64,000 nucleotides of DNA from Argopecten irradians (Eukaryota > Mollusca > Bivalvia > Pectinida > Pectinidae), in NCBI RefSeq assembly GCF_041381155.1, contig NC_091134.1, positions 27,161,540 through 27,225,539 on the forward strand, in the 5' to 3' direction. This document shows, piece by piece, positions 1-64,000 of the stretch. The notes below the pieces were generated by a model that had not been told where the DNA came from, ran no database searches, and worked only from the letters and a program-made list of their open reading frames with translations. The first letter of the stretch is position 1. Each line of letters begins with the position of its first letter. The position numbers and the translations under genes are program-made.

Positions 1-2349
1 TTCACTACGACAAAAAGAGCGAAAGCGACAAACCATACAGCTTAAATATAATCTAGACTTCGCTTCAATAAATAAATCTAACCAAATAACAACTTGCTAA
101 CATAACAGTAACAGTAACAGATGCATCTATAGAAAGTTTTCCAGCTTCGCAGTACTAAATAAATTCCTAAAATTAACATGAGTAATCCCATAAATCCATC
201 CCCAAATATATAAATATATGTAACATGATACATAAATATTACAAGCTCAGAAACTGAGAAAATCACCTCATTGTCCATCGCTACACACCAACAACAACAA
301 ACACAACCGACCTCGGACACAGACGACGCAGACTGACTGGTTTAACTGGAAATGACTGGATCATTCGCTTGGTAATCTCTAACCAACATTAATAATCATA
401 TAAAACTTTGTTTATCAACTAAAACATCAATACACGTAATATAGCTCTTATAACTTACTTCCCTTTACATCACACGCTCAAAACATCGTCTGCAACAATC
501 GGAAGTACTAATAATACAAAATACGAAACTAAGCTATCGGCTAGCTCTGCAGCTGTCCTAACAACAATGGCTACGCCCAGTAGCAGGAACTTATGTTTCA
601 TTACATCGATTTCTTGACATTTTTACACAATAAACATACCTCGTAAGTAATTAATTATCAAAATCAATAATCTTTTTTTATTTTGCTTTTGTTCCTTTTG
701 CTTTTCTTGTTTTAAATAAAGTAATAGTTATCTAGAGTCAATAAAGAAGAAGAAATCAAGACAATGAGTTGCAAGAAAGCTGCAGTACCCCGCACTTAAA
801 AAGTATAATACCAACTGGTGATCAGTATATATATATGGCTATATTCAGTGTCCACCAGGTCCTCTCCTACAACTTAACCAATTAATTATGTGAACATAGA
901 GTTAAACTTGCATGTAATGAAATTGTTGGATCAGGTTAAAACGACATAATAAAGCCAACTTTATAAATGCAAACGCTCACCATGAGATATGTAGATAGCT
1001 ATCTACATGAAAATTGAAAAAAAACCCATTTAACCGTATATATTTGCATTCTGAATGTTTCGTCACTATATGAAGCAACCAACTGACGAAAACAAACATT
1101 TGCCCATGAAAACACTATGAATACACTATGAATACAACGATTCTCGTGCATCGATCAGCTGATTTCAAACATTACGCCAGCTTAATATCAATTACAACAT
1201 AGTCCCCACAATATGTTAAAGAATTTGTGCATCATTTTTTTTATAATACGTCAGGATATTGCTTTGGATGAATGAAACATCAAGTCCAACTCAACGGATC
1301 GCCAAGCTTTAAGCGCTATCGGATGGTTTTGGTCGTGATTACGGGTATTGTCGACTACGGTTCAGAGCTAGGCGGTCACGTGGTCTTGTGATGTCACAGT
1401 AGTCCGCGTAGTAACACTATCTTTTTACGAGTAAAGTCACAAAAAATAAGCATGACTATATCTAGAATTCGTGTTTTTATTTCAAACTTCTGCCATAATG
1501 ATGCAAACACGGTGGGTATTTGAGTAAAAATAAAACGTGGACGGTTGCCAGTTATGTTATATTGGAGCAAGGATTTATAAGTTTCTCATATACATGTACG
1601 TCCTTGATTGGAGTAACAGTACCGAACTTACACCGGAATAATATGTATATCTATATTGCTGCCTTTGAAACTTTATCCATAACGTTAACTAAAAAGTAGA
1701 AATACATCAATGATATTTCTGATATATGTTTCTAAATAATAATATAAGTTCAGTTATAAATTCTTTATTTCAAAATTATACTAAATCCTTAAAATTATAT
1801 ATTCATTGCCGATCTTTTTTTTAATATCATACCGATGTTTGAATAGTATGATACACTGTATATGAACATTTATCGTATATTCCAAAAAGTAACCACATAA
1901 CTTTTTGGAATATACGACACAATATGGCGACTAGGAAAATTTTAAAGCGCTCCACGGATATGTAGATAGCTTCTGCTATTCATTGCCGCTATGACAATTA
2001 GAAAAATACGTTCAATCCCTATATCGTCATTGTACCCAAATTGATACCAATACATCCATATTTCTATAATATGACATTTGTTACTTGGTGTGTTTCACTT
2101 TTTTTCTGTTTTGTTTTAATATAAACTTTATTTTATTCATTCAATTATAAGTCATATAATACAAAAACAATCAAATAAATATAACATGAAATGGATTCAG
2201 AAACAAGTGTTTACACTTATATCAATCCGTCTCCATAGAGATGAAAAGGGGAAAAGAAAAAAGAGAGACTGCCAATGTCATTGTTCACTTTAAAAAATAC
2301 AACTGTGAAACATAAAATTCATAAAATGAATCATAAAATCAATCGAATC
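1..2349. other. AT-rich flank, no gene seen
   Basis: No open frame with splice signals or recognisable protein similarity. The only clear structure is the hairpin at 1873-1917. Low-complexity T and A runs occur at 660-730 and 2100-2140. Confidence 0.6.
1873..1917. repeat. Perfect 18-bp inverted repeat
   Basis: Arms 1873-1890 and 1900-1917 are perfectly complementary (core tattccaaaaagt / actttttggaata) with a 9-base spacer. No flanking duplication or coding context was found; it may be the remains of a small foldback element. Confidence 0.8.
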
Positions 2350-3655
2350 TCTTGGAGCCGATAATGAAATCAGAGAATTTTAGTCTATGTTTAATCATTG
2401 TTGCCAAAAAGTAATAGTTCTGTTGTAATAGGATGATTTAGGACAGCAATGCAACGATTACGAATATCGGAAAAAAAGCCTACAATGTAATAAAAAATAT
2501 TCGTTATTATCATCAACTTGTCAGTAGGAGCAAAGCGGACTGTATAGTAGATTCCTACGGAAAAAAAAAACTTAAGTGAACTGCACTCCATCCTCAGTCT
2601 CGCATGGTGAATCTGACCCAATCTAATGCCGATAAGATAATATGGCGGGACTTGGATTTTTTTGTGCGTTTAAATGAGTTTGAAGTTTTGTTATTGAGGG
2701 ATTGATTTTGATTTCATCAGGAAGTGCATTCCAAAGAATTATTACAGACAGCAGAAAGGATTTCATGAAAAGGCTTGTGCGACAGGAAGGTGGACGGAAG
2801 TTATTACCTAATCTAGTATTATGATCATGAATATTGTTGTTGCGCTGAGGAAGTATTCCTTGAAGATACTGTGGAAGGAGGCCATGAACTATTTTATGAA
2901 AGTGTATTATCTTGTGATATTTCGTCTTTCCTCTAGGGGAAGCCAGTCTGTCTCGAGATATAGTTTTACCCTACTACATGTAGTAAGTCTAGTTCCACCA
3001 GTAACTATCCGTGCTGCTTCTAATTGGAGATCTTCTAACATATCTGATTGAGTTATGGTAAGGTTGTCCCATATTATTATGTCGCCATATTAAAAAAATG
3101 GACTAATCAGAGAAAAATACAGAGACTGAAGGGATGCACGATCTAAAGTGAACTTTAATTTACGTAACATGTTTAGTTTGGATGAAATTTTCGATTTGAG
3201 GAAAATGTGTACTGTCCACCCACCATTTCCCTAAAGAAATAAACCAAGATGTTGATGTGAGGTAACAGCAGTACGTAAGGTATTATTCTAATAAAGGAGG
3301 ATGAAGCGGGATATTATTCTTTTTAGATATTAATAAGGTTTCAGTTTTTGGATTGAATTTAACCAACCACTTAGTTTACCATTCATGATTTTTTCTTAGA
3401 TCGTGATTCAGAATATCTGCAGTATTTCCAATTGTATCAACAACGACGTATAATGAGGTACCGTCTGCAAATAACTTTATATTAGCTCTTATGTCTTCCA
3501 CAATATCATTTATGAATACCAAAAACAAAAGAATTGAACTAGGGTACTCCGGCTTTTACGTTTGACCAATTAGAAAACTTACTATTAATTACTACTCTTT
3601 GTTTACGATGAAGAAGATCATTGTTGAACCAATTAAGAAGAGACCCCCTTATGTT
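2350..3655 (-). mobile_element. Non-LTR retrotransposon (LINE) fragment, reverse transcriptase and C-terminus
   Basis: Minus-strand translation gives, in order, RGSLLNWFNNDLLHRKQRV, FLVFINDIVEDI, LFADGTSLYVVVD (the catalytic box reads FADG rather than FADD), WLVKFNPKTETLL, SLIRPFFEYGDIIWDNL, WLPLEERRN, LPQYLQGILPQ, SLFMKSFLLS, ILWNALPDEIK and a tail GQIHHARLRMECSSL. This is the reverse-transcriptase palm and thumb of a LINE of the Jockey/CR1/L2 group. It has several frame changes and stops, lacks the endonuclease half, and is dead. A deletion has removed the segment usually between GVPQ and LLFL. Confidence 0.85.
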
Positions 3656-4001
3656 TTGTTTTGAAGCAGTGCATACAAATTTTATATTGATTCATTGTTT
3701 TTGTTATTGTAGAGCTTCATTTTTACTGTTAGAAAGATTAATAGCATATGTGGAAACTTTATCACATGATGTGTACCAAATATTGATACATAGCAGAAAA
3801 AAGGATAAATGTAAGAAAAATAAATATATATGGATTTTTGTGATTTTACTATATAAAGGGGATGTAGTAGCTTTTGTTTTACTGAATTATACTGAATACG
3901 GTAACACTTTAATGTAGAAATTGTACAAGTGTTTTCAAAACAGTACCTGTGGTAATTCAGTATCCCCGTAAGACCACGTATTGGCTTATGTCATATTTCA
4001 A
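3656..4001. other. No feature seen
   Basis: AT-rich spacer between the LINE fragment and the foldback candidate. One open frame runs through it but has no similarity, splice signals or codon bias that would support a gene. Confidence 0.5.
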
Positions 4002-4912
4002 TGATTTAAATTAAAGGTAGGTTTTGCCCGACCAAATCAATACTTTTTTTTGTAAAACCCGATAAACGGAAGAAAACATGAAAAAAATATCAAAAATACA
4101 TCAATTTAATTTCTTAATGCATATGAGATTGAATAAATGTGTCTTGAATACAAAATTAAAGGAAATCCTTGATTTAATTACGATGTCAGGCTGACAGAAT
4201 AGTATGCAAATGAAGCTGCGATGGATTGTGTTGTCGAAGTTTTGTGAATGCGCGTTGTTTCGCATTAAAGTAAACAAAATGATTGAACGAAAGCGCGTGA
4301 GAAAAAATGTATCTGAAATGGCAACAAAGAGGAGGACATTATAATGGAATCGGTAGCACCCTAGGATATCTCTAGGGAATTAAATTCATAGATGGCATGT
4401 TTCAAGCAGAACTTGCCCGGATTCTGTTTGGACTCGTGTTGCACGTGGTGAGTTAAATATCAACACATATGCCAGCGCGCATACAGCGGTAGACTAACTA
4501 AATATATAGATTTTATGTACTAAGCTAGCGAGCGAGCGTATGTAAGTAACTTGAAGTGTTATAGATTGTATGATATGTATAGACAATCCATCGCACTTAG
4601 ATTTGCTGCTTTTTTTCTTTCTTTTTTTACAAAACATACCGTAGCAACACTGTCACTTCTATCTGACATTTTGTTGCACGCTTCCGTTTGTTGATGCGGC
4701 CTCGATTTGGAAAAAATACGTCATGTTTTATGTAAAGCTTGATTTTGTTCTATTTTTAGAGGAGTATTTTCCTGGTCAAGCTAGGCAAATGACCACCCAT
4801 ATTGTTTGCTGTATGTGTCGAAAACGATCTGAAGATTATATTTATGTACAGGATAAATTTCATTTCCGTAGTCTTTATATTTCATTTGGCGTAACCTACC
4901 TTTAATTTTTCT
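4002..4912. mobile_element. Candidate foldback/MITE element with imperfect inverted ends
   Basis: The left end (around 4012-4026, attaaaggtaggtt) is mirrored at the right end (around 4890-4905, aacctacctttaat). A second inverted pair lies inside: tgcgatggattgt near 4215 and acaatccatcgca near 4582. The nested pairs suggest a 0.9-kb foldback element, degraded. No transposase frame was found. Confidence 0.4.
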
Positions 4913-6237
4913 GTGGCATTCATCTAAGCCTATATTGTTCCAATATGTTATATATATCAAAAAAACATTATCATTTTTTAATGATTGTAACAAAAATATT
5001 AATGTAAGAATTACAAGATACTAGTAACAGTTTCGCAAAAGTTAATATGGGGAAATAACGCTATGCAAAGAGCAATTTGCACTTGATTAAATAAAAAAAA
5101 AAATAAAATTCAACTATATTTTTTTCTATTTCTTTTGAGTATTTATATCTTAATTTTGAATATTTAATAAAAAAATGTCTTTGAGAAAGCCTTATGCGTA
5201 GAAAAAACACGATTATAGTACAACTAATGTTTGTCGCACGGCCACATTTCTAGGAATTCACACGTTTCCGACTTAATTAGACAATTCAAAGTTATGTTTC
5301 AGAGAAAATAGCAGAAATAGTTGCATAAAACAAAGCGTAATTATCAGTAAATGATGCATCTTTGGTGTCATCACTGAAAAATGAGACAAACTTTAATAAA
5401 AAATAATGTTTAAGCTATTTTCTCTATTAGGGTTTCAATTTGGGTACAATATCAATTTGGGTATAATGGCCTTAACGCTGCTCTTATGAAATATAAATGA
5501 AGTCATTGTTAGCTACTTTTAACGAGTGACAGACAAGAGGTTTTATGAGAACTTAACATCTAGGAATAGAACATCTATAATTGGTATACGAAATTTATAA
5601 CCTATCCCCAGGGAAATCAGGAATGTGAGACAATATGGTATTCCGATGGTATCAAAGAGGATACACATGTAACAAGCAGTTCGCTAAACAGAATCTCAAT
5701 GAAATCTTTAGGCGTGTTAGGCTTAACTTGTCAATGGGTGCAGCCACATTAAAAACTCGTGTATAATTCGTTTTGTCTAGATATGCCTGATTGCTTTCAT
5801 GTATTACTTAAATTAATTTTTGACGCCACCTTTGGATCGTAGAGGCACAATTGATAATGTGTTGAAACGTCAATACTTGAATTGTGTGATTAGATTATTA
5901 AAATGATCGCTGTTTATTTATGGACTACTGTTTGTGTTAGGTGTTGGGTATATCCACTAAGTAATTCATACTTACTACATTGGAAAAGTCCACATGAATG
6001 GTTATAAAATGAGAATATTTGAATATTTGAATTCGAACAAAATCATAGTAAGGCAACAGTTACCAAAAGTTTACAATAACTTTTTTGTCTCAATTGTAAT
6101 TTCTTCTAATTTTTTCTACAGGAACCAAAGTGTTGTAATAGAAGGAACAAATCGTAGTGTTTCAAAAAAACCCATTGTTTTCAATTATAATGTTTTGGTA
6201 GAAGAAACCATAGTGTGGTGTAATAGAAGGAAGTAAC
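4913..6237. other. AT-rich spacer, no feature seen
   Basis: No gene or clear repeat. At 5430-5470 a short phrase (caatttgggtacaatatcaatttgggtat) is doubled as two 10-12 base matches, of no evident meaning. Confidence 0.5.
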
Positions 6238-7475
6238 GTGTTGTAACAGAAGGAAGAATAATGCTGTAGTAGAAAGAAACATAGTGCTGGATTAGAAGGA
6301 AGCATAGTGCTGGATTAGAAGGAAGCATAGTGCTGGATTAGAAGGAAGCATAGTGCTGGATTAGAAAGAAGCATAGTGCTGGATTAGAAAGAAGCATAGT
6401 GCTGGATTAGAAAGAAGCATAGTGCTGGATTAGAAGGAAGCATAGTGCTGGATTAGAAAGAAGCATAGTGCTGGATTAGAAGGAAGCATAGTGCTCGAGT
6501 AGAATTAAGCATAGTGTTGAATTTGAAGGAAGCATAGTGCTGGATTAGAAGGAAGCTTAGTGTTGTAATAAAAGGAAGGATAGTTTTGTAATAGAAGGAA
6601 GCGTATCGTTGTAGTAAAATGAAGTGCTGGATTAGAAGGAAGCATAATGCTGAAGCATAGTGTTTTAAGGCTTGGAAACATAGTTTTGTAATAGAAGGAC
6701 ACAGCGTTGTAATAGAAGAAAACATAGTGTTGTTATAGAAGGAAGCATAGTGATTTGATAGGAAGGAAACAGATTTGTAATAGAAGAAAACATATTGTTG
6801 TGATAGAAGGAAGGATAATGTTTTAATAGAAGGAAGCTTAGTGTTGTAATAGAAGGAAGCATAGTGCTGGATTAGAAGGAAGCTTAGTGTTGTAATAAAA
6901 GGAAGTATAATGTTGTAATAGAAGGAAGCGTATCGTTGTATTAAAATGAAGCATAGTGCTGGATTATAAGGAAACAGTGTATTTAAGAAGGACGCATAGT
7001 GGTTTAAGGGAAGACGCACAGGAAAATAATTTTAATAGAAGGAAGTATAGTGTTTTAATAGATGGAAGCATTTCTTGTAAAAGAAGGAAGCATAGTGCTG
7101 GATTAGAAGGAAGCATAGCGCTAGAGCATAGTGTTTTGAGACAAGGAAACATAGTTGTATAATAGAAGGAAGCAGTGTTATAATAGAAGGAAACATAGTG
7201 TTGTAATAGAAGGAAACAAAGCGTATTGATATAAGGAAACAAAGTGTTTTAATAGAAGGAAGCATAGTGTTTTGATAGAAGAAAATATAGTATTTTAATA
7301 GAATGAAGCTAGTGTTTTAATAGAGGGAAGCGAAGTATTTTAATAGAAGGAATCATAGTGTTGTAATAGAAGGAAGCATAAGGAAACATAGTATTTTAAT
7401 AGAAGGAAGCATAGTGTTTTTATAGAAGGAAGCATAGTGTTTTTATAGAAGGAAGCATAGTGTTTTAATAGAAAA
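6238..7475. repeat. 23-bp minisatellite, about 54 units
   Basis: Units of the form gaaggaagcatagtgctgga plus tta, period 23. Two variants exist: 6284-6520 is dominated by units ending in gctggatta, and the rest by units ending in gttttaata or gttgtaata. Some units are cut or fused. Long open frames on the minus strand across the array arise from the repeat and are not genes. Confidence 0.93.
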
Positions 7476-8415
7476 AAATTGATTTAATTGCAAAACCTAT
7501 AATTTTTCAATAGAAGGAACATAAGAGCTGTAATAGTATCTATTATTATGTAACCTAAGAGTGAGAAACCTCGATACATTCGGTATATAAGCATTGTTTG
7601 ACACATGACTGGATGTTCTCCACCTCTGTTAATTGGTTGCTGGAGGTGATCATATAGACACAAATAACATGACACACTAGAGACAAATATATATTTCATA
7701 TCCTATAAGAAACCTTGGTGGTAGACTGGTGTCTACTCTATTTAGTCGATTTATGAACACAAACATTATATATTGATATTTTTTCTAAAAATATACTAAC
7801 ACATGAGTGAATTTATGAACTAGAGTAAAAAACGGGTAGATCATGACAGCGTCGGAGGCAATATACAACAATAGAACCATTATGAATATTAAAACAGTAA
7901 TGTCTTCAAGTTATATGATCCTTGGCCTAATAGATTAAGCTTTAGTTTGGCGCAGTATCGGAAGAAAATAAAGCTTTGTATGAAGTTGACAAATATGAAT
8001 TAAAATGTCAATGATACCATTTAAATGATGAGTTACAAATACATTTGTCTATGTCACTCTAATGGATGAGGGCGACTTTACAATATCTATGACCAGCATA
8101 CCTTCAGATTATGAAATGTTCTTTCACTTGTGCTCTTACATTGATATAACCTTTCTATTCCATTCTATCTACCCGAGGGTAGACATTCAACATTAATAGT
8201 TATTGCACGTGTAGTTCTCAATACAATATTTTGAAGTTTCTATATGATATGATTACCCTGGGGTGCTATGGCAACAGGCAATAAGTGTGCTTCTATAAAT
8301 CTCTATCTACAATTTACTTCTTAAGGTTTGTAATTGGTTAAAGTTTGAAATTCCTATATTCTAACTGAATGATTACACAATGAATGGTTCTTCACTTTTA
8401 TGATTATGAAGTCAT
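7476..8415. other. Spacer, no gene seen
   Basis: Unique AT-rich sequence up to the left breakpoint of the duplicated block. No feature supported. Confidence 0.5.
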
Positions 8416-8735
8416 CGATATGTTTGATACCGGTGTGACGTAGTACTCATATCATCTGTAATATGTAATTTAATATGATTATGATTATATGAACATTTCA
8501 TCGCATTGTACCAAATGACCGAAACAGTGGTATTACTAACAATGTAAGTACGTCACACCGGTATCAAACACATCGTTACCACGTGTTATATTATTATTAC
8601 AGACGATGTGAGTACTACTCCCACCGGTACAATGTATCAAAGATACCGTTACCACGTGACCTTATATTATTACAGACAATGAGAGTACTACGTCACACCG
8701 ATATCAAACATATCGTTACCACCAGTATCAAACGT
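8416..8735. mobile_element. Cluster of MITE-like inverted repeats at the duplication edge
   Basis: Arm 8416-8442 (tttgataccggtgtgacgta) is inverted at 8549-8575 (tacgtcacaccggtatcaaa), giving a 160-bp element. The right arm with its neighbour sequence is then repeated twice more in direct order, about 80 bp apart, to 8735. Copy 2 has only one arm, near 34885-34900. Confidence 0.6.
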
Positions 8736-9600
8736 ATCTGCTCTTATCTATCATTTAAAGCACATTGCCAAGTGCTCTTCAACAATGTTGGCGAGATTTT
8801 ATTATGCTTTTTGTATCTATCAATACATGTTTTCAACTGTTATATTGTTATCATTAATTACAAAAATAGCGTGAATTGTTGAGTAACCGGTGTAACGAGG
8901 GTCCATTTTTCAACGTTTCACCGGACCGGACATCCCTTTAGCTGTAACACATGTGTACCATAAAGGTTCATCTCAATATAGATTATACATTGACAAAGTA
9001 AATAATGAATAATAAGTTTTTTTGTAACTTTTTGTGAGTGCGAAATAATTTCTATACCCAATAATCTCAATTTGTGTTACCTGTTTCTACAGTAATTCAA
9101 TTCTCTATAAGTCATTTTAGATAAACAATATTTGCCGACATATTCAAATAAGAATAAGCCTGTACAAACAATTCTCACTATCCGAAAATACATATGTATT
9201 TTTATGTACGTAAATAATAAAATGTTCGCTGTCGAACTTTACGCTGACAGGTTCACGTCAATATGCCTTCAACTTGCAGCCGAATAAGTATCAATTGTCG
9301 AACCCGAGAGTTACATTTACCATAGCTATCCTAATAACAAAATGTAACACTGATCAAAGGACAATTATGAATTTTGAATTTACGAATTGGAAGACGTGTA
9401 AGATTCTGGCATGGTTTCAACAGAGTAAAACATATTCATATTTATAGCTATCAGAACGTTTATGCAATAGCCTGGGGTTGAATAACACGTCGTATTGTGG
9501 TAGAAAATACCTTTTATAGTTTGGCTGTAACGGATTACAAAGAATGCACCTCAAGGGCTCCGTATTTTATCTCGAAATGTCTTGTCACAGAATTACCGAG
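8736..9600. other. 3' flank of gene A
   Basis: Shared with copy 2 (about 34900-35729). No canonical AATAAA on the minus strand was seen within 200 bases past the stop; a TATAAA variant is present near 9440. No other gene is supported. Confidence 0.4.
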
Positions 9601-9822
9601 TTATAGTACATCATTGATAGTCAGGTCACACATACTCCACTTATTACCACTAACACTCTGCATTAGAATATGAACATCCGAACATTCTGATAGAGTATTA
9701 CACCGGCACTCTATGTCACACTGCGTTCTCATACCAGTGGTAGTGTTTGATACAAGACTGCAGAATGTTATCTCCGAGTCCATATCACAGCTGACATCAT
9801 AAGTAGGTCCAGAGGTACCAAC
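9601..9822 (-). CDS. Gene A exon 12, Cys-rich C-terminal module
   Basis: 73 residues with seven Cys: begins VGTSGPTYDVSCD, then CDIECRCNTLSECSDVHI and ends KWSMCDLTINDVL before TAA. The W-x-x-C-[DE]-[LIV]-x-[IV] ending resembles the last strand of fucolectin/F5-8-type domains and the tails of many uncharacterised lophotrochozoan secreted proteins. Gene B has the same exon at 35730-35951 and ends DVP. Confidence 0.8.
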   Translation of the reverse strand, partial: VGTSGPTYDVSCDMDSEITFCSLVSNTTTGMRTQCDIECRCNTLSECSDVHILMQSVSGNKWSMCDLTINDVL

Positions 9823-12800
9823 CTAAGCAGAAATGGTGTAGGAAAAGTAAATATCCATGATACAGTCATAATCTCTTAATTTTGAGATGATTTGGAGGAC
9901 ACAAATCAACAAACCTTATTTTTTTTTTATAAAAGTTTATACAAATGAATGAACACTTGACAATGCTCGCAATCTACCATGAAATCTTTTTTAAATGGTC
10001 CATTTATTGACAAGAAACAAAGCGGAAACAAATGTTTGTAACACTTTCATGTTAGACATAACATACCTGAAGGCTTTTCTGGCCAACTCGAGCGCATTCG
10101 ATGTTTTCTCCTGTTATGCTGATGATAAAGTTTTTTGATGCCACACCAAAGAAGATGAGTTGAGTAATTCTCAGCCAAAACAAAGAAGGGGAATCCTGGG
10201 GTAAGGGCAGGTCAAAACACGTGTCTAGATCCTGGTCCAAGGCATACGATATCTTCCGCAGTAACGTGTTGCTGTTGTCTTTTACAAATTTCATATAATA
10301 GGTCACTGTTAGAAATAATGACATAAATTTATTACCAAATTTACAGAATAACACAGCCAATAAGAAAACATATGTTCATGTGTTGGTAAAAACTTATATC
10401 CTTTTCTATTTCAACATCATTGAAATTGCGACATGGATGGGGTTTCCTATAACAAATCAGGAATCTTTATGCATTACAAATGTACCTGCAAAGTATCATT
10501 TTGACCATCATTCGATATAAGCCCACAATGTTTAGTGCATTTTCGGATGCATGTGTAAAAAAAGTTTTGATTTGGTAGGAACCACCAGTCAACTAATAAT
10601 CAGATGCTTCAGCAGGTGATCCAATGGCGTTTTGCTTCATTTGGGAGATCAGTAAGCGATGTAAACAATAAATGCGTTCTCGAAATATGGGTAGATACTA
10701 CCGCACAAGTAGACGTGAATAGTATACTATACAGACATACTTACACTCCACCCAGTCAGTGGTCACATTACATATCGCCGTACAAGGGGTCGGTGTGGAG
10801 AAATAAAAGTGGGAAATCACTTTGGGTGGGTTAATTTTGAAAGTATTGCTTCCGACTGCCCACTGCATATACAAATCAAAATTGGTAGAATAATACAATG
10901 CTGTTTGATAATTGTTTATTAGATTTGTTCTTACCTGAAAATTAACCTTCCTTCAAAAACATTTTACGCATGTAAATATTTTTTTACCACAGTAGAGAAA
11001 AAAAATCCTCAATCATAAACAGAAACACTTCCTACAAGTGTAGCATTAGAATGTGCCAGAATTCAAAAATGTAAGATAAAAACAAGAAACAAAGCCTACA
11101 TTACCTCAACTTTCTCCTTATGGTAGAATGAACCGTTTTGACTATAATGATACCACAAGTTCCTTGGGTCGACACTAGCTATTTTCACAATCGCCATCAG
11201 GACTATGAAGTCAGGATAGTACTCCTGAAAATACGTCTAACGTTATCATTTATCCCTCTTGCTTTAGTTATTTCTTAATTTTTGTCAAGTAGAGAAATAA
11301 ATAGCATGATATTAATGCAAAGATGATATTTTCTTTTACAACCAAATATGTATGTGGAGAAAGTCCACCATACAGAAACATTACAAAACACCTATTTATT
11401 TTACATAGATAAATCTTAAAAATAAAAAAATACTACATGTACTGACTGACTTCCAGTGAGTAAAGAAAATCATCATTAGTTTTGTATTATATATACATGT
11501 ACGATTTGCCATGAAATACAGAAATGATTATCGTCTGGATTTACTGATTGCTTACGATTAATGGCTTTTGTAACGGTAATTCTCCTGTCCAGATAGTTTT
11601 GTTATTACTGAGGAGTCTGGCTACGAGCGGCATAGTGGAATCATTAATGTGCATGCTCTGGTCGATATATGTCGCCGTCATGTGCATGGTGACGTAATTC
11701 ACGGTGAGCTTGTCAGATGTCGCAAAGTATATATTTGACAAGGGTGATAAGTCTACATACGCCTTTACAATCATTCCGTTGGTGTCTCTATATTGGAATA
11801 GAAAGTGATAGTATAAGCATGTATCTTCAAGTCATTGTTGTTTTCAATTAAGACAGATAATTACAGTTCCACGTGTTGATCACGTCTAGAACCATGATCA
11901 ATATAAAGAACAAATTATCAACGATCCCACTACCTATCTATCAATCAATAATGCATTCATTTACTACTTTCCTAACTCACTCAATATCTGATCTCTCCTT
12001 AACTCAAACCCACCTTAAATCAACTAACTTAATCTATCCAACGCACAAACGCACGGATATTCACACGAATGCACTCACTCAAACCCACCCTTTTATCCAT
12101 ACCTAATTGTTGTCGTGTTGGATCTACCGACGATGTTTCGTCCTTTAAAAACTATTCCAAAGTTACACAGTTCAAATGACTGTCCCGTTGTGCCCGATAC
12201 CATTGGTACTTCAGCAATAAGTCGGCCGTAGCGACGATTAAAATTAGTATGTAGGATGAAATCTACGTCACTGCTATGTGTGATAGACTTGCACTGATTG
12301 TAGAGCAGGATATTCAATGGCAGTCTTCCGTTACGATCCGGCACCTAAATCAACCAAAGATAGCACAATGATATTAAAGAAAAAATAATGCACCCCTTTA
12401 TAAACGAATACCAATTTGCTATATCAACATCATTATCTATGATACATTGATGCGTCCTTAGCAAATGAGTTTTCAATGTCAACATAAGCGTTCATGCGAT
12501 GTGCATAAGATGATATTTGAGGTCTAAAAGACCATCTGTACGAGCCAATGTCGACATTACATACACATCAGAGTATGCTGTAATAAAAAAAACCTGAACG
12601 ATGTTGCTAACCTTCTACAATATCACAGACAGTTATTCTGATGACAGATGGATTTGAACATTGACAATAGCTATGATGTCAACCAGCATGTTCGTTAACC
12701 TTGTTTGGAGTATGCACTGGATACGAGAAAACATGCATATATATTAAAGAATGTGTTTCCTCTTAATAGTTATTCCTTGGTATAGTATTTATCAATACTT

Positions 12801-15800
12801 TGACAATACTTCTAGATTAAGCCCAGTGCGAGTTAAACCGAGTGAATGTTAAGCAAGTAAGACTTAATCTCTTTGAGAATTAAGTCCACTAAAAGTGAAG
12901 CATTTTAAGAGTTATGTCCACTCGTCGGTACGTACTGTGAAGATTTCTTGGTCTGAGATGTTAAAATAGAATTTAAATGACTGAGGTGACCCCAGGCCCG
13001 GATAGCTGACAGTAGCGGTCAGCTCGTGTGACGATCCTGCGGCCACCACATCAGGAGCAGCAAATACACTAATGCTGTATCCGTATATACCCGCAGTGAC
13101 ATCATCCTTCAACCCTATATTAGCCACAGTCAGACTCAGACCCGTTCCTTTTGTATATTTGGATCTAGCGACGCAGGGTAAGTTCGATCCAGCGGCCCCT
13201 ACTTCTACGCCTGCTACAAACAACCCACTGCCACCATCTCCAGAATGTAACTTTGTGGAAGTGTCCACCGCATAAGTACCGACTGACTGACTTGGCACAT
13301 ACCAGGTTAACTTTACTGAACCTGTCGCACTCTTCGCTAACAGTGAGCGAGACTGAGTTGTCGTTACATTAATTGCAGCATTCTGAAATATATTTTGAAT
13401 ATAATATTAGACAAAAGCATGTCAATGTCATTCTAGCAACAAAATAAGTCGTATGTCAATATATATGTTATATGTATATCTATCAAGAAAAAAGTACGTG
13501 TCCATGTACAGTTGAATATATAAAAATAAAACTATACGACCTTCCTCTAGTACTATCGCCATTTCATGATGGCTCTTCAGGAATGTTTATAATATTCCTG
13601 AAGAGTCATCATGAAATGGCGAAAGTACTAGAGGAAGGTCGTATAGTTTTATTTGTTTTATATCGGAACTATTCAACATATTTAGATGTCAATATCACAT
13701 TCACTAAATACAAAATGTCGGAATGTTGTAATAACAAAAGAAATACAATTCAAAACACTTTAATATTAATATTATATAAATATATAGATGTCAATATCAC
13801 ATTTACTAAATACAAAATGTCGGAATGTTGTAATAACAAAAGAAATACAATTCAAAACACTTTAAAAAGGCAAGATTATCTTAAAACTATAAATCAAACA
13901 TATGTAAATTTTTTATACTTTGAGGTTTTTTTTTCAATTGAATTGCTTCTTCTGAATTTTATCAAGATAACTAGGAACTAGGTACGTCATTACTTTATGT
14001 GAAGATATCATAATGTTTCTGCAGAATTTATGACGTTAATATTAGAAAAAACTGACACAATAACAAAGGCCTGCTACCAAGAGAACATAACATCGTCAGA
14101 AGTAAGCATAGGATAATCAATGTGATGGAAGTGTTGTAAAGAAACAGTTTTCTTTCAGAACATTGTGTACTTATACAAATGAACATAATACCTACAGCTG
14201 TATCCATAGTTATGTGATGATTTTCTCAAATGTGGTTCAATGTCACAGGAATGTCGGAAGTGTTTATTTTACTGGCTTGATCAAAAGTGTATAGTCATTA
14301 TATCTAATATAAGGATTACTGTTGATTCGTGAATTGGTGTGTAGGTAGTATATTTTGACAAAATATGCGAGGAAATTACACATATCAGTAATAGAAAAAG
14401 AGATCGGCAAGATTCGGTACATATTTCGGTTACCAACTAACCATACCATTAAGTTTATAAGTGTCTATAGCAGGCAGCTGTAAATTAGATCACGAAATAT
14501 TTACTAATATCGGTAAATACTTACAGGAGCCTGGCCGACTATACTGAAGTTCTTTGTTGAAACTATTGCCACAGAGTCTACCTCCATGACTATACTGAAA
14601 TCATAGCTATCCTTGATGGCTGCCGACGCCTTAATATATAGTTTAACTTCATAGTCGATCGCATTAGAAAGGGATGTCGCTGTGCTATTGTAATAACCTG
14701 TAGCATGAAAACATAAATATAATTATATACTACAATATGACAAAATGAAAGCATTTGTCATCTTGATAAAAGCAATAAGTTCTAATTATTAAAAAGGATT
14801 TAGTCATTATGTAGAGCGATATATATTTTTTCTTGAAAGTTAGAATAGATAAATACTGTTCAACTTGAGTTACCTGTAAACCGTATATTGCGCACTTCAA
14901 AAATTATTATTGCTTTTTTTTTTTTTATAAAACCTCAATAAATATATATAAATAATCACGTTTAGAAGATATAACTAAAGCATTACCTTTATTTGGTAAG
15001 AAACCGTAATCTACAGTAATCGAATCTAGTCCGCCGTAACATGCCGGTGGCCGGCCGTCTCCGAGAACGGTTGATGATACAATATCTACGTAGTGTTCGC
15101 CAACAGATTGTAGTCGTACCGAGGCGATTGATAAAGTTTTGTCGCCACTACTCATCTGTAGTCGGTAAGACGATAGCGGACTATATAACACCATCTGTAG
15201 TTGGAAGTTGAAAAAGGTTCTCGCTGAAACGTTAACATGGTCTGGGATGTCTGTAGATAAGTCGGATCCCATGGTGGCATTCTGTGATATTAGAGTCCAT
15301 AACAGTACGAACTTCAGCATGTATCTTTTTTATGGTGTGAAAGGTATTAACTATTATTCAAGATAGAAATCAGTCCTATTAGTGATAATGATATACTTTA
15401 AGTATTTTGAAAATTGATTACAAATCTGAAGTCAAAATGTGTCGTTTTATTCAATTAATCCTATTGGCACTATAAAAACTGGTCTCATTCTTACCCCCAC
15501 CGTGCATGCCTTTGACTGAAAGACCATAACGGTACCAACAATGTATGATTTGATCACATCTTGGATAATATTGAAATGTCTGCTAACCTTACTGCACAAT
15601 TCTGATATTTCTCAACTGTTATACATTAAATGAAAACACAAGGGGTCGTCTGATCTGATAAAAGAATATTAACAAGTAAATACTATTAAGAATATGCTAG
15701 ATTCCATGGAGTACCTTTAGGGTGATAATAACAAAAATCAGAGAGAATCATCTACAGTATTCGACCTGCACCTCTGATAATCCAGAAGAAGACATTTGTA

Positions 15801-18800
15801 ATTTGTTTTCCAAAGTGGACATGTTAGTGTGTTAAAGCATTTTCACCAATCGCAATACCGGTATCTACTTGTTGATTTTGAAGACACTAATATGGACTCT
15901 GTTTGGTACAGTAGAACACCATAGAAAATGTTTAACTTACATGAAGTGGTAGTAGAATAAGTGTTAAAAAAACTTCCATGGAAACATCGTTTGAAACGAA
16001 TGTTGCGGTCACGTCCCGTGTGGATCCATTAGAGACCCCTGTCACATCAGCCATCAAGTAGTCTACAGTTAGTTTCAGTAAGCAGTAAGAACATGGGTCG
16101 TCAGTGACAGGGCTTTCTGTAGTTGAAGGAGGATTTGTCGTGTCCGTTGTAAAGAAAGCCGATTGGTTATTGGAATCCGTTTTTAAAGTAGCTGATTGGT
16201 TATTTGCGTCCGTTGTTAAGGTAGCTGATTGGTTATTGGAGTCCGATGTTAAAGTAGCTGATTGGTTGTTTGCGTCCGACGTAAAGGTAGCTGATTGGTT
16301 ATTTGCGTCCGTTGTTAAGGTAGCTGATTGGTTATTGGAGTCCGATGTTAAAGTAGCTGATTGGTTGTTTGCGTCCGACGTAAAGGTAGCTGATTGGTTA
16401 TTTGCGTCCGTTGTTATGGTAGCTGATTGGTTATTGAAGTCCGATGTTAAAGTAGCTGATTGGTTGTTTGCGTCCGACGTAAAGGTAGCTGATTGGTTGT
16501 TTGCGTCCGACGTAAAGGTAGCTGATTGGTTGTTTGCGTCCGACGTAAAGGTAGCTGATTGGTTGCTAGAGTCTGTTGTATACGTCAGGTTCCTAAAAGC
16601 TGTTGTGGCTGATGTGGTTGTGAAGGGGTCCGTAGTATATTGTGAGTCTGAAGAATGCGTGAAATTTTCCGAGACCGTTGTGACATTGGAATGTATATCA
16701 ACACCAGAGGTTGCCATAGTAACATTGGTCGTGGAATACATTGTAGAGGCGACTGTTGTTGAGACTAAATTTTGTAATTGAAGTGTACCATTACACTCAA
16801 CGTCACCAAAACTGTATGCACCACTTCTGCTAAAATTCTGGAGCTAAACCAAGAAAAGAGTTACATGTATGTAGGTATTATCTACTTATGAAACAGATAA
16901 GTTGTACGTTAAATCGTCGTGTAGTATTCCATTTCTGCAATGAAATACAACACAAACCACTGTAAACCTAGATTATATAAAACTGAAAACACATAGATTA
17001 TACATAAGTAAAATGTTTATATATGGGATTTTTATCATTCGCTTTGCTTCCTTTAATGTTTTATCACGATATCTATGTTGATCATGTCATTACGTATCAT
17101 AACTCAGCAAAATTGATGACATTACTCTCAGGAATAAAATGACGTAGCGGCAAATGTGTGCTATCAAAATGCATAGCTGTTGACAACTTATTGGCAATGT
17201 CTGGTATTGTTAATTGTTACAAATTTAAAGTTTACACATGTGTACAGCCTCATGCTCACTCACCAGTCCAGCTCGTTCTGTCATAAATGGTATGTAGATC
17301 CCATTGGTCATCGTGATGGAATCATCCTGATACTCTAAGTGGACAGCTGATATGATCACGGACATATCAGAAGGTGTAGCGACAAGTAACGACGCTTCCG
17401 GTGTCAGTCCGCGTGGAATATATATATAATGGACAACAGTCTTTAATTTTCCAGGATGTATATTCATGTTGTCCTCTTCAGTACAAAAGATGTATTGTTT
17501 ACAGGCCGACATCTCCTCTGTTAAGCAGTTTTCAGAGCTGAATGCTAGATACCCTATGAAAATAGACAATGACGATTCTTAGAATAACACAATCTTTCAT
17601 GCTCTTTGGGGTGTGACAGGAAAACACGAGCCGGAGGGTAAGATATTTTGTCAAACACGTGACTTTTTCGAGTGTTTGTCAGCTTAAGAATCTTATCCCT
17701 AGTGTTGAGATCTCCTCTCTCGCCTCAAAGATGACGAATGATTCTTTTTCAACTTTTCCTGTGCACCACTTTGTTTCTCAACTAATGATTTGTCAGCAAT
17801 ACAAACAAGGATGACGTGACCGGATTGTCGTCGCCGCCGTCGTCGTTGAAACGCCGTTGTATTGCTGTTATAATATCATGCTTCTGTTATCGCAACGTTA
17901 TGATACCGTTGTTGCGACGTCATGGTACTGTTGTCGTGACGTCATACAATCGTTGAAAACGTGCATAGATCGCGTGTAGCTTGTCTTTATCCTGGGATAA
18001 GTTTAATAGAATATTTCACTCCTTTGTGGTGAGACAGGAGAATCTCAACCCAAGGGATAAGATTCTGACTGAAGTTGTCAAACAAGAGGTTTTGCTGAAT
18101 GTTTGACAGCTTCAGAATCTTATCCCTTCAGAGATCTTATCTTCTGTCAAATCCCAAAGAGGGTGAATAATTCTCTTACCCTATCTGAATACGTGCAAAG
18201 ATCTCGTGTAGCTTGTCTTTACCCTGGGTTGAAAAAAATCTCTTGAATGACGAAACAGCTGTATTGAGACCATAACATAACTCACGAGTCCTAGTGAGAC
18301 GAAATAGCTGTATTGAGGCTATAACATCACTCACGAGTCCTAGTAAGACGAAACAGCTGTATTGGGGCCCTAAAATCACCCGCGACTTTTAGTAAGTCCT
18401 TTATTCTATCGCTAATAGAAGTACGACAAAATTGTATGGTTCTCATCGGCGAGTTTTGAAATGGCAGTCAGCTCTCCAGAACAGAGTAGTTATTTTGTAA
18501 ATTAACATATATCGTACGTTTCTAAATTCTAAAACAACTGTTATTCCTATTTAAATTATTCTGTCATCAGATTTTAACCTCTTTGAATACTTTACTCAAT
18601 TGGATCAGATAGTATTTAATCATGTCCTAGATTATATGGTTAAGCAATCCCTACGTGAAATACTATACTATAATACGTTTACCTTAGTAAAGTTACTGAA
18701 TGACTCCCTTTTAGACACTTAACTACAATTTTGCATTTTAATGTGTTATTTGTCTGATATTGGTAGTTTTTCTTATATCTTATTTATCATACAGTTTTTG

Positions 18801-21800
18801 TTGTCCTTCTAGAGCTCGCTAGGATTCCATACAGCTGTTCAATCTTTAAGACAATATCTAATGATTAATAATAATAAATGATAATATTCTAACAATAGCT
18901 TGTTCGTCCTTGGTTGGCTACATAATTTTATAGCATATCACTTTTGCTTATTATAACATTCATATTCCTACTCATGATGCCACGCATCTAATGAATAATT
19001 AACCTTGTTGAACAGGATATGATAATCAAGACTGATGCGTAAACAATACTCACAGCAGACAAAGATTATGTCTGTTGATCTAATACCTCATAGATAGCAG
19101 TCTGCATTATAATTAGACGATTTGGTAAATCATTGAACTTTTAATTGTTCATATTAAATTTACTTGTATGATATACATTATTATGAATCGCTGAATACTA
19201 ATTACCATGGTTTGTATGAAAATCAAGAATTTCAAATCCGAAAATAGCCAGCTGTATTGTATTTTCTAATTTTGTATTTTCTAATATTCTAATTTCGAAC
19301 TCGTTCCATTTCAATCATTAACACTTTTAATGCATCCAAGATTCATTGAACGTTAAAAGATTATCGTTTAATCAAGGACCAACCGATTACTTAAAACTAA
19401 CCCTTAATTGAAATCCACTCAACTAAGGATATTAGTCTACAGGTTTGTACAAATCATAAGAAATAAATGAACGAATGGATGAAAACACACAACAGGTGAA
19501 AATTGACTTTTGTGCACTCTAACTAAAATATCAGCAAATTCACCTTAAAGTTATTTATGCTATAATTTTTATACTAACGAGTCAGGAAGAGATTTTCCTA
19601 TGTTATGCACCATCAAAGATTATCAAAGTTTGGAGAATTATAACACTAACAATGCATAGGTTTTTATCTTATACAGACAAATAAGAGCTGAAAATTAATT
19701 AAAACAATTACGTCTCCAGTGCAGTAAAATGAGTACATAGGTCAGATCATGGAGCAAAGTTGTGGTCTACAATTCCAATTCACATTTTTGTTGTGTGCTT
19801 AGTAATTGTTTGAAGTAAGTTGTTTCTTCTGATAACGAATCAAGATATTTGATTTTGATTATCCCTTTAATTATTATATGTTTCATGTTTCAAGAAATGA
19901 CAACCTCAACTAAAATCATATTGACATCGACATGTGTATTCGTATCAGGAAGATGCATAAAAGATGACAACAATCAAATGTATAGAAAGTGGAGAAATAA
20001 AGAAATGTTAAAGAAAACAGTTTGAAGTGAACCTTAACATAGATGCTACATAAACTAAACTAGTGTAGTGAAAACTGGCTATGTGATATGATAGTAAACT
20101 AATGCTGTATAAATGTGGTATCAACATTTACACAAATGAAAGAAATATGTGGTCTGGAGTAAGTTCATGTCAAGCATCCAAAACTTATTTTAGGTGAATT
20201 TTCAATTTTTCAAATTAAAACATCTTGTCTTACCTATTACCATTGTTTCATTTATTCTCCTGTTGACAAAATTGTCCATTTTTATTGGAATTTGACAATG
20301 TACAAAAATCAAAATTGCTTAAATAGGAAAAAAAATCTCTAAGGTCACGCTGCGATAGCTAATTTGACATGTGGTTGTCATACATTTCCAAGCAATATAT
20401 ATTTAGATTAAATCTACGTTTGATAATTGAACAGGAAGCTCTCATCCTACAGTAAAACCAGGACACATGACTATCATTAACTGATGACTTTTACGTCTCA
20501 TTACTTCGAACATATTTATTCAAAAAATATATAATAACCCTTACGTACAAAACTATGAACTGTTAGGTCTTTTTTAAGAATTGAGCTAAACTATACTAAT
20601 CTTATAAGACATTATGTACTTTATTGTTAATGAGAGTAACAAGAGATAGTAGTATATTATGTACAATGCTGAAGTCATAGTAAAGTGTAACAAGAGATAG
20701 TAGTATATTATTTACTATGCTGAAGTCATAGTAAAGTGTAACAAAAGATAGTAGCATATTATTTACTATGCTGAAGTCATAGTAAAGTGTAACAAGAGAT
20801 AGTAGTATATTATTTACTATGCTGAAGTCATAGTAAAGTGTAACAAGAGATAGTAGTATATTATTTACTATGCTGAAGTCATAGTAAAGTGTAACAAGAG
20901 ATTTAGATAGTAGTATCTTATTTACATGCTGCAGTCATAGTAAAGTGTAACAAGAGATAGTAGTATATTATTTACTATGCTGAAGTCATAGAACAGTGTA
21001 ACAAGAGATAGTAGTATATTATTTACTATTCTGAAATTATAGTAAATTGTAACAAAAGATAGTAGTATATTATTTACTATGCTGAAGTCATAGTAAAGTG
21101 TAACAAGAGATAATAGTATAATTATTTACTATGCTGAAGTCATAGTAAAATGTAACAAGAGATTTAGATAGTAGTATATTATTTACTATTCTGAAATTAT
21201 AGTAAATTGTAACAAGAGATAGTAGTATATTTTTACTATCTGAAGTCATAGTAAATGTAGTAGTATTATTATTTACTATGCTGAAGTCATAGTAAATGTA
21301 ACAAGAGTAGTAGTATATTATTTACTATGCTGAAGTCATAGTAAAGTGTAACAAGATAGATAGTAGTATATTATTTACTATGCTGAAGTCATAGTAAAGT
21401 GTAACAAGAGATAGTAGTATATTATTTACTATGCTGAAGTCATAATAAAGTGTAACAAGAGATAGTAGTATATTATTTACTATGCTGAAGTCATAATAAA
21501 GTGTAACAAGAGATAGTAGTATATTATTTACTATGCTGAAGTCATAGTAAAGTGTAACAAGAGATAGTAGTATATTATTTACTATGCTGAAGTCATAGTA
21601 AAGTGTAACAAGAGATAGTAGTGTATTATGTACTATGCTGAAGTCATAGTAAAGTGTTTTACTTTTTGTATGAAAGGTCGGTAAGATTTTAGCTTAACGC
21701 TAAACCATCTAAGAAATATGACGACACGTCAAACGTTAGGAAGGAGAACCCAAAGATACGAATTTTGATCAACCTAACCAACAAAACATTGTTCTATCTT

Positions 21801-22195
21801 ATTTTATTTCGATTTTTTTATATTATTTGCGTCCTCAAACAAAATTCCAAAATTCAAAGCCACATTATTATACTGTAATACGCTATTTAAACATTTTGTA
21901 ATTGTAATATTTTATCATAAATGCTGTTAAATTAACAATATAAAAGACGAGTCATTGTCTGAATATATTATCGAAGTTAAATAAAAACTGTTTTTTTTTA
22001 TCTTTTATCATAATTCAGATAATCATATTATTAAGTCTAGCACCAAATGCTATAAAAATGTATTAATTGAAGATAGGTGTTTTTCAAGATAATCTTATCA
22101 TTAAGCCGCTATTTGTTTAATGATTTTATGCATTGCTTACCTCTCGTAAACAGAAGACAAGATATTAGTAAAATCCACACACATGACGAAGACAT
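9601..22195 (-). CDS. Gene A: secreted multi-domain glycoprotein, 12 exons, complete
   Basis: Coding exons in order: 22141-22195, 17264-17553, 15941-16843, 14987-15281, 14525-14697, 12936-13382, 12103-12344, 11556-11787, 11105-11224, 10745-10934, 10067-10305, 9601-9822. All introns are GT-AG and the phases (1,0,0,1,0,0,2,0,0,1,0) join cleanly into 1,135 residues plus TAA. The start has A at -3 and opens a hydrophobic signal peptide (MSSSCVWILLISCLLFTRG). Residues 19-115 are an N-terminal domain, about 208-350 a sequon repeat, and about 360-1062 a series of beta-rich modules with patterns such as TVDYGFLPNKG followed by AIDYEVKLYI, which resemble metazoan DUF11-type repeats by eye. Residues 1063-1135 hold seven Cys. 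No transmembrane or GPI segment is seen, so the product should be secreted. Function is unknown. Exon borders rest on splice consensus, phase, and their repetition in genes B and C. Confidence 0.85.
11873..12100. repeat. Low-complexity C/T/A-rich tract in gene A intron 7
   Basis: A long run poor in G on the plus strand, with recurring cactcactcaaacccacc phrases, directly next to the exon 7 donor. Copy 2 has it at 38190-38402 with a short deletion. On the transcript it is G/T-rich. It may be a simple repeat remnant. Confidence 0.5.
13524..13654. mobile_element. Near-perfect 61-bp-arm hairpin in gene A intron 5
   Basis: Arms 13524-13584 and 13594-13654 match in 59 of 61 positions around a 9-base loop. 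This looks like a snap-back MITE or foldback insertion. Copy 2 carries it at about 39837-40003, where 37 bases of the left arm are doubled. Placed in the transcript it would form a long double-stranded RNA. Confidence 0.88.
13683..13866. repeat. Tandem duplication of about 80 bp beside the hairpin
   Basis: A stretch starting tagatgtcaatatcac and ending cctttaa-like (caaaacacttta) occurs twice in copy 1 (13683-13763, 13787-13866) and once in copy 2 (about 40030-40112), so the doubling is specific to copy 1 or was lost in copy 2. Confidence 0.75.
16137..16569 (-). repeat. 33-bp codon-phased minisatellite in gene A exon 3 (13 NQSA units)
   Basis: Thirteen units of 11 residues, pattern NNQSAT[FLI][TK][ST]D[ASF], each 33 bp and so neutral for the reading frame. 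Every unit carries one N-Q-S sequon plus several Ser/Thr, so this stretch (about residues 208-350) could carry a dense comb of N-glycans and O-glycans, like a mucin stalk. The flanks are also Thr/Ser-rich. The opposite strand is open too, which is a by-product of the repeat and not a gene. Confidence 0.9.
17264..17553 (-). CDS. Gene A exon 2, N-terminal domain
   Basis: 97 residues starting GYLAFSSENCLTEEMSACK with paired Cys and the conserved stretch ATPSDMSVIISAVHLEYQ. It is 290 nt with phase 1/0 borders, exactly like gene B 43542-43831, the plus-strand fragment 34087-34376 and gene C 54943-55232. The domain appears to be the first beta-sandwich-like module; I do not recognise it by name. 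Confidence 0.85.
17597..18174. mobile_element. Two diverged foldback elements in gene A intron 1
   Basis: Second element (18011-18174): inner arms gggataagattctgac (18054 on) and its complement ending at 18126, outer arms around 18011-18047 and 18132-18171. First element (17597-17745) has the same inner arms in degraded form. Copy 2 has both at about 43870-44440. No coding capacity. Confidence 0.7.
18249..18392. repeat. 49-bp tandem repeat, three units
   Basis: Units begin gacgaaacagctgtattg at 18249, 18298 and 18347. Present in copy 2 at about 44509-44652 with the same number. Confidence 0.9.
18393..20631. other. Gene A intron 1, unique part
   Basis: AT-rich intron, well conserved in copy 2 (44653-46855) only because the duplication is young. 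No exon, RNA gene or element was recognised. Confidence 0.5.
20632..21655. repeat. 51-bp hairpin satellite, about 20 units (gene A intron 1)
   Basis: Unit of 51 bp containing tttactatg-ctgaagt-catagtaaa, a perfect 9-bp inverted repeat with a 7-base loop, followed by gtgtaacaagagatagtag. Some units carry small deletions. Confidence 0.93.
22141..22195 (-). CDS. Gene A exon 1, signal peptide
   Basis: Eighteen codons plus one base: Met, a hydrophilic start, then a run of I, L, V, C, F typical of a cleaved signal peptide, ending at a consensus donor (gtaagcaatg). The intron that follows is 4.6 kb, so this exon is easily missed; it is found by its phase-1 donor, which fits the GG that opens exon 2. 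The equivalent in gene B is 49860-49914 with one silent change. AT-rich TATA-like runs lie within 100 bases upstream, but I cannot assign a core promoter. Confidence 0.75.
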
Positions 22196-22456
22196 CGTGG
22201 GGGTATTTATCGAATCACCACTGTATCCGTCTATATGATTGTATATCTCCGTTATAAGTGTATACTCCCACCACACAGCATCAATTTACCTCAATACAAA
22301 TTGCAAAGGCCTTTATAACGACATATACCTGTCGCTAATAACGGCTTACTGACTTAATATTTCACGTGTAAGGTATTTTACCTCTAAATTATTCACTCGC
22401 ACACAAGAAGCTGGCTTCGTTGTTTACCTCCACTTGATCAATTATAGAAGGATATT

Positions 22457-22731
22457 TCATATGACAAAATACGGTAAGCAGTAAGTATTCTCCGCAGTAT
22501 GCGAAATGAAATGATGTGTATAATCCTTTAAGTGTTTATGTTTCAAATAAACCAGCCGTGACTAATTTTATTGTCTCCTATCCCTAAAATGATCCGAATG
22601 TGGTAGAATAATACATAATAAATGTGCTATTCATTCAAAACAGCCGCAGTATGTCTAGGATTAGTTTATAATCAGTGTATATATCTCAAAATTGGTTCAA
22701 TTTGCTTCTATTTCATTGTGCACTCACTGGT
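22457..22731. other. Upstream flank of gene A
   Basis: Sequence 5' of gene A exon 1, shared with copy 2. No promoter element can be assigned with confidence. Confidence 0.35.
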
Positions 22732-22990
22732 GAGCTTTTGTTGAATATGATATCTTATCATTACTATGATGGATTTCCATTGGTACATAGACAATCAGTT
22801 GTACCTGCTGCATCTCTACATTATTTCGGATATGCGTAAAAGCAGCCAATTTTAACACAAGAAGCGAAGGAAAACTATCTCCAAGATGACCGTAATATCA
22901 AAATACGATGGCCGTAATAATATCATAAAATACGATGACCGTAATATGACGTAAAAAATACCGTAGGATGACCGTAATACCCCACAGCGG
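22732..22990. repeat. Left arm of an inverted-repeat element plus short gatgaccgtaat array, copy 1
   Basis: 22732-22900 matches, inverted, 52412-52577 of copy 2 (about 75% by eye; shared tgtacctgctg, atttcggatat, aattttaac, gatgaccgtaatatc). Its inner end has expanded into a few imperfect 22-bp units. Copy 1 lacks the right arm. Confidence 0.65.
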
Positions 22991-23442
22991 CCCATAGCGA
23001 TGTTCACGCCATGATGTATTTATCATCATTCAATACGACAGAGACAACGGAAAATGGTAATTGCGCCAAGAATTATCCATTTGTCCTCTTATCTGTTAAA
23101 ACAATCATTTGTTATAATGATAATGTCGGATTAAAAGAAATCCGTGTCACTTGCACTCAAATTATCAAATAGAATACTTACAAATACCGCTATATTATCA
23201 GTTAGAGTGTATTTTGATTGATTGATATTCCAAATCGTATTTCCATACGTTTAAGTTAATTAAAATATTACATACAAAGTAAACATGTACATTGCATGTA
23301 TGTACGCGATAACGATACCCAAACTAGTGTCACACAAATTAAACAAATGAAATGTATAGCCACCGAGGAGTTGATAGAATCATTTTTCAAATAAGATCAT
23401 GCACCTATCAAGGTAAACACACTACTATAGCAACAATTTGAG

Positions 23443-23512
23443 TTGGTTTGATTAGTTTAACGTCCTATTAACAGCCAGGGTCATTTAAGGACGTGCCAGG
23501 TTTGCCAATTTG
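23443..23512 (-). mobile_element. SINE 3' domain fragment
   Basis: On the minus strand: cctggcacgtccttaaatga and ctgttaataggacgttaaac, the same 3' domain as the full SINE at 32611. Head lost. Copy 2 carries it at 51293-51350 with a 12-bp deletion. Confidence 0.75.
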
Positions 23513-24759
23513 AGTAGCTCCAGACAAAATACATCACATATATTATCATCTAACTAATGTTCAAATCCACAAAAAAGTGATAAATTGTATAGGCTTAAAC
23601 AGGGTCTAATATCGATCTTAGGTACACATGAGATTCATGTCAAGTCCCTGTGAAACTACATGTTTTAAGTAGAACCAGGTGATATGCTCGGAAGTTCTTA
23701 ACATTACAACACACAATGAAGGGCAGTGTGAAAATGCATATTAATTTCATGTAAATGCATATAATTTACATGTATCTACTAATGTAAAGCTTCTTTGTGA
23801 AATAAAAGCTATATGTATATGATAGTATAACACATAATATGCACAAAGAGAATTGCATGTACATGTGCAATCTGGAAGCCAGTATATATATATTTTGAAC
23901 GTACACGTATAATCTTTGACCATACATATGTACATGATTTTGTTTGTTTTATGTTTGATTGATGTAAAATGCTTTGCATATACATAAATATTTATTGTAT
24001 TATTGGTAATTAAAAAATGATACCTCAGTCGTTCCCTGAGTAACAATTTTTGCTTGGACCTTCATTTTGATACAATAAAATATGTCTAATCATATTTTAC
24101 TAAATCCAATGTTAATTATTTATACAATAAAGTCTATGAGAATAAACAATGTCATTACATGGACTTTTCTTGATGCTAATGTTTACTGGAATATTTAATG
24201 GAAAAGATGATGATTTATTTTAAAATTTTATTCTGGCTATGGGTATGAGATGATCATGATAACTGAGTAAAATATGTAATCCCTATGATGCCATGTTCTC
24301 TGTGAAAAGGAAAACTGTTCCAAATGAACAGAATAATAGTAATCAACAATATGCACTTACATTATTTTTATACATTCGTTTATGTATATTCAGATCTACA
24401 TGTATCAAATTTAAGTCAATATCAGAGTAAAGTTTGAATATATCGGTTTAATAAGATAAAATTGACCGTACGTTATTGAACCATACGTAACTGTTTAGGT
24501 TAGCTTGGATAAGTTTTCTTATTTCAGCAAAACTTTCGTATTAAATTACGGTCATCCATAAAATATATCACGGTCATGACTAGTGTATTCTTTGATCTTT
24601 ATATATTGTTCGGTATGTTTAAATTTCTTGAGAAAATATTAACGTGGTTGTTAATTCAAAACTACGATTAATTTTAATTAGAAAAATCCGTTAAATTCTT
24701 TATATGTATTTTCTACTTTGTGTGATCTTCCAATGTTTTAAAAAGCAATGTTGAGGCTA

Positions 24760-25500
24760 TTTTCTCTCCTTCCCATGAGAGGAACATTATTTACTGCATA
24801 CCTAATTGTTATCTCTTGTCGAGGTCTAACTTGTAGGCCTGAGGCCTCTCTGACCCATCACTTGATTTGTCCTTTCCGGTATTGGCAGCTGAGTTGGGGT
24901 GTAGCAACTTGGGGAGAATATATCTTTCTTTCTTTTCCAGACAATGTTTAGTCGGGATTTAAATTGATATAACGTCTCTGATTGGACCAAACTTTCAGGT
25001 AGCGAGTTTCAGTTGTTGATAACCTGTTGTGAGAAACTGTTTTTCCTTATATTCAGTCTGAATTGTTGTATTGATAGTTTTTGTTGTGGCCTGTTGTATT
25101 GTTTATGTTGATGTTGAATAATTTATCCTTTTGACATTTATCAATATTAGCCAGGATTCTACACACTTCAATGACGTCCGCACTATATCTTCTGTACTCT
25201 AGTGATGGTAAGCTAATATCAGTCAGTCGTGTTGTATAATTGTTGCTTCTGATGGATTTTGATTAACCTGGTTGCTCGTCTTTGCACATTTTCTATGGCA
25301 ACTGTGTCCTTTATAGTGCTCACTGACCATGCCACAGAGGCGTACTATAGGTGCGGTCTAACAAATGCCTTGTACAAGTGGATGAAGATATCATTATTTA
25401 TGTTTTTATAAAAGTTCTTTTTATCACTCTCAGTATTTTATTGGCTTTTTACTGTATATACTTAAATGAACTTAATTTCAATTTAAATCCATCTGATCTG
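24760..25500 (-). mobile_element. CR1-group LINE fragment, C-terminal reverse transcriptase and tail
   Basis: Minus-strand translation reads KANKILRVIKRTF, KAFVRPHL-stop-YASVAWS, IENVQRRATRLI, then FRLNIRKNSFSQQVINNW and NSLPESLVQSETLYQFKSRL. These are the thumb/connection motifs of CR1/L2-type LINEs. It has several stops and frame changes and no upstream half, so it is dead. Its 3' part (up to 24955) is shared with copy 2; the rest exists only in copy 1. Confidence 0.87.
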
Positions 25501-25545
25501 ATGACAGCACGCCTTTTCGAACATCAAAAAACATTACGTTAAAAA

Positions 25546-25991
25546 ATTATGAAAAATTAAGTATTCGTACCTCAAACATACTTCCACTTCCGGTGTCGTG
25601 ATTTTGTCATGGGGTTATATAGCACAGTAGTCATACAATATAACCACAAGCATTATGGGTGCACTGCAAAATACCACAGTACCTCAAGGATTCAATAACT
25701 GTGTTGGTTTTAACGATGTCATTTAAGATGTGTTTCAATTGAAAATCAAATCCATTTGTCAATAAATGACTAAGAAGCTTTTGCGATTACCATAAATAAC
25801 CCACAACAAACCCAAAAATAAATGCATTAGAATATGTAGTATCTTCTATCTCTGTAGTAAGACAATTGCCTTAAAAGGCGAGGCTCTTAATGTCTAAAAC
25901 GAACAATATCAAAATAAAAATCATAAAATCCCATTTTCGTTTGCCCCAGGGTTTTATACACAGGTAGCTGAACAATATCCAGTCTGTGAAA
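25546..25991. other. No feature seen
   Basis: Unique sequence within the segment absent from copy 2. Confidence 0.4.
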
Positions 25992-26147
25992 ATTACAGAG
26001 TTGTCTCCCTTGCGGGTAGGTATCCGTTATGACGTATTTATCTTGTAAATAAAAGTCCCGTCGTTTCTGAAAATTATGACTTACACTCGACGCATACATA
26101 TGACGTCACAATTGATACCTACTCGCAAGGGCAGATAATTCTGTAAT
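25992..26147. mobile_element. MITE with 44-bp inverted ends
   Basis: Left arm 25992-26035 (attacagagttgtctccctt) and right arm 26103-26147 (caagggcagataattctgta) match inverted with a few differences. The caagggagataactctgtaat type of end is widespread in molluscan genomes as far as I know. Confidence 0.75.
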
Positions 26148-29100
26148 ATGCAAACATAGAATCGGACATATGAATGACTTACCATATATATAGTATCAAC
26201 AAGGTGTAAAATCCGTACACCTTTTGGAAACATGATATATTGTGTTCATCGCAACCAAGGTAATGAGTGTTTCACTCAAAGATATATATCATTGATGATG
26301 TAGCAGGGTTCAGGAGTAGTACGTTAAACCTGCCTGTATCATTAGGCTTTTTTATTTAGTGGACTAGGTAAGAAGCTGCTTAAAGTTGTATTTCTTGTCA
26401 TTTTCACCATCCTTCACCATCCCAAACTGTCATAAAACATACATTCTGTGAGTATGGATGCTTATAAAATCCCTAAAATCACCAATATATTATTGACATA
26501 GTGTAAATGTCGCATGAAACATCACACGTTTTAAAAGAACTGCCAGTCAACACCATGTTTCAAACTTTCTAGTAATATCGAATCAAAGTACTGAAAGTAC
26601 TGCTCCGGTAAAATTTCTGGATGATAGGAGTTGATTCGAGTGTTAAAGATTGATAAGTCAATGGTTATATTATCAGTATAACTGCAAATTGGAAAATGAT
26701 CCAAAGAAGACAGGACTTAAACAAAGGCTGAAAAACTAATACAACTATTTGTTTTTTATTTGGTCGTAATAATTTATCACATTGATTTATTTTCTCACAT
26801 TTTGTACAGGTCCAGTTAATCTATATACACATAATGCATTTCAGTGCAGAACCTTCAATCAAAGAGGAAGTATTCATGTTGTCAAGTTTATATAAAGAAA
26901 AGTTTCAGCATTATGGTGACTTGTAATGTCAAATTAAATTAATTGTTTTTGTGAAAAAAAACTAAACAGGCATATATGTTAAGTGTAGGATCAGAGATTC
27001 TTCATCTATCAAGAAAAAACTTACTGGTTATATCATATAAAATCTCACATAATGTTTAAGCAATACCATACACGTATTTGACCTTTAATGACTAATATGA
27101 ATGACATCAAGGATTTCCTTTTTAACAAAAATGTATCTAGCAAGTTTAAGAACACCATACTATCTATAACTACAAAAATTAATGGTTGTCAGACCGTGTA
27201 ACATATATAACTAACGTATATTGTCATAAAGGATGACCATCATGCTTCATAACTTCACTAATACTTCTTTGGCAACATATCAGGGAGAGAGAGGGGAAAG
27301 AGAGGGAAAGAGAGAAAAAAAATCTGTCAGCTATCAGCCGGTTACTGGTATATACTTTATCAAGTTTCAAGTACATGAATGTATATCTATTAACTATAAA
27401 ACTAAATAACCTGAGTTAATTAACTAAACGACATGTAAATGGCACGAAGGATAATTCTTGTCAAAAAATGTTAATATTTTTTCTGTATGTCTATCAAGTT
27501 TGTAGTACATCACAACATATATCCTAACAAACGGTAACGGCACGAGTTAACTAAATGACAGGTATTGTCATCAGTGTCCTTTTCTAGCGACAATTTGTAA
27601 ATATCTTCTTACTACACATTATGGAAAGTTGTTCAGCAAAATTAGGAGCAAGGATAGGTCCAAAATTCGGATCACAAATTCACTCAGAAATTTTACTTTG
27701 ACATGATAATTTACTTTGAAATTTGACTATTGGTTCCAAAGCTGTTTTTATAAGGCTTGGACATGATAATTTACTTTGAAATATGACTATTGGAAGCAAA
27801 ACTGTTCTTATAAGGCTTGGTTCAAGAAAAACATAATTGTAGTATATGATTTAATGAAGGATAGTGACACGCTTTCTTTTTAATGTTTTGATGAATTGAT
27901 ACAAATCTATCAGATTAGTACTAATTTTGTGGAATATCACGGTTTTATTATCTGCTATAAGAGAACACCTGAATTAAGCTGACTCTGAAATATGTCAAAT
28001 TTTATTCCTACTAACATTAAATATTTCATATTGATCTGTACAATGTAATGTAAAAATAAAATAACTCCTACCGGGAGGAGAAGATGGTAAGACTTAGTTC
28101 AGTCGAATCATTTGAAATGGGTTGATATTTCTAAAATTTCCTTTACAGTAACGAAAATTGTAAGCTTCAGTGTTTTCAATATATATTATAGCAGATTCAC
28201 TCAGCAATTTTACTTTGACATGATAATCTACTTTGAAAAAAACAATGTGTTACAAACTATATAAATAAATTTACCTAGTACAGAATATTACGTACATGTA
28301 TTACAATTTCAATTATATTTTAAACACCTCCGAATTTTTTCATTTAATTTGCATGAACCACCAAACGATAAGATTTCGTTATAAAATGACACTTAATAGA
28401 ACAGCCAACTCTAGATCACTGCTTATTGTTTTGATGTGGTCATGACCAATGTATCACACCTTCACGCTTGGCTGCACACTGCTACAGATACGAAGAGATG
28501 TATATATGGGGGTTCACGTGGTTATCTATCCTATAATGTTTGAAATATTATTCTCGAAAACCCATATCCCTACCGCTCCGAATCGCTGTAAATGAAAATG
28601 TGTATGAGCAAGGGACGTCAGAAACATTATATAACATGTGTTGAGAATATGTATAACAGTATTTACATTAAAACCTATCTTTAATCTATTAAAACACCCA
28701 GTGGTCTGAGTAGAAGTAGTCTTAATAGCGAGGTGGTCTTGATTCTGAGGTGGACCAGGTTTCATCTATGATCAAGAACAGTAACTCTGTATCCTAGCTG
28801 ACCGGTACGTAATACATGTACTGTATTTTTGTTTCAAAATTGAAATTTTATGAAAAATGTAATATACATGTATATATAAATGTATATTATATATATATTT
28901 TTTTATTTTTTTGTTCCATTTTTTGCATATAACACATTTACATATACATGTGACATCAACATAAACTTGACATGCCATATACATTACATTTCTGTAAAAA
29001 AAAAACCATAAGAAACATAACATAGCATGCTGAGTATGTAAATGTACATGTGGGAAAAAAACCAGTTTGATATGTTTTGGTTAAGATAAATTTGCAAAGT

Positions 29101-30660
29101 ACTATATTTGATCAATTAGTTTTGTCGGCCATTAGAATCTTAATCATATCATATTTTAATGCATGCGTATCTAATCAAAACCAATAATTTACAAATATTT
29201 TTTAAAGTTTGACCAATTAGGAACATATAATGACTATACCATTTATTTCTAGAGCATAAACATATTTTTTCATTAAATAAAGTTAATGGGGTGTGCTTAT
29301 TTAAATCTTAAACTAAATTTCACTGAGGTAATTGTTGACAATCTAAATGAAAATACTTTTTTCTAAACATTACTTTCTATCATGTTTTAATTATAATACA
29401 AATACATATCGTTAGTTTAATCAGAAATTTAGATAGTAATTAAATTATCTATGTCTTTGGTTTAATTATCACATAGATCACCTGAGGTAAATGAGAAACT
29501 GTGTTTTAAAATTGGTATTGATCTGTGTAAATTATTATTAGATATTTACGTAAATCGATTTAAATTATCCCGCCATGTGCAATGATTGATCAAATAATAA
29601 CTTACGATCACAATCGGTAAAGTGTTTGAAAGAATACTGTGCAATAGTCAAGCGTATTTTAACTAATGCAAAACACCGATTGTTAGACATGTTTACCGCA
29701 ACAAAATAGATGACACATCTATTGAAATGAGATGATTGACGTCCGGTACTTCATAAATGTCTGAAATAAGATCAATATATATCATACATTAAAGAATTTT
29801 AATTCCATTGGCGTTACACGTATGAGCAAGAACTGCCTAAATCGTTCGATCTCGCCACCAGAGCTATCGAAAGAACGTTGCATTACTTGTGGTTTCGATC
29901 ACGTCAGCTGCCAGTCACAAGTATGCAAATGATGGCTATTAACACTCTCCTAGTACAGGTAGATAATCTGATAATTAGGTCGACGGAAACAAAAGACAGA
30001 CTGATGTACCTGCGGGCAGTTGTTCACGGGTTGCTGCGTGCGGGAAGGTGAGGTGTGAAGTCACATGTGCCTGTGGTCATAATCAAAGGGTCAATTAGTG
30101 TTAATTAGTGGTCGTTGGGACTATGAAAACTGGTCGTAAAACGGAATAGCGGTGTGATCGTATTTCTGAAACGACCAATACAAAGAGAAAAAAATCGGGA
30201 CTGAAAATAAGTAGCCGTAATAGCGGGATGTTCGTAATTTAGTATATATGCTATACATGTTTATGTTTGGAATAAACTTTTGGAAATAAAGACAAAATAA
30301 AATAATTTTTTCAAGCATGGTGAAATAACAACAAAAAAAAAAAAATGAAATAAAAAAAAAATAAAATTAAATTGATGTGCCGACGGTAAGGGTTAAACCC
30401 GGGCCGTCAGTTTAGAAAGCTCAGGACTTACCACGACATCACTTGTACCTGTAGATTTTTCTGTAAATAACATTTAGTTAATAATGAAATGCAGTTCACT
30501 ATATTTTCTTATTTTCTTCGCAATCAACTTAAAATGATATTGATGCTGCTGAATAAGTTTATAAAATGATTCTAACCTAGTTTATATTGTATCTGGGTGC
30601 AAATTACTACTTTATGTACCACAAATGTGTGGTTATTCAGTTTATTCTTCACAACACCAC
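26148..30660. other. Unique 4.5 kb, no gene seen
   Basis: Only minor structure: a purine tract at 27282-27321; a 61-bp tandem doubling near 27699-27824 (gacatgataatttactttga) with a third partial match near 28210; alternating TA near 28870-28900; A-rich runs at 30332-30365. A tRNA-like block at about 30373-30440 is discussed under rejected items. Confidence 0.5.
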
Positions 30661-30667
30661 CCAAGCC

Positions 30668-30705
30668 GGGGGTGGGGGGGGGGGGTGGGGGGGTGGGGGG
30701 TGGGG
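30668..30705 (+). other. G-rich tract with G-quadruplex potential
   Basis: Almost uninterrupted G with single T separators (runs of 5, 12, 7, 6 and 4 G). In a genome this AT-rich it stands out and could form a G-quadruplex on this strand. Confidence 0.85.
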
Positions 30706-30866
30706 TTAAAAAGCAGCTAGTTCCGGAATTGCGATCACAATACCTGGTAAAACCAGTTTTACCGGTAAAAACTGAGTTGCATCACGTGATCGACATCGGC
30801 GATACGTCCCGTGTAGATCGGAACCTCCCGAGTTGTCTCACGTGGCCAACATCGGCATTACCCCGT

Positions 30867-30905
30867 CCAGATCGGAGTAGATCGGAATAGTTCGGAGACT
30901 TCCGA
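30867..30905. repeat. 11-bp inverted repeat in a GC-richer patch
   Basis: gtagatcggaa and ttccgatctac around a 12-base loop. The patch 30780-30905 repeats agatcgga several times and is richer in GC than its surroundings; it may be a transposon end. Confidence 0.55.
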
Positions 30906-32179
30906 TCTACCTTAAAACTCAATATTTAAACTTAATTGTTTAATAACTTTGCGGATGCACAGTCGGTAGATATGGATAATTTAAAATGTAGAGAGGCCGG
31001 AAAAATATATAGAACACTTTAAATACTTTTTCTATGCAAAAAAATACCGCAAATCACAGACCATACAACTTTAGTTATGTTAAGAAGACACATGAGAAAG
31101 TCGCATGTTCCATTAACTATTTATACCACAGGAAAATACATCCATGTATGGAGATACATATGTTGATAAATCTGTAGTTAACAGAAAAATAACATAAAGA
31201 TTGTGAAAAGTCAAATTGTTCTGATGACTAATATTTTTATCTAATACAGTTTTTTTGGAAATAGAAGTTCATACCTTAGTTGAAAATGGAATTAAAGTGG
31301 TATGGTGGTGTGCTTGATTTTGAGGTATTATGAATGAAATATAGCTATTTGATATAAATTGTGATTTTACCGGAATTTCACTGTTTTGAAAAAATACACG
31401 ACAAACTAAAGGAGTTCTTTGCAAATTGGTTGTCTGATAAGTATGAATATTGGCAAAATTGACAAAACCCAAAGTTTCCTCGAAGAAAATAAATGATTAC
31501 AGTCAACTCATTATTTTTGCTCAAACAGCTGTATATATTACCCATATCCCATTATGTGTTAATATGAAAATATCTAATTTTTATAGTTTTTGACAAATTC
31601 AATTCGTCACAGAAAACAATCTAACGACTAACTTTTCTAAAATTTTGCAAATCAAAAGAAAAAAGTTGTTGTTTCTAAAACCGTCATAAAATTAGGGGAT
31701 CAGTGTGCTTAGTTTTTATTGTCCTGTGGGAAAACTTTGTAATTTTCAGCATTTTTTTTATATTTTTAGCATTTCCTGTTAAAAAATTGAATCACTTTCT
31801 CAATGAAATGTGAAAATTAGAAACGAATGGGTTTTTCTTAATTTCACGCTTAAATGCTTATTATTGTGACAAGATGAGATCTTGTGTTTCTGTGTGTGTC
31901 CCGTTTAGTGGATATTATTTCGATCTGTATGAATTTCAGAACATCTTTGAATAATTATTAGTTAGAAGATTCAAGGAAACGTAATTCAACCATTGGTAAA
32001 TATATACCTGCTATTTAATGCATCTAAATCGCCCGCTGTTTAGATAAACCATATGAGCTATCCAGCGAGAGAAAGCGTGATTATTTACAGGAAGTGTAAA
32101 CCGGAAATGACGTAGTACGCAAGTTGTCGTGTGTGAGTACGTGTTATATGTGGGTAAATTTCCAGTATATTTATGGGAT
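30906..32179. other. No feature seen
   Basis: Last part of the segment absent from copy 2; AT-rich, no gene. Confidence 0.45.
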
Positions 32180-32610
32180 TTTCGTATTGAGAATTGATTG
32201 TACAGTCAAATCTGGATCTACTGTACTGACTCTAGAGAATCGTGTTGATGAAAATATTACTATTCAGTGGTTGATTTTATTTTTATTTTTTTTTATTCAG
32301 AAGGAATAGAAAATTACTTTTACATATTTTAATGCTGGAGATTGCTGGATTTATTGTAAATTATTGGTAGGAAATATTGTAATATAACCATAAGATAGCT
32401 ACTGTTTGAATGTGTTGAAAATGGAACAGATCTTTAGGATTTTATTAGAACTATACTGTGTATTGTACTGTTGTATGTATTTCAAACATGTTTAAATTAT
32501 CTTGCTTTATTTAACTCTTGGTTGTATTTGATTAGTAAACACAGTCTCGGTGACAGTGATTAGTTATTATGAGAATCTTGAAACCTCATACCTATGTAAC
32601 AGACTGATTT

Positions 32611-32832
32611 GGGGCCACGGTGGTCGAGTGGTTAAAATGTCCCGACATATTACTACAAGCCCTCTACCTCTTGGTTGCGAGTTCGAATCCAATGTGGGGC
32701 AGTTGCAGGTACAGACCTCTGGCGGGTTGTTTTTCTCCGGGCGTGCCAGCTTTCCTCCACCATCAAACCTGGCACGCCCTTAAATGACCCTTGCTGTCTA
32801 ATGGACGTAAAACCACCACAACAAAAAGAAAA
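32611..32832 (+). mobile_element. tRNA-derived SINE
   Basis: Head resembles a class II (Ser/Leu-like) tRNA: A box tggtcgagtgg at 32621, B box gttcgaatcc at 32681. It is followed by a conserved domain containing cctggcacgcccttaaatga and atggacgtaaaacc, then a short A-rich end. The 3' domain resembles that of bivalve SINE families. It is 0.3 kb upstream of the plus-strand signal exon. Confidence 0.88.
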
Positions 32833-33115
32833 CAACTTAATTATCTCCTTTGGTAAGTTGCCATATATGATGATTAATATGTAATGCTGAGGTGTAATTG
32901 TATTGTAGTAGTCAATCGGGTTAATTAAAATAACTTGCCTATTCGTTCCCATTACCTTTGTGATATAATCGACGACTGTATATTATTAATAGCGCCAAAT
33001 GTAATTGTCTTTTGATACGTGCTGCTGTAAAACATCTTATTTGACCGGGAATGACCTTGTATTATTTGATACTGGTAAGAACAATAGAAATAATTCTACT
33101 TCACATACCACCGCC

Positions 33116-34406
33116 ATGATGTATTGTTTCTTACTGTGGACACTGCTTCTGATGAACATTACTGTTCACTTGAAAGGTAAGAAATATTACAAATACTTTA
33201 TTGAACACTACGAATATTTCTGATGAGCCTATGGAGTCTTGTTATTTCCATGACAGCTGCGGAATAATTTTTTTCAGTACAAGATTTACGTCAAATTTCT
33301 TTTCAACTTTTACGATTGAAATTGAAACTCATCTGAAATAATCCTGAAATAGTCCCGACTACCGTAAATCCTGCGTGTTACCCGCACCGGAGTATACACC
33401 GCGGGAAGCAGAATCAAGCATTTCTATAATTTTGTAAAGTATATTCCAGATAACCCTCACCGGCAGATTGCCCGCGGGTTATACGTCGATGTAGTACTTG
33501 GAAGCACAGTACATATGCAGTACATTTGTATGTACTAATTATAGTACACGAGTCTATATGCTATAGTGATTTCATTTCGAAGGGGGTATATTCAAAGACA
33601 TACAAAACTACCAATATCATATTTTCTGCTTGGAAATAGATTTTAAAGGTAAAAACTTTACAGTGCAAATGAAATTACATTGGCATAATAAGAGGGTAAC
33701 TTGGGCTATTGTTTTGTATATGTGGTTTTCAAATTTGATTAATAGCTTCCGATTATAGCCCGCATCGGTAGATCTAGGTAGCCCGCATCGGTAGATAGCC
33801 CGGGTAGATAGCCCGCATCGGTAGATAGCCCGCAGTAGGCATCTTGTGATATAAAAACTCGTATAGTCTTTGGGTAATACGCAGGAAATTACGGTAAGTG
33901 TTGTTATTTTTCGGCACGACCAAAATTTTTAAACATTTTTTTCGAGTTCTTCGGGTATGATAGAGCTGAGATCCTGTATGAATGGAAAGGAACGAAAGAT
34001 CAATAAGTATATTTTAATGTTTAATAATTGAAAGTATGTAAATGTAAACATATTTTGCTTACCATGCCATCGTCTTTGTTTTACAGGGTATCTAGTATTC
34101 AGCTCGGATAACTGTTTAAAAAAGGAGATGTCGAATTGTACAGAATATATCATTTGTACTGAAGAGGACAACATGGATATCTATTCAGGAAAAATAAAAA
34201 CTGTTGTCCATGACTTATACATTCCACACGGACTTGCACCGGATGCGTCGTTACTTGTCGCTACACCTTCTGATATGTCCGTGATCATATCAGCTGTCCA
34301 CTTGGAGTATCAGGATGATTCCATCACGATGACCAATAGGACATATATACGGGTTATGGAGGAGGGCCTAAGCATAGTAAGTGAGAATAAAATATTTGTT
34401 TCTTGA
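33116..34406 (+). pseudogene. 5' fragment of a plus-strand paralogue (signal exon and first domain only)
   Basis: Exon 1 (33116-33176) starts at ATGATG in a strong context (ccgccATGATG) and encodes a signal peptide (MMYCFLLWTLLLMNITVHLK) with a phase-1 donor. Exon 2 (34087-34376, 290 nt, same length and phases as exon 2 of gene A) continues GYLVFSSDNCLKKEM and carries the first Cys-containing domain. The matching gene C goes on to exon 3 near 59065, but here homology to gene C stops at about 34403 and the 3' end of gene B on the other strand follows about 1.3 kb later. Reading on past the exon 2 donor gives nine more residues and a stop at 34404-34406, so a short secreted product of 126 residues is conceivable. 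I read it as a gene cut by the tandem duplication. Confidence 0.68.
33360..33896. mobile_element. 537-bp MITE in intron 1 of the plus-strand gene
   Basis: Ends taccgtaaatcctgcgtgtt and its near-complement ending gcaggaaattacggta. Inside, gcccgcatcggtagat is repeated about four times (33756-33836). No open frame. The TA at the borders would fit a Tc1/mariner-type target. Confidence 0.7.
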
Positions 34407-34712
34407 AAGGTAAGAATGTCTATATTACAAATACTTTATGCTTGTCTACCCGTGGGTAAATTCAAAACATTAACACTACATAATTTTGGATACTTTAGGC
34501 AATATCTATAAACCAGCAATTATACCTTAAGGTTCAGATTAAGTTTGAAATATGCTTTCATGAGCATTCTATGGAGTCTTGTAGAGAGAATTGGATTCAG
34601 GGCGAGGTCAATACAATATGGACAGTTTGTTATTTCCATGCACAACACAATAATGTTGTGCTGCGGAATAATACACAATTTTTTCAGTCACACGATTTAC
34701 GTCGTAAATTTC
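34402..34712 (+). pseudogene. Exon 1 end and intron start of a further paralogue at the junction
   Basis: Begins cttgaaaggtaagaa, the exact end of the signal exon with its donor, then tattacaaatacttta, and later tctatggagtcttg, ttatttccatg, gctgcggaataat and gatttacgtc, in the order seen at 33169-33300 but with several extra blocks. It is thus a diverged second copy of the exon 1/intron 1 border, not the continuation of intron 2. Confidence 0.7.
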
Positions 34713-35729
34713 TGTAATATGTAATTTAATATGATTATGATTTTGAACATTTCACTTTCTAAATACGATTGTCAAATAAAATCAAACACCTCGTTGAAAT
34801 CAATGTTAGTACTAAGTCACATGAGTATAAAAAATTATCACGCGACCTAAAATTATTACAGACGATGTGAGTACTGAGTCACACCGGTATCAAACGTATC
34901 TGCTCTTATCTATCATTTAAAGCACATTGCCAAGTGCTCTTCAACAATGTTGGCGAGATTTTATTATGCTTTTTGTATCTATCAATACATGTTTCAACTG
35001 TTATATTGTTATCATTAATTACAAAAATAGCGTGCATTGTTGAGTAACCGGTGTAACGAGGGTCCACTTTTCAACGTTTCACTGGCACGGATATCTCTTT
35101 AGGTGTAACACATGTGTACCATAAAGGTTCATCTCAATATAGATTATACATTGACAAAGTAAATAATAAGTTTTTTGTAACTTTTTGTGTGTGCGAAATA
35201 ATTTCTATACCCAATAATCTCAAGTTGTGTTACCTGTTTCTACAGTAATTCGATTCTGTATAAGTCAATTTAGATAAACAGTATTTGCCGACATATTCAA
35301 ATAAGAATAAGCTTGTACAAACAATTCTCACTATCCGAAAATACATATGTATTTTTATGTACGTAAACAATAAAATGTTCGCTGTCGAACCTCACGCTGA
35401 CAGGTTCACATCAATATGCCTTCCACTTGCCGCCAAATGTTACATTTACCATAGCTATCCTAATAACAAAATGTAACACTGATCAAAGGACAATTATGAA
35501 TTTTGAATCGACGAATTGGAAGACGTGTAAGATTCTGGCATGGTTTCAACAGAGTAAAACATATTCATATTTATAACTATCAGAACGTTTATGCAATAGC
35601 CTGGGGTTGAATAACACGACGTATTGTGGTAGAAAATACCTTTTATGGTGTGGCTGTAAAGGATTTAAAAAAATGTACCTCAAGGGCTCCGTATTTTATC
35701 TCGAAATGTCTTGTCACAGAATTACCAAG

Positions 35730-38700
35730 TTATGGTACATCATTGATAGTAAGGTCACACATACTCCACTTATTACCACTAACACTCTGCATTAGAATAT
35801 GAACATCCGAACATTCTGATAGAGTATTACACCGGCACTCTATGTCACACTGCGTTCTCATACCAGTGGTAGTGTTTGATACTAGACTGCAGAATGCTAT
35901 CTCCGAGTCCATATCACAGCTGACATCATTAGTAGGTCCAGAGGTACCAACCTAAGCAGAAACGGCGTAGAAAAGTAAATATCCATGATACAGTCATAAT
36001 ATCTTAATTTTGAGATGATTTGGAGGACACAAATCAACAAACCTTATTTGTTTTATAAAAGTTTACACAAATGAATGAACACTTGACAATGCTCGCAATC
36101 TACCAGGGAAATCTTTTTAAATGGTCCATTTTGTTGACAAGAAACAAAGCGGAAACAAATGTTTGTATCACTTTCATGCTAGACATAACATACCTGAAGG
36201 CTTTTCTGGCCAACTCGAGCGCATTCGATGTTTTCTCCTGTTATGCTGATGATAAAGTTTTTTGATGCCACACCAAAGAAGCTGAGTTGAGTAATTCTCA
36301 GCCAAAACAAAGAAGGGGAATCCTGGGGTAAGGGCAGGTTAAAACACGTGTCTAGATCCTGGTCCAAGGCATACGATATCTTCCGCAGTAACGTGTTGCT
36401 GACGTCTTTTACAAATTTCATATAATAGGTCACTGTTAGAAATAATGACATAAATTCATTACCAAGTTTACAGCATAACACAGCCAGTAAGAAAACATAT
36501 GTTCATGTGTTGGTAAAAACTTATATCCTTTTCTATTTCAACATCATTGAAATTGCGACATGGATGGGGTTTCCTATAACAAATCAAGAATCTTTATGCA
36601 TTACAAATGTATCTGCAAAGTATTATTTTGACCATCATTCGATATAAGCCCACAATGTTTAGTGCATTTTCGGATGCATGTGTAAAAAGAGTTTTGATTT
36701 GGTAGGAACAACCAGTCAACTAATAATCAGATGCTTCAGCAGGTAATCCAATGGCGTTTTGCTTCATTTGGGCGATCAGTAAGCGATGTAAATAATAAAT
36801 GCGTTCTCGAAATATGGGTAGAAACTACCGCACAAGTAGACGTGAATAGTATACTATACAGACATACTTACATTCCACCCAGTCAGTTGTCACATTACAT
36901 ATCGCCGTACAGGGGGTCGGTGTGGAGAAATAAAAGTGGGAAATCACTTTGGGTGGGTTAATTTTGAAAGTATTGCTTCCGACTGCCCACTGCATATACA
37001 AATTAAAATTGGTAGAATATTACAATGCTGTTTCATAATTGTTTATTAGATTTGTTCTTACCTGAAAATTCACCTTCCTTAAAAAACATTTTACGCATGT
37101 AATTTTTTTTACCACAGTAGAGAAAAAAATCCTCAATCATAAACAGAAACACTTCCTACAAGTGTAGCATTAGAATGTGCCAGGATAATAATTGGATGTA
37201 ATGAGACGATAGAAAATACTTAAGATCTACCCTTTAAAGGTTCATTGTCTGTTGTATTTGACTCTTTGATAGATGTACGTCGGCGGAGGCGGCGTTTGAT
37301 AGTGAGTAAGTGTCCAACAAATTTTACATTGTGATGCAAAGTGAGCACGTTAAATAAACGAAACGGAATACAAGAATTCAAAAATGTAAGATAAAAACAA
37401 GAAACAAAGCCTACATTACCTCAACTTTCTCCTTATGGTAGAATGAACCGTTTTGACTATAATGATACCACAAGTTCCTTGGGTCGACACTAGCTATTTT
37501 CACAATCGCCATCAGGACTATGAAGTCAGGATAGTACTCCTGAAAATACGTCTAACGTTATCATTTATCCCTCTTGTTTTTGTTATTTCTTAATTTTTGT
37601 CAAGTAGAGAAATAGATAGCATGATAATAATGCAAAGATGATATTTTCTTTTACAACCAAAGATGTCTGTGGAGAAAGTCCACAATACAGAAACATTACA
37701 AAACACCTATTTATTTTGCATAGATAAATCTTAGAAATATAAAAAAAAATACTACATGTACTGACTGACTTCCAGTGCGTAAAGAAAATCATCATTAGTT
37801 TTGTATTACATATACATGTAGGATTTGCCATGAAATACAGAAACGATTATCTTCTGGATTAACTGATTGCTTACGATTAATGGTTTTTGTAACGGCAATT
37901 CTCCTGTCCAAATAGTTTTGTTATTACTGATGAGTCTGGCTACGAGCGGCATAGTAGAATCATTAATGTGCATGCTCTGGTCGATATATGTCGCCGTCAT
38001 GTGCATGGTGACGTAATTCACGGTGAGCTTGTCAAATGTCGCAAAGTATATATTTGACAAGGGTGCTAAGTCTACATACGCCTTAACAATCATTCCGTTG
38101 GTGTTTCTATATTGGAAAAGAAAGTGATATCATAAGCATGTGTCTTCAAGTCATTGTTGTTTTTAATTAAGACATATAATTACAGTTCCACGAGTTGATC
38201 ACGTCTAGAACCATGATCAATATAAATAAAAAATTATCAGCGATCCTACTACCTATCCATCAATCAATAATGCATTCATTTACTACTTTCCTAACTCACT
38301 CAATATCTGATCTCTCCTTAACTCCAACCCACCAACTAACTTAATCTATCCAACGCACAAACGCACGGATATTCACACGAATGCACTCACTCAAACCCAC
38401 CCTTTTATTCATACCTAATTGTTGTCGTGTTGGATCTCCCGACGATGTTTCGTCCTTTAAAAACTATTCCAAAGTTACACAGTTCAAATGACTGCCCCGT
38501 TGTGCCCGATACCATTGGTACTTCAGCAATAAGTCGGCCGTAGCGACGATTAAAACTAGTATGTAGGATGAAATCTACGTCACTGCTATGTGTGATAGAC
38601 TGGCACTGATCGTAGAGCAGGATATTCAATGGCAGTCTTCCGTTACGATCCGGCACCTAAATCAACCAAAGATAGCACAATGATATTAAAGAAAAAATAA

Positions 38701-41700
38701 TGCACCCCCTTAATAAACGAATACCAATTTGCTATATCAACATTATTATCTATGATACATTGATGCGTCCTTAGCAAATGAGTTTTTAATGTCAATATAA
38801 GCGTTCATGCGATGTGCATAAGATGCTATTTGAGGTCTAAAAGACCATCTGTCCGAGCCAATGTCGACATTACATACACATCAGAGTATGCTGTAATAAA
38901 AAAAACCTGAACGATGTTGCTAACCTTCTACAATATCACAGACAGTTATTCTGATGACAGATGGATTTGAACATTGACAATAGCTATGATGTCAACCAGC
39001 ATGTTCGTTAACCTTGTTTGGAGTGTGCACTGGATACGAGAGAACATGCATATATATTAAAGAATGTGTTTCCTCTTAATAGTTATTCCTTGGTATAGTA
39101 TTTAACAACACTTTGACAATACTTCTAGATTAAGCCCAGTGCGAGTTAAACCGAGTGAATGTTAAGCAAGTAAGACTTAATCTCTTTGAGAATTAAGTCC
39201 ACTAAAAGTGAAGCATTTTAAGAGCTATGTCCACTCGTCGGTACGTACTGTGAAGATTTCTTGGTCTGAGATGTTAAAATAGAATTTAAATGACTGAGGT
39301 GACCCCAGGCCCGGATAGCTGACTGTAGCGGTCAGCTCGTGTGACGATCCTGCGGCCACCACATCAGGAGCAGCAATTACACTAATGCTGTATCCGTATA
39401 TACCCGCAGTGACATCATCCTTCAACCCTATATTAGCCACAGTCAGACTCAGACCCGTTCCTTTTGTATGTTTGGATCTAGCGACGCAGGGTAAGTTCGA
39501 TCCAGCGGCCCCTATTTGTACGCCTGCTACAAACAACCCGCTGCCACCATCTCCAGAATGTAACTTTGTGGAAGTGCCCACCGCATAAGTACCGACTGAC
39601 TGACTTGGCACATACCAGGTTAACTTTACTGAACCTGTCGCACTCTTCGCTAACAGTGAGCGAGACTGAGTTGTCGTTACATTAATTGCAGCATTCTGAA
39701 ATATATTTTGAATATAATATTATATAAAAGCATGTCAATGTCATTCTATCAGCAAAATAAGTCGTATGTCAATATATATATTATATAAATATATACCATA
39801 AAAAGTACGTGTCCATGTACAGTTAAATAGATAAAAAATAAAACTAAACGACCTTCCTCTAGTACTTTCGTCATTTCATGATGGCTCTTCAGGAATATTA
39901 CTTTCGCCATTTCATGATGGCTCTTCAGGAATATTTATAACATTCCTGAAGAGCCATCATGAAATGGCGAAAGTACTAGAGGAAGGTCTTTGAGTTTTAT
40001 TTGTTTTAAATCGGAACTATTCATAAGATTTACATGTCAATATCACATATTTGACTAAATACAAAATGCCGGAATGTTGTAATAACAAAAGAAATACAAT
40101 TCAAAACACTTTAAAAAGACAAGATCATCTTAAAACTATAAATCAAACATATGTAAAATTTTTATACTTTGGATTTTTTTTTCAATTGAATTGCTGAATT
40201 TTTATCAAGATAACTTCTCATAAGAACTAGGTACGTCATTACTTTATGTAAAGATATCATAATGTTTCCGCAGAATTTATGACGTTATAATTATAAAAAA
40301 AATGACACAATAACAAAGGCCTGCTACCAAGAGAACATAACATCGTCAGAAGTAAGCATAGGATAATCAATGTGATGAAAGTGTTGTAAAGAAACAGTTT
40401 TCTTTCATAACATTGTGTACTTATACAAATGAACATAATACCTATCCATAGTTATGTGATGATTTTCTCAAATGTGGTTCAATGTCACAGGAATGTCGGT
40501 AGTGTTTATTTTACTGGCTTGATCAAAAGTGTATAGTCATTATATCTAATATAAGGATTACTGTTGATTCGTGAATTGGTGTGTAGGTAGTATATTTTGA
40601 CAAAATATGCGAGGAAATTATACATATCAGGAATAGAAAAAGAGATCGACAAGGTTCGGCACATATTTCGGTTAACAACTAACCATACCATTAAGTTTAT
40701 TAGTGTCTATAGCAGGCAGCTGTAAATTAGATCACAAAATATTTACTAATATCGGTAAATACTTACAGGAGCCTGGCCGACTATACTGAAGTTCTTTGTT
40801 GAGACTATTGCCACAGAGTCTACCTCCATGACTATACTGAAATCATAGCTATCCTTGATGGCTGCAGACGCCTTAATATATAGTTTAACTTCATAGTCGA
40901 TCGCATTAGAAAGGGATGCCGCTGTGCTATTGTAATAACCTGTAGCATGAAAACATAAATATAAATATATACAACAACATGACGAAATAAAATCATTTGT
41001 CATCTTAATAAAAGTAATAAGTTTTAATTTTTGAAAAAAAGTCATTATGTAGTGCGATAAATATTTTTTCTTGAAAATTAGAATAGATAAATACTATTCA
41101 ACTTGAGTTACCTGTAAACCGTATATTACGCACTTCAAAAATTATTATTGCTTTATTTTTTTTTGTAAAAACCTCAATAAATATATATACATAATCACGT
41201 TTAGCAGATATAAATAAAGCATTACCTTTATTTGGTAAGAAACCGTAATCTACGGTAATCGAATCTAGTCCGCCGTAACATGCTGGTGGCAGGCCGTCTC
41301 CGAGAACGGTTGATGATACAATATCTACGTAGTGTTCGCCAACAGATTGTAGTCGTACCGAGGCGATTGATAAAGTCTCGTCGCCACTACTCATCTGTAG
41401 TCGGTAAGACGATAAGGGACTATATAACACCATCTGTAGTTGGAAGTTGAAAAAGGTTCCCGCTGAAACGTTAACATGGTCTGGGATGTCTGTAGAGAAG
41501 TCGGATCCCATAGTGGCATTCTGTGATATAATAATCCATAACAGTACGAATTTCAGCATGTATCCTTTTTATGGTGTGAAATGTATTAACTATTATTCAA
41601 GATAGAAATCAGTCCTATTAGTGATAATGTTATATTCTTTAAAGCCATGTAAAGTATTTTGAAATTTGATCACAAATCTGAAGTCTAAAAGTGCCGTTTT

Positions 41701-44700
41701 ATTTCATTAATCCTAATGGCACTATAAAAACTGGTCTCATTCTTATCCCCACCGTGCATGCCTTTGACTAAAAGACCTAATACATAAACTTGTTTGCTTA
41801 TCCTACATCCAGATATCGATTGTGATAACATATGTTAATGTAACAAATAACATATTTTCTTAAACCATTTGACTTTATTTCGTTACGCATAACGGTACCA
41901 ACAATGTATGATTTGATCACATCTTGGATAATATAGATAGGTCTGCTAACCTTACTGCACAATTCTCAACTGTTATAAATTTAATGAAAACACAAGGGGT
42001 CGTCTGATCTGATAAAAAGTTAACAAGTAAATACTATTCAGAATATGCTAGATTCCATGGAGTACCTTTAGGGAAATAATAAAAAAAATCAGTGGGAATC
42101 ATCTACAGTATTCGACCTGCACCTCTGATAATCCAGAAGAAGACATTTGTAATGTGTTTTCCAATGTGGACATGTTAGTATGTTAAAGCATTTTCTCCAA
42201 TCGCAATTCTGGTATCATATGTTTGACAAGTCTACTTGTTGATTTTGAAGACACTAACGCGGATTCTGTTTGGTACAGTAGAACACCATAGAAATTAAAA
42301 ATGTTTAACTTACATGAAGTGGTAGTAGAACAAGTGTTAAAAAAACTTCCATGGAAACATCGTTTGAAACGAATGTTGCGGTCACGTCCCGTGTGGATCC
42401 ATTAGAGATCCCTGTCACATCAGCCATCAAATAGTCTACAGTTAGTTTCAGTAAGCAGTAAGAACATGGGTCGTCAGTAACAGGGCCTTCTGTAGTTGAA
42501 GGAGGATTTGTCGTGTCCGTTGTAAAGAAAGCCGATTGGTTATTGGAGTCCGATGTTAAAGTACCTGATTGGTTATTTGCGTCCGTTGTTATGGTAGCTG
42601 ATTGGTATTGGTTATTGGAGTCCATGTTAAAGTAGCTGATTGGTTATTTGCGTCCGTGTCGTTAATCCGATGTTAAAGTAGTGATTGGTTGTTTGCGTCC
42701 GTTGTTAAGGTAGCTGATTGGTTATTTGAGTCCGATGTTAAAGTAGCTGATTGGTTGTTTGCGTCCGACGTAAAGGTAGCTGATTGGTTGTTTGCGTCCG
42801 ACGTAAAGGTAGCTGATTGGTTGTTTGCGTCCGACGTAAAGGTAGCTGATTGGTTGCTAGAGTCTGTTGTATACGTCAGGTTCCTAAAAGCTGTTGTGGC
42901 TGATGTGGTTGTGAAGGGGTCCGTAGTATATTGTGAGTCTGAAGAATGCGTGGAATTTTCCGAGACCGTTGTGACATTGGTCTGTATATCAACACCAGAG
43001 GTTGCCATAGTAACATTGGTCGTGGAATATAATGTAGAGGCGACTGTTGTTGAGACCAAATTTTGTAATTGAAGTGTACCATTACACTCAACGTCACCAA
43101 AACTGTATGCACCACTTCTGCTAAAATTCTGGAGCTAAACCAAGAAAAGAGTTACATGTATGTATTTATTATCTACTTATGAAACAGATAAGTTGTACGT
43201 TAAATCGTCGTGTGGTATTCCATTTCTGCAATGAAATACAACACAAAACACTGTAAACCTAGATTATCTAAAACTGAAAACTGTAGATTATACATAAGTA
43301 AAATGTTTATATATGGGATTTTTATCATTGGCTTTGCTTCCTTTGATGTTTTATCACAATATCTATGTTGGTCATGTCACTAGGTATCATAACTCAGCAA
43401 AATTGATGACATTACACTCAGGAATAAAATGACGTAGCGATCAAAATGCATAGCTGTTGACAACTTATTGGCAATGTGTGGTATTATTGATTGTTACAAA
43501 TTATCAAGTTTACACATGTGTACAGCCTCATGCTCACTCACCAGTCCAGCTCGTTCTGCCATAAATGGTATGTAGGTCCCATTGGTCATCGTGATGGAAT
43601 CATCCTGATACTCTAAGTGGACAGCTGATATGATCACGGACATATCAGAAGGTGTAGCGACAAGTAACGACGCTTCCGGTGTCAGTCCGCGTGGAATATA
43701 TATATAATGGACAACAGTCTTTAATTTTCCAGGATATATATTCATGTTGTCCTCTTCAGTACAAAAGATATATTGTTTACAGGCCGACATCTCCTCTGTT
43801 AAGCAGTTTTCCGAGCTGAATGCTAGATACCCTATAAAAATAGACAATGACGATTCTTAGAATAACACAATCTTTCATGCTCTTTGGGGTGTGACAGGAA
43901 AACATCAGCCGGAGGGTAAGATATTTTGTCAAACACGTGACATTTTCGAGTGTTTGACAGCTTAAGAATCTTATCCCTAGTGTTGATATCTCCTCTCTCG
44001 CCTCAAAGATGACGAATGATTCTTTTTCTCCTTTTCCTGTGCACCACTTTGTTTCTCAACTAATGATTTGTCAGCAATACAAACAAGGATGACGTGACCG
44101 GATTTTCGTCGTCGCCGTTGTATTGCTGTTATAATATCATGCTTCTGTTATCGCAACGTTATGATACCGTTGTTGCGACGTCATGATACTGTTGCCGTGA
44201 CGTCATACAATCGTTGAGAACGTGCATAGATCGCGTGTAGCTTGTCTTTATCCTGGGATAAGTTTGATAGAATATTTCACTCATTTGTGGTGAGACAGGA
44301 GAATCTCAACCTAAGGGATAAGATTCTGACTGGAGTTGTCAAATAAGATGGTTTGCCGAATGTTTGACGTATTCAGATTCTTATCCCTTCAGAGATCTTA
44401 TCTCCTGTCAAATCCCAAAGAGGGTGAATAATTCTCTTACCCTATGTGAGTACGTGCAAAGATCTCGTGTAGCTTGTCTTTACCCTGGGTTGAAAAAAGC
44501 TCTTGAATGACGAAATAGCTGTATTGAGACCATAACATTACTCACGAGTCCTAGTGAGACGAAATAGCTGTATTGAGGCTCTAACATCACTCACGAGTCC
44601 TAGTAAGACGAAACAGCTGTATTGGGGCCCTAAAATCAACCGCGACTCCTAGTAAGTGTTTTATTCTATCGCTAAAAGAAGTACCACATAATTGTATGGT

Positions 44701-47700
44701 TCTCATCGGCGAGTTTTGAAATGGCAGTCAGCTCTCCAGAACAGAGTAGATATTTTGTAAATTAATATATATCGTACGTTTCTAAATTCTAAAACAACTG
44801 TTATTCCTATTTAAATTATTCTGTCATCAGATTTTAACCTCTTTGAATACTTTACTCAATTGGATCAGATAGTATTTAATCATGTCCTAGATTATATGGT
44901 TAAACAATCCCTACGTGAAATACTATACTATAATACGTTTACCTTAGTAAAGTTACTGAATGACTCCCTTTTAGACACTTAACTACAATTTTGCATTTTA
45001 ATGTGTTATTTGTCTGATATTGGTAGTTTTTCTTATATCTTATTTATCATACAGTTTTTGTTGTCCTTCTAGAGCTCGCTAGGATTCCATACAGCTGTTC
45101 AATCTTTAAGACAATATCTAATGATTAATAATAATAAATGATAATATTCTAACAATAGCTTGTTCGTCCTTGGTTGGCTACATAATTTTATAGCATATCA
45201 CTTTTGCTTATTATAACATGCATTTTCCTACTCATGATGCCACGTATCTAATGAATAATTAACCTTGTTCAACAGGATATGATAATGAAGACTGATGCGT
45301 AAACAATACTCACAGCAGACAAAGATTATGTCTGTTGATCTAATACCTCATAGACAGCCGTCTGCATTATAATTAGACGATTTGGTAAATCATTGAACTT
45401 TTAGTTGTTCATATTAAATCTACTTGTATGATATATATTATTATGAATCGCTGAATACTAATTACCATGGTTTGTATGAAAATCAATAATTTCAAATCCG
45501 AAAATAGCCAGCTGTATTGTATTTTCTAATTTTGTATTTTTCTAATATTCTAATTTCGAACTCGTTCCATTTCAATCATTAACACTTTTAATGCATCCAA
45601 GTTTCCTTGAACGTTAAAAGATTATCGTTTAATCAAGGACCAACCGATTACTTAAAACTAACCCTTAATTGAAATCCACTCAACTAAGGATATTAGTCTA
45701 CATGTTTGTACAATTATAAGAAATAAATGAACGAATGGATGAAAACACACAACAGGTGAAAATTGACTTTTGTGCGCTCTAACTAAAATATCAGCAAATT
45801 CACCTTAAAGTTATATATGCTGTAATTTTTATACTAACGAGTCAGGGAGAGATTTTCCTATGTTATGCACCATCAAAGATTATCAAAGTTTGGAGAATTA
45901 TAACACTAACAATGCATAGGTTTTTATCTTATACAGACAAATAAGAGCTGAAAATTAATTAAAACAATTACGTCTCCAGTGCAGTAAAATGAGTACATAG
46001 GTCAGATCATGGAGCAAAGTTGTGGTCTACAATTCGAATTCACATTTTTGCAGTGTGCTTAGTAATTGTGAAGTTGTTTCTTCTGATAACGAATCAAGAT
46101 ATTTGATTTTGATTATCCCTTTAATTATTATATGTTTCATGTTTCAAGAAATGACAACCTCAACTAAAATCATATTGACATCGACATGTGTATTCGTATC
46201 AGGAAGATGCATAAAAGATGACAACAATCAAATGTATAGAAAGTGGAGAAATAAAGAAATGTTAAAGAAAACAGTTTGAAGTGAACCTCAACATAGATGC
46301 TACATAAACTAAACTAGTGTAGTGAAAACTGACTATGTGATATGATAGTAAACTAATGCTGTATAAATGTGGTATCAACATTTACACAAACGAAAGAAAT
46401 ATGTGGTCTGGAATAAGTTCATGTCAAGCATCCAAAACTTATTTAGGTGAATTTTCAATTTTTTCAAATTAAATCATCTTGTCTTACCTATTACCATTGT
46501 TTCATTTATTCTCCTGTTGACAAAATTGTCCATTTTTATTAGAATTTGACAATGTACAAAAATCAAAATTGCTTAAACAGAAAAAAAGGTCACGCTGCGA
46601 TAGCTAATTTGACATGTGGTTGTTAAACATTTCCAAGCAATATATATTTTAGATTAAATCTACGTTTGATAATTGAACAGGAAGCTCTCATCCTACAGTA
46701 AAACCAGGACACATGACTATCATTAACTGATGACTTTTACGTCTTATTACTTCAAACATATTTATTCAAAAAATATCTAATAACTCTTACGTACAAAACT
46801 ACGAACTGTAAGGTCTTTTTTAAGAATTGAGCTAAACTATACTAATCTTATAAGATTATTATGTACTATGCTGAAGTCATAGTAAAGTGTAACAAGAGAT
46901 AGTAGTATATTATTTACTATGCTGAAGTCATAGTAAAGTGTAACAAGAGATATTAGTATATTATTTACTATGCTGAAGTCATAGTAAAGTGTAACAAGAA
47001 TAGTAGTATATTATTTACTATGCTGAAGTCATAGTAAAGTGTAACAAGAGATATAGTAGTATATTATTTACTATGCTGAAGTCATAGTAAAGTGTAACAA
47101 GAGATAGTAGTATATTATTTACTATGCTGAAGTCATAGTAAAGTGTAACAAGAGATAGTAGTATATTATTTACTATGCTGAAGTCATAGTAAAGTGTAAC
47201 AAGAGATAGTAGTATATTATTTACTATGCTGAAGTCATAGTAAAGTGTAACAAGAGATAGTAGTATATTATTTACTATGCTGAAGTCATAGTAAAGTGTA
47301 ACACGAGATAGTAGTATATTATTTACTATGCTGAAGTCATAGTAAAGTGTAACAAGAGATATAGTAGTATATTATTTACTATGCTGAAGTCATAGTAAAG
47401 TGTAACAAGATAGATAGTAGTATATTATTTACTATGCTGAAGTCATAAGTGTAACAAGAGAAGTAGTAACTGAAGTCATAGAAAGTGTAGATAGATATAT
47501 ATTATTTACTATGCTGAAGTCATAGTAAAGTGTAACAAGAGATTTATATAGTATATATTATTTACTATGCTGAAGTCATAGTAAAGTGTAACAAGAATAT
47601 AGTAATATATTATTACTATTGAAGTCATAGTAAGTGTAACAAGAGATAGTAGTATATTATTTACTATGCTGAAGTCATAGTAAAGTGTAACAAGAGATAG

Positions 47701-49914
47701 TAGTAGTATATTATTTACTATGCTGAAGTCATAGTAAAGTGTAACAAGAGATAGTAGTATATTATTTACTATGCTGAAGTCATAGTAAAGTGTAACAAGA
47801 GAAGATAGTAGTATATTATTTACTATGCTGAAGTCATAGTAAAGTGTAACAAGAGATAGTAGTATATTATTTACTATGCTGAAGTCATAGTAAAGTGTAA
47901 AAAGATAGTAGTATATTATATTTACTATGCTGAAGTCATAGTAAAGTGTAACAAAGAGATAGTAGTATATTATTTACTATGCTGAAGTCATAGTAAAGTG
48001 TAACAAGAGATAGTAGTATATTATTTATATGCTGAAGTCATATTACTATGTAACAAGAATGTAATAGATAGTAGTATATTATTTACTATGCTGAAGTCAT
48101 AGTAAAGTGTAACAAGAGATAGTAGTATAATATTATTTACTATGCTGAAGTCATAGTAAAGTGTAACAAGAGATCTAGATAGTAGTATATTATTTACTAT
48201 TTTGAAGTCATAGTAAAGTGTAACAAGAGATAGTAGTATATTATTTACTATGCTGAAGTCATAGTAAAGTGTAACAAGAGATAGTAGTATATTATTTACT
48301 ATGCTGAAGTCATAGTAAAGTGTAACAAGAGATATATATAGTATATTATTTACTATGCTGAAGTCATAGTAAAGTGTAACAAGAGATAGTAGTAGTATTA
48401 TTATTTACTATGCTGAAGTCATAGTAAAGTGTAACAAGAGAGATAGTATATATTATTTACTATGCTGAAGTCATAGTAAAGTGTAACAAAGATAGTAGTA
48501 GTATATTATTTACTATGCTGAAGTCATAGTAAAGTGTAACAAGAGATAGTAGTATATTATTTACTATGCTGAAGTCATAGTAAAGTGTAACAAGATATAG
48601 TAGTATATTATTTACTATGCTGAAGTCATAGTAAAGTGTAACAAGAGTAGATAGTAGTATATTATTTACATGCTGAAGTCATAGTAATGTAACAAAAGTA
48701 GTATATATTATTTACTATGCTGAAGTCATAGTAAAGTGTAACAAGAATAGTAGTATATTATTTACTATGCTGAAGTCATAGTAAAGTGTAACAGTTAGTA
48801 GTAGTATATTATTTACTATGCTGAAGTCATAGTAAAGTGTAACAAAGATAGTAGTATATTATTTACTATGCTGAAGTCATAGTAAAGTGTAACAAGAGAT
48901 AGTAGTATATTATTTACTATGCTGAAGTCATAGTAAAGTGTAACAAGAGATAGTAGTATATTATTTACTATGCTGAAGTCATAGTAAAGTGTAACAAGAG
49001 ATATAGTAGATATTATTTACTATGCTGAAGTCATAGTAAATTGTAACAAAAGATAGTAGTATATTATTTACTATGCTGAAGCCATAGTTAAAGTGTAACA
49101 AAATAGATAGTAGTATATTATTTACTATGCTGCAGTCATAGTAAATGTAACAAAATATAGTAGTATATTATATTATATTAAGTGAAATCATAGTAATAGT
49201 AGGTAACAAGATATCTAGATAGTAGTATATTATTTACTATTATGAAATCATATTTAATTGTAACAAAAGATAGTAGTATATAATTTACTATTATGAAGTC
49301 ATAGTTAAGTGTTACTTTCTTTTTCTATGAAAGGTCGGTAAGATTTTGGCTTAACGCTAAACTATCTATATATATAGCTAATAAATATGACGATACGTCA
49401 AACGTTAGGAGAAACCAAAGATACGAATTTTGAACAACCTAACCAACAAATCATACGCCGTATAACCATGTACACCAGAAAGTCATCTGTAGTTAATAGA
49501 ACATTGTACTATCTTATTTCATTTCGATTTTTTTTATTATTTGGTCCTCATACAAAAATCCAAAATTCAAAGCCACATCATCATACTGTAATACGCTATT
49601 TAACCATTTTGTAATTGTTAATTTTTATCATAAATGTTGTTAAATTAACATTATTAAAGAACAGTCATTGTCTGAATAGGTTATCGAAGTTAAATAGAAA
49701 CAGTTTTTATCTTTTATCATAATTCAGATTATTATATCATCGCAAGTCTAGCATCAAACTTCGAATGCTATAAAATATATAGATTGATAAAATATGTGCT
49801 TTTCAAGATAATCTTATCATTAAGCCGCTATTTGTTTAATAAGTTTATGCATTGCTTACCTCTCGTAAACAGAAGACAAGATATTAGCAAAATCCACACA
49901 CATGACGAAGACAT
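35730..49914 (-). CDS. Gene B: recent duplicate of gene A, exon 3 out of frame
   Basis: Exons: 49860-49914, 43542-43831, 42314-43134, 41226-41520, 40767-40939, 39249-39695, 38415-38656, 37875-38106, 37420-37539, 36872-37061, 36194-36432, 35730-35951. Eleven of twelve have exactly the length of the gene A exon, with the same splice sites and stop. Exon 3 is 821 nt instead of 903, not a multiple of three; the reading frame enters the NQSA repeat normally and meets a stop near 42673, then a usable frame resumes near 42625. The rest differs from gene A by about 2% in the exons I compared. Either the copy is a young pseudogene or the repeat tract is wrongly assembled; open frames in all other exons argue against an old dead gene. 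Intron 1 carries a much longer 51-bp array than in gene A. Confidence 0.72.
37183..37373. other. 190-bp insertion in gene B intron 9
   Basis: Absent from gene A at about 11053. No inverted ends or coding content seen; the inserted part is slightly richer in GC in its middle (cggcggaggcggcg). Confidence 0.7.
42516..42865 (-). repeat. NQSA minisatellite in gene B exon 3, shortened and out of frame
   Basis: Same 33-bp units as in gene A. The first six units (42700-42865) are clean; between about 42600 and 42690 units are merged and carry several small insertions and deletions, some not multiples of three; the last units before 42540 are clean again. Net length is 82 nt shorter than in gene A. 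Confidence 0.85.
46856..49312. repeat. 51-bp hairpin satellite, about 48 units (gene B intron 1)
   Basis: Same unit as at 20632-21655, expanded about 2.4-fold. Many single-base and short indels occur at unit ends, while the hairpin core is nearly invariant. Confidence 0.93.
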
Positions 49915-50456
49915 CGTGGGAGTATTTATCTAATCACCACTGTATCCGTCTATATGATTGTATATCTCCGTTATAAGTGTATACTCCCACCACACAGCAT
50001 CAATTTACCTCAATACAAATTACAAAGGCCTCCATAACGATATATACCTGTCGATAATAACGGCTTACTGACTTTATATTTCACGCGTAAGGTATTTTAC
50101 CTCTGAATTATTCACTCGCATACAATACATGTTAGCTGGCTTCGTTGTTTACCTCCATTTGATCAATTATAAGAGGATATTTCATATGACAAAATATGGT
50201 AAGCAGTAATTATTCTCTGCAGTATGCGAAATGAAATGATGGGTAAAAGCCTTTAAGTATTTATGTTTCAAATAAACCAGCCGTGACTAATTTTATTGTC
50301 TCCTATCGCCAAAATGATCCGAATGTGGTAGAATAATATATAATAAATGTGCTATTCATTCAAAACAGCCGCAGTATGTCAAGGATTAGTTTATAATCAG
50401 TGTATATATCTCAAAATTGGTTCAATTTGCTTCTATTTCATTGTGCACTCACTGGT

Positions 50457-52577
50457 GAGCTTTTGTTGAATATGATATCTTATCATTACTATGATGGATT
50501 TCCATTGGTACATAGACAATCAGTTGTACCTGCTGCATCTCTACATTATTTCGGATATGCGTAAAAGCAGCCAATTTTAACACAGGAAGCGAAGGAAAAC
50601 TATCTCCAAGATGACCGTAATATCAAAATACGATGGCCGTAATATCAAAATACGATGACCGTAATATCAAAACACGATGACCTTAAGATCAAAATACGAT
50701 GACCGTAATATCAAAATACGATTACCGTAACATCAAAACACGATGACCGTAATATCAAAATACGATTAACGTAACATCAAAACACGATTAACGTAATATT
50801 AACATTTTATGACAAATACCGTAGGATGACCGTAATACCCCACAGCGGCCCATAGCGATGTTCATATATTTATCATCATTCAATACGACAGAGACAACGG
50901 AAAATGGTAATTGCGCCAAGAATTGTCCATTTGTCCTCTTATCTGTTAAAACAATCATTTGTTATAATGATAATGTCGGATTAAAAGAAATCCGTGTCAC
51001 TTGCAATCAAATTATCAAATAGAATACTTGCAAATACCGCTATATTATCAGTTAGAGTGTATTTTAATTGATTGATATTCCAAATCGTATTTCCATACGT
51101 TTAAGTTAATTAAAATATTACATACAAAGTAAACATGTACATTGCATGTATGTACGCGATAACAATACCCAAACTAGTGTCACGCAAATTAAACAAATGA
51201 AATGTATAGCCACCGATGAGTTGAAAGAATCATTTTTCTGGTAAGATCATGCACCTATCATGGTAAACACACTACTATAGCAACAATTTGAGTTGGTTTG
51301 ATTAGTTTAACGTCCAGGGTCATTTAAGGACGTGCCAGGTTTGCCAATTATCAAATGAGTATATTATCATCTAACTAATGTTCAAATACACAAAAAAGTG
51401 ATAAATTGTATAGGCTTAAACAGGGTCTAATATCGATGTTAAGTACACATGAGATTCATGTCAAGTCCCTGTGAAACTACATGTTCAAAGTAGATGTAGG
51501 TGATATGCTCGGAGGTTCTTAACATTTCAACACACAATGAAGGACAGTGTGAAAATGCATATTAATTTCATGTAAATGCATATAATTTACATGTATCTAC
51601 TAATGTAAAGTTTCTTTGTGAAATAAAAGCTACATGTATATGATAGTATAGCACATAATATGCACAAAAAGAATTGCATGTACATGTGCAAACAAGTGGA
51701 AGCCAGTATATATTTATTTTGAACGTACACGTATAATCTTTGACCATACATATGTACATGATTTTGTTTGTTTTATGTTTGATTGATGTAAAATGCTTTG
51801 CATATACATAAATATTTATTGTATTATTGGTAGTTAAAAAATGATACCTTAGTCGTTCCCTGAGTAACAATTTTGCTGGGACCCTTCATTTTGATACAAT
51901 AAAATATGTCTAATCATGTTTAACTAAATCCAATGTTAATCATTTATACTATAAAGTCTATGAGAATAAACAATGTCATTACATGGACTTTTCTTAATGC
52001 TAATGTTTACTGGAATATCTAAGGGAAAAGATGAGGATTTATTTTAAAATTTTATTCTGGCTATGGGTATGAGATGATCATGATAACTGAGTAAAATATG
52101 TAATCCCTATGATGCCATGTTCTCTGTGAAAAGGAAAACTGTTCCAAATGAAAGAATAATAGTAATCAACAATATGCACTTTTATACATTTGTTTATGTA
52201 GATCAGATCTACATGTATTAAATTTAAGTCAATATCAGAGTAAAGATTGAATATATCGGTTTAATAAGATAGAATTGACCGTGTGTTATTGAAACATACG
52301 TAACTGTTTAGGTGAACTTGGATAAGTTTTCTTATTTCAGCACAACTTTCGTATTAAATTACGGTCATCCATAAAATATATCACGGTCAGTCGGTTTTGA
52401 AAAAAACGTTAGATATTACGGTCATCTTCACGATATTTTTTAGAGCTTCCTGCGTTAAAATTAGTTGCTTTCACAAATATCCGAAATGATATCCAGATAC
52501 AGCAGGTACAGATGATTACTGGGTACCAAAAGAATCCCTTAGTACTTATCATACAATAGCAAATTCAGTTAAAGCTG
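50457..52577. mobile_element. 2.1-kb segment flanked by 165-bp inverted repeats, copy 2
   Basis: Left arm 50457-50624 and right arm 52412-52577. No transposase frame between them. This may be a non-autonomous foldback transposon lying upstream of gene B exon 1. Confidence 0.5.
50609..50810. repeat. 22-bp tandem array upstream of gene B
   Basis: About nine units of cgatgaccgtaatatcaaaa plus ta, 0.7-0.9 kb upstream of gene B exon 1. Copy 1 has about four degraded units at 22888-22975. Confidence 0.85.
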
Positions 52578-52809
52578 AAGCGAAGCGATTATCTTCTGCA
52601 TCCATGTGTATGCACAGTGTATTTATCTGCATGACTAGTGTATTCTTTGATCTTTATATATTGTTCGGTATGTTTAAATTTCTTGAGAAAAATATTCACA
52701 TGGTTGGAAATTCAAAACTACGATTGATTTTCACATTAAAGTAAAGAAAAATTCGTTAAATTATCTATATGTATTTTCTACTTTGTGTGATCTTCGAATG
52801 TTTTAAAAA

Positions 52810-53012
52810 GCAATGTTGAGGCTATTTTCTCTCCTTCCCATGAGAGGAACATTATTTGCTGCATACCTAATTGTTATCTCTTGTTGAGGTCTCACTTGTA
52901 GGCCTGAGGCCTCTCTGACCCATCACTTGGTTTGTCCTTTCCGGTATTGGCAGCTGAGTTGGAATGTAGCAACTTAGTGAGAATACATCTTTCTTTCTTT
53001 TCCAGGCAGTGT
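52810..53012 (-). mobile_element. 3' remnant of the same CR1-group LINE, cut by a deletion
   Basis: Equivalent of 24760-24955: minus-strand tail RLNTAWKRKKDVFSLSCY onward. At about 53012 it changes abruptly to sequence equal to 32184 onward. Confidence 0.85.
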
Positions 53013-53114
53013 TTAGTCGTATTTTCGTATTGAGAATTGATTGTACAGTCAAATCTGGATCTACTGTACTGACTCTAGAGAATCGTGTTGATGAAAATAT
53101 TACTATTCAGTGGT

Positions 53115-53147
<33 letters not shown>

Positions 53148-53459
53148 TCAGAAGGAATAGAAAATCACTTTTACATTTTTTAATGCTGGAGATTGCTGGA
53201 TTTATTGTAAATTATTGGTAGGAAATATTGTAATATAACCATAGGATAGCTACTGTTGGAATGTGTTGAAAATGGAACAGATCTTCAGGATTTTATTAGA
53301 ACTCTACTGTGTATTGTACTGTTGAATCTCAAACATATTTAAATTATCTTGCTTTATTTAACTCTTGGTCGTATTTGATTAGTAATCACAGTCTCGGTGA
53401 CAGTGATTAGTTATATTATGAGAATCTTGAAACCTCATACCTATGTAACAGACTTTTTT

Positions 53460-53682
53460 GGGGCCACGGTGGTCGAGTGGTTAAAATGTCCCGATATATT
53501 ACTACAAGCCCTCTACCTCTTGGTCGCGAGTTCGAATCCAATGTGGAGCAGTTGCAGGTACAGACCGCTGGCGGGTTGTTTTTCTCCGGGAAGTCCAGCT
53601 TTCCTCCACCATCAAACCTGGCACGCCCTTAAATGACCCTTGCTGTCTAATGGACGTAAAACCACCACAACAAAAAGAAAAC
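53460..53682 (+). mobile_element. tRNA-derived SINE, copy 2 of the duplicated block
   Basis: The same insertion as 32611-32832, carried along by the duplication; both boxes are intact (ggtcgagtgg, gttcgaatcc). Confidence 0.88.
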
Positions 53683-53964
53683 AACTTAATTATCTCCTTT
53701 GGTAAGTTGCCATATATGATGATTAATATGTAATGCTGAGGTGTAATTGTATTGTAGTAGTCAATCGGGTTAATTAAAATAACTTGCCTATTCGTTCCCA
53801 TTACCTTTGTGATATAATCGACGACTGTATATTATTAATAGCGCCAAATGTAATTGTCTTTTGATACGTGCTGCTGTAAAACATCTTATTTGAACGGGAA
53901 TGACCTTGTATTAGTTGATACTGGTAAGAACAATAGAAATAATTCTACTTCACATACCACCGCC

Positions 53965-56900
53965 ATGATGTATTGTCTCTTACTGTGGACACTGCTTCTG
54001 ATGAACATTACTGTTCACTTGAAAGGTAAGAAATATTACAAATACTTTATTGAACACTACGAATATTTCTGATGAGCCTATGGAGTCTTGTTATTTCCAT
54101 GACAGCTGCGGAATAATTTTTTTCAGTACAAGATTTACGTCAAATTTCTTTTCAACTTTTACGATTGAAATTGAAACTCATCTGAAATAATCCTGAAATA
54201 GTCCCGACTACCGTAAATCCTGCGTGTTACCCGCACCGGAGTATAGACCGCGGGAAGCAGAATCAAGCATTTCTATAATTTTGTAAAGTGTATTCCAGAT
54301 AACCCGCACCGGCAGATTGCCCGCGGGTTATACGTCGATGTAGTACTTGGAAGCACAGTACATATGCAGTACATTTGTATGTACTAATGATAGTACACGA
54401 GTCTATATGCTATAGGGATTTCATTTCGAAGGGGGTATAGATTTATTCAAAGACATACAAAATACCAATATCATAATTTCTGCTTGGAAATAGATTTTAA
54501 AGGTAAAAACTATACAGTTGAAATGAAATTACATTGGCATAATAAGAGGGTAACTTGGGCTATTGTTTTGTATATGTGGTTTTCAAATTTGATTAATAGC
54601 TTCCGATTATAGCCCGCATCGGTAGATCTAGGTAGCCCGCATCGGTAGATAGCCCGGGTAGATAGCCCGCATCGGTAGATAGCCCGCAGTAGGCATCTTG
54701 TGATATAAAAACTCGTATAGTCCGTGGGTAATACGCAGGAAATTACGGTAAGTGTTGTTATTTTTCTGCACGACCAAAATTTTTAAACATTTTTTTTTCG
54801 AGTTCCTCGGGTATGATAGAGCTGAGATCCTGTATGAATGGAAAGGAACGAAAGATCAAGAAGTATATTTTAATGTTTAATAATTGAAAGTATGTAAATG
54901 TAAACATATTTTGCTTACCATGCCATCGTCTTTGTTTTACAGGGTATCTAGTATTCAGCTCGGATAACTGTTTAACAAAGGAGATGTCGAATTGTACAGA
55001 ATATATCATTTGTACTGAAGAGGACAACATGGATATCTATTCAGGGAAAATAAAAACTGTTGTCCATGACTTATACATTCCACACGGACTTACACCGGAT
55101 GCGTCGTTACTTGTCGCTACACCTTCTGATATGTCCGTGATCATATCAGCTGTCCACTTGGAGTATCAGGATGATTCCATCACGATGACCAATGGGACAT
55201 ATATACGGGTTATGGAGGAGGGCCTTAACATTGTAAGTAAGAATAAAATATTTGTTTCGTGGTAACCCCTGCGAGACGTTGATGAATAATTCATGAACAT
55301 TCATGAATAATTCTATGAATATTCCTCAATTGTTCATTCATAAATTCATGAAAGTTCATGAATCTCTTTTATGAATGAAATCATGAACATTTATGAACAA
55401 CCCATACATGAAAATTCATAAAAAGTTCATGAACGTTCATAAATCTCTTTTATAAATGAAATCATGAACATTAATGAACAACCCATACATGGACATTCAT
55501 AAACAGTTCATGAATATTTTAGGAATATTCATGAACTTAAAACAATCATGAATGATCATGAATGTTTATTCATTACAATTCATGAGTTATTCATAAACTA
55601 CAACTCGCAGCAGTATGCACAAACAATTCAAGAATATTCATGGAACTTCATGAATTGAAACAATTTATGAATATTCATGAACTTGAGTCGTGTTCAGAAG
55701 TTTATTGAATGCAAGTTTGAGTAAGCGGAATCATGAACTCTACTTGGGTCCAGAATTGAAATTTTCTATCAAACCAATGACCATTCTATTGGGATCAATT
55801 CAATATTTGATGAAACAAATTCTTCAGAGGAGTATAACATGAAATCACCAATAGTTTACTGTGTTCATTATATTTTCATAGTGCCACAGATAAGTGCTAG
55901 CAAAATATGTTTTCAGTGATACGCAGCAATCAATTTCAAAATACATTCGAAGTAAATTAGTATATGACCAAAATAAGCCTATAGTTTTAAAGCATGATAG
56001 TTTATATGGGCAATTTAATTCAATAGCATTTGACAAAATTTCACAAACTAATATCAATGCATAATTACTATAGCAATATCAGTCTGCAACAATTTCATGT
56101 TAAAAAGAACTGAAATAAATAAAAACTTACTGAAAAGTGTTCATATGTGCTTAAAGAAATCCAGGAATGGAATTATTCTTTCACTCATGTGCCAAAACTT
56201 CCATTTTAAGATGAATATTGTTTCGCCTTCCACACGCCAGCAGATACAGCAGCCATTTTGGATTGTGACTGTTTTGGCGGGAAATGTATATAGAAGTCAT
56301 TTGACTCATAAGGTCATGTGACAAGTCATATGACTTCAGTGGATATTCTTTAAAATTCTTCAAAATAATGAAATAGTATGTCAAGAATCATTCATTTTCA
56401 TTCATTTTGAAGAATTTTAATGAATATCAGTCATGAATAAAACTTCATGGAAATTGTAGACCACAACTATTGTTCATAGTGTGACGGTGTGTACTCATTT
56501 CACTTCAATTACATATGTAAATCTAATGATTTTTGGCAGTACTGGCAAAAAAATTTCAGCTCTTATTTGTACCTGTAACATTAAAATATAAACATGTAAA
56601 GTACAGTAATTCTCAAAATGTTGGTAACTTTTGGTGAAGGATAACATACTAAGTTCGCGTCTTGATTCGTGAGTATGAAAAATACTGCACATATAACTTT
56701 AAAGAAAAATTTTCGTATTCTAAAATTATTTGTTAATTTCAGACAAATGGACATCTATGTAACACCCGGTATGTTTCTGAATTTAATGGATCACTGACTA
56801 TACATTAACACACGTACTCGATTTCACGCTCTGAATAGGGGAACCCCCTACCTATACAAAACATAAGTTTGGGCTGGCTGCGTACAGATACATTTGCGCG

Positions 56901-59900
56901 TGTTTTTGCGGTGTTTGTTACACCTGTTGCTGGTGCTTTGATGATCAGGCTCTTCGAAAACTAACGATTGCTGAAAGATGGCAAGCAACAGTCGTGGTAC
57001 AAGATGGTATATCGTACACGTGTATGGAACATTAGGTCTTGGCGAAGGATCCATTGGAGTGACGAAAGCCGTTGTTCACAGTGTCCCACAGACGAAACGG
57101 TTCCTGTTTATGCTGCTTTGTGGATTCAGGAAAGTCAATGAGACGAAGGGTTTAGATATTGTACCGGAAACGCGGATGCTACACTACATATTGACAAGTA
57201 TATGGTCATTTAAACGTGTTCATGAGTTTTTGCGTTGGGTCAAGTTAAGGAATGAAGTACATGAAATGATCTTGTGAAAAAAAAGTCAGTGTTTTGAAAA
57301 TGTTTTTTTCAGAGCATGGTTTTAAATCCATATAAGACATCCGTGTATTGTATATGCGTTTCCTTTTGATAATGTAAGACATCGTCATAGATATAAAATA
57401 TAAAATATCATTGCATATCTATATGAATTTCCGTCTTTTTTTGTGCTTTTACATCAATTATAAAATCAGGTCCTTCAAAAAAGTGCTCCTTAGCTTTTGG
57501 CCAAGTGTATATATAGAAAGCGCGTTTTCATTCTTTGGCTGAAGCTAGCCACATACAATCAGAATTTTAAAGTGAATAGTCGGGCAAAGAAAACCAGTCT
57601 AAATGCGTTCATTGGCCTTCCAAAAGTTCTCACATATTAATACGATGGTCAAGTTCTGCTTATTTTCCAAGTTCTGACCATTAAAGTAAAGAAAAGTTGA
57701 AAGCATTGAAAGCGAGGCTTCGTGGAAATGTAACCACGGACATAGTGAGCCGGGAGGACGTTTTAGAATTTCCATACTTTAAATTAATTTCTTCGTACGC
57801 AGACAGATTTTGACGAGAGATTTTATTTTTCCATTTCATAAGAAATTATACTGGATACATTCACACCGTTTTTACCGACTTTAGCCATCCTTGCCCGACT
57901 GTTCACTTTAATGCTCTTCAATATTGAGGCAAGATCCGCCTAGGGATTGACGGAGATTATTGTACTGAATACCTTGGCTTGCCAAGTCGTATTGTTTTAA
58001 ACAGGTTGAGTAATTTATTTAATCTAACCTATAAAAACAACAAATTACATCATTTTGACGTCGAATTAAATGTTAAAATAATGAAACTTTAAGAATGGAA
58101 CTAAAGTGAACATAACACATATAATAATTTGAAAACAATGTGTCCAATTTCAATTTTTCTCTAAAAAAACATTTTGACACACTTATTTTACTGTCATATA
58201 TATATTCTTTATTATTTGTTTACACCAATCTATGTATGAAGAAATAAAATATTTTCAAATAATACCCCGATCGTTCAATAAAACCTTGTTATATTGCACA
58301 GTTCGAAATTATTTTGTACGCTTCCATGGAAACGTTATATTGCACGGTTCGAGATGTTATAATGCATGGCTTTTGGAACACCTCGCCGTTGTTGTATAAC
58401 CTTGTAGAAAACCTTCGGGGAATCGCGCGAAATGGTGAGCACGTCTTAGGCATTGCTCGCTTTGCTTGACAGTTGGTTTTATCAAATACAGGACGAACAC
58501 GAAAAATTAGTTGCATTAAGTCTGCATATAGTTCTTAGAATTTAAAAGAATGTAATACGACATGAAAAGTGGAGTTACACCTTGAAGTATGTGGACTAGA
58601 CGCCAATCTTCAATATGATTTGAAGCTTTTCCGTACGGTACGGTGGTGAAGATTTTGATCTGTGATTTTGGAATTGATTAAAAATAAACACAAAAAACTG
58701 GTGATTAATTGGTTATGTAATTAAACAAATATTTCATGGGTTACTGTGCTCTAGTTCATAATATTTACCCCTTGGTGATGGTAATCAAAAAATTTTCTAT
58801 TGTACTCGGCCTTTGGCCTCATGCAATATAACATTGTTTTGATTACCATCACCTCGAATTAAATACTTTGAACTGGAGTACACTAACCCAGGGAATAATT
58901 GTATAATAAAGTATTACCTAAAAATTAACTAAGTGATTGTCGGTATAGTGTTGAGGGTACACGTGGACCGGCACAATTCAAATCTAATATTTCCCCTAAA
59001 CATTTGATAATTGAAGAAGCTCAAAATCAGAGAAACACCGATTATTGTATCTTATCTATTACAGGTCTATAACTTTAGCAGGCAGGGCACGTACGTTTTC
59101 GGGAATATGAGCTGTAACGGAACACGCGTCTTGGTCAATGCTGCGATCACGAGTAGTTCTCTTTCAACTGGTTCACATCCCACAACCTCAGTCAATCCTG
59201 CAAGCACGACTAGTCCCCCTTCAACTGGTTCCTACTCCACCACCTCGGCCGATACTTCGATGAACATCAATGAAACAGACACATTGATGATCAATGATCC
59301 TTGTACTTTTTGCTGGATGAAATTTGCTGTTGACTACTTGATGGCTGATATTACGGGGGTCTCCGACACGTCCACACGGCCTGTGACAGCTACATTTGTC
59401 TCACAAAGCAGCACAATGGAAGTTTCGTCTACACTGGTGTTACGAACGATTAGCGTAAGTACAGATTCCATTATTTGGACATCTGTTGGTAATGATTGAT
59501 AGTGATATAAGTTATTAAAAGTGTATTAGGGATAGTTTTATACTATGTTTTACGGCACATACTCCTTTCGGATCCTCCTCATACACTTGTAATTCGAATT
59601 TTATTACAACCAAACATTAAATTGGTTCATTTCCTGGAAAATAATGATTGTTAAATCATGTCTGTATATCAATCCAGTTCAAGAACAAACCCCACTTGGG
59701 TAATATAACCTATATTGATATAACCTATATTAATAAATAATAAATTCACCTATAACATAGAAATTGTACGTTATCATATAAATATCGGAGCATGGGCGTA
59801 TATATTTTATAAAATAAATGAAATTAACATCACTACCGTCTTAGGGTAGTCTCCTAACCAACGGTCAACAAGCACTAAGTTGACTATGGCATATTCTTGT

Positions 59901-62900
59901 ACGTTACCTGTCTTTGATACGTCACCATTAAAACTATGGAGGATGTAAACTAATGGATTCAAATAGTCTGTCCGGATATAACAGCTCGAACGATCCTGCC
60001 ACGTACCCTTTACTCATCGTATCTACATACATAGATCCATAACAGACGTTGTTCACTTACTTTCCGTTCAACACTATTCGATGGATAACCTAATGTTATT
60101 GCTTAAAGAACTTGCTTATTTTAACTGCACGTGTACATATCTGTTGAAGTTATATGCGTTTTACATATTGCAGAATGCTTCTATGAAGTCAAACTTCTCT
60201 ACCGATCTTCCAGACACGGTCAACGTTCCAAAGAATAAATTGACACACTTCAAAGTAAAGATGTCACTCCAAAGTCCCTTATCAACATACAAACTGAAGT
60301 TAAACACCTCAAGTCCAATACTTATGATAGTGTCTGTCCGCATAACGTTTATAGGCGAACATTACAGAGATATTCTATCCCCATCAATGAGAGAGGAAGC
60401 GATGTGTTCCGGGGGATGGCAATCGTACACCGTAGACTTAGGCTACCTACCCAATAAAGGTAAATATACACCTAAGTCTTTGGTAACCTATCCAGTAATG
60501 GTAAATATCCACCTAAGACTTTGGTTGCCTACCCATTAAAGGTAAATTTACACCTTAAACTTTGGTTACCTACCCATTAAAGGTAAATATACACCTTAGA
60601 CTATTGTTACCTACCCGATAAAGGTAAATATACACCTAAGACTTTGGTTGCCTACCCAATAAAGGTAAATATACACCTAAGACTTTGGTTGCCTACACAG
60701 TAAAGATAAATATCCACCTAAGACTTTGGTTGCCTACACAGTAAAGGTAAATCTACACCTTAAACTTTGGTTACCTACCCATTAAAGGTAAATATACACC
60801 TTAGACTTTTGTTACCTACCCGATAAAGGTAAATATACACCTAAGACTTTGGTTGCCTACCCAATAAAGGTAAATATACACCTAAGACTTTGGTTGCCTA
60901 CACAGTAAAGGTAAATATACACCTAAGACTTTGGTTGCCTACCCAATAAAGGTAAATATCCACCTAAGACTTTGGTTGCCTACACAGTAAAGGTAAATAT
61001 ACACCTTAGACTTTTGTTACCTACCCGATAAAGGTAAATATACACCTAAGACTTTGGTTGCCTACACAGTAAAGGTAAATATACACCTTAAACTTTGGTT
61101 GCCTACCCAATAAAGGTAAATATACACCTTAGACTTTGGTTGCCATGCACAGTAAAGGTAAATATACACCTTAAACTTTGGTTGCCTACCCAATAAAGGT
61201 AAATATACACCTAAGACTTTGGTTGCCTACCCAATAAAGGTAAATATACACCTTAAACTCTGGTTACCTACCCGATAAAGGTAAATATACACCTTGGACT
61301 CTGGCTACCTACCCGATAAAGGTAAATATACACCTTAGACTCTGGCTACCTACCCGATAAAGGTAAATATACACCTTAGACTCTGGCTACCTACCCAATA
61401 AAGGTTAATATACACCTTAGACTTTTGTTGCCTACACAGTAAAGGTAAATATACACCTAAGACTTTGGTTGCCTACACAGTAAAGGTAAATATACACCTT
61501 AAACTTTGGTTACCTACCCGATGAAGGTAAATATACACCTTGGACTTTGGTTGCCTACCCAATAAAGGTAAATATACACCTTAGACTTTGGTTGCCTACC
61601 CAATAAAGGTAAATATACACCTTAAACTCTGGTTACCTACCCGATAAAGGTAAATATACACCTTGGACTCTGGCTACCTACCCGATAAAGGTAAATATAC
61701 ACCTTAGACTCTGGCTACCTACCCAATAAAGGTTAATATATACCTTAGACTTTGGTTACTTGCCCCATTAAGATAAATATACACTTCAGACTCTAACTTC
61801 CTACACAATAAAGGTAAATGAACACCTAAGACTCTGGTTACCTACCCAATAAAGGTATAAAAATACCTTAAATTTTGGCTACCTACCAAACAAAGGTAAA
61901 TATACACCTTAGACATTGGTTATCTACTCGATAAATATAAACATTTACCTTAAATTCTGGCATCTTACCCAATAAAGGTAAATATACACCGTAGACTTTG
62001 GCTACCTACCAAATAAAGTTAAATAAATACCTTAGACTCTGTCTACCTACCCAATAAAGGTAAAGATACATCTTAGACTTTTGTTACCTACCCAATAAAG
62101 GTAAATATACACCTTAAACTCTGGCTTTTTACCAAATAAAGGTAAATATATACCTTAGACTTTCGTTACATACCCAATAAAGGTAAATATACACGTTAGA
62201 CTTTTGTGCCATACCCAATAAAAAAACATACATACACCTTAGACTTTGGCTACCTACCCAGCGCCGTATAAGCAGAATCTACGATATCGAAACGTTTGTT
62301 ATTACATCTCTATTGTGACAGTATGGACAAATGTCAAATATTTGAAACAATGTCAGTCTTTAACAAAACACAAGAGTATAACCAAATAAGCACAATGAAA
62401 TAATATTGTAAAGTGATAATCTCAAAATACCCTTGGGCAAGCGAAAGCCGAAGGTGGGTTCTTCTTCAACTGTATTAATAGTAATGCATTTTTTATTTAT
62501 ATAAAGTAACTAGTGAATCCCAAGTCTACCAAAAACGAATTTGCCCTCTGTTTCTAATGCAAATAAATATTAGTTTTAACATTACTATCTTTGTTTGAGC
62601 AATATTTCCGACTTTGGGCTTGTTATGCTACTCCCTGAATTAAATTTGATGCAGTGAGGCACTAATCATCCCATGAATGCTTAAATGTACCAAACATTTG
62701 TACAGTATATTCATTTAAAAGACCAATTTTCGCGGAGAAGGAAATTCGTTCATTTTGGTCAAAACACGAAAATTAAACTCCCATGAAAAGAACTGATTTC
62801 ACAGTATTAGAAGATGAGTTTATATCGCTATGTACAGTCTACTGGTTTTAACACAGTATATAATTGTTTGGTTAATGATGCTCATGCAGATGCAATTTAT

Positions 62901-63140
62901 TTACTCTTCCAATAATAACTTCTCCATTTAAATGAAATATATGAATGCTTGCTTTCTATTGTAGGATACGACAACAGTAACTCTTCAGCCGAAGCTGACA
63001 TAGTAGAATTGGAAATCGTGTTGATGTTGCGACACGATGTCGTGGTAGGGGAGAGATACACTCTTGACTTGGACTTGGAAGTAGATTCACTGGTAGTGAC
63101 GAATTCTACAAAGTATTTCAACGCGGTCTATGAAGCGCCT
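53965..63140 (+). CDS. Gene C: plus-strand paralogue of gene A, first five exons, continues off the window
   Basis: Exons: 53965-54025 (signal peptide), 54943-55232, 59065-59454, 60174-60459, 62965-63140; phases 1,0,0,1,0 match gene A exons 1-5. They give 401 residues. Exon 3 begins VYNFSRQGTYVFGN, matching gene A QNFSRSGAYSFGD; in place of the NQSA array it has a short Ser/Thr/Pro linker with STGS and TTS motifs, then CTFCWMKFAVDYLMADITG. Exon 4 matches the NASM...STDLPD start and ends DLGYLPNKG. Exon 5 ends VYEAP just before gtaagtgtat, the same border as gene A exon 5. No plausible exon 6 is seen between 63141 and 64000. Intron 2 (3.8 kb) holds transposon remnants; intron 4 is largely a 41-bp minisatellite grown from the donor site. 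Intact in all visible exons, hence probably functional. Confidence 0.78.
54209..54750. mobile_element. Same MITE in gene C intron 1
   Basis: Copy 2 equivalent of 33360-33896 with the same ends and internal repeats. Confidence 0.7.
55259..55720. repeat. TTCATGAA-rich degenerate repeat block in gene C intron 2
   Basis: Dozens of overlapping variants of the palindrome ttcatgaa and of tgaatattcatgaa. It begins at the right end of the duplicated block. A smaller patch lies at 56380-56455. Confidence 0.8.
56291..56335. repeat. Imperfect hairpin
   Basis: gaagtcatttgact and agtcatatgacttc are inverted around a central gtcatgtgac. Confidence 0.6.
56940..57280 (+). mobile_element. Tc1/mariner-like transposase remnant (DNA-binding part)
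   Basis: One frame reads DDQALRKLTIAERWQATVVV then QDGISY; another goes on with LGVTKAVVHSV-like sequence (GVTKAVVHSVPQT). Together these resemble the helix-turn-helix region of Tc1-like transposases (RWQ-hydrophobic-QDG-S, then a V-x-+-V-V-H recognition helix). The frame is broken at least once and the catalytic part is not recognisable. A 99-codon frame from 56978 is a by-product. Confidence 0.45.
57281..58737. other. Gene C intron 2, no exon seen
   Basis: Patch 58290-58500 is richer in GC (ttatattgcacggttcga occurs twice with variation) and may be an old repeat, but no family could be named. Confidence 0.45.
58738..58895. mobile_element. MITE-like inverted repeat in gene C intron 2
   Basis: gtgatggtaatcaaaa near 58776 and ttttgattaccatcac near 58834 are perfect complements; outer parts (ggttactgtgctctagtt; tggagtacactaaccc) pair imperfectly. 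Confidence 0.7.
60441..62270 (+). repeat. 41-bp minisatellite made of an exon end and its splice donor (gene C intron 4)
   Basis: About 44 units, period 41, consensus cctacccaataaaggtaaat then atacaccttagactttggtt g. The first unit is the real end of exon 4 (ggctacctacccaataaag at 60441-60459) with its donor gtaaatatacacct. Later units repeat both sides. Sub-families differ at accttaaactttgg/acctaagactttgg and cacag/cccaat; the last third is more diverged. Confidence 0.95.
62271..62964. other. Rest of gene C intron 4
   Basis: Unique AT-rich sequence ending in the acceptor tttctattgtag. Confidence 0.5.
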
Positions 63141-64000
63141 GTAAGTGTATAGTGTAGTCCTCTTTCCTTCGACCAAATCCCACACGAAGGAAAACAAAAT
63201 TGTTTTTAATTTAATATTTGTGTTGAGAAGAATAGTACCCCTATGCTTCATCTCAACACAGACCAGGAGATAGGAGTTTCAGTATTCCAGTTTTCACTGT
63301 CGATGTCGTCATTATCTGTCAGGGGTAGGAGAAACATAATCAGACAAAGTTATATGAAATAGATAGGATATATCTCATGTATAATATCTGGGAGGTCAGT
63401 GCAATATTCTATTTTTCCCGATAACTCGACCTCAACACTGACCTTTTATCTCATCTTATTTGGATATTACTGATGTGTTGCGATAACACTTTTTCTTTAA
63501 AAAGTCATTAAAGCTCAAGTCCATTGCCTAATCCTTAAAAAAATATATTACTTGCAGACAAGTTAAGATTGATATTAAAATTCTTTGAATCATTAGAAAT
63601 CTTATTTCTTTTCATTATTTTTACACCAGTTTTCTGTTGGCTTTCAGACATTTGTTTATAATAATGAAGTCATACATTAAAAATAATTTAGAACAATATC
63701 GTTACTGCTATATTGCTAATTCATTATGTTTCTGTAAATCGTGTAGGAAATCAGTTGTTCCTTGTCATATCAACATCAAAACGCTTTCCTCTCAGTGTTG
63801 AGACCCAGTCTATAAACCATTTATTTTACCTCGGCAAACTGTTTATCGAAATAGTCGTCTGGAAACTCCTCTGAAAAAGAGCTTAGACTGTTGACTGATG
63901 GTGTCTTCTTCTTTGACTTTATTCCTCCATAAATGAAGAGTTTATACAAAACTTTAAGACAAAGAATTATAAAAAGAAATATGGAAGTGATTACATAGAT
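63141..64000. other. Gene C intron 5, up to the window end
   Basis: No exon matching gene A exon 6 is seen; the exon should lie beyond the window. Confidence 0.5.

Follow-up and report, generated by a model that had tools for sequence, protein, structure and literature searches.

The stretch of DNA analysed here, hereafter called the window, comprises 64,000 nucleotides of the Argopecten irradians genome (G000:C1:27161540-27225539; genome of 845.8 Mb) and carries homologous exons of three genes, A, B and C. In gene C, analysis of the window with TRF delimited a tandem array at 60426-62260, with a period of 41 bp, 44.7 copies and 85% matches. This array starts 34 bases within exon 4, and its unit comprises these 34 exon bases and the 7 intron bases GTAAATA that follow them. 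Unit-by-unit dissection gave 45 units, the first of which is the exon's own end with its donor (TACACCGTAGACTTAGGCTACCTACCCAATAAAG followed by GTAAATA). The predicted junction between the end of exon 4 at 60459 and the start of exon 5 at 62965 is consistent with the reading frame and with GT/AG borders. No Pfam family reached its cut-off for exons 4 and 5 of gene C, the single weak match being DUF434 (E = 0.27). Elsewhere in the assembly, COX1 gave no match, nor did molluscan haemocyanin, whose control also gave no signal, so that the gene may still be present. Comparison of myosin and tropomyosin exons with solved structures did not place the phylum, although the tropomyosin exons seem similar to those of molluscs, perhaps of scallops. 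The features are listed below in window positions, with a slash at exon ends.

14988..15281, minus strand: homologous exon 4 of gene A, donor AAAG/GTAATG, no array at the donor
41227..41520, minus strand: homologous exon 4 of gene B, donor AAAG/GTAATG, no array at the donor
60174..60459, plus strand: exon 4 of gene C (286 nt, the final 34 of which form repeat unit 1), placed by paralog exon search and open frame, with TTGCAG upstream and AAAG/GTAAAT at its end
60426..60466, plus strand: unit 1, 34 coding bases and the presumed real donor GTAAATA (TRF start at 60426; dissection)
60460..60466, plus strand: presumed real 5' splice site of intron 4 (sequence, reading frame into exon 5, homologous paralog donors)
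60467..61738, plus strand: units 2-32, with GT in 30/31 (lost in unit 7) and the identical 9-mer in 27/31 (dissection)
60537..60539, plus strand: first in-frame stop once the first donor is passed (open reading frame 59982-60539)
61739..62260, plus strand: units 33-45, diverged older copies; 33, 37, 39 and 44 without GT, 45 partial and without donor (TRF, dissection)
62965..63140, plus strand: exon 5 of gene C, acceptor AG at 62963-62964 (sequence; protein 95% identical to exon 5 of paralog D)

A previous interpretation made from the letters of this DNA, hereafter the sequence-only reading, had described a minisatellite that repeats a genuine 5' splice site about 44 times. This description holds: the unit of the 41-bp, 44.7-copy array crosses the exon/intron junction, where the shorter array of paralog D, presented below, is also located. 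Two of its details were revised. The array had been thought to start at the exon 4 border, at 60441, with about 15 exon bases in each unit; it starts at about 60426, inside the exon, and each unit has about 34. The argument drawn from the reading frame was borne out, as the first decoy adds 41 nt and shifts the frame, and all later decoys include the stop at 60537-60539, which the open frame confirms to be the one met on reading past the first donor. Dozens of near-perfect decoy donors had also been claimed, and this is true of most units: among the 43 copies of the exon 4 donor in units 2-44, 38 keep the GT and 33 have the same 9-mer, AAGGTAAAT, as the presumed real donor. The claim fails for the five that have lost the GT (units 7, 33, 37, 39 and 44).

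Identical pairs are numerous among units 2-32 (for example 4/9, 10/15, 21/30, 22/31 and 24/32), while units 33-44 contain no identical pair and 4 of these 12 lack the GT. Because of this distribution, units 2-32 are read as a recent internal expansion and the far end of the array as old.

Arrays at the exon 4 border across the gene family

A whole-genome DNA search for the 41-bp unit, in which two candidates were scored, simple repeats and very common words were skipped and counts are lower bounds, found the unit at one place besides gene C. This place is paralog D, 36 kb downstream, where 6.6 units lie at the same exon 4 border. Occurrence of the array elsewhere in the genome, away from exon 4 sequence, had been named by the sequence-only reading as what would speak against it; the one other place is itself at exon 4. 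The same reading treated the array as singular, which has to be given up: the unit is also present at D, the array belongs to a described class, and such arrays recur in the gene family. To its question whether array length varies, the paralogs provide an answer, with 44.7 units in C against 6.6 in D.

An insertion of about 470 bp (G000:C1:27257443-27257916; L012, L021) interrupts exon 4 of D, and stops come after it, so that this paralog looks like a pseudogene. A long inverted repeat can be seen by eye within the insertion. The flank on the 3' side of the array aligns between C and D, with 191 of 287 columns identical. The exon copies of the unit are identical at 39/41 positions between the two genes, and the exon copy of gene C is identical at 38/41 positions to its nearest array unit, unit 39. 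Since D has the same border array and an alignable flank, the array is most simply taken to be older than the C-D duplication, and its length would since have changed about sevenfold. The dN/dS ratio between C and the broken D is about 0.9 in exon 4 (its first 132 nt) and 1.2 in exon 5, where changes are few, and ratios among three paralogs with 33-bp arrays (L022, L023 and L024) are about 0.39-0.54; these figures are uninformative regarding constraint on gene C.

A search for exon 4 returned 20 places, two of which are the halves of D. One further place was dropped (L036; E = 0.19, internal stops), leaving 18 paralogous exons. The donor lies inside an array in six of them (C, D, L022, L023, L024 and L032), and units of three unlike kinds are found at this border: 41 bp in C and D, 33 bp in L022, L023 and L024, and a degenerate unit of about 30 bp in L032. 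The 33-bp paralogs are located on C16, near 30.48 and 30.54 Mb, and on C13, near 13.84 Mb. All six arrays extend 20-33 bases into the exon, in a count that omits the last exon base. No array covers the donor in 11 of the 18 exons, including those of genes A and B. The exons of A and B had been said to end at the homologous position without any array, and this is correct: their donor is AAAG/GTAATG, with no array over it nor in the 1.5 kb downstream. At L030:1801-2084, a 20-bp array starts about 10 bases past the homologous donor and does not include it.

The longest array was found in L023 (with L048 and L069; G000:C16:30535500-30547052, minus strand), where a 33-bp unit is present in at least 295.8 copies over at least 9.78 kb. 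With the copy in the exon itself counted, CTGGTGAGT occurs 279 times in this array, which continues beyond the DNA examined. Past the first donor, additional donor-like copies number about 5 in D, 12 in L024, 40 in both C and L022, and at least 278 in L023. In a tree of the exons, C groups with D (93/96) and L022-L024 form another group (98/99); the deep forks are unsettled, long branches were flagged, and the number of origins is not decided by this tree. The unlike units and their different start points in the exon suggest that the arrays with unlike units arose separately. Alternatively, the arrays may share a common ancestry, their units having been replaced later.

Several arrays away from the exon 4 donor were also recorded. 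Near genes A and B, 51-bp arrays of 20 and about 48 copies lie at window positions 20636-21657 and 46857-49312, and 33-bp arrays at 16142-16565 and 42515-42856, located upstream of exon 4 of these genes within open frames of the minus strand, translate in frame into repeats rich in Ser, Thr and Asn. Intronic arrays of 41-42 bp at L029:2303-2537 and L028:2295-2566 have units with an acceptor-like TTTTTCACAGG; the one in L029 follows an apparent exon 5, and no exon border is spanned as judged by eye. A 79-bp array of about 92 copies (L016, G000:C1:27141540-27148830) lies 13 kb upstream of the window and runs from the edge of the examined DNA.

Arrays with a period of 15-100 and at least 4 copies make up 18.5% of the bases in 20 random pieces (50 kb; arrays in 8/20 pieces) and 17.8% in 144 kb that include the window. 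Because minisatellites thus occupy some 18% of the sampled bases, recurrence at the exon 4 border may be no more than chance: a hot spot is not established with 3 of about 10 lineages, obtained by collapsing the 18 exon rows by hand using the exon tree (P = 0.28 against the 18.5% background). Arrays span donors in 7/38 rows and acceptors in 0/37 (P = 0.012), or 4/30 and 0/30 by lineage (P = 0.11), in counts that include a myosin case added after the fact (TRF rows of 2.0-2.6 copies, under the 4-copy threshold), exclude the 3.2-copy repeat of L092, and take other myosin exon ends only approximately. The excess at donors is suggestive by rows and not established by lineages. The L092 repeat (L092:436-477) has a 13-bp unit and is situated at the donor of a different exon of the myosin set.

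Choice of donor and origin of the array

Scoring of the donor in each unit, a check that the sequence-only reading had proposed, showed that the U1 pairing of 34 of the 38 GT-bearing decoys equals or exceeds that of the real donor of gene C. The real donor is thus not singled out by its sequence strength. With folding windows of 80 nt, none of the 38 GT-bearing decoys is as open as the real donor; 8/38 decoys surpass it at 150 nt and 5/38 at 300 nt, and in paralogs the decoys are the more open in D (3/4) and, at 80 nt, in L022 (36/41). RNA structure was rejected as a general rule for hiding decoys, since window sizes and paralogs disagree. The donor columns of the decoys are conserved at 0.959 against 0.886, a weak signal with P = 0.046 from non-independent columns. 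Purifying selection on the decoys was not accepted on this basis, and the weak excess may leave room for some selection.

Twenty myosin exons of the same genome served as a control, and one of them, a class I myosin exon (L088:472-665; G000:C2:23208553-23209332), has a small donor array. Downstream of its donor, a repeat of roughly 34 bp contains five additional donor-like sites; the donor motif has 5 matches there, including the real donor, where 0.05 are expected. One of the additional sites outpairs the real donor with U1 (-9.8 vs -5.2 kcal/mol). When joined at its first donor, L088 aligns with solved myosin Ic across the junction without a gap, and splicing of this gene therefore very probably uses the first donor. 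By analogy with this conserved gene and with the lancelet literature, use of the first donor is plausible in gene C. Where identical donors are duplicated, the copy nearer the intron can be preferred, which would predict decoy use in gene C; competition between identical 5' splice sites has usually been studied with few copies in artificial constructs.

We consider it probable, with good confidence, that the gene C array is a minisatellite of the mirage type known from lancelets: a near-neutral duplication of the exon boundary, tolerated with the original donor in first place. A short tandem duplication across the 3' border of exon 4 would have copied the last 34 bases together with the donor, and repeat-driven expansion would then have extended the array downstream into the intron, a course supported by the anatomy of the array and by paralog D. 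The coding exon would have stayed unaltered because the original donor is still the first copy. The spliceosome presumably takes this donor, the first to emerge during transcription and the one immediately adjoining the exon, so that the array would be tolerated as a mostly neutral passenger in a minisatellite-rich genome.

Among other explanations, the array could act on the output of gene C: some transcripts would use decoys, be put out of frame or stopped at 60537-60539, and undergo degradation, with array length as the tuning element. The 33/43 copies equal to the real donor over 9 bases, the strong U1 pairing of 34/38 GT-bearing decoys, the frameshift or stop in every decoy product and the slightly higher conservation of donor columns (P = 0.046) are all consistent with such tuning. 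We nevertheless judge it unlikely, as the GT has been lost in 4 of the 12 oldest units and lancelet mirages are reported, in the available portions of two papers, to leave splicing undisturbed (PMC3087553, PMC3902484).

It is considerably less probable that the decoys of the 33-bp paralogs, being in frame, serve to add 11-residue repeats to the protein as in human IFI6, the gene C array being a degenerate or unrelated relative. A unit of 33 bp does preserve the frame, and IFI6 employs two downstream repeat units as donors (PMC4526556, available portions). Reading past the donor meets a stop after 83 nt in L022, 101 nt in L023 and 233 nt in L024, so that it is preceded by at most 2, 3 and 7 decoy positions, not all of them good donors; against this explanation, the stop thus falls within 3-8 units in all three genes, and the 41-bp unit of gene C breaks the frame. 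An assembly artefact that inflates the copy number, to which long arrays are prone, is very improbable: numerous units have differences of their own, most of all the older ones, paralog D has a second, short array, and the qualitative finding is independent of the count. Least credible is the chance abutment on exon 4, in this minisatellite-rich genome, of an element that inserts introns or of some other dispersed repeat (introner, satellite), since the unit takes in coding sequence from the end of exon 4, the arrays of other paralogs at this border are built of unlike units, and in place of the many dispersed copies at unrelated genes that mark introners, the whole-genome search (two candidates scored, simple repeats skipped) found the unit only at genes C and D.

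Scale, recurrence and known systems

What is unusual in the case of gene C is its scale and the repeated occurrence of such arrays in one gene family. A wider reading, which we put forward tentatively and regard as somewhat doubtful, is that donor-spanning minisatellites form a recurrent genome-wide class in this scallop, with repeated origins at one and the same exon end from unlike units and with close to 300 strong donors in a row in the longest case, and that the first of dozens to hundreds of equal donors is routinely picked. If true, transcription order and exon definition, rather than site strength, would decide the choice of donor, and mirages would extend beyond lancelets. The gene family offers a natural test of single-site choice among dozens of donor copies, in frame or out of frame, and could show if the first donor prevails and if a higher copy number lowers fidelity. 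Donor arrays also bear on the lengthening of introns and on boundary duplications as seeds of new introns.

In the open-licence literature, we found no report of a molluscan tandem repeat at an exon-intron boundary with a splice donor. In the same literature, the available portions of which gave no copy numbers for Adh3 and IFI6, no boundary array with dozens of donors was found described.

In human IFI6 (6-16), as in gene C, the donor at the end of an exon is repeated in a minisatellite. This minisatellite with multiple splice donors was reportedly described by Turri et al. in 1995, and the array itself is said to hold perhaps some two dozen short units. Splicing from its downstream units produces isoforms (PMC4526556, available portions), whereas the 41-bp unit of gene C breaks the frame. 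In human segmental-duplication genes, variable internal tandem repeats likewise alter the exon-intron boundaries of recent paralogs; according to the available portions of the source, these repeats average four 30-bp units and lead to elongation of exons or introns or to novel introns, unlike gene C, where an intact exon is followed by dozens of decoy donors (PMC2812944).

The closest counterparts are the lancelet mirages, minisatellites across exon-intron boundaries with units of 10-160 bp, found in Adh3 and globin genes and proposed as seeds of new introns (PMC3087553, available portions). The mirage of BflGb6 has 6 and 3 units in two haplotypes, that of Adh3 shows somatic instability, and Adh3 data together with globin RT-PCR suggest that regular splicing is undisturbed (PMC3087553, in the same portions). 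No aberrant mRNAs are generated by the Adh and TnC mirages, and PGBD5 was added as a further case (PMC3902484, available portions). The units of the gene C array span exon and intron sequence across the boundary and many of them repeat the splice signal, which places it in the same class as the amphioxus mirages of Adh3, the globins BflGb6 and BflGb9, TnC and PGBD5, as these are described in the available portions of the sources. The array of gene C is thus a long member of the known mirage class. The scallop arrays, known here from sequence alone, differ from the amphioxus mirages in that unlike units recur at one border within a gene family, and against the 6 and 3 units given for BflGb6 in the available text there are about 45 units in gene C and more than 295 in one of its paralogs.
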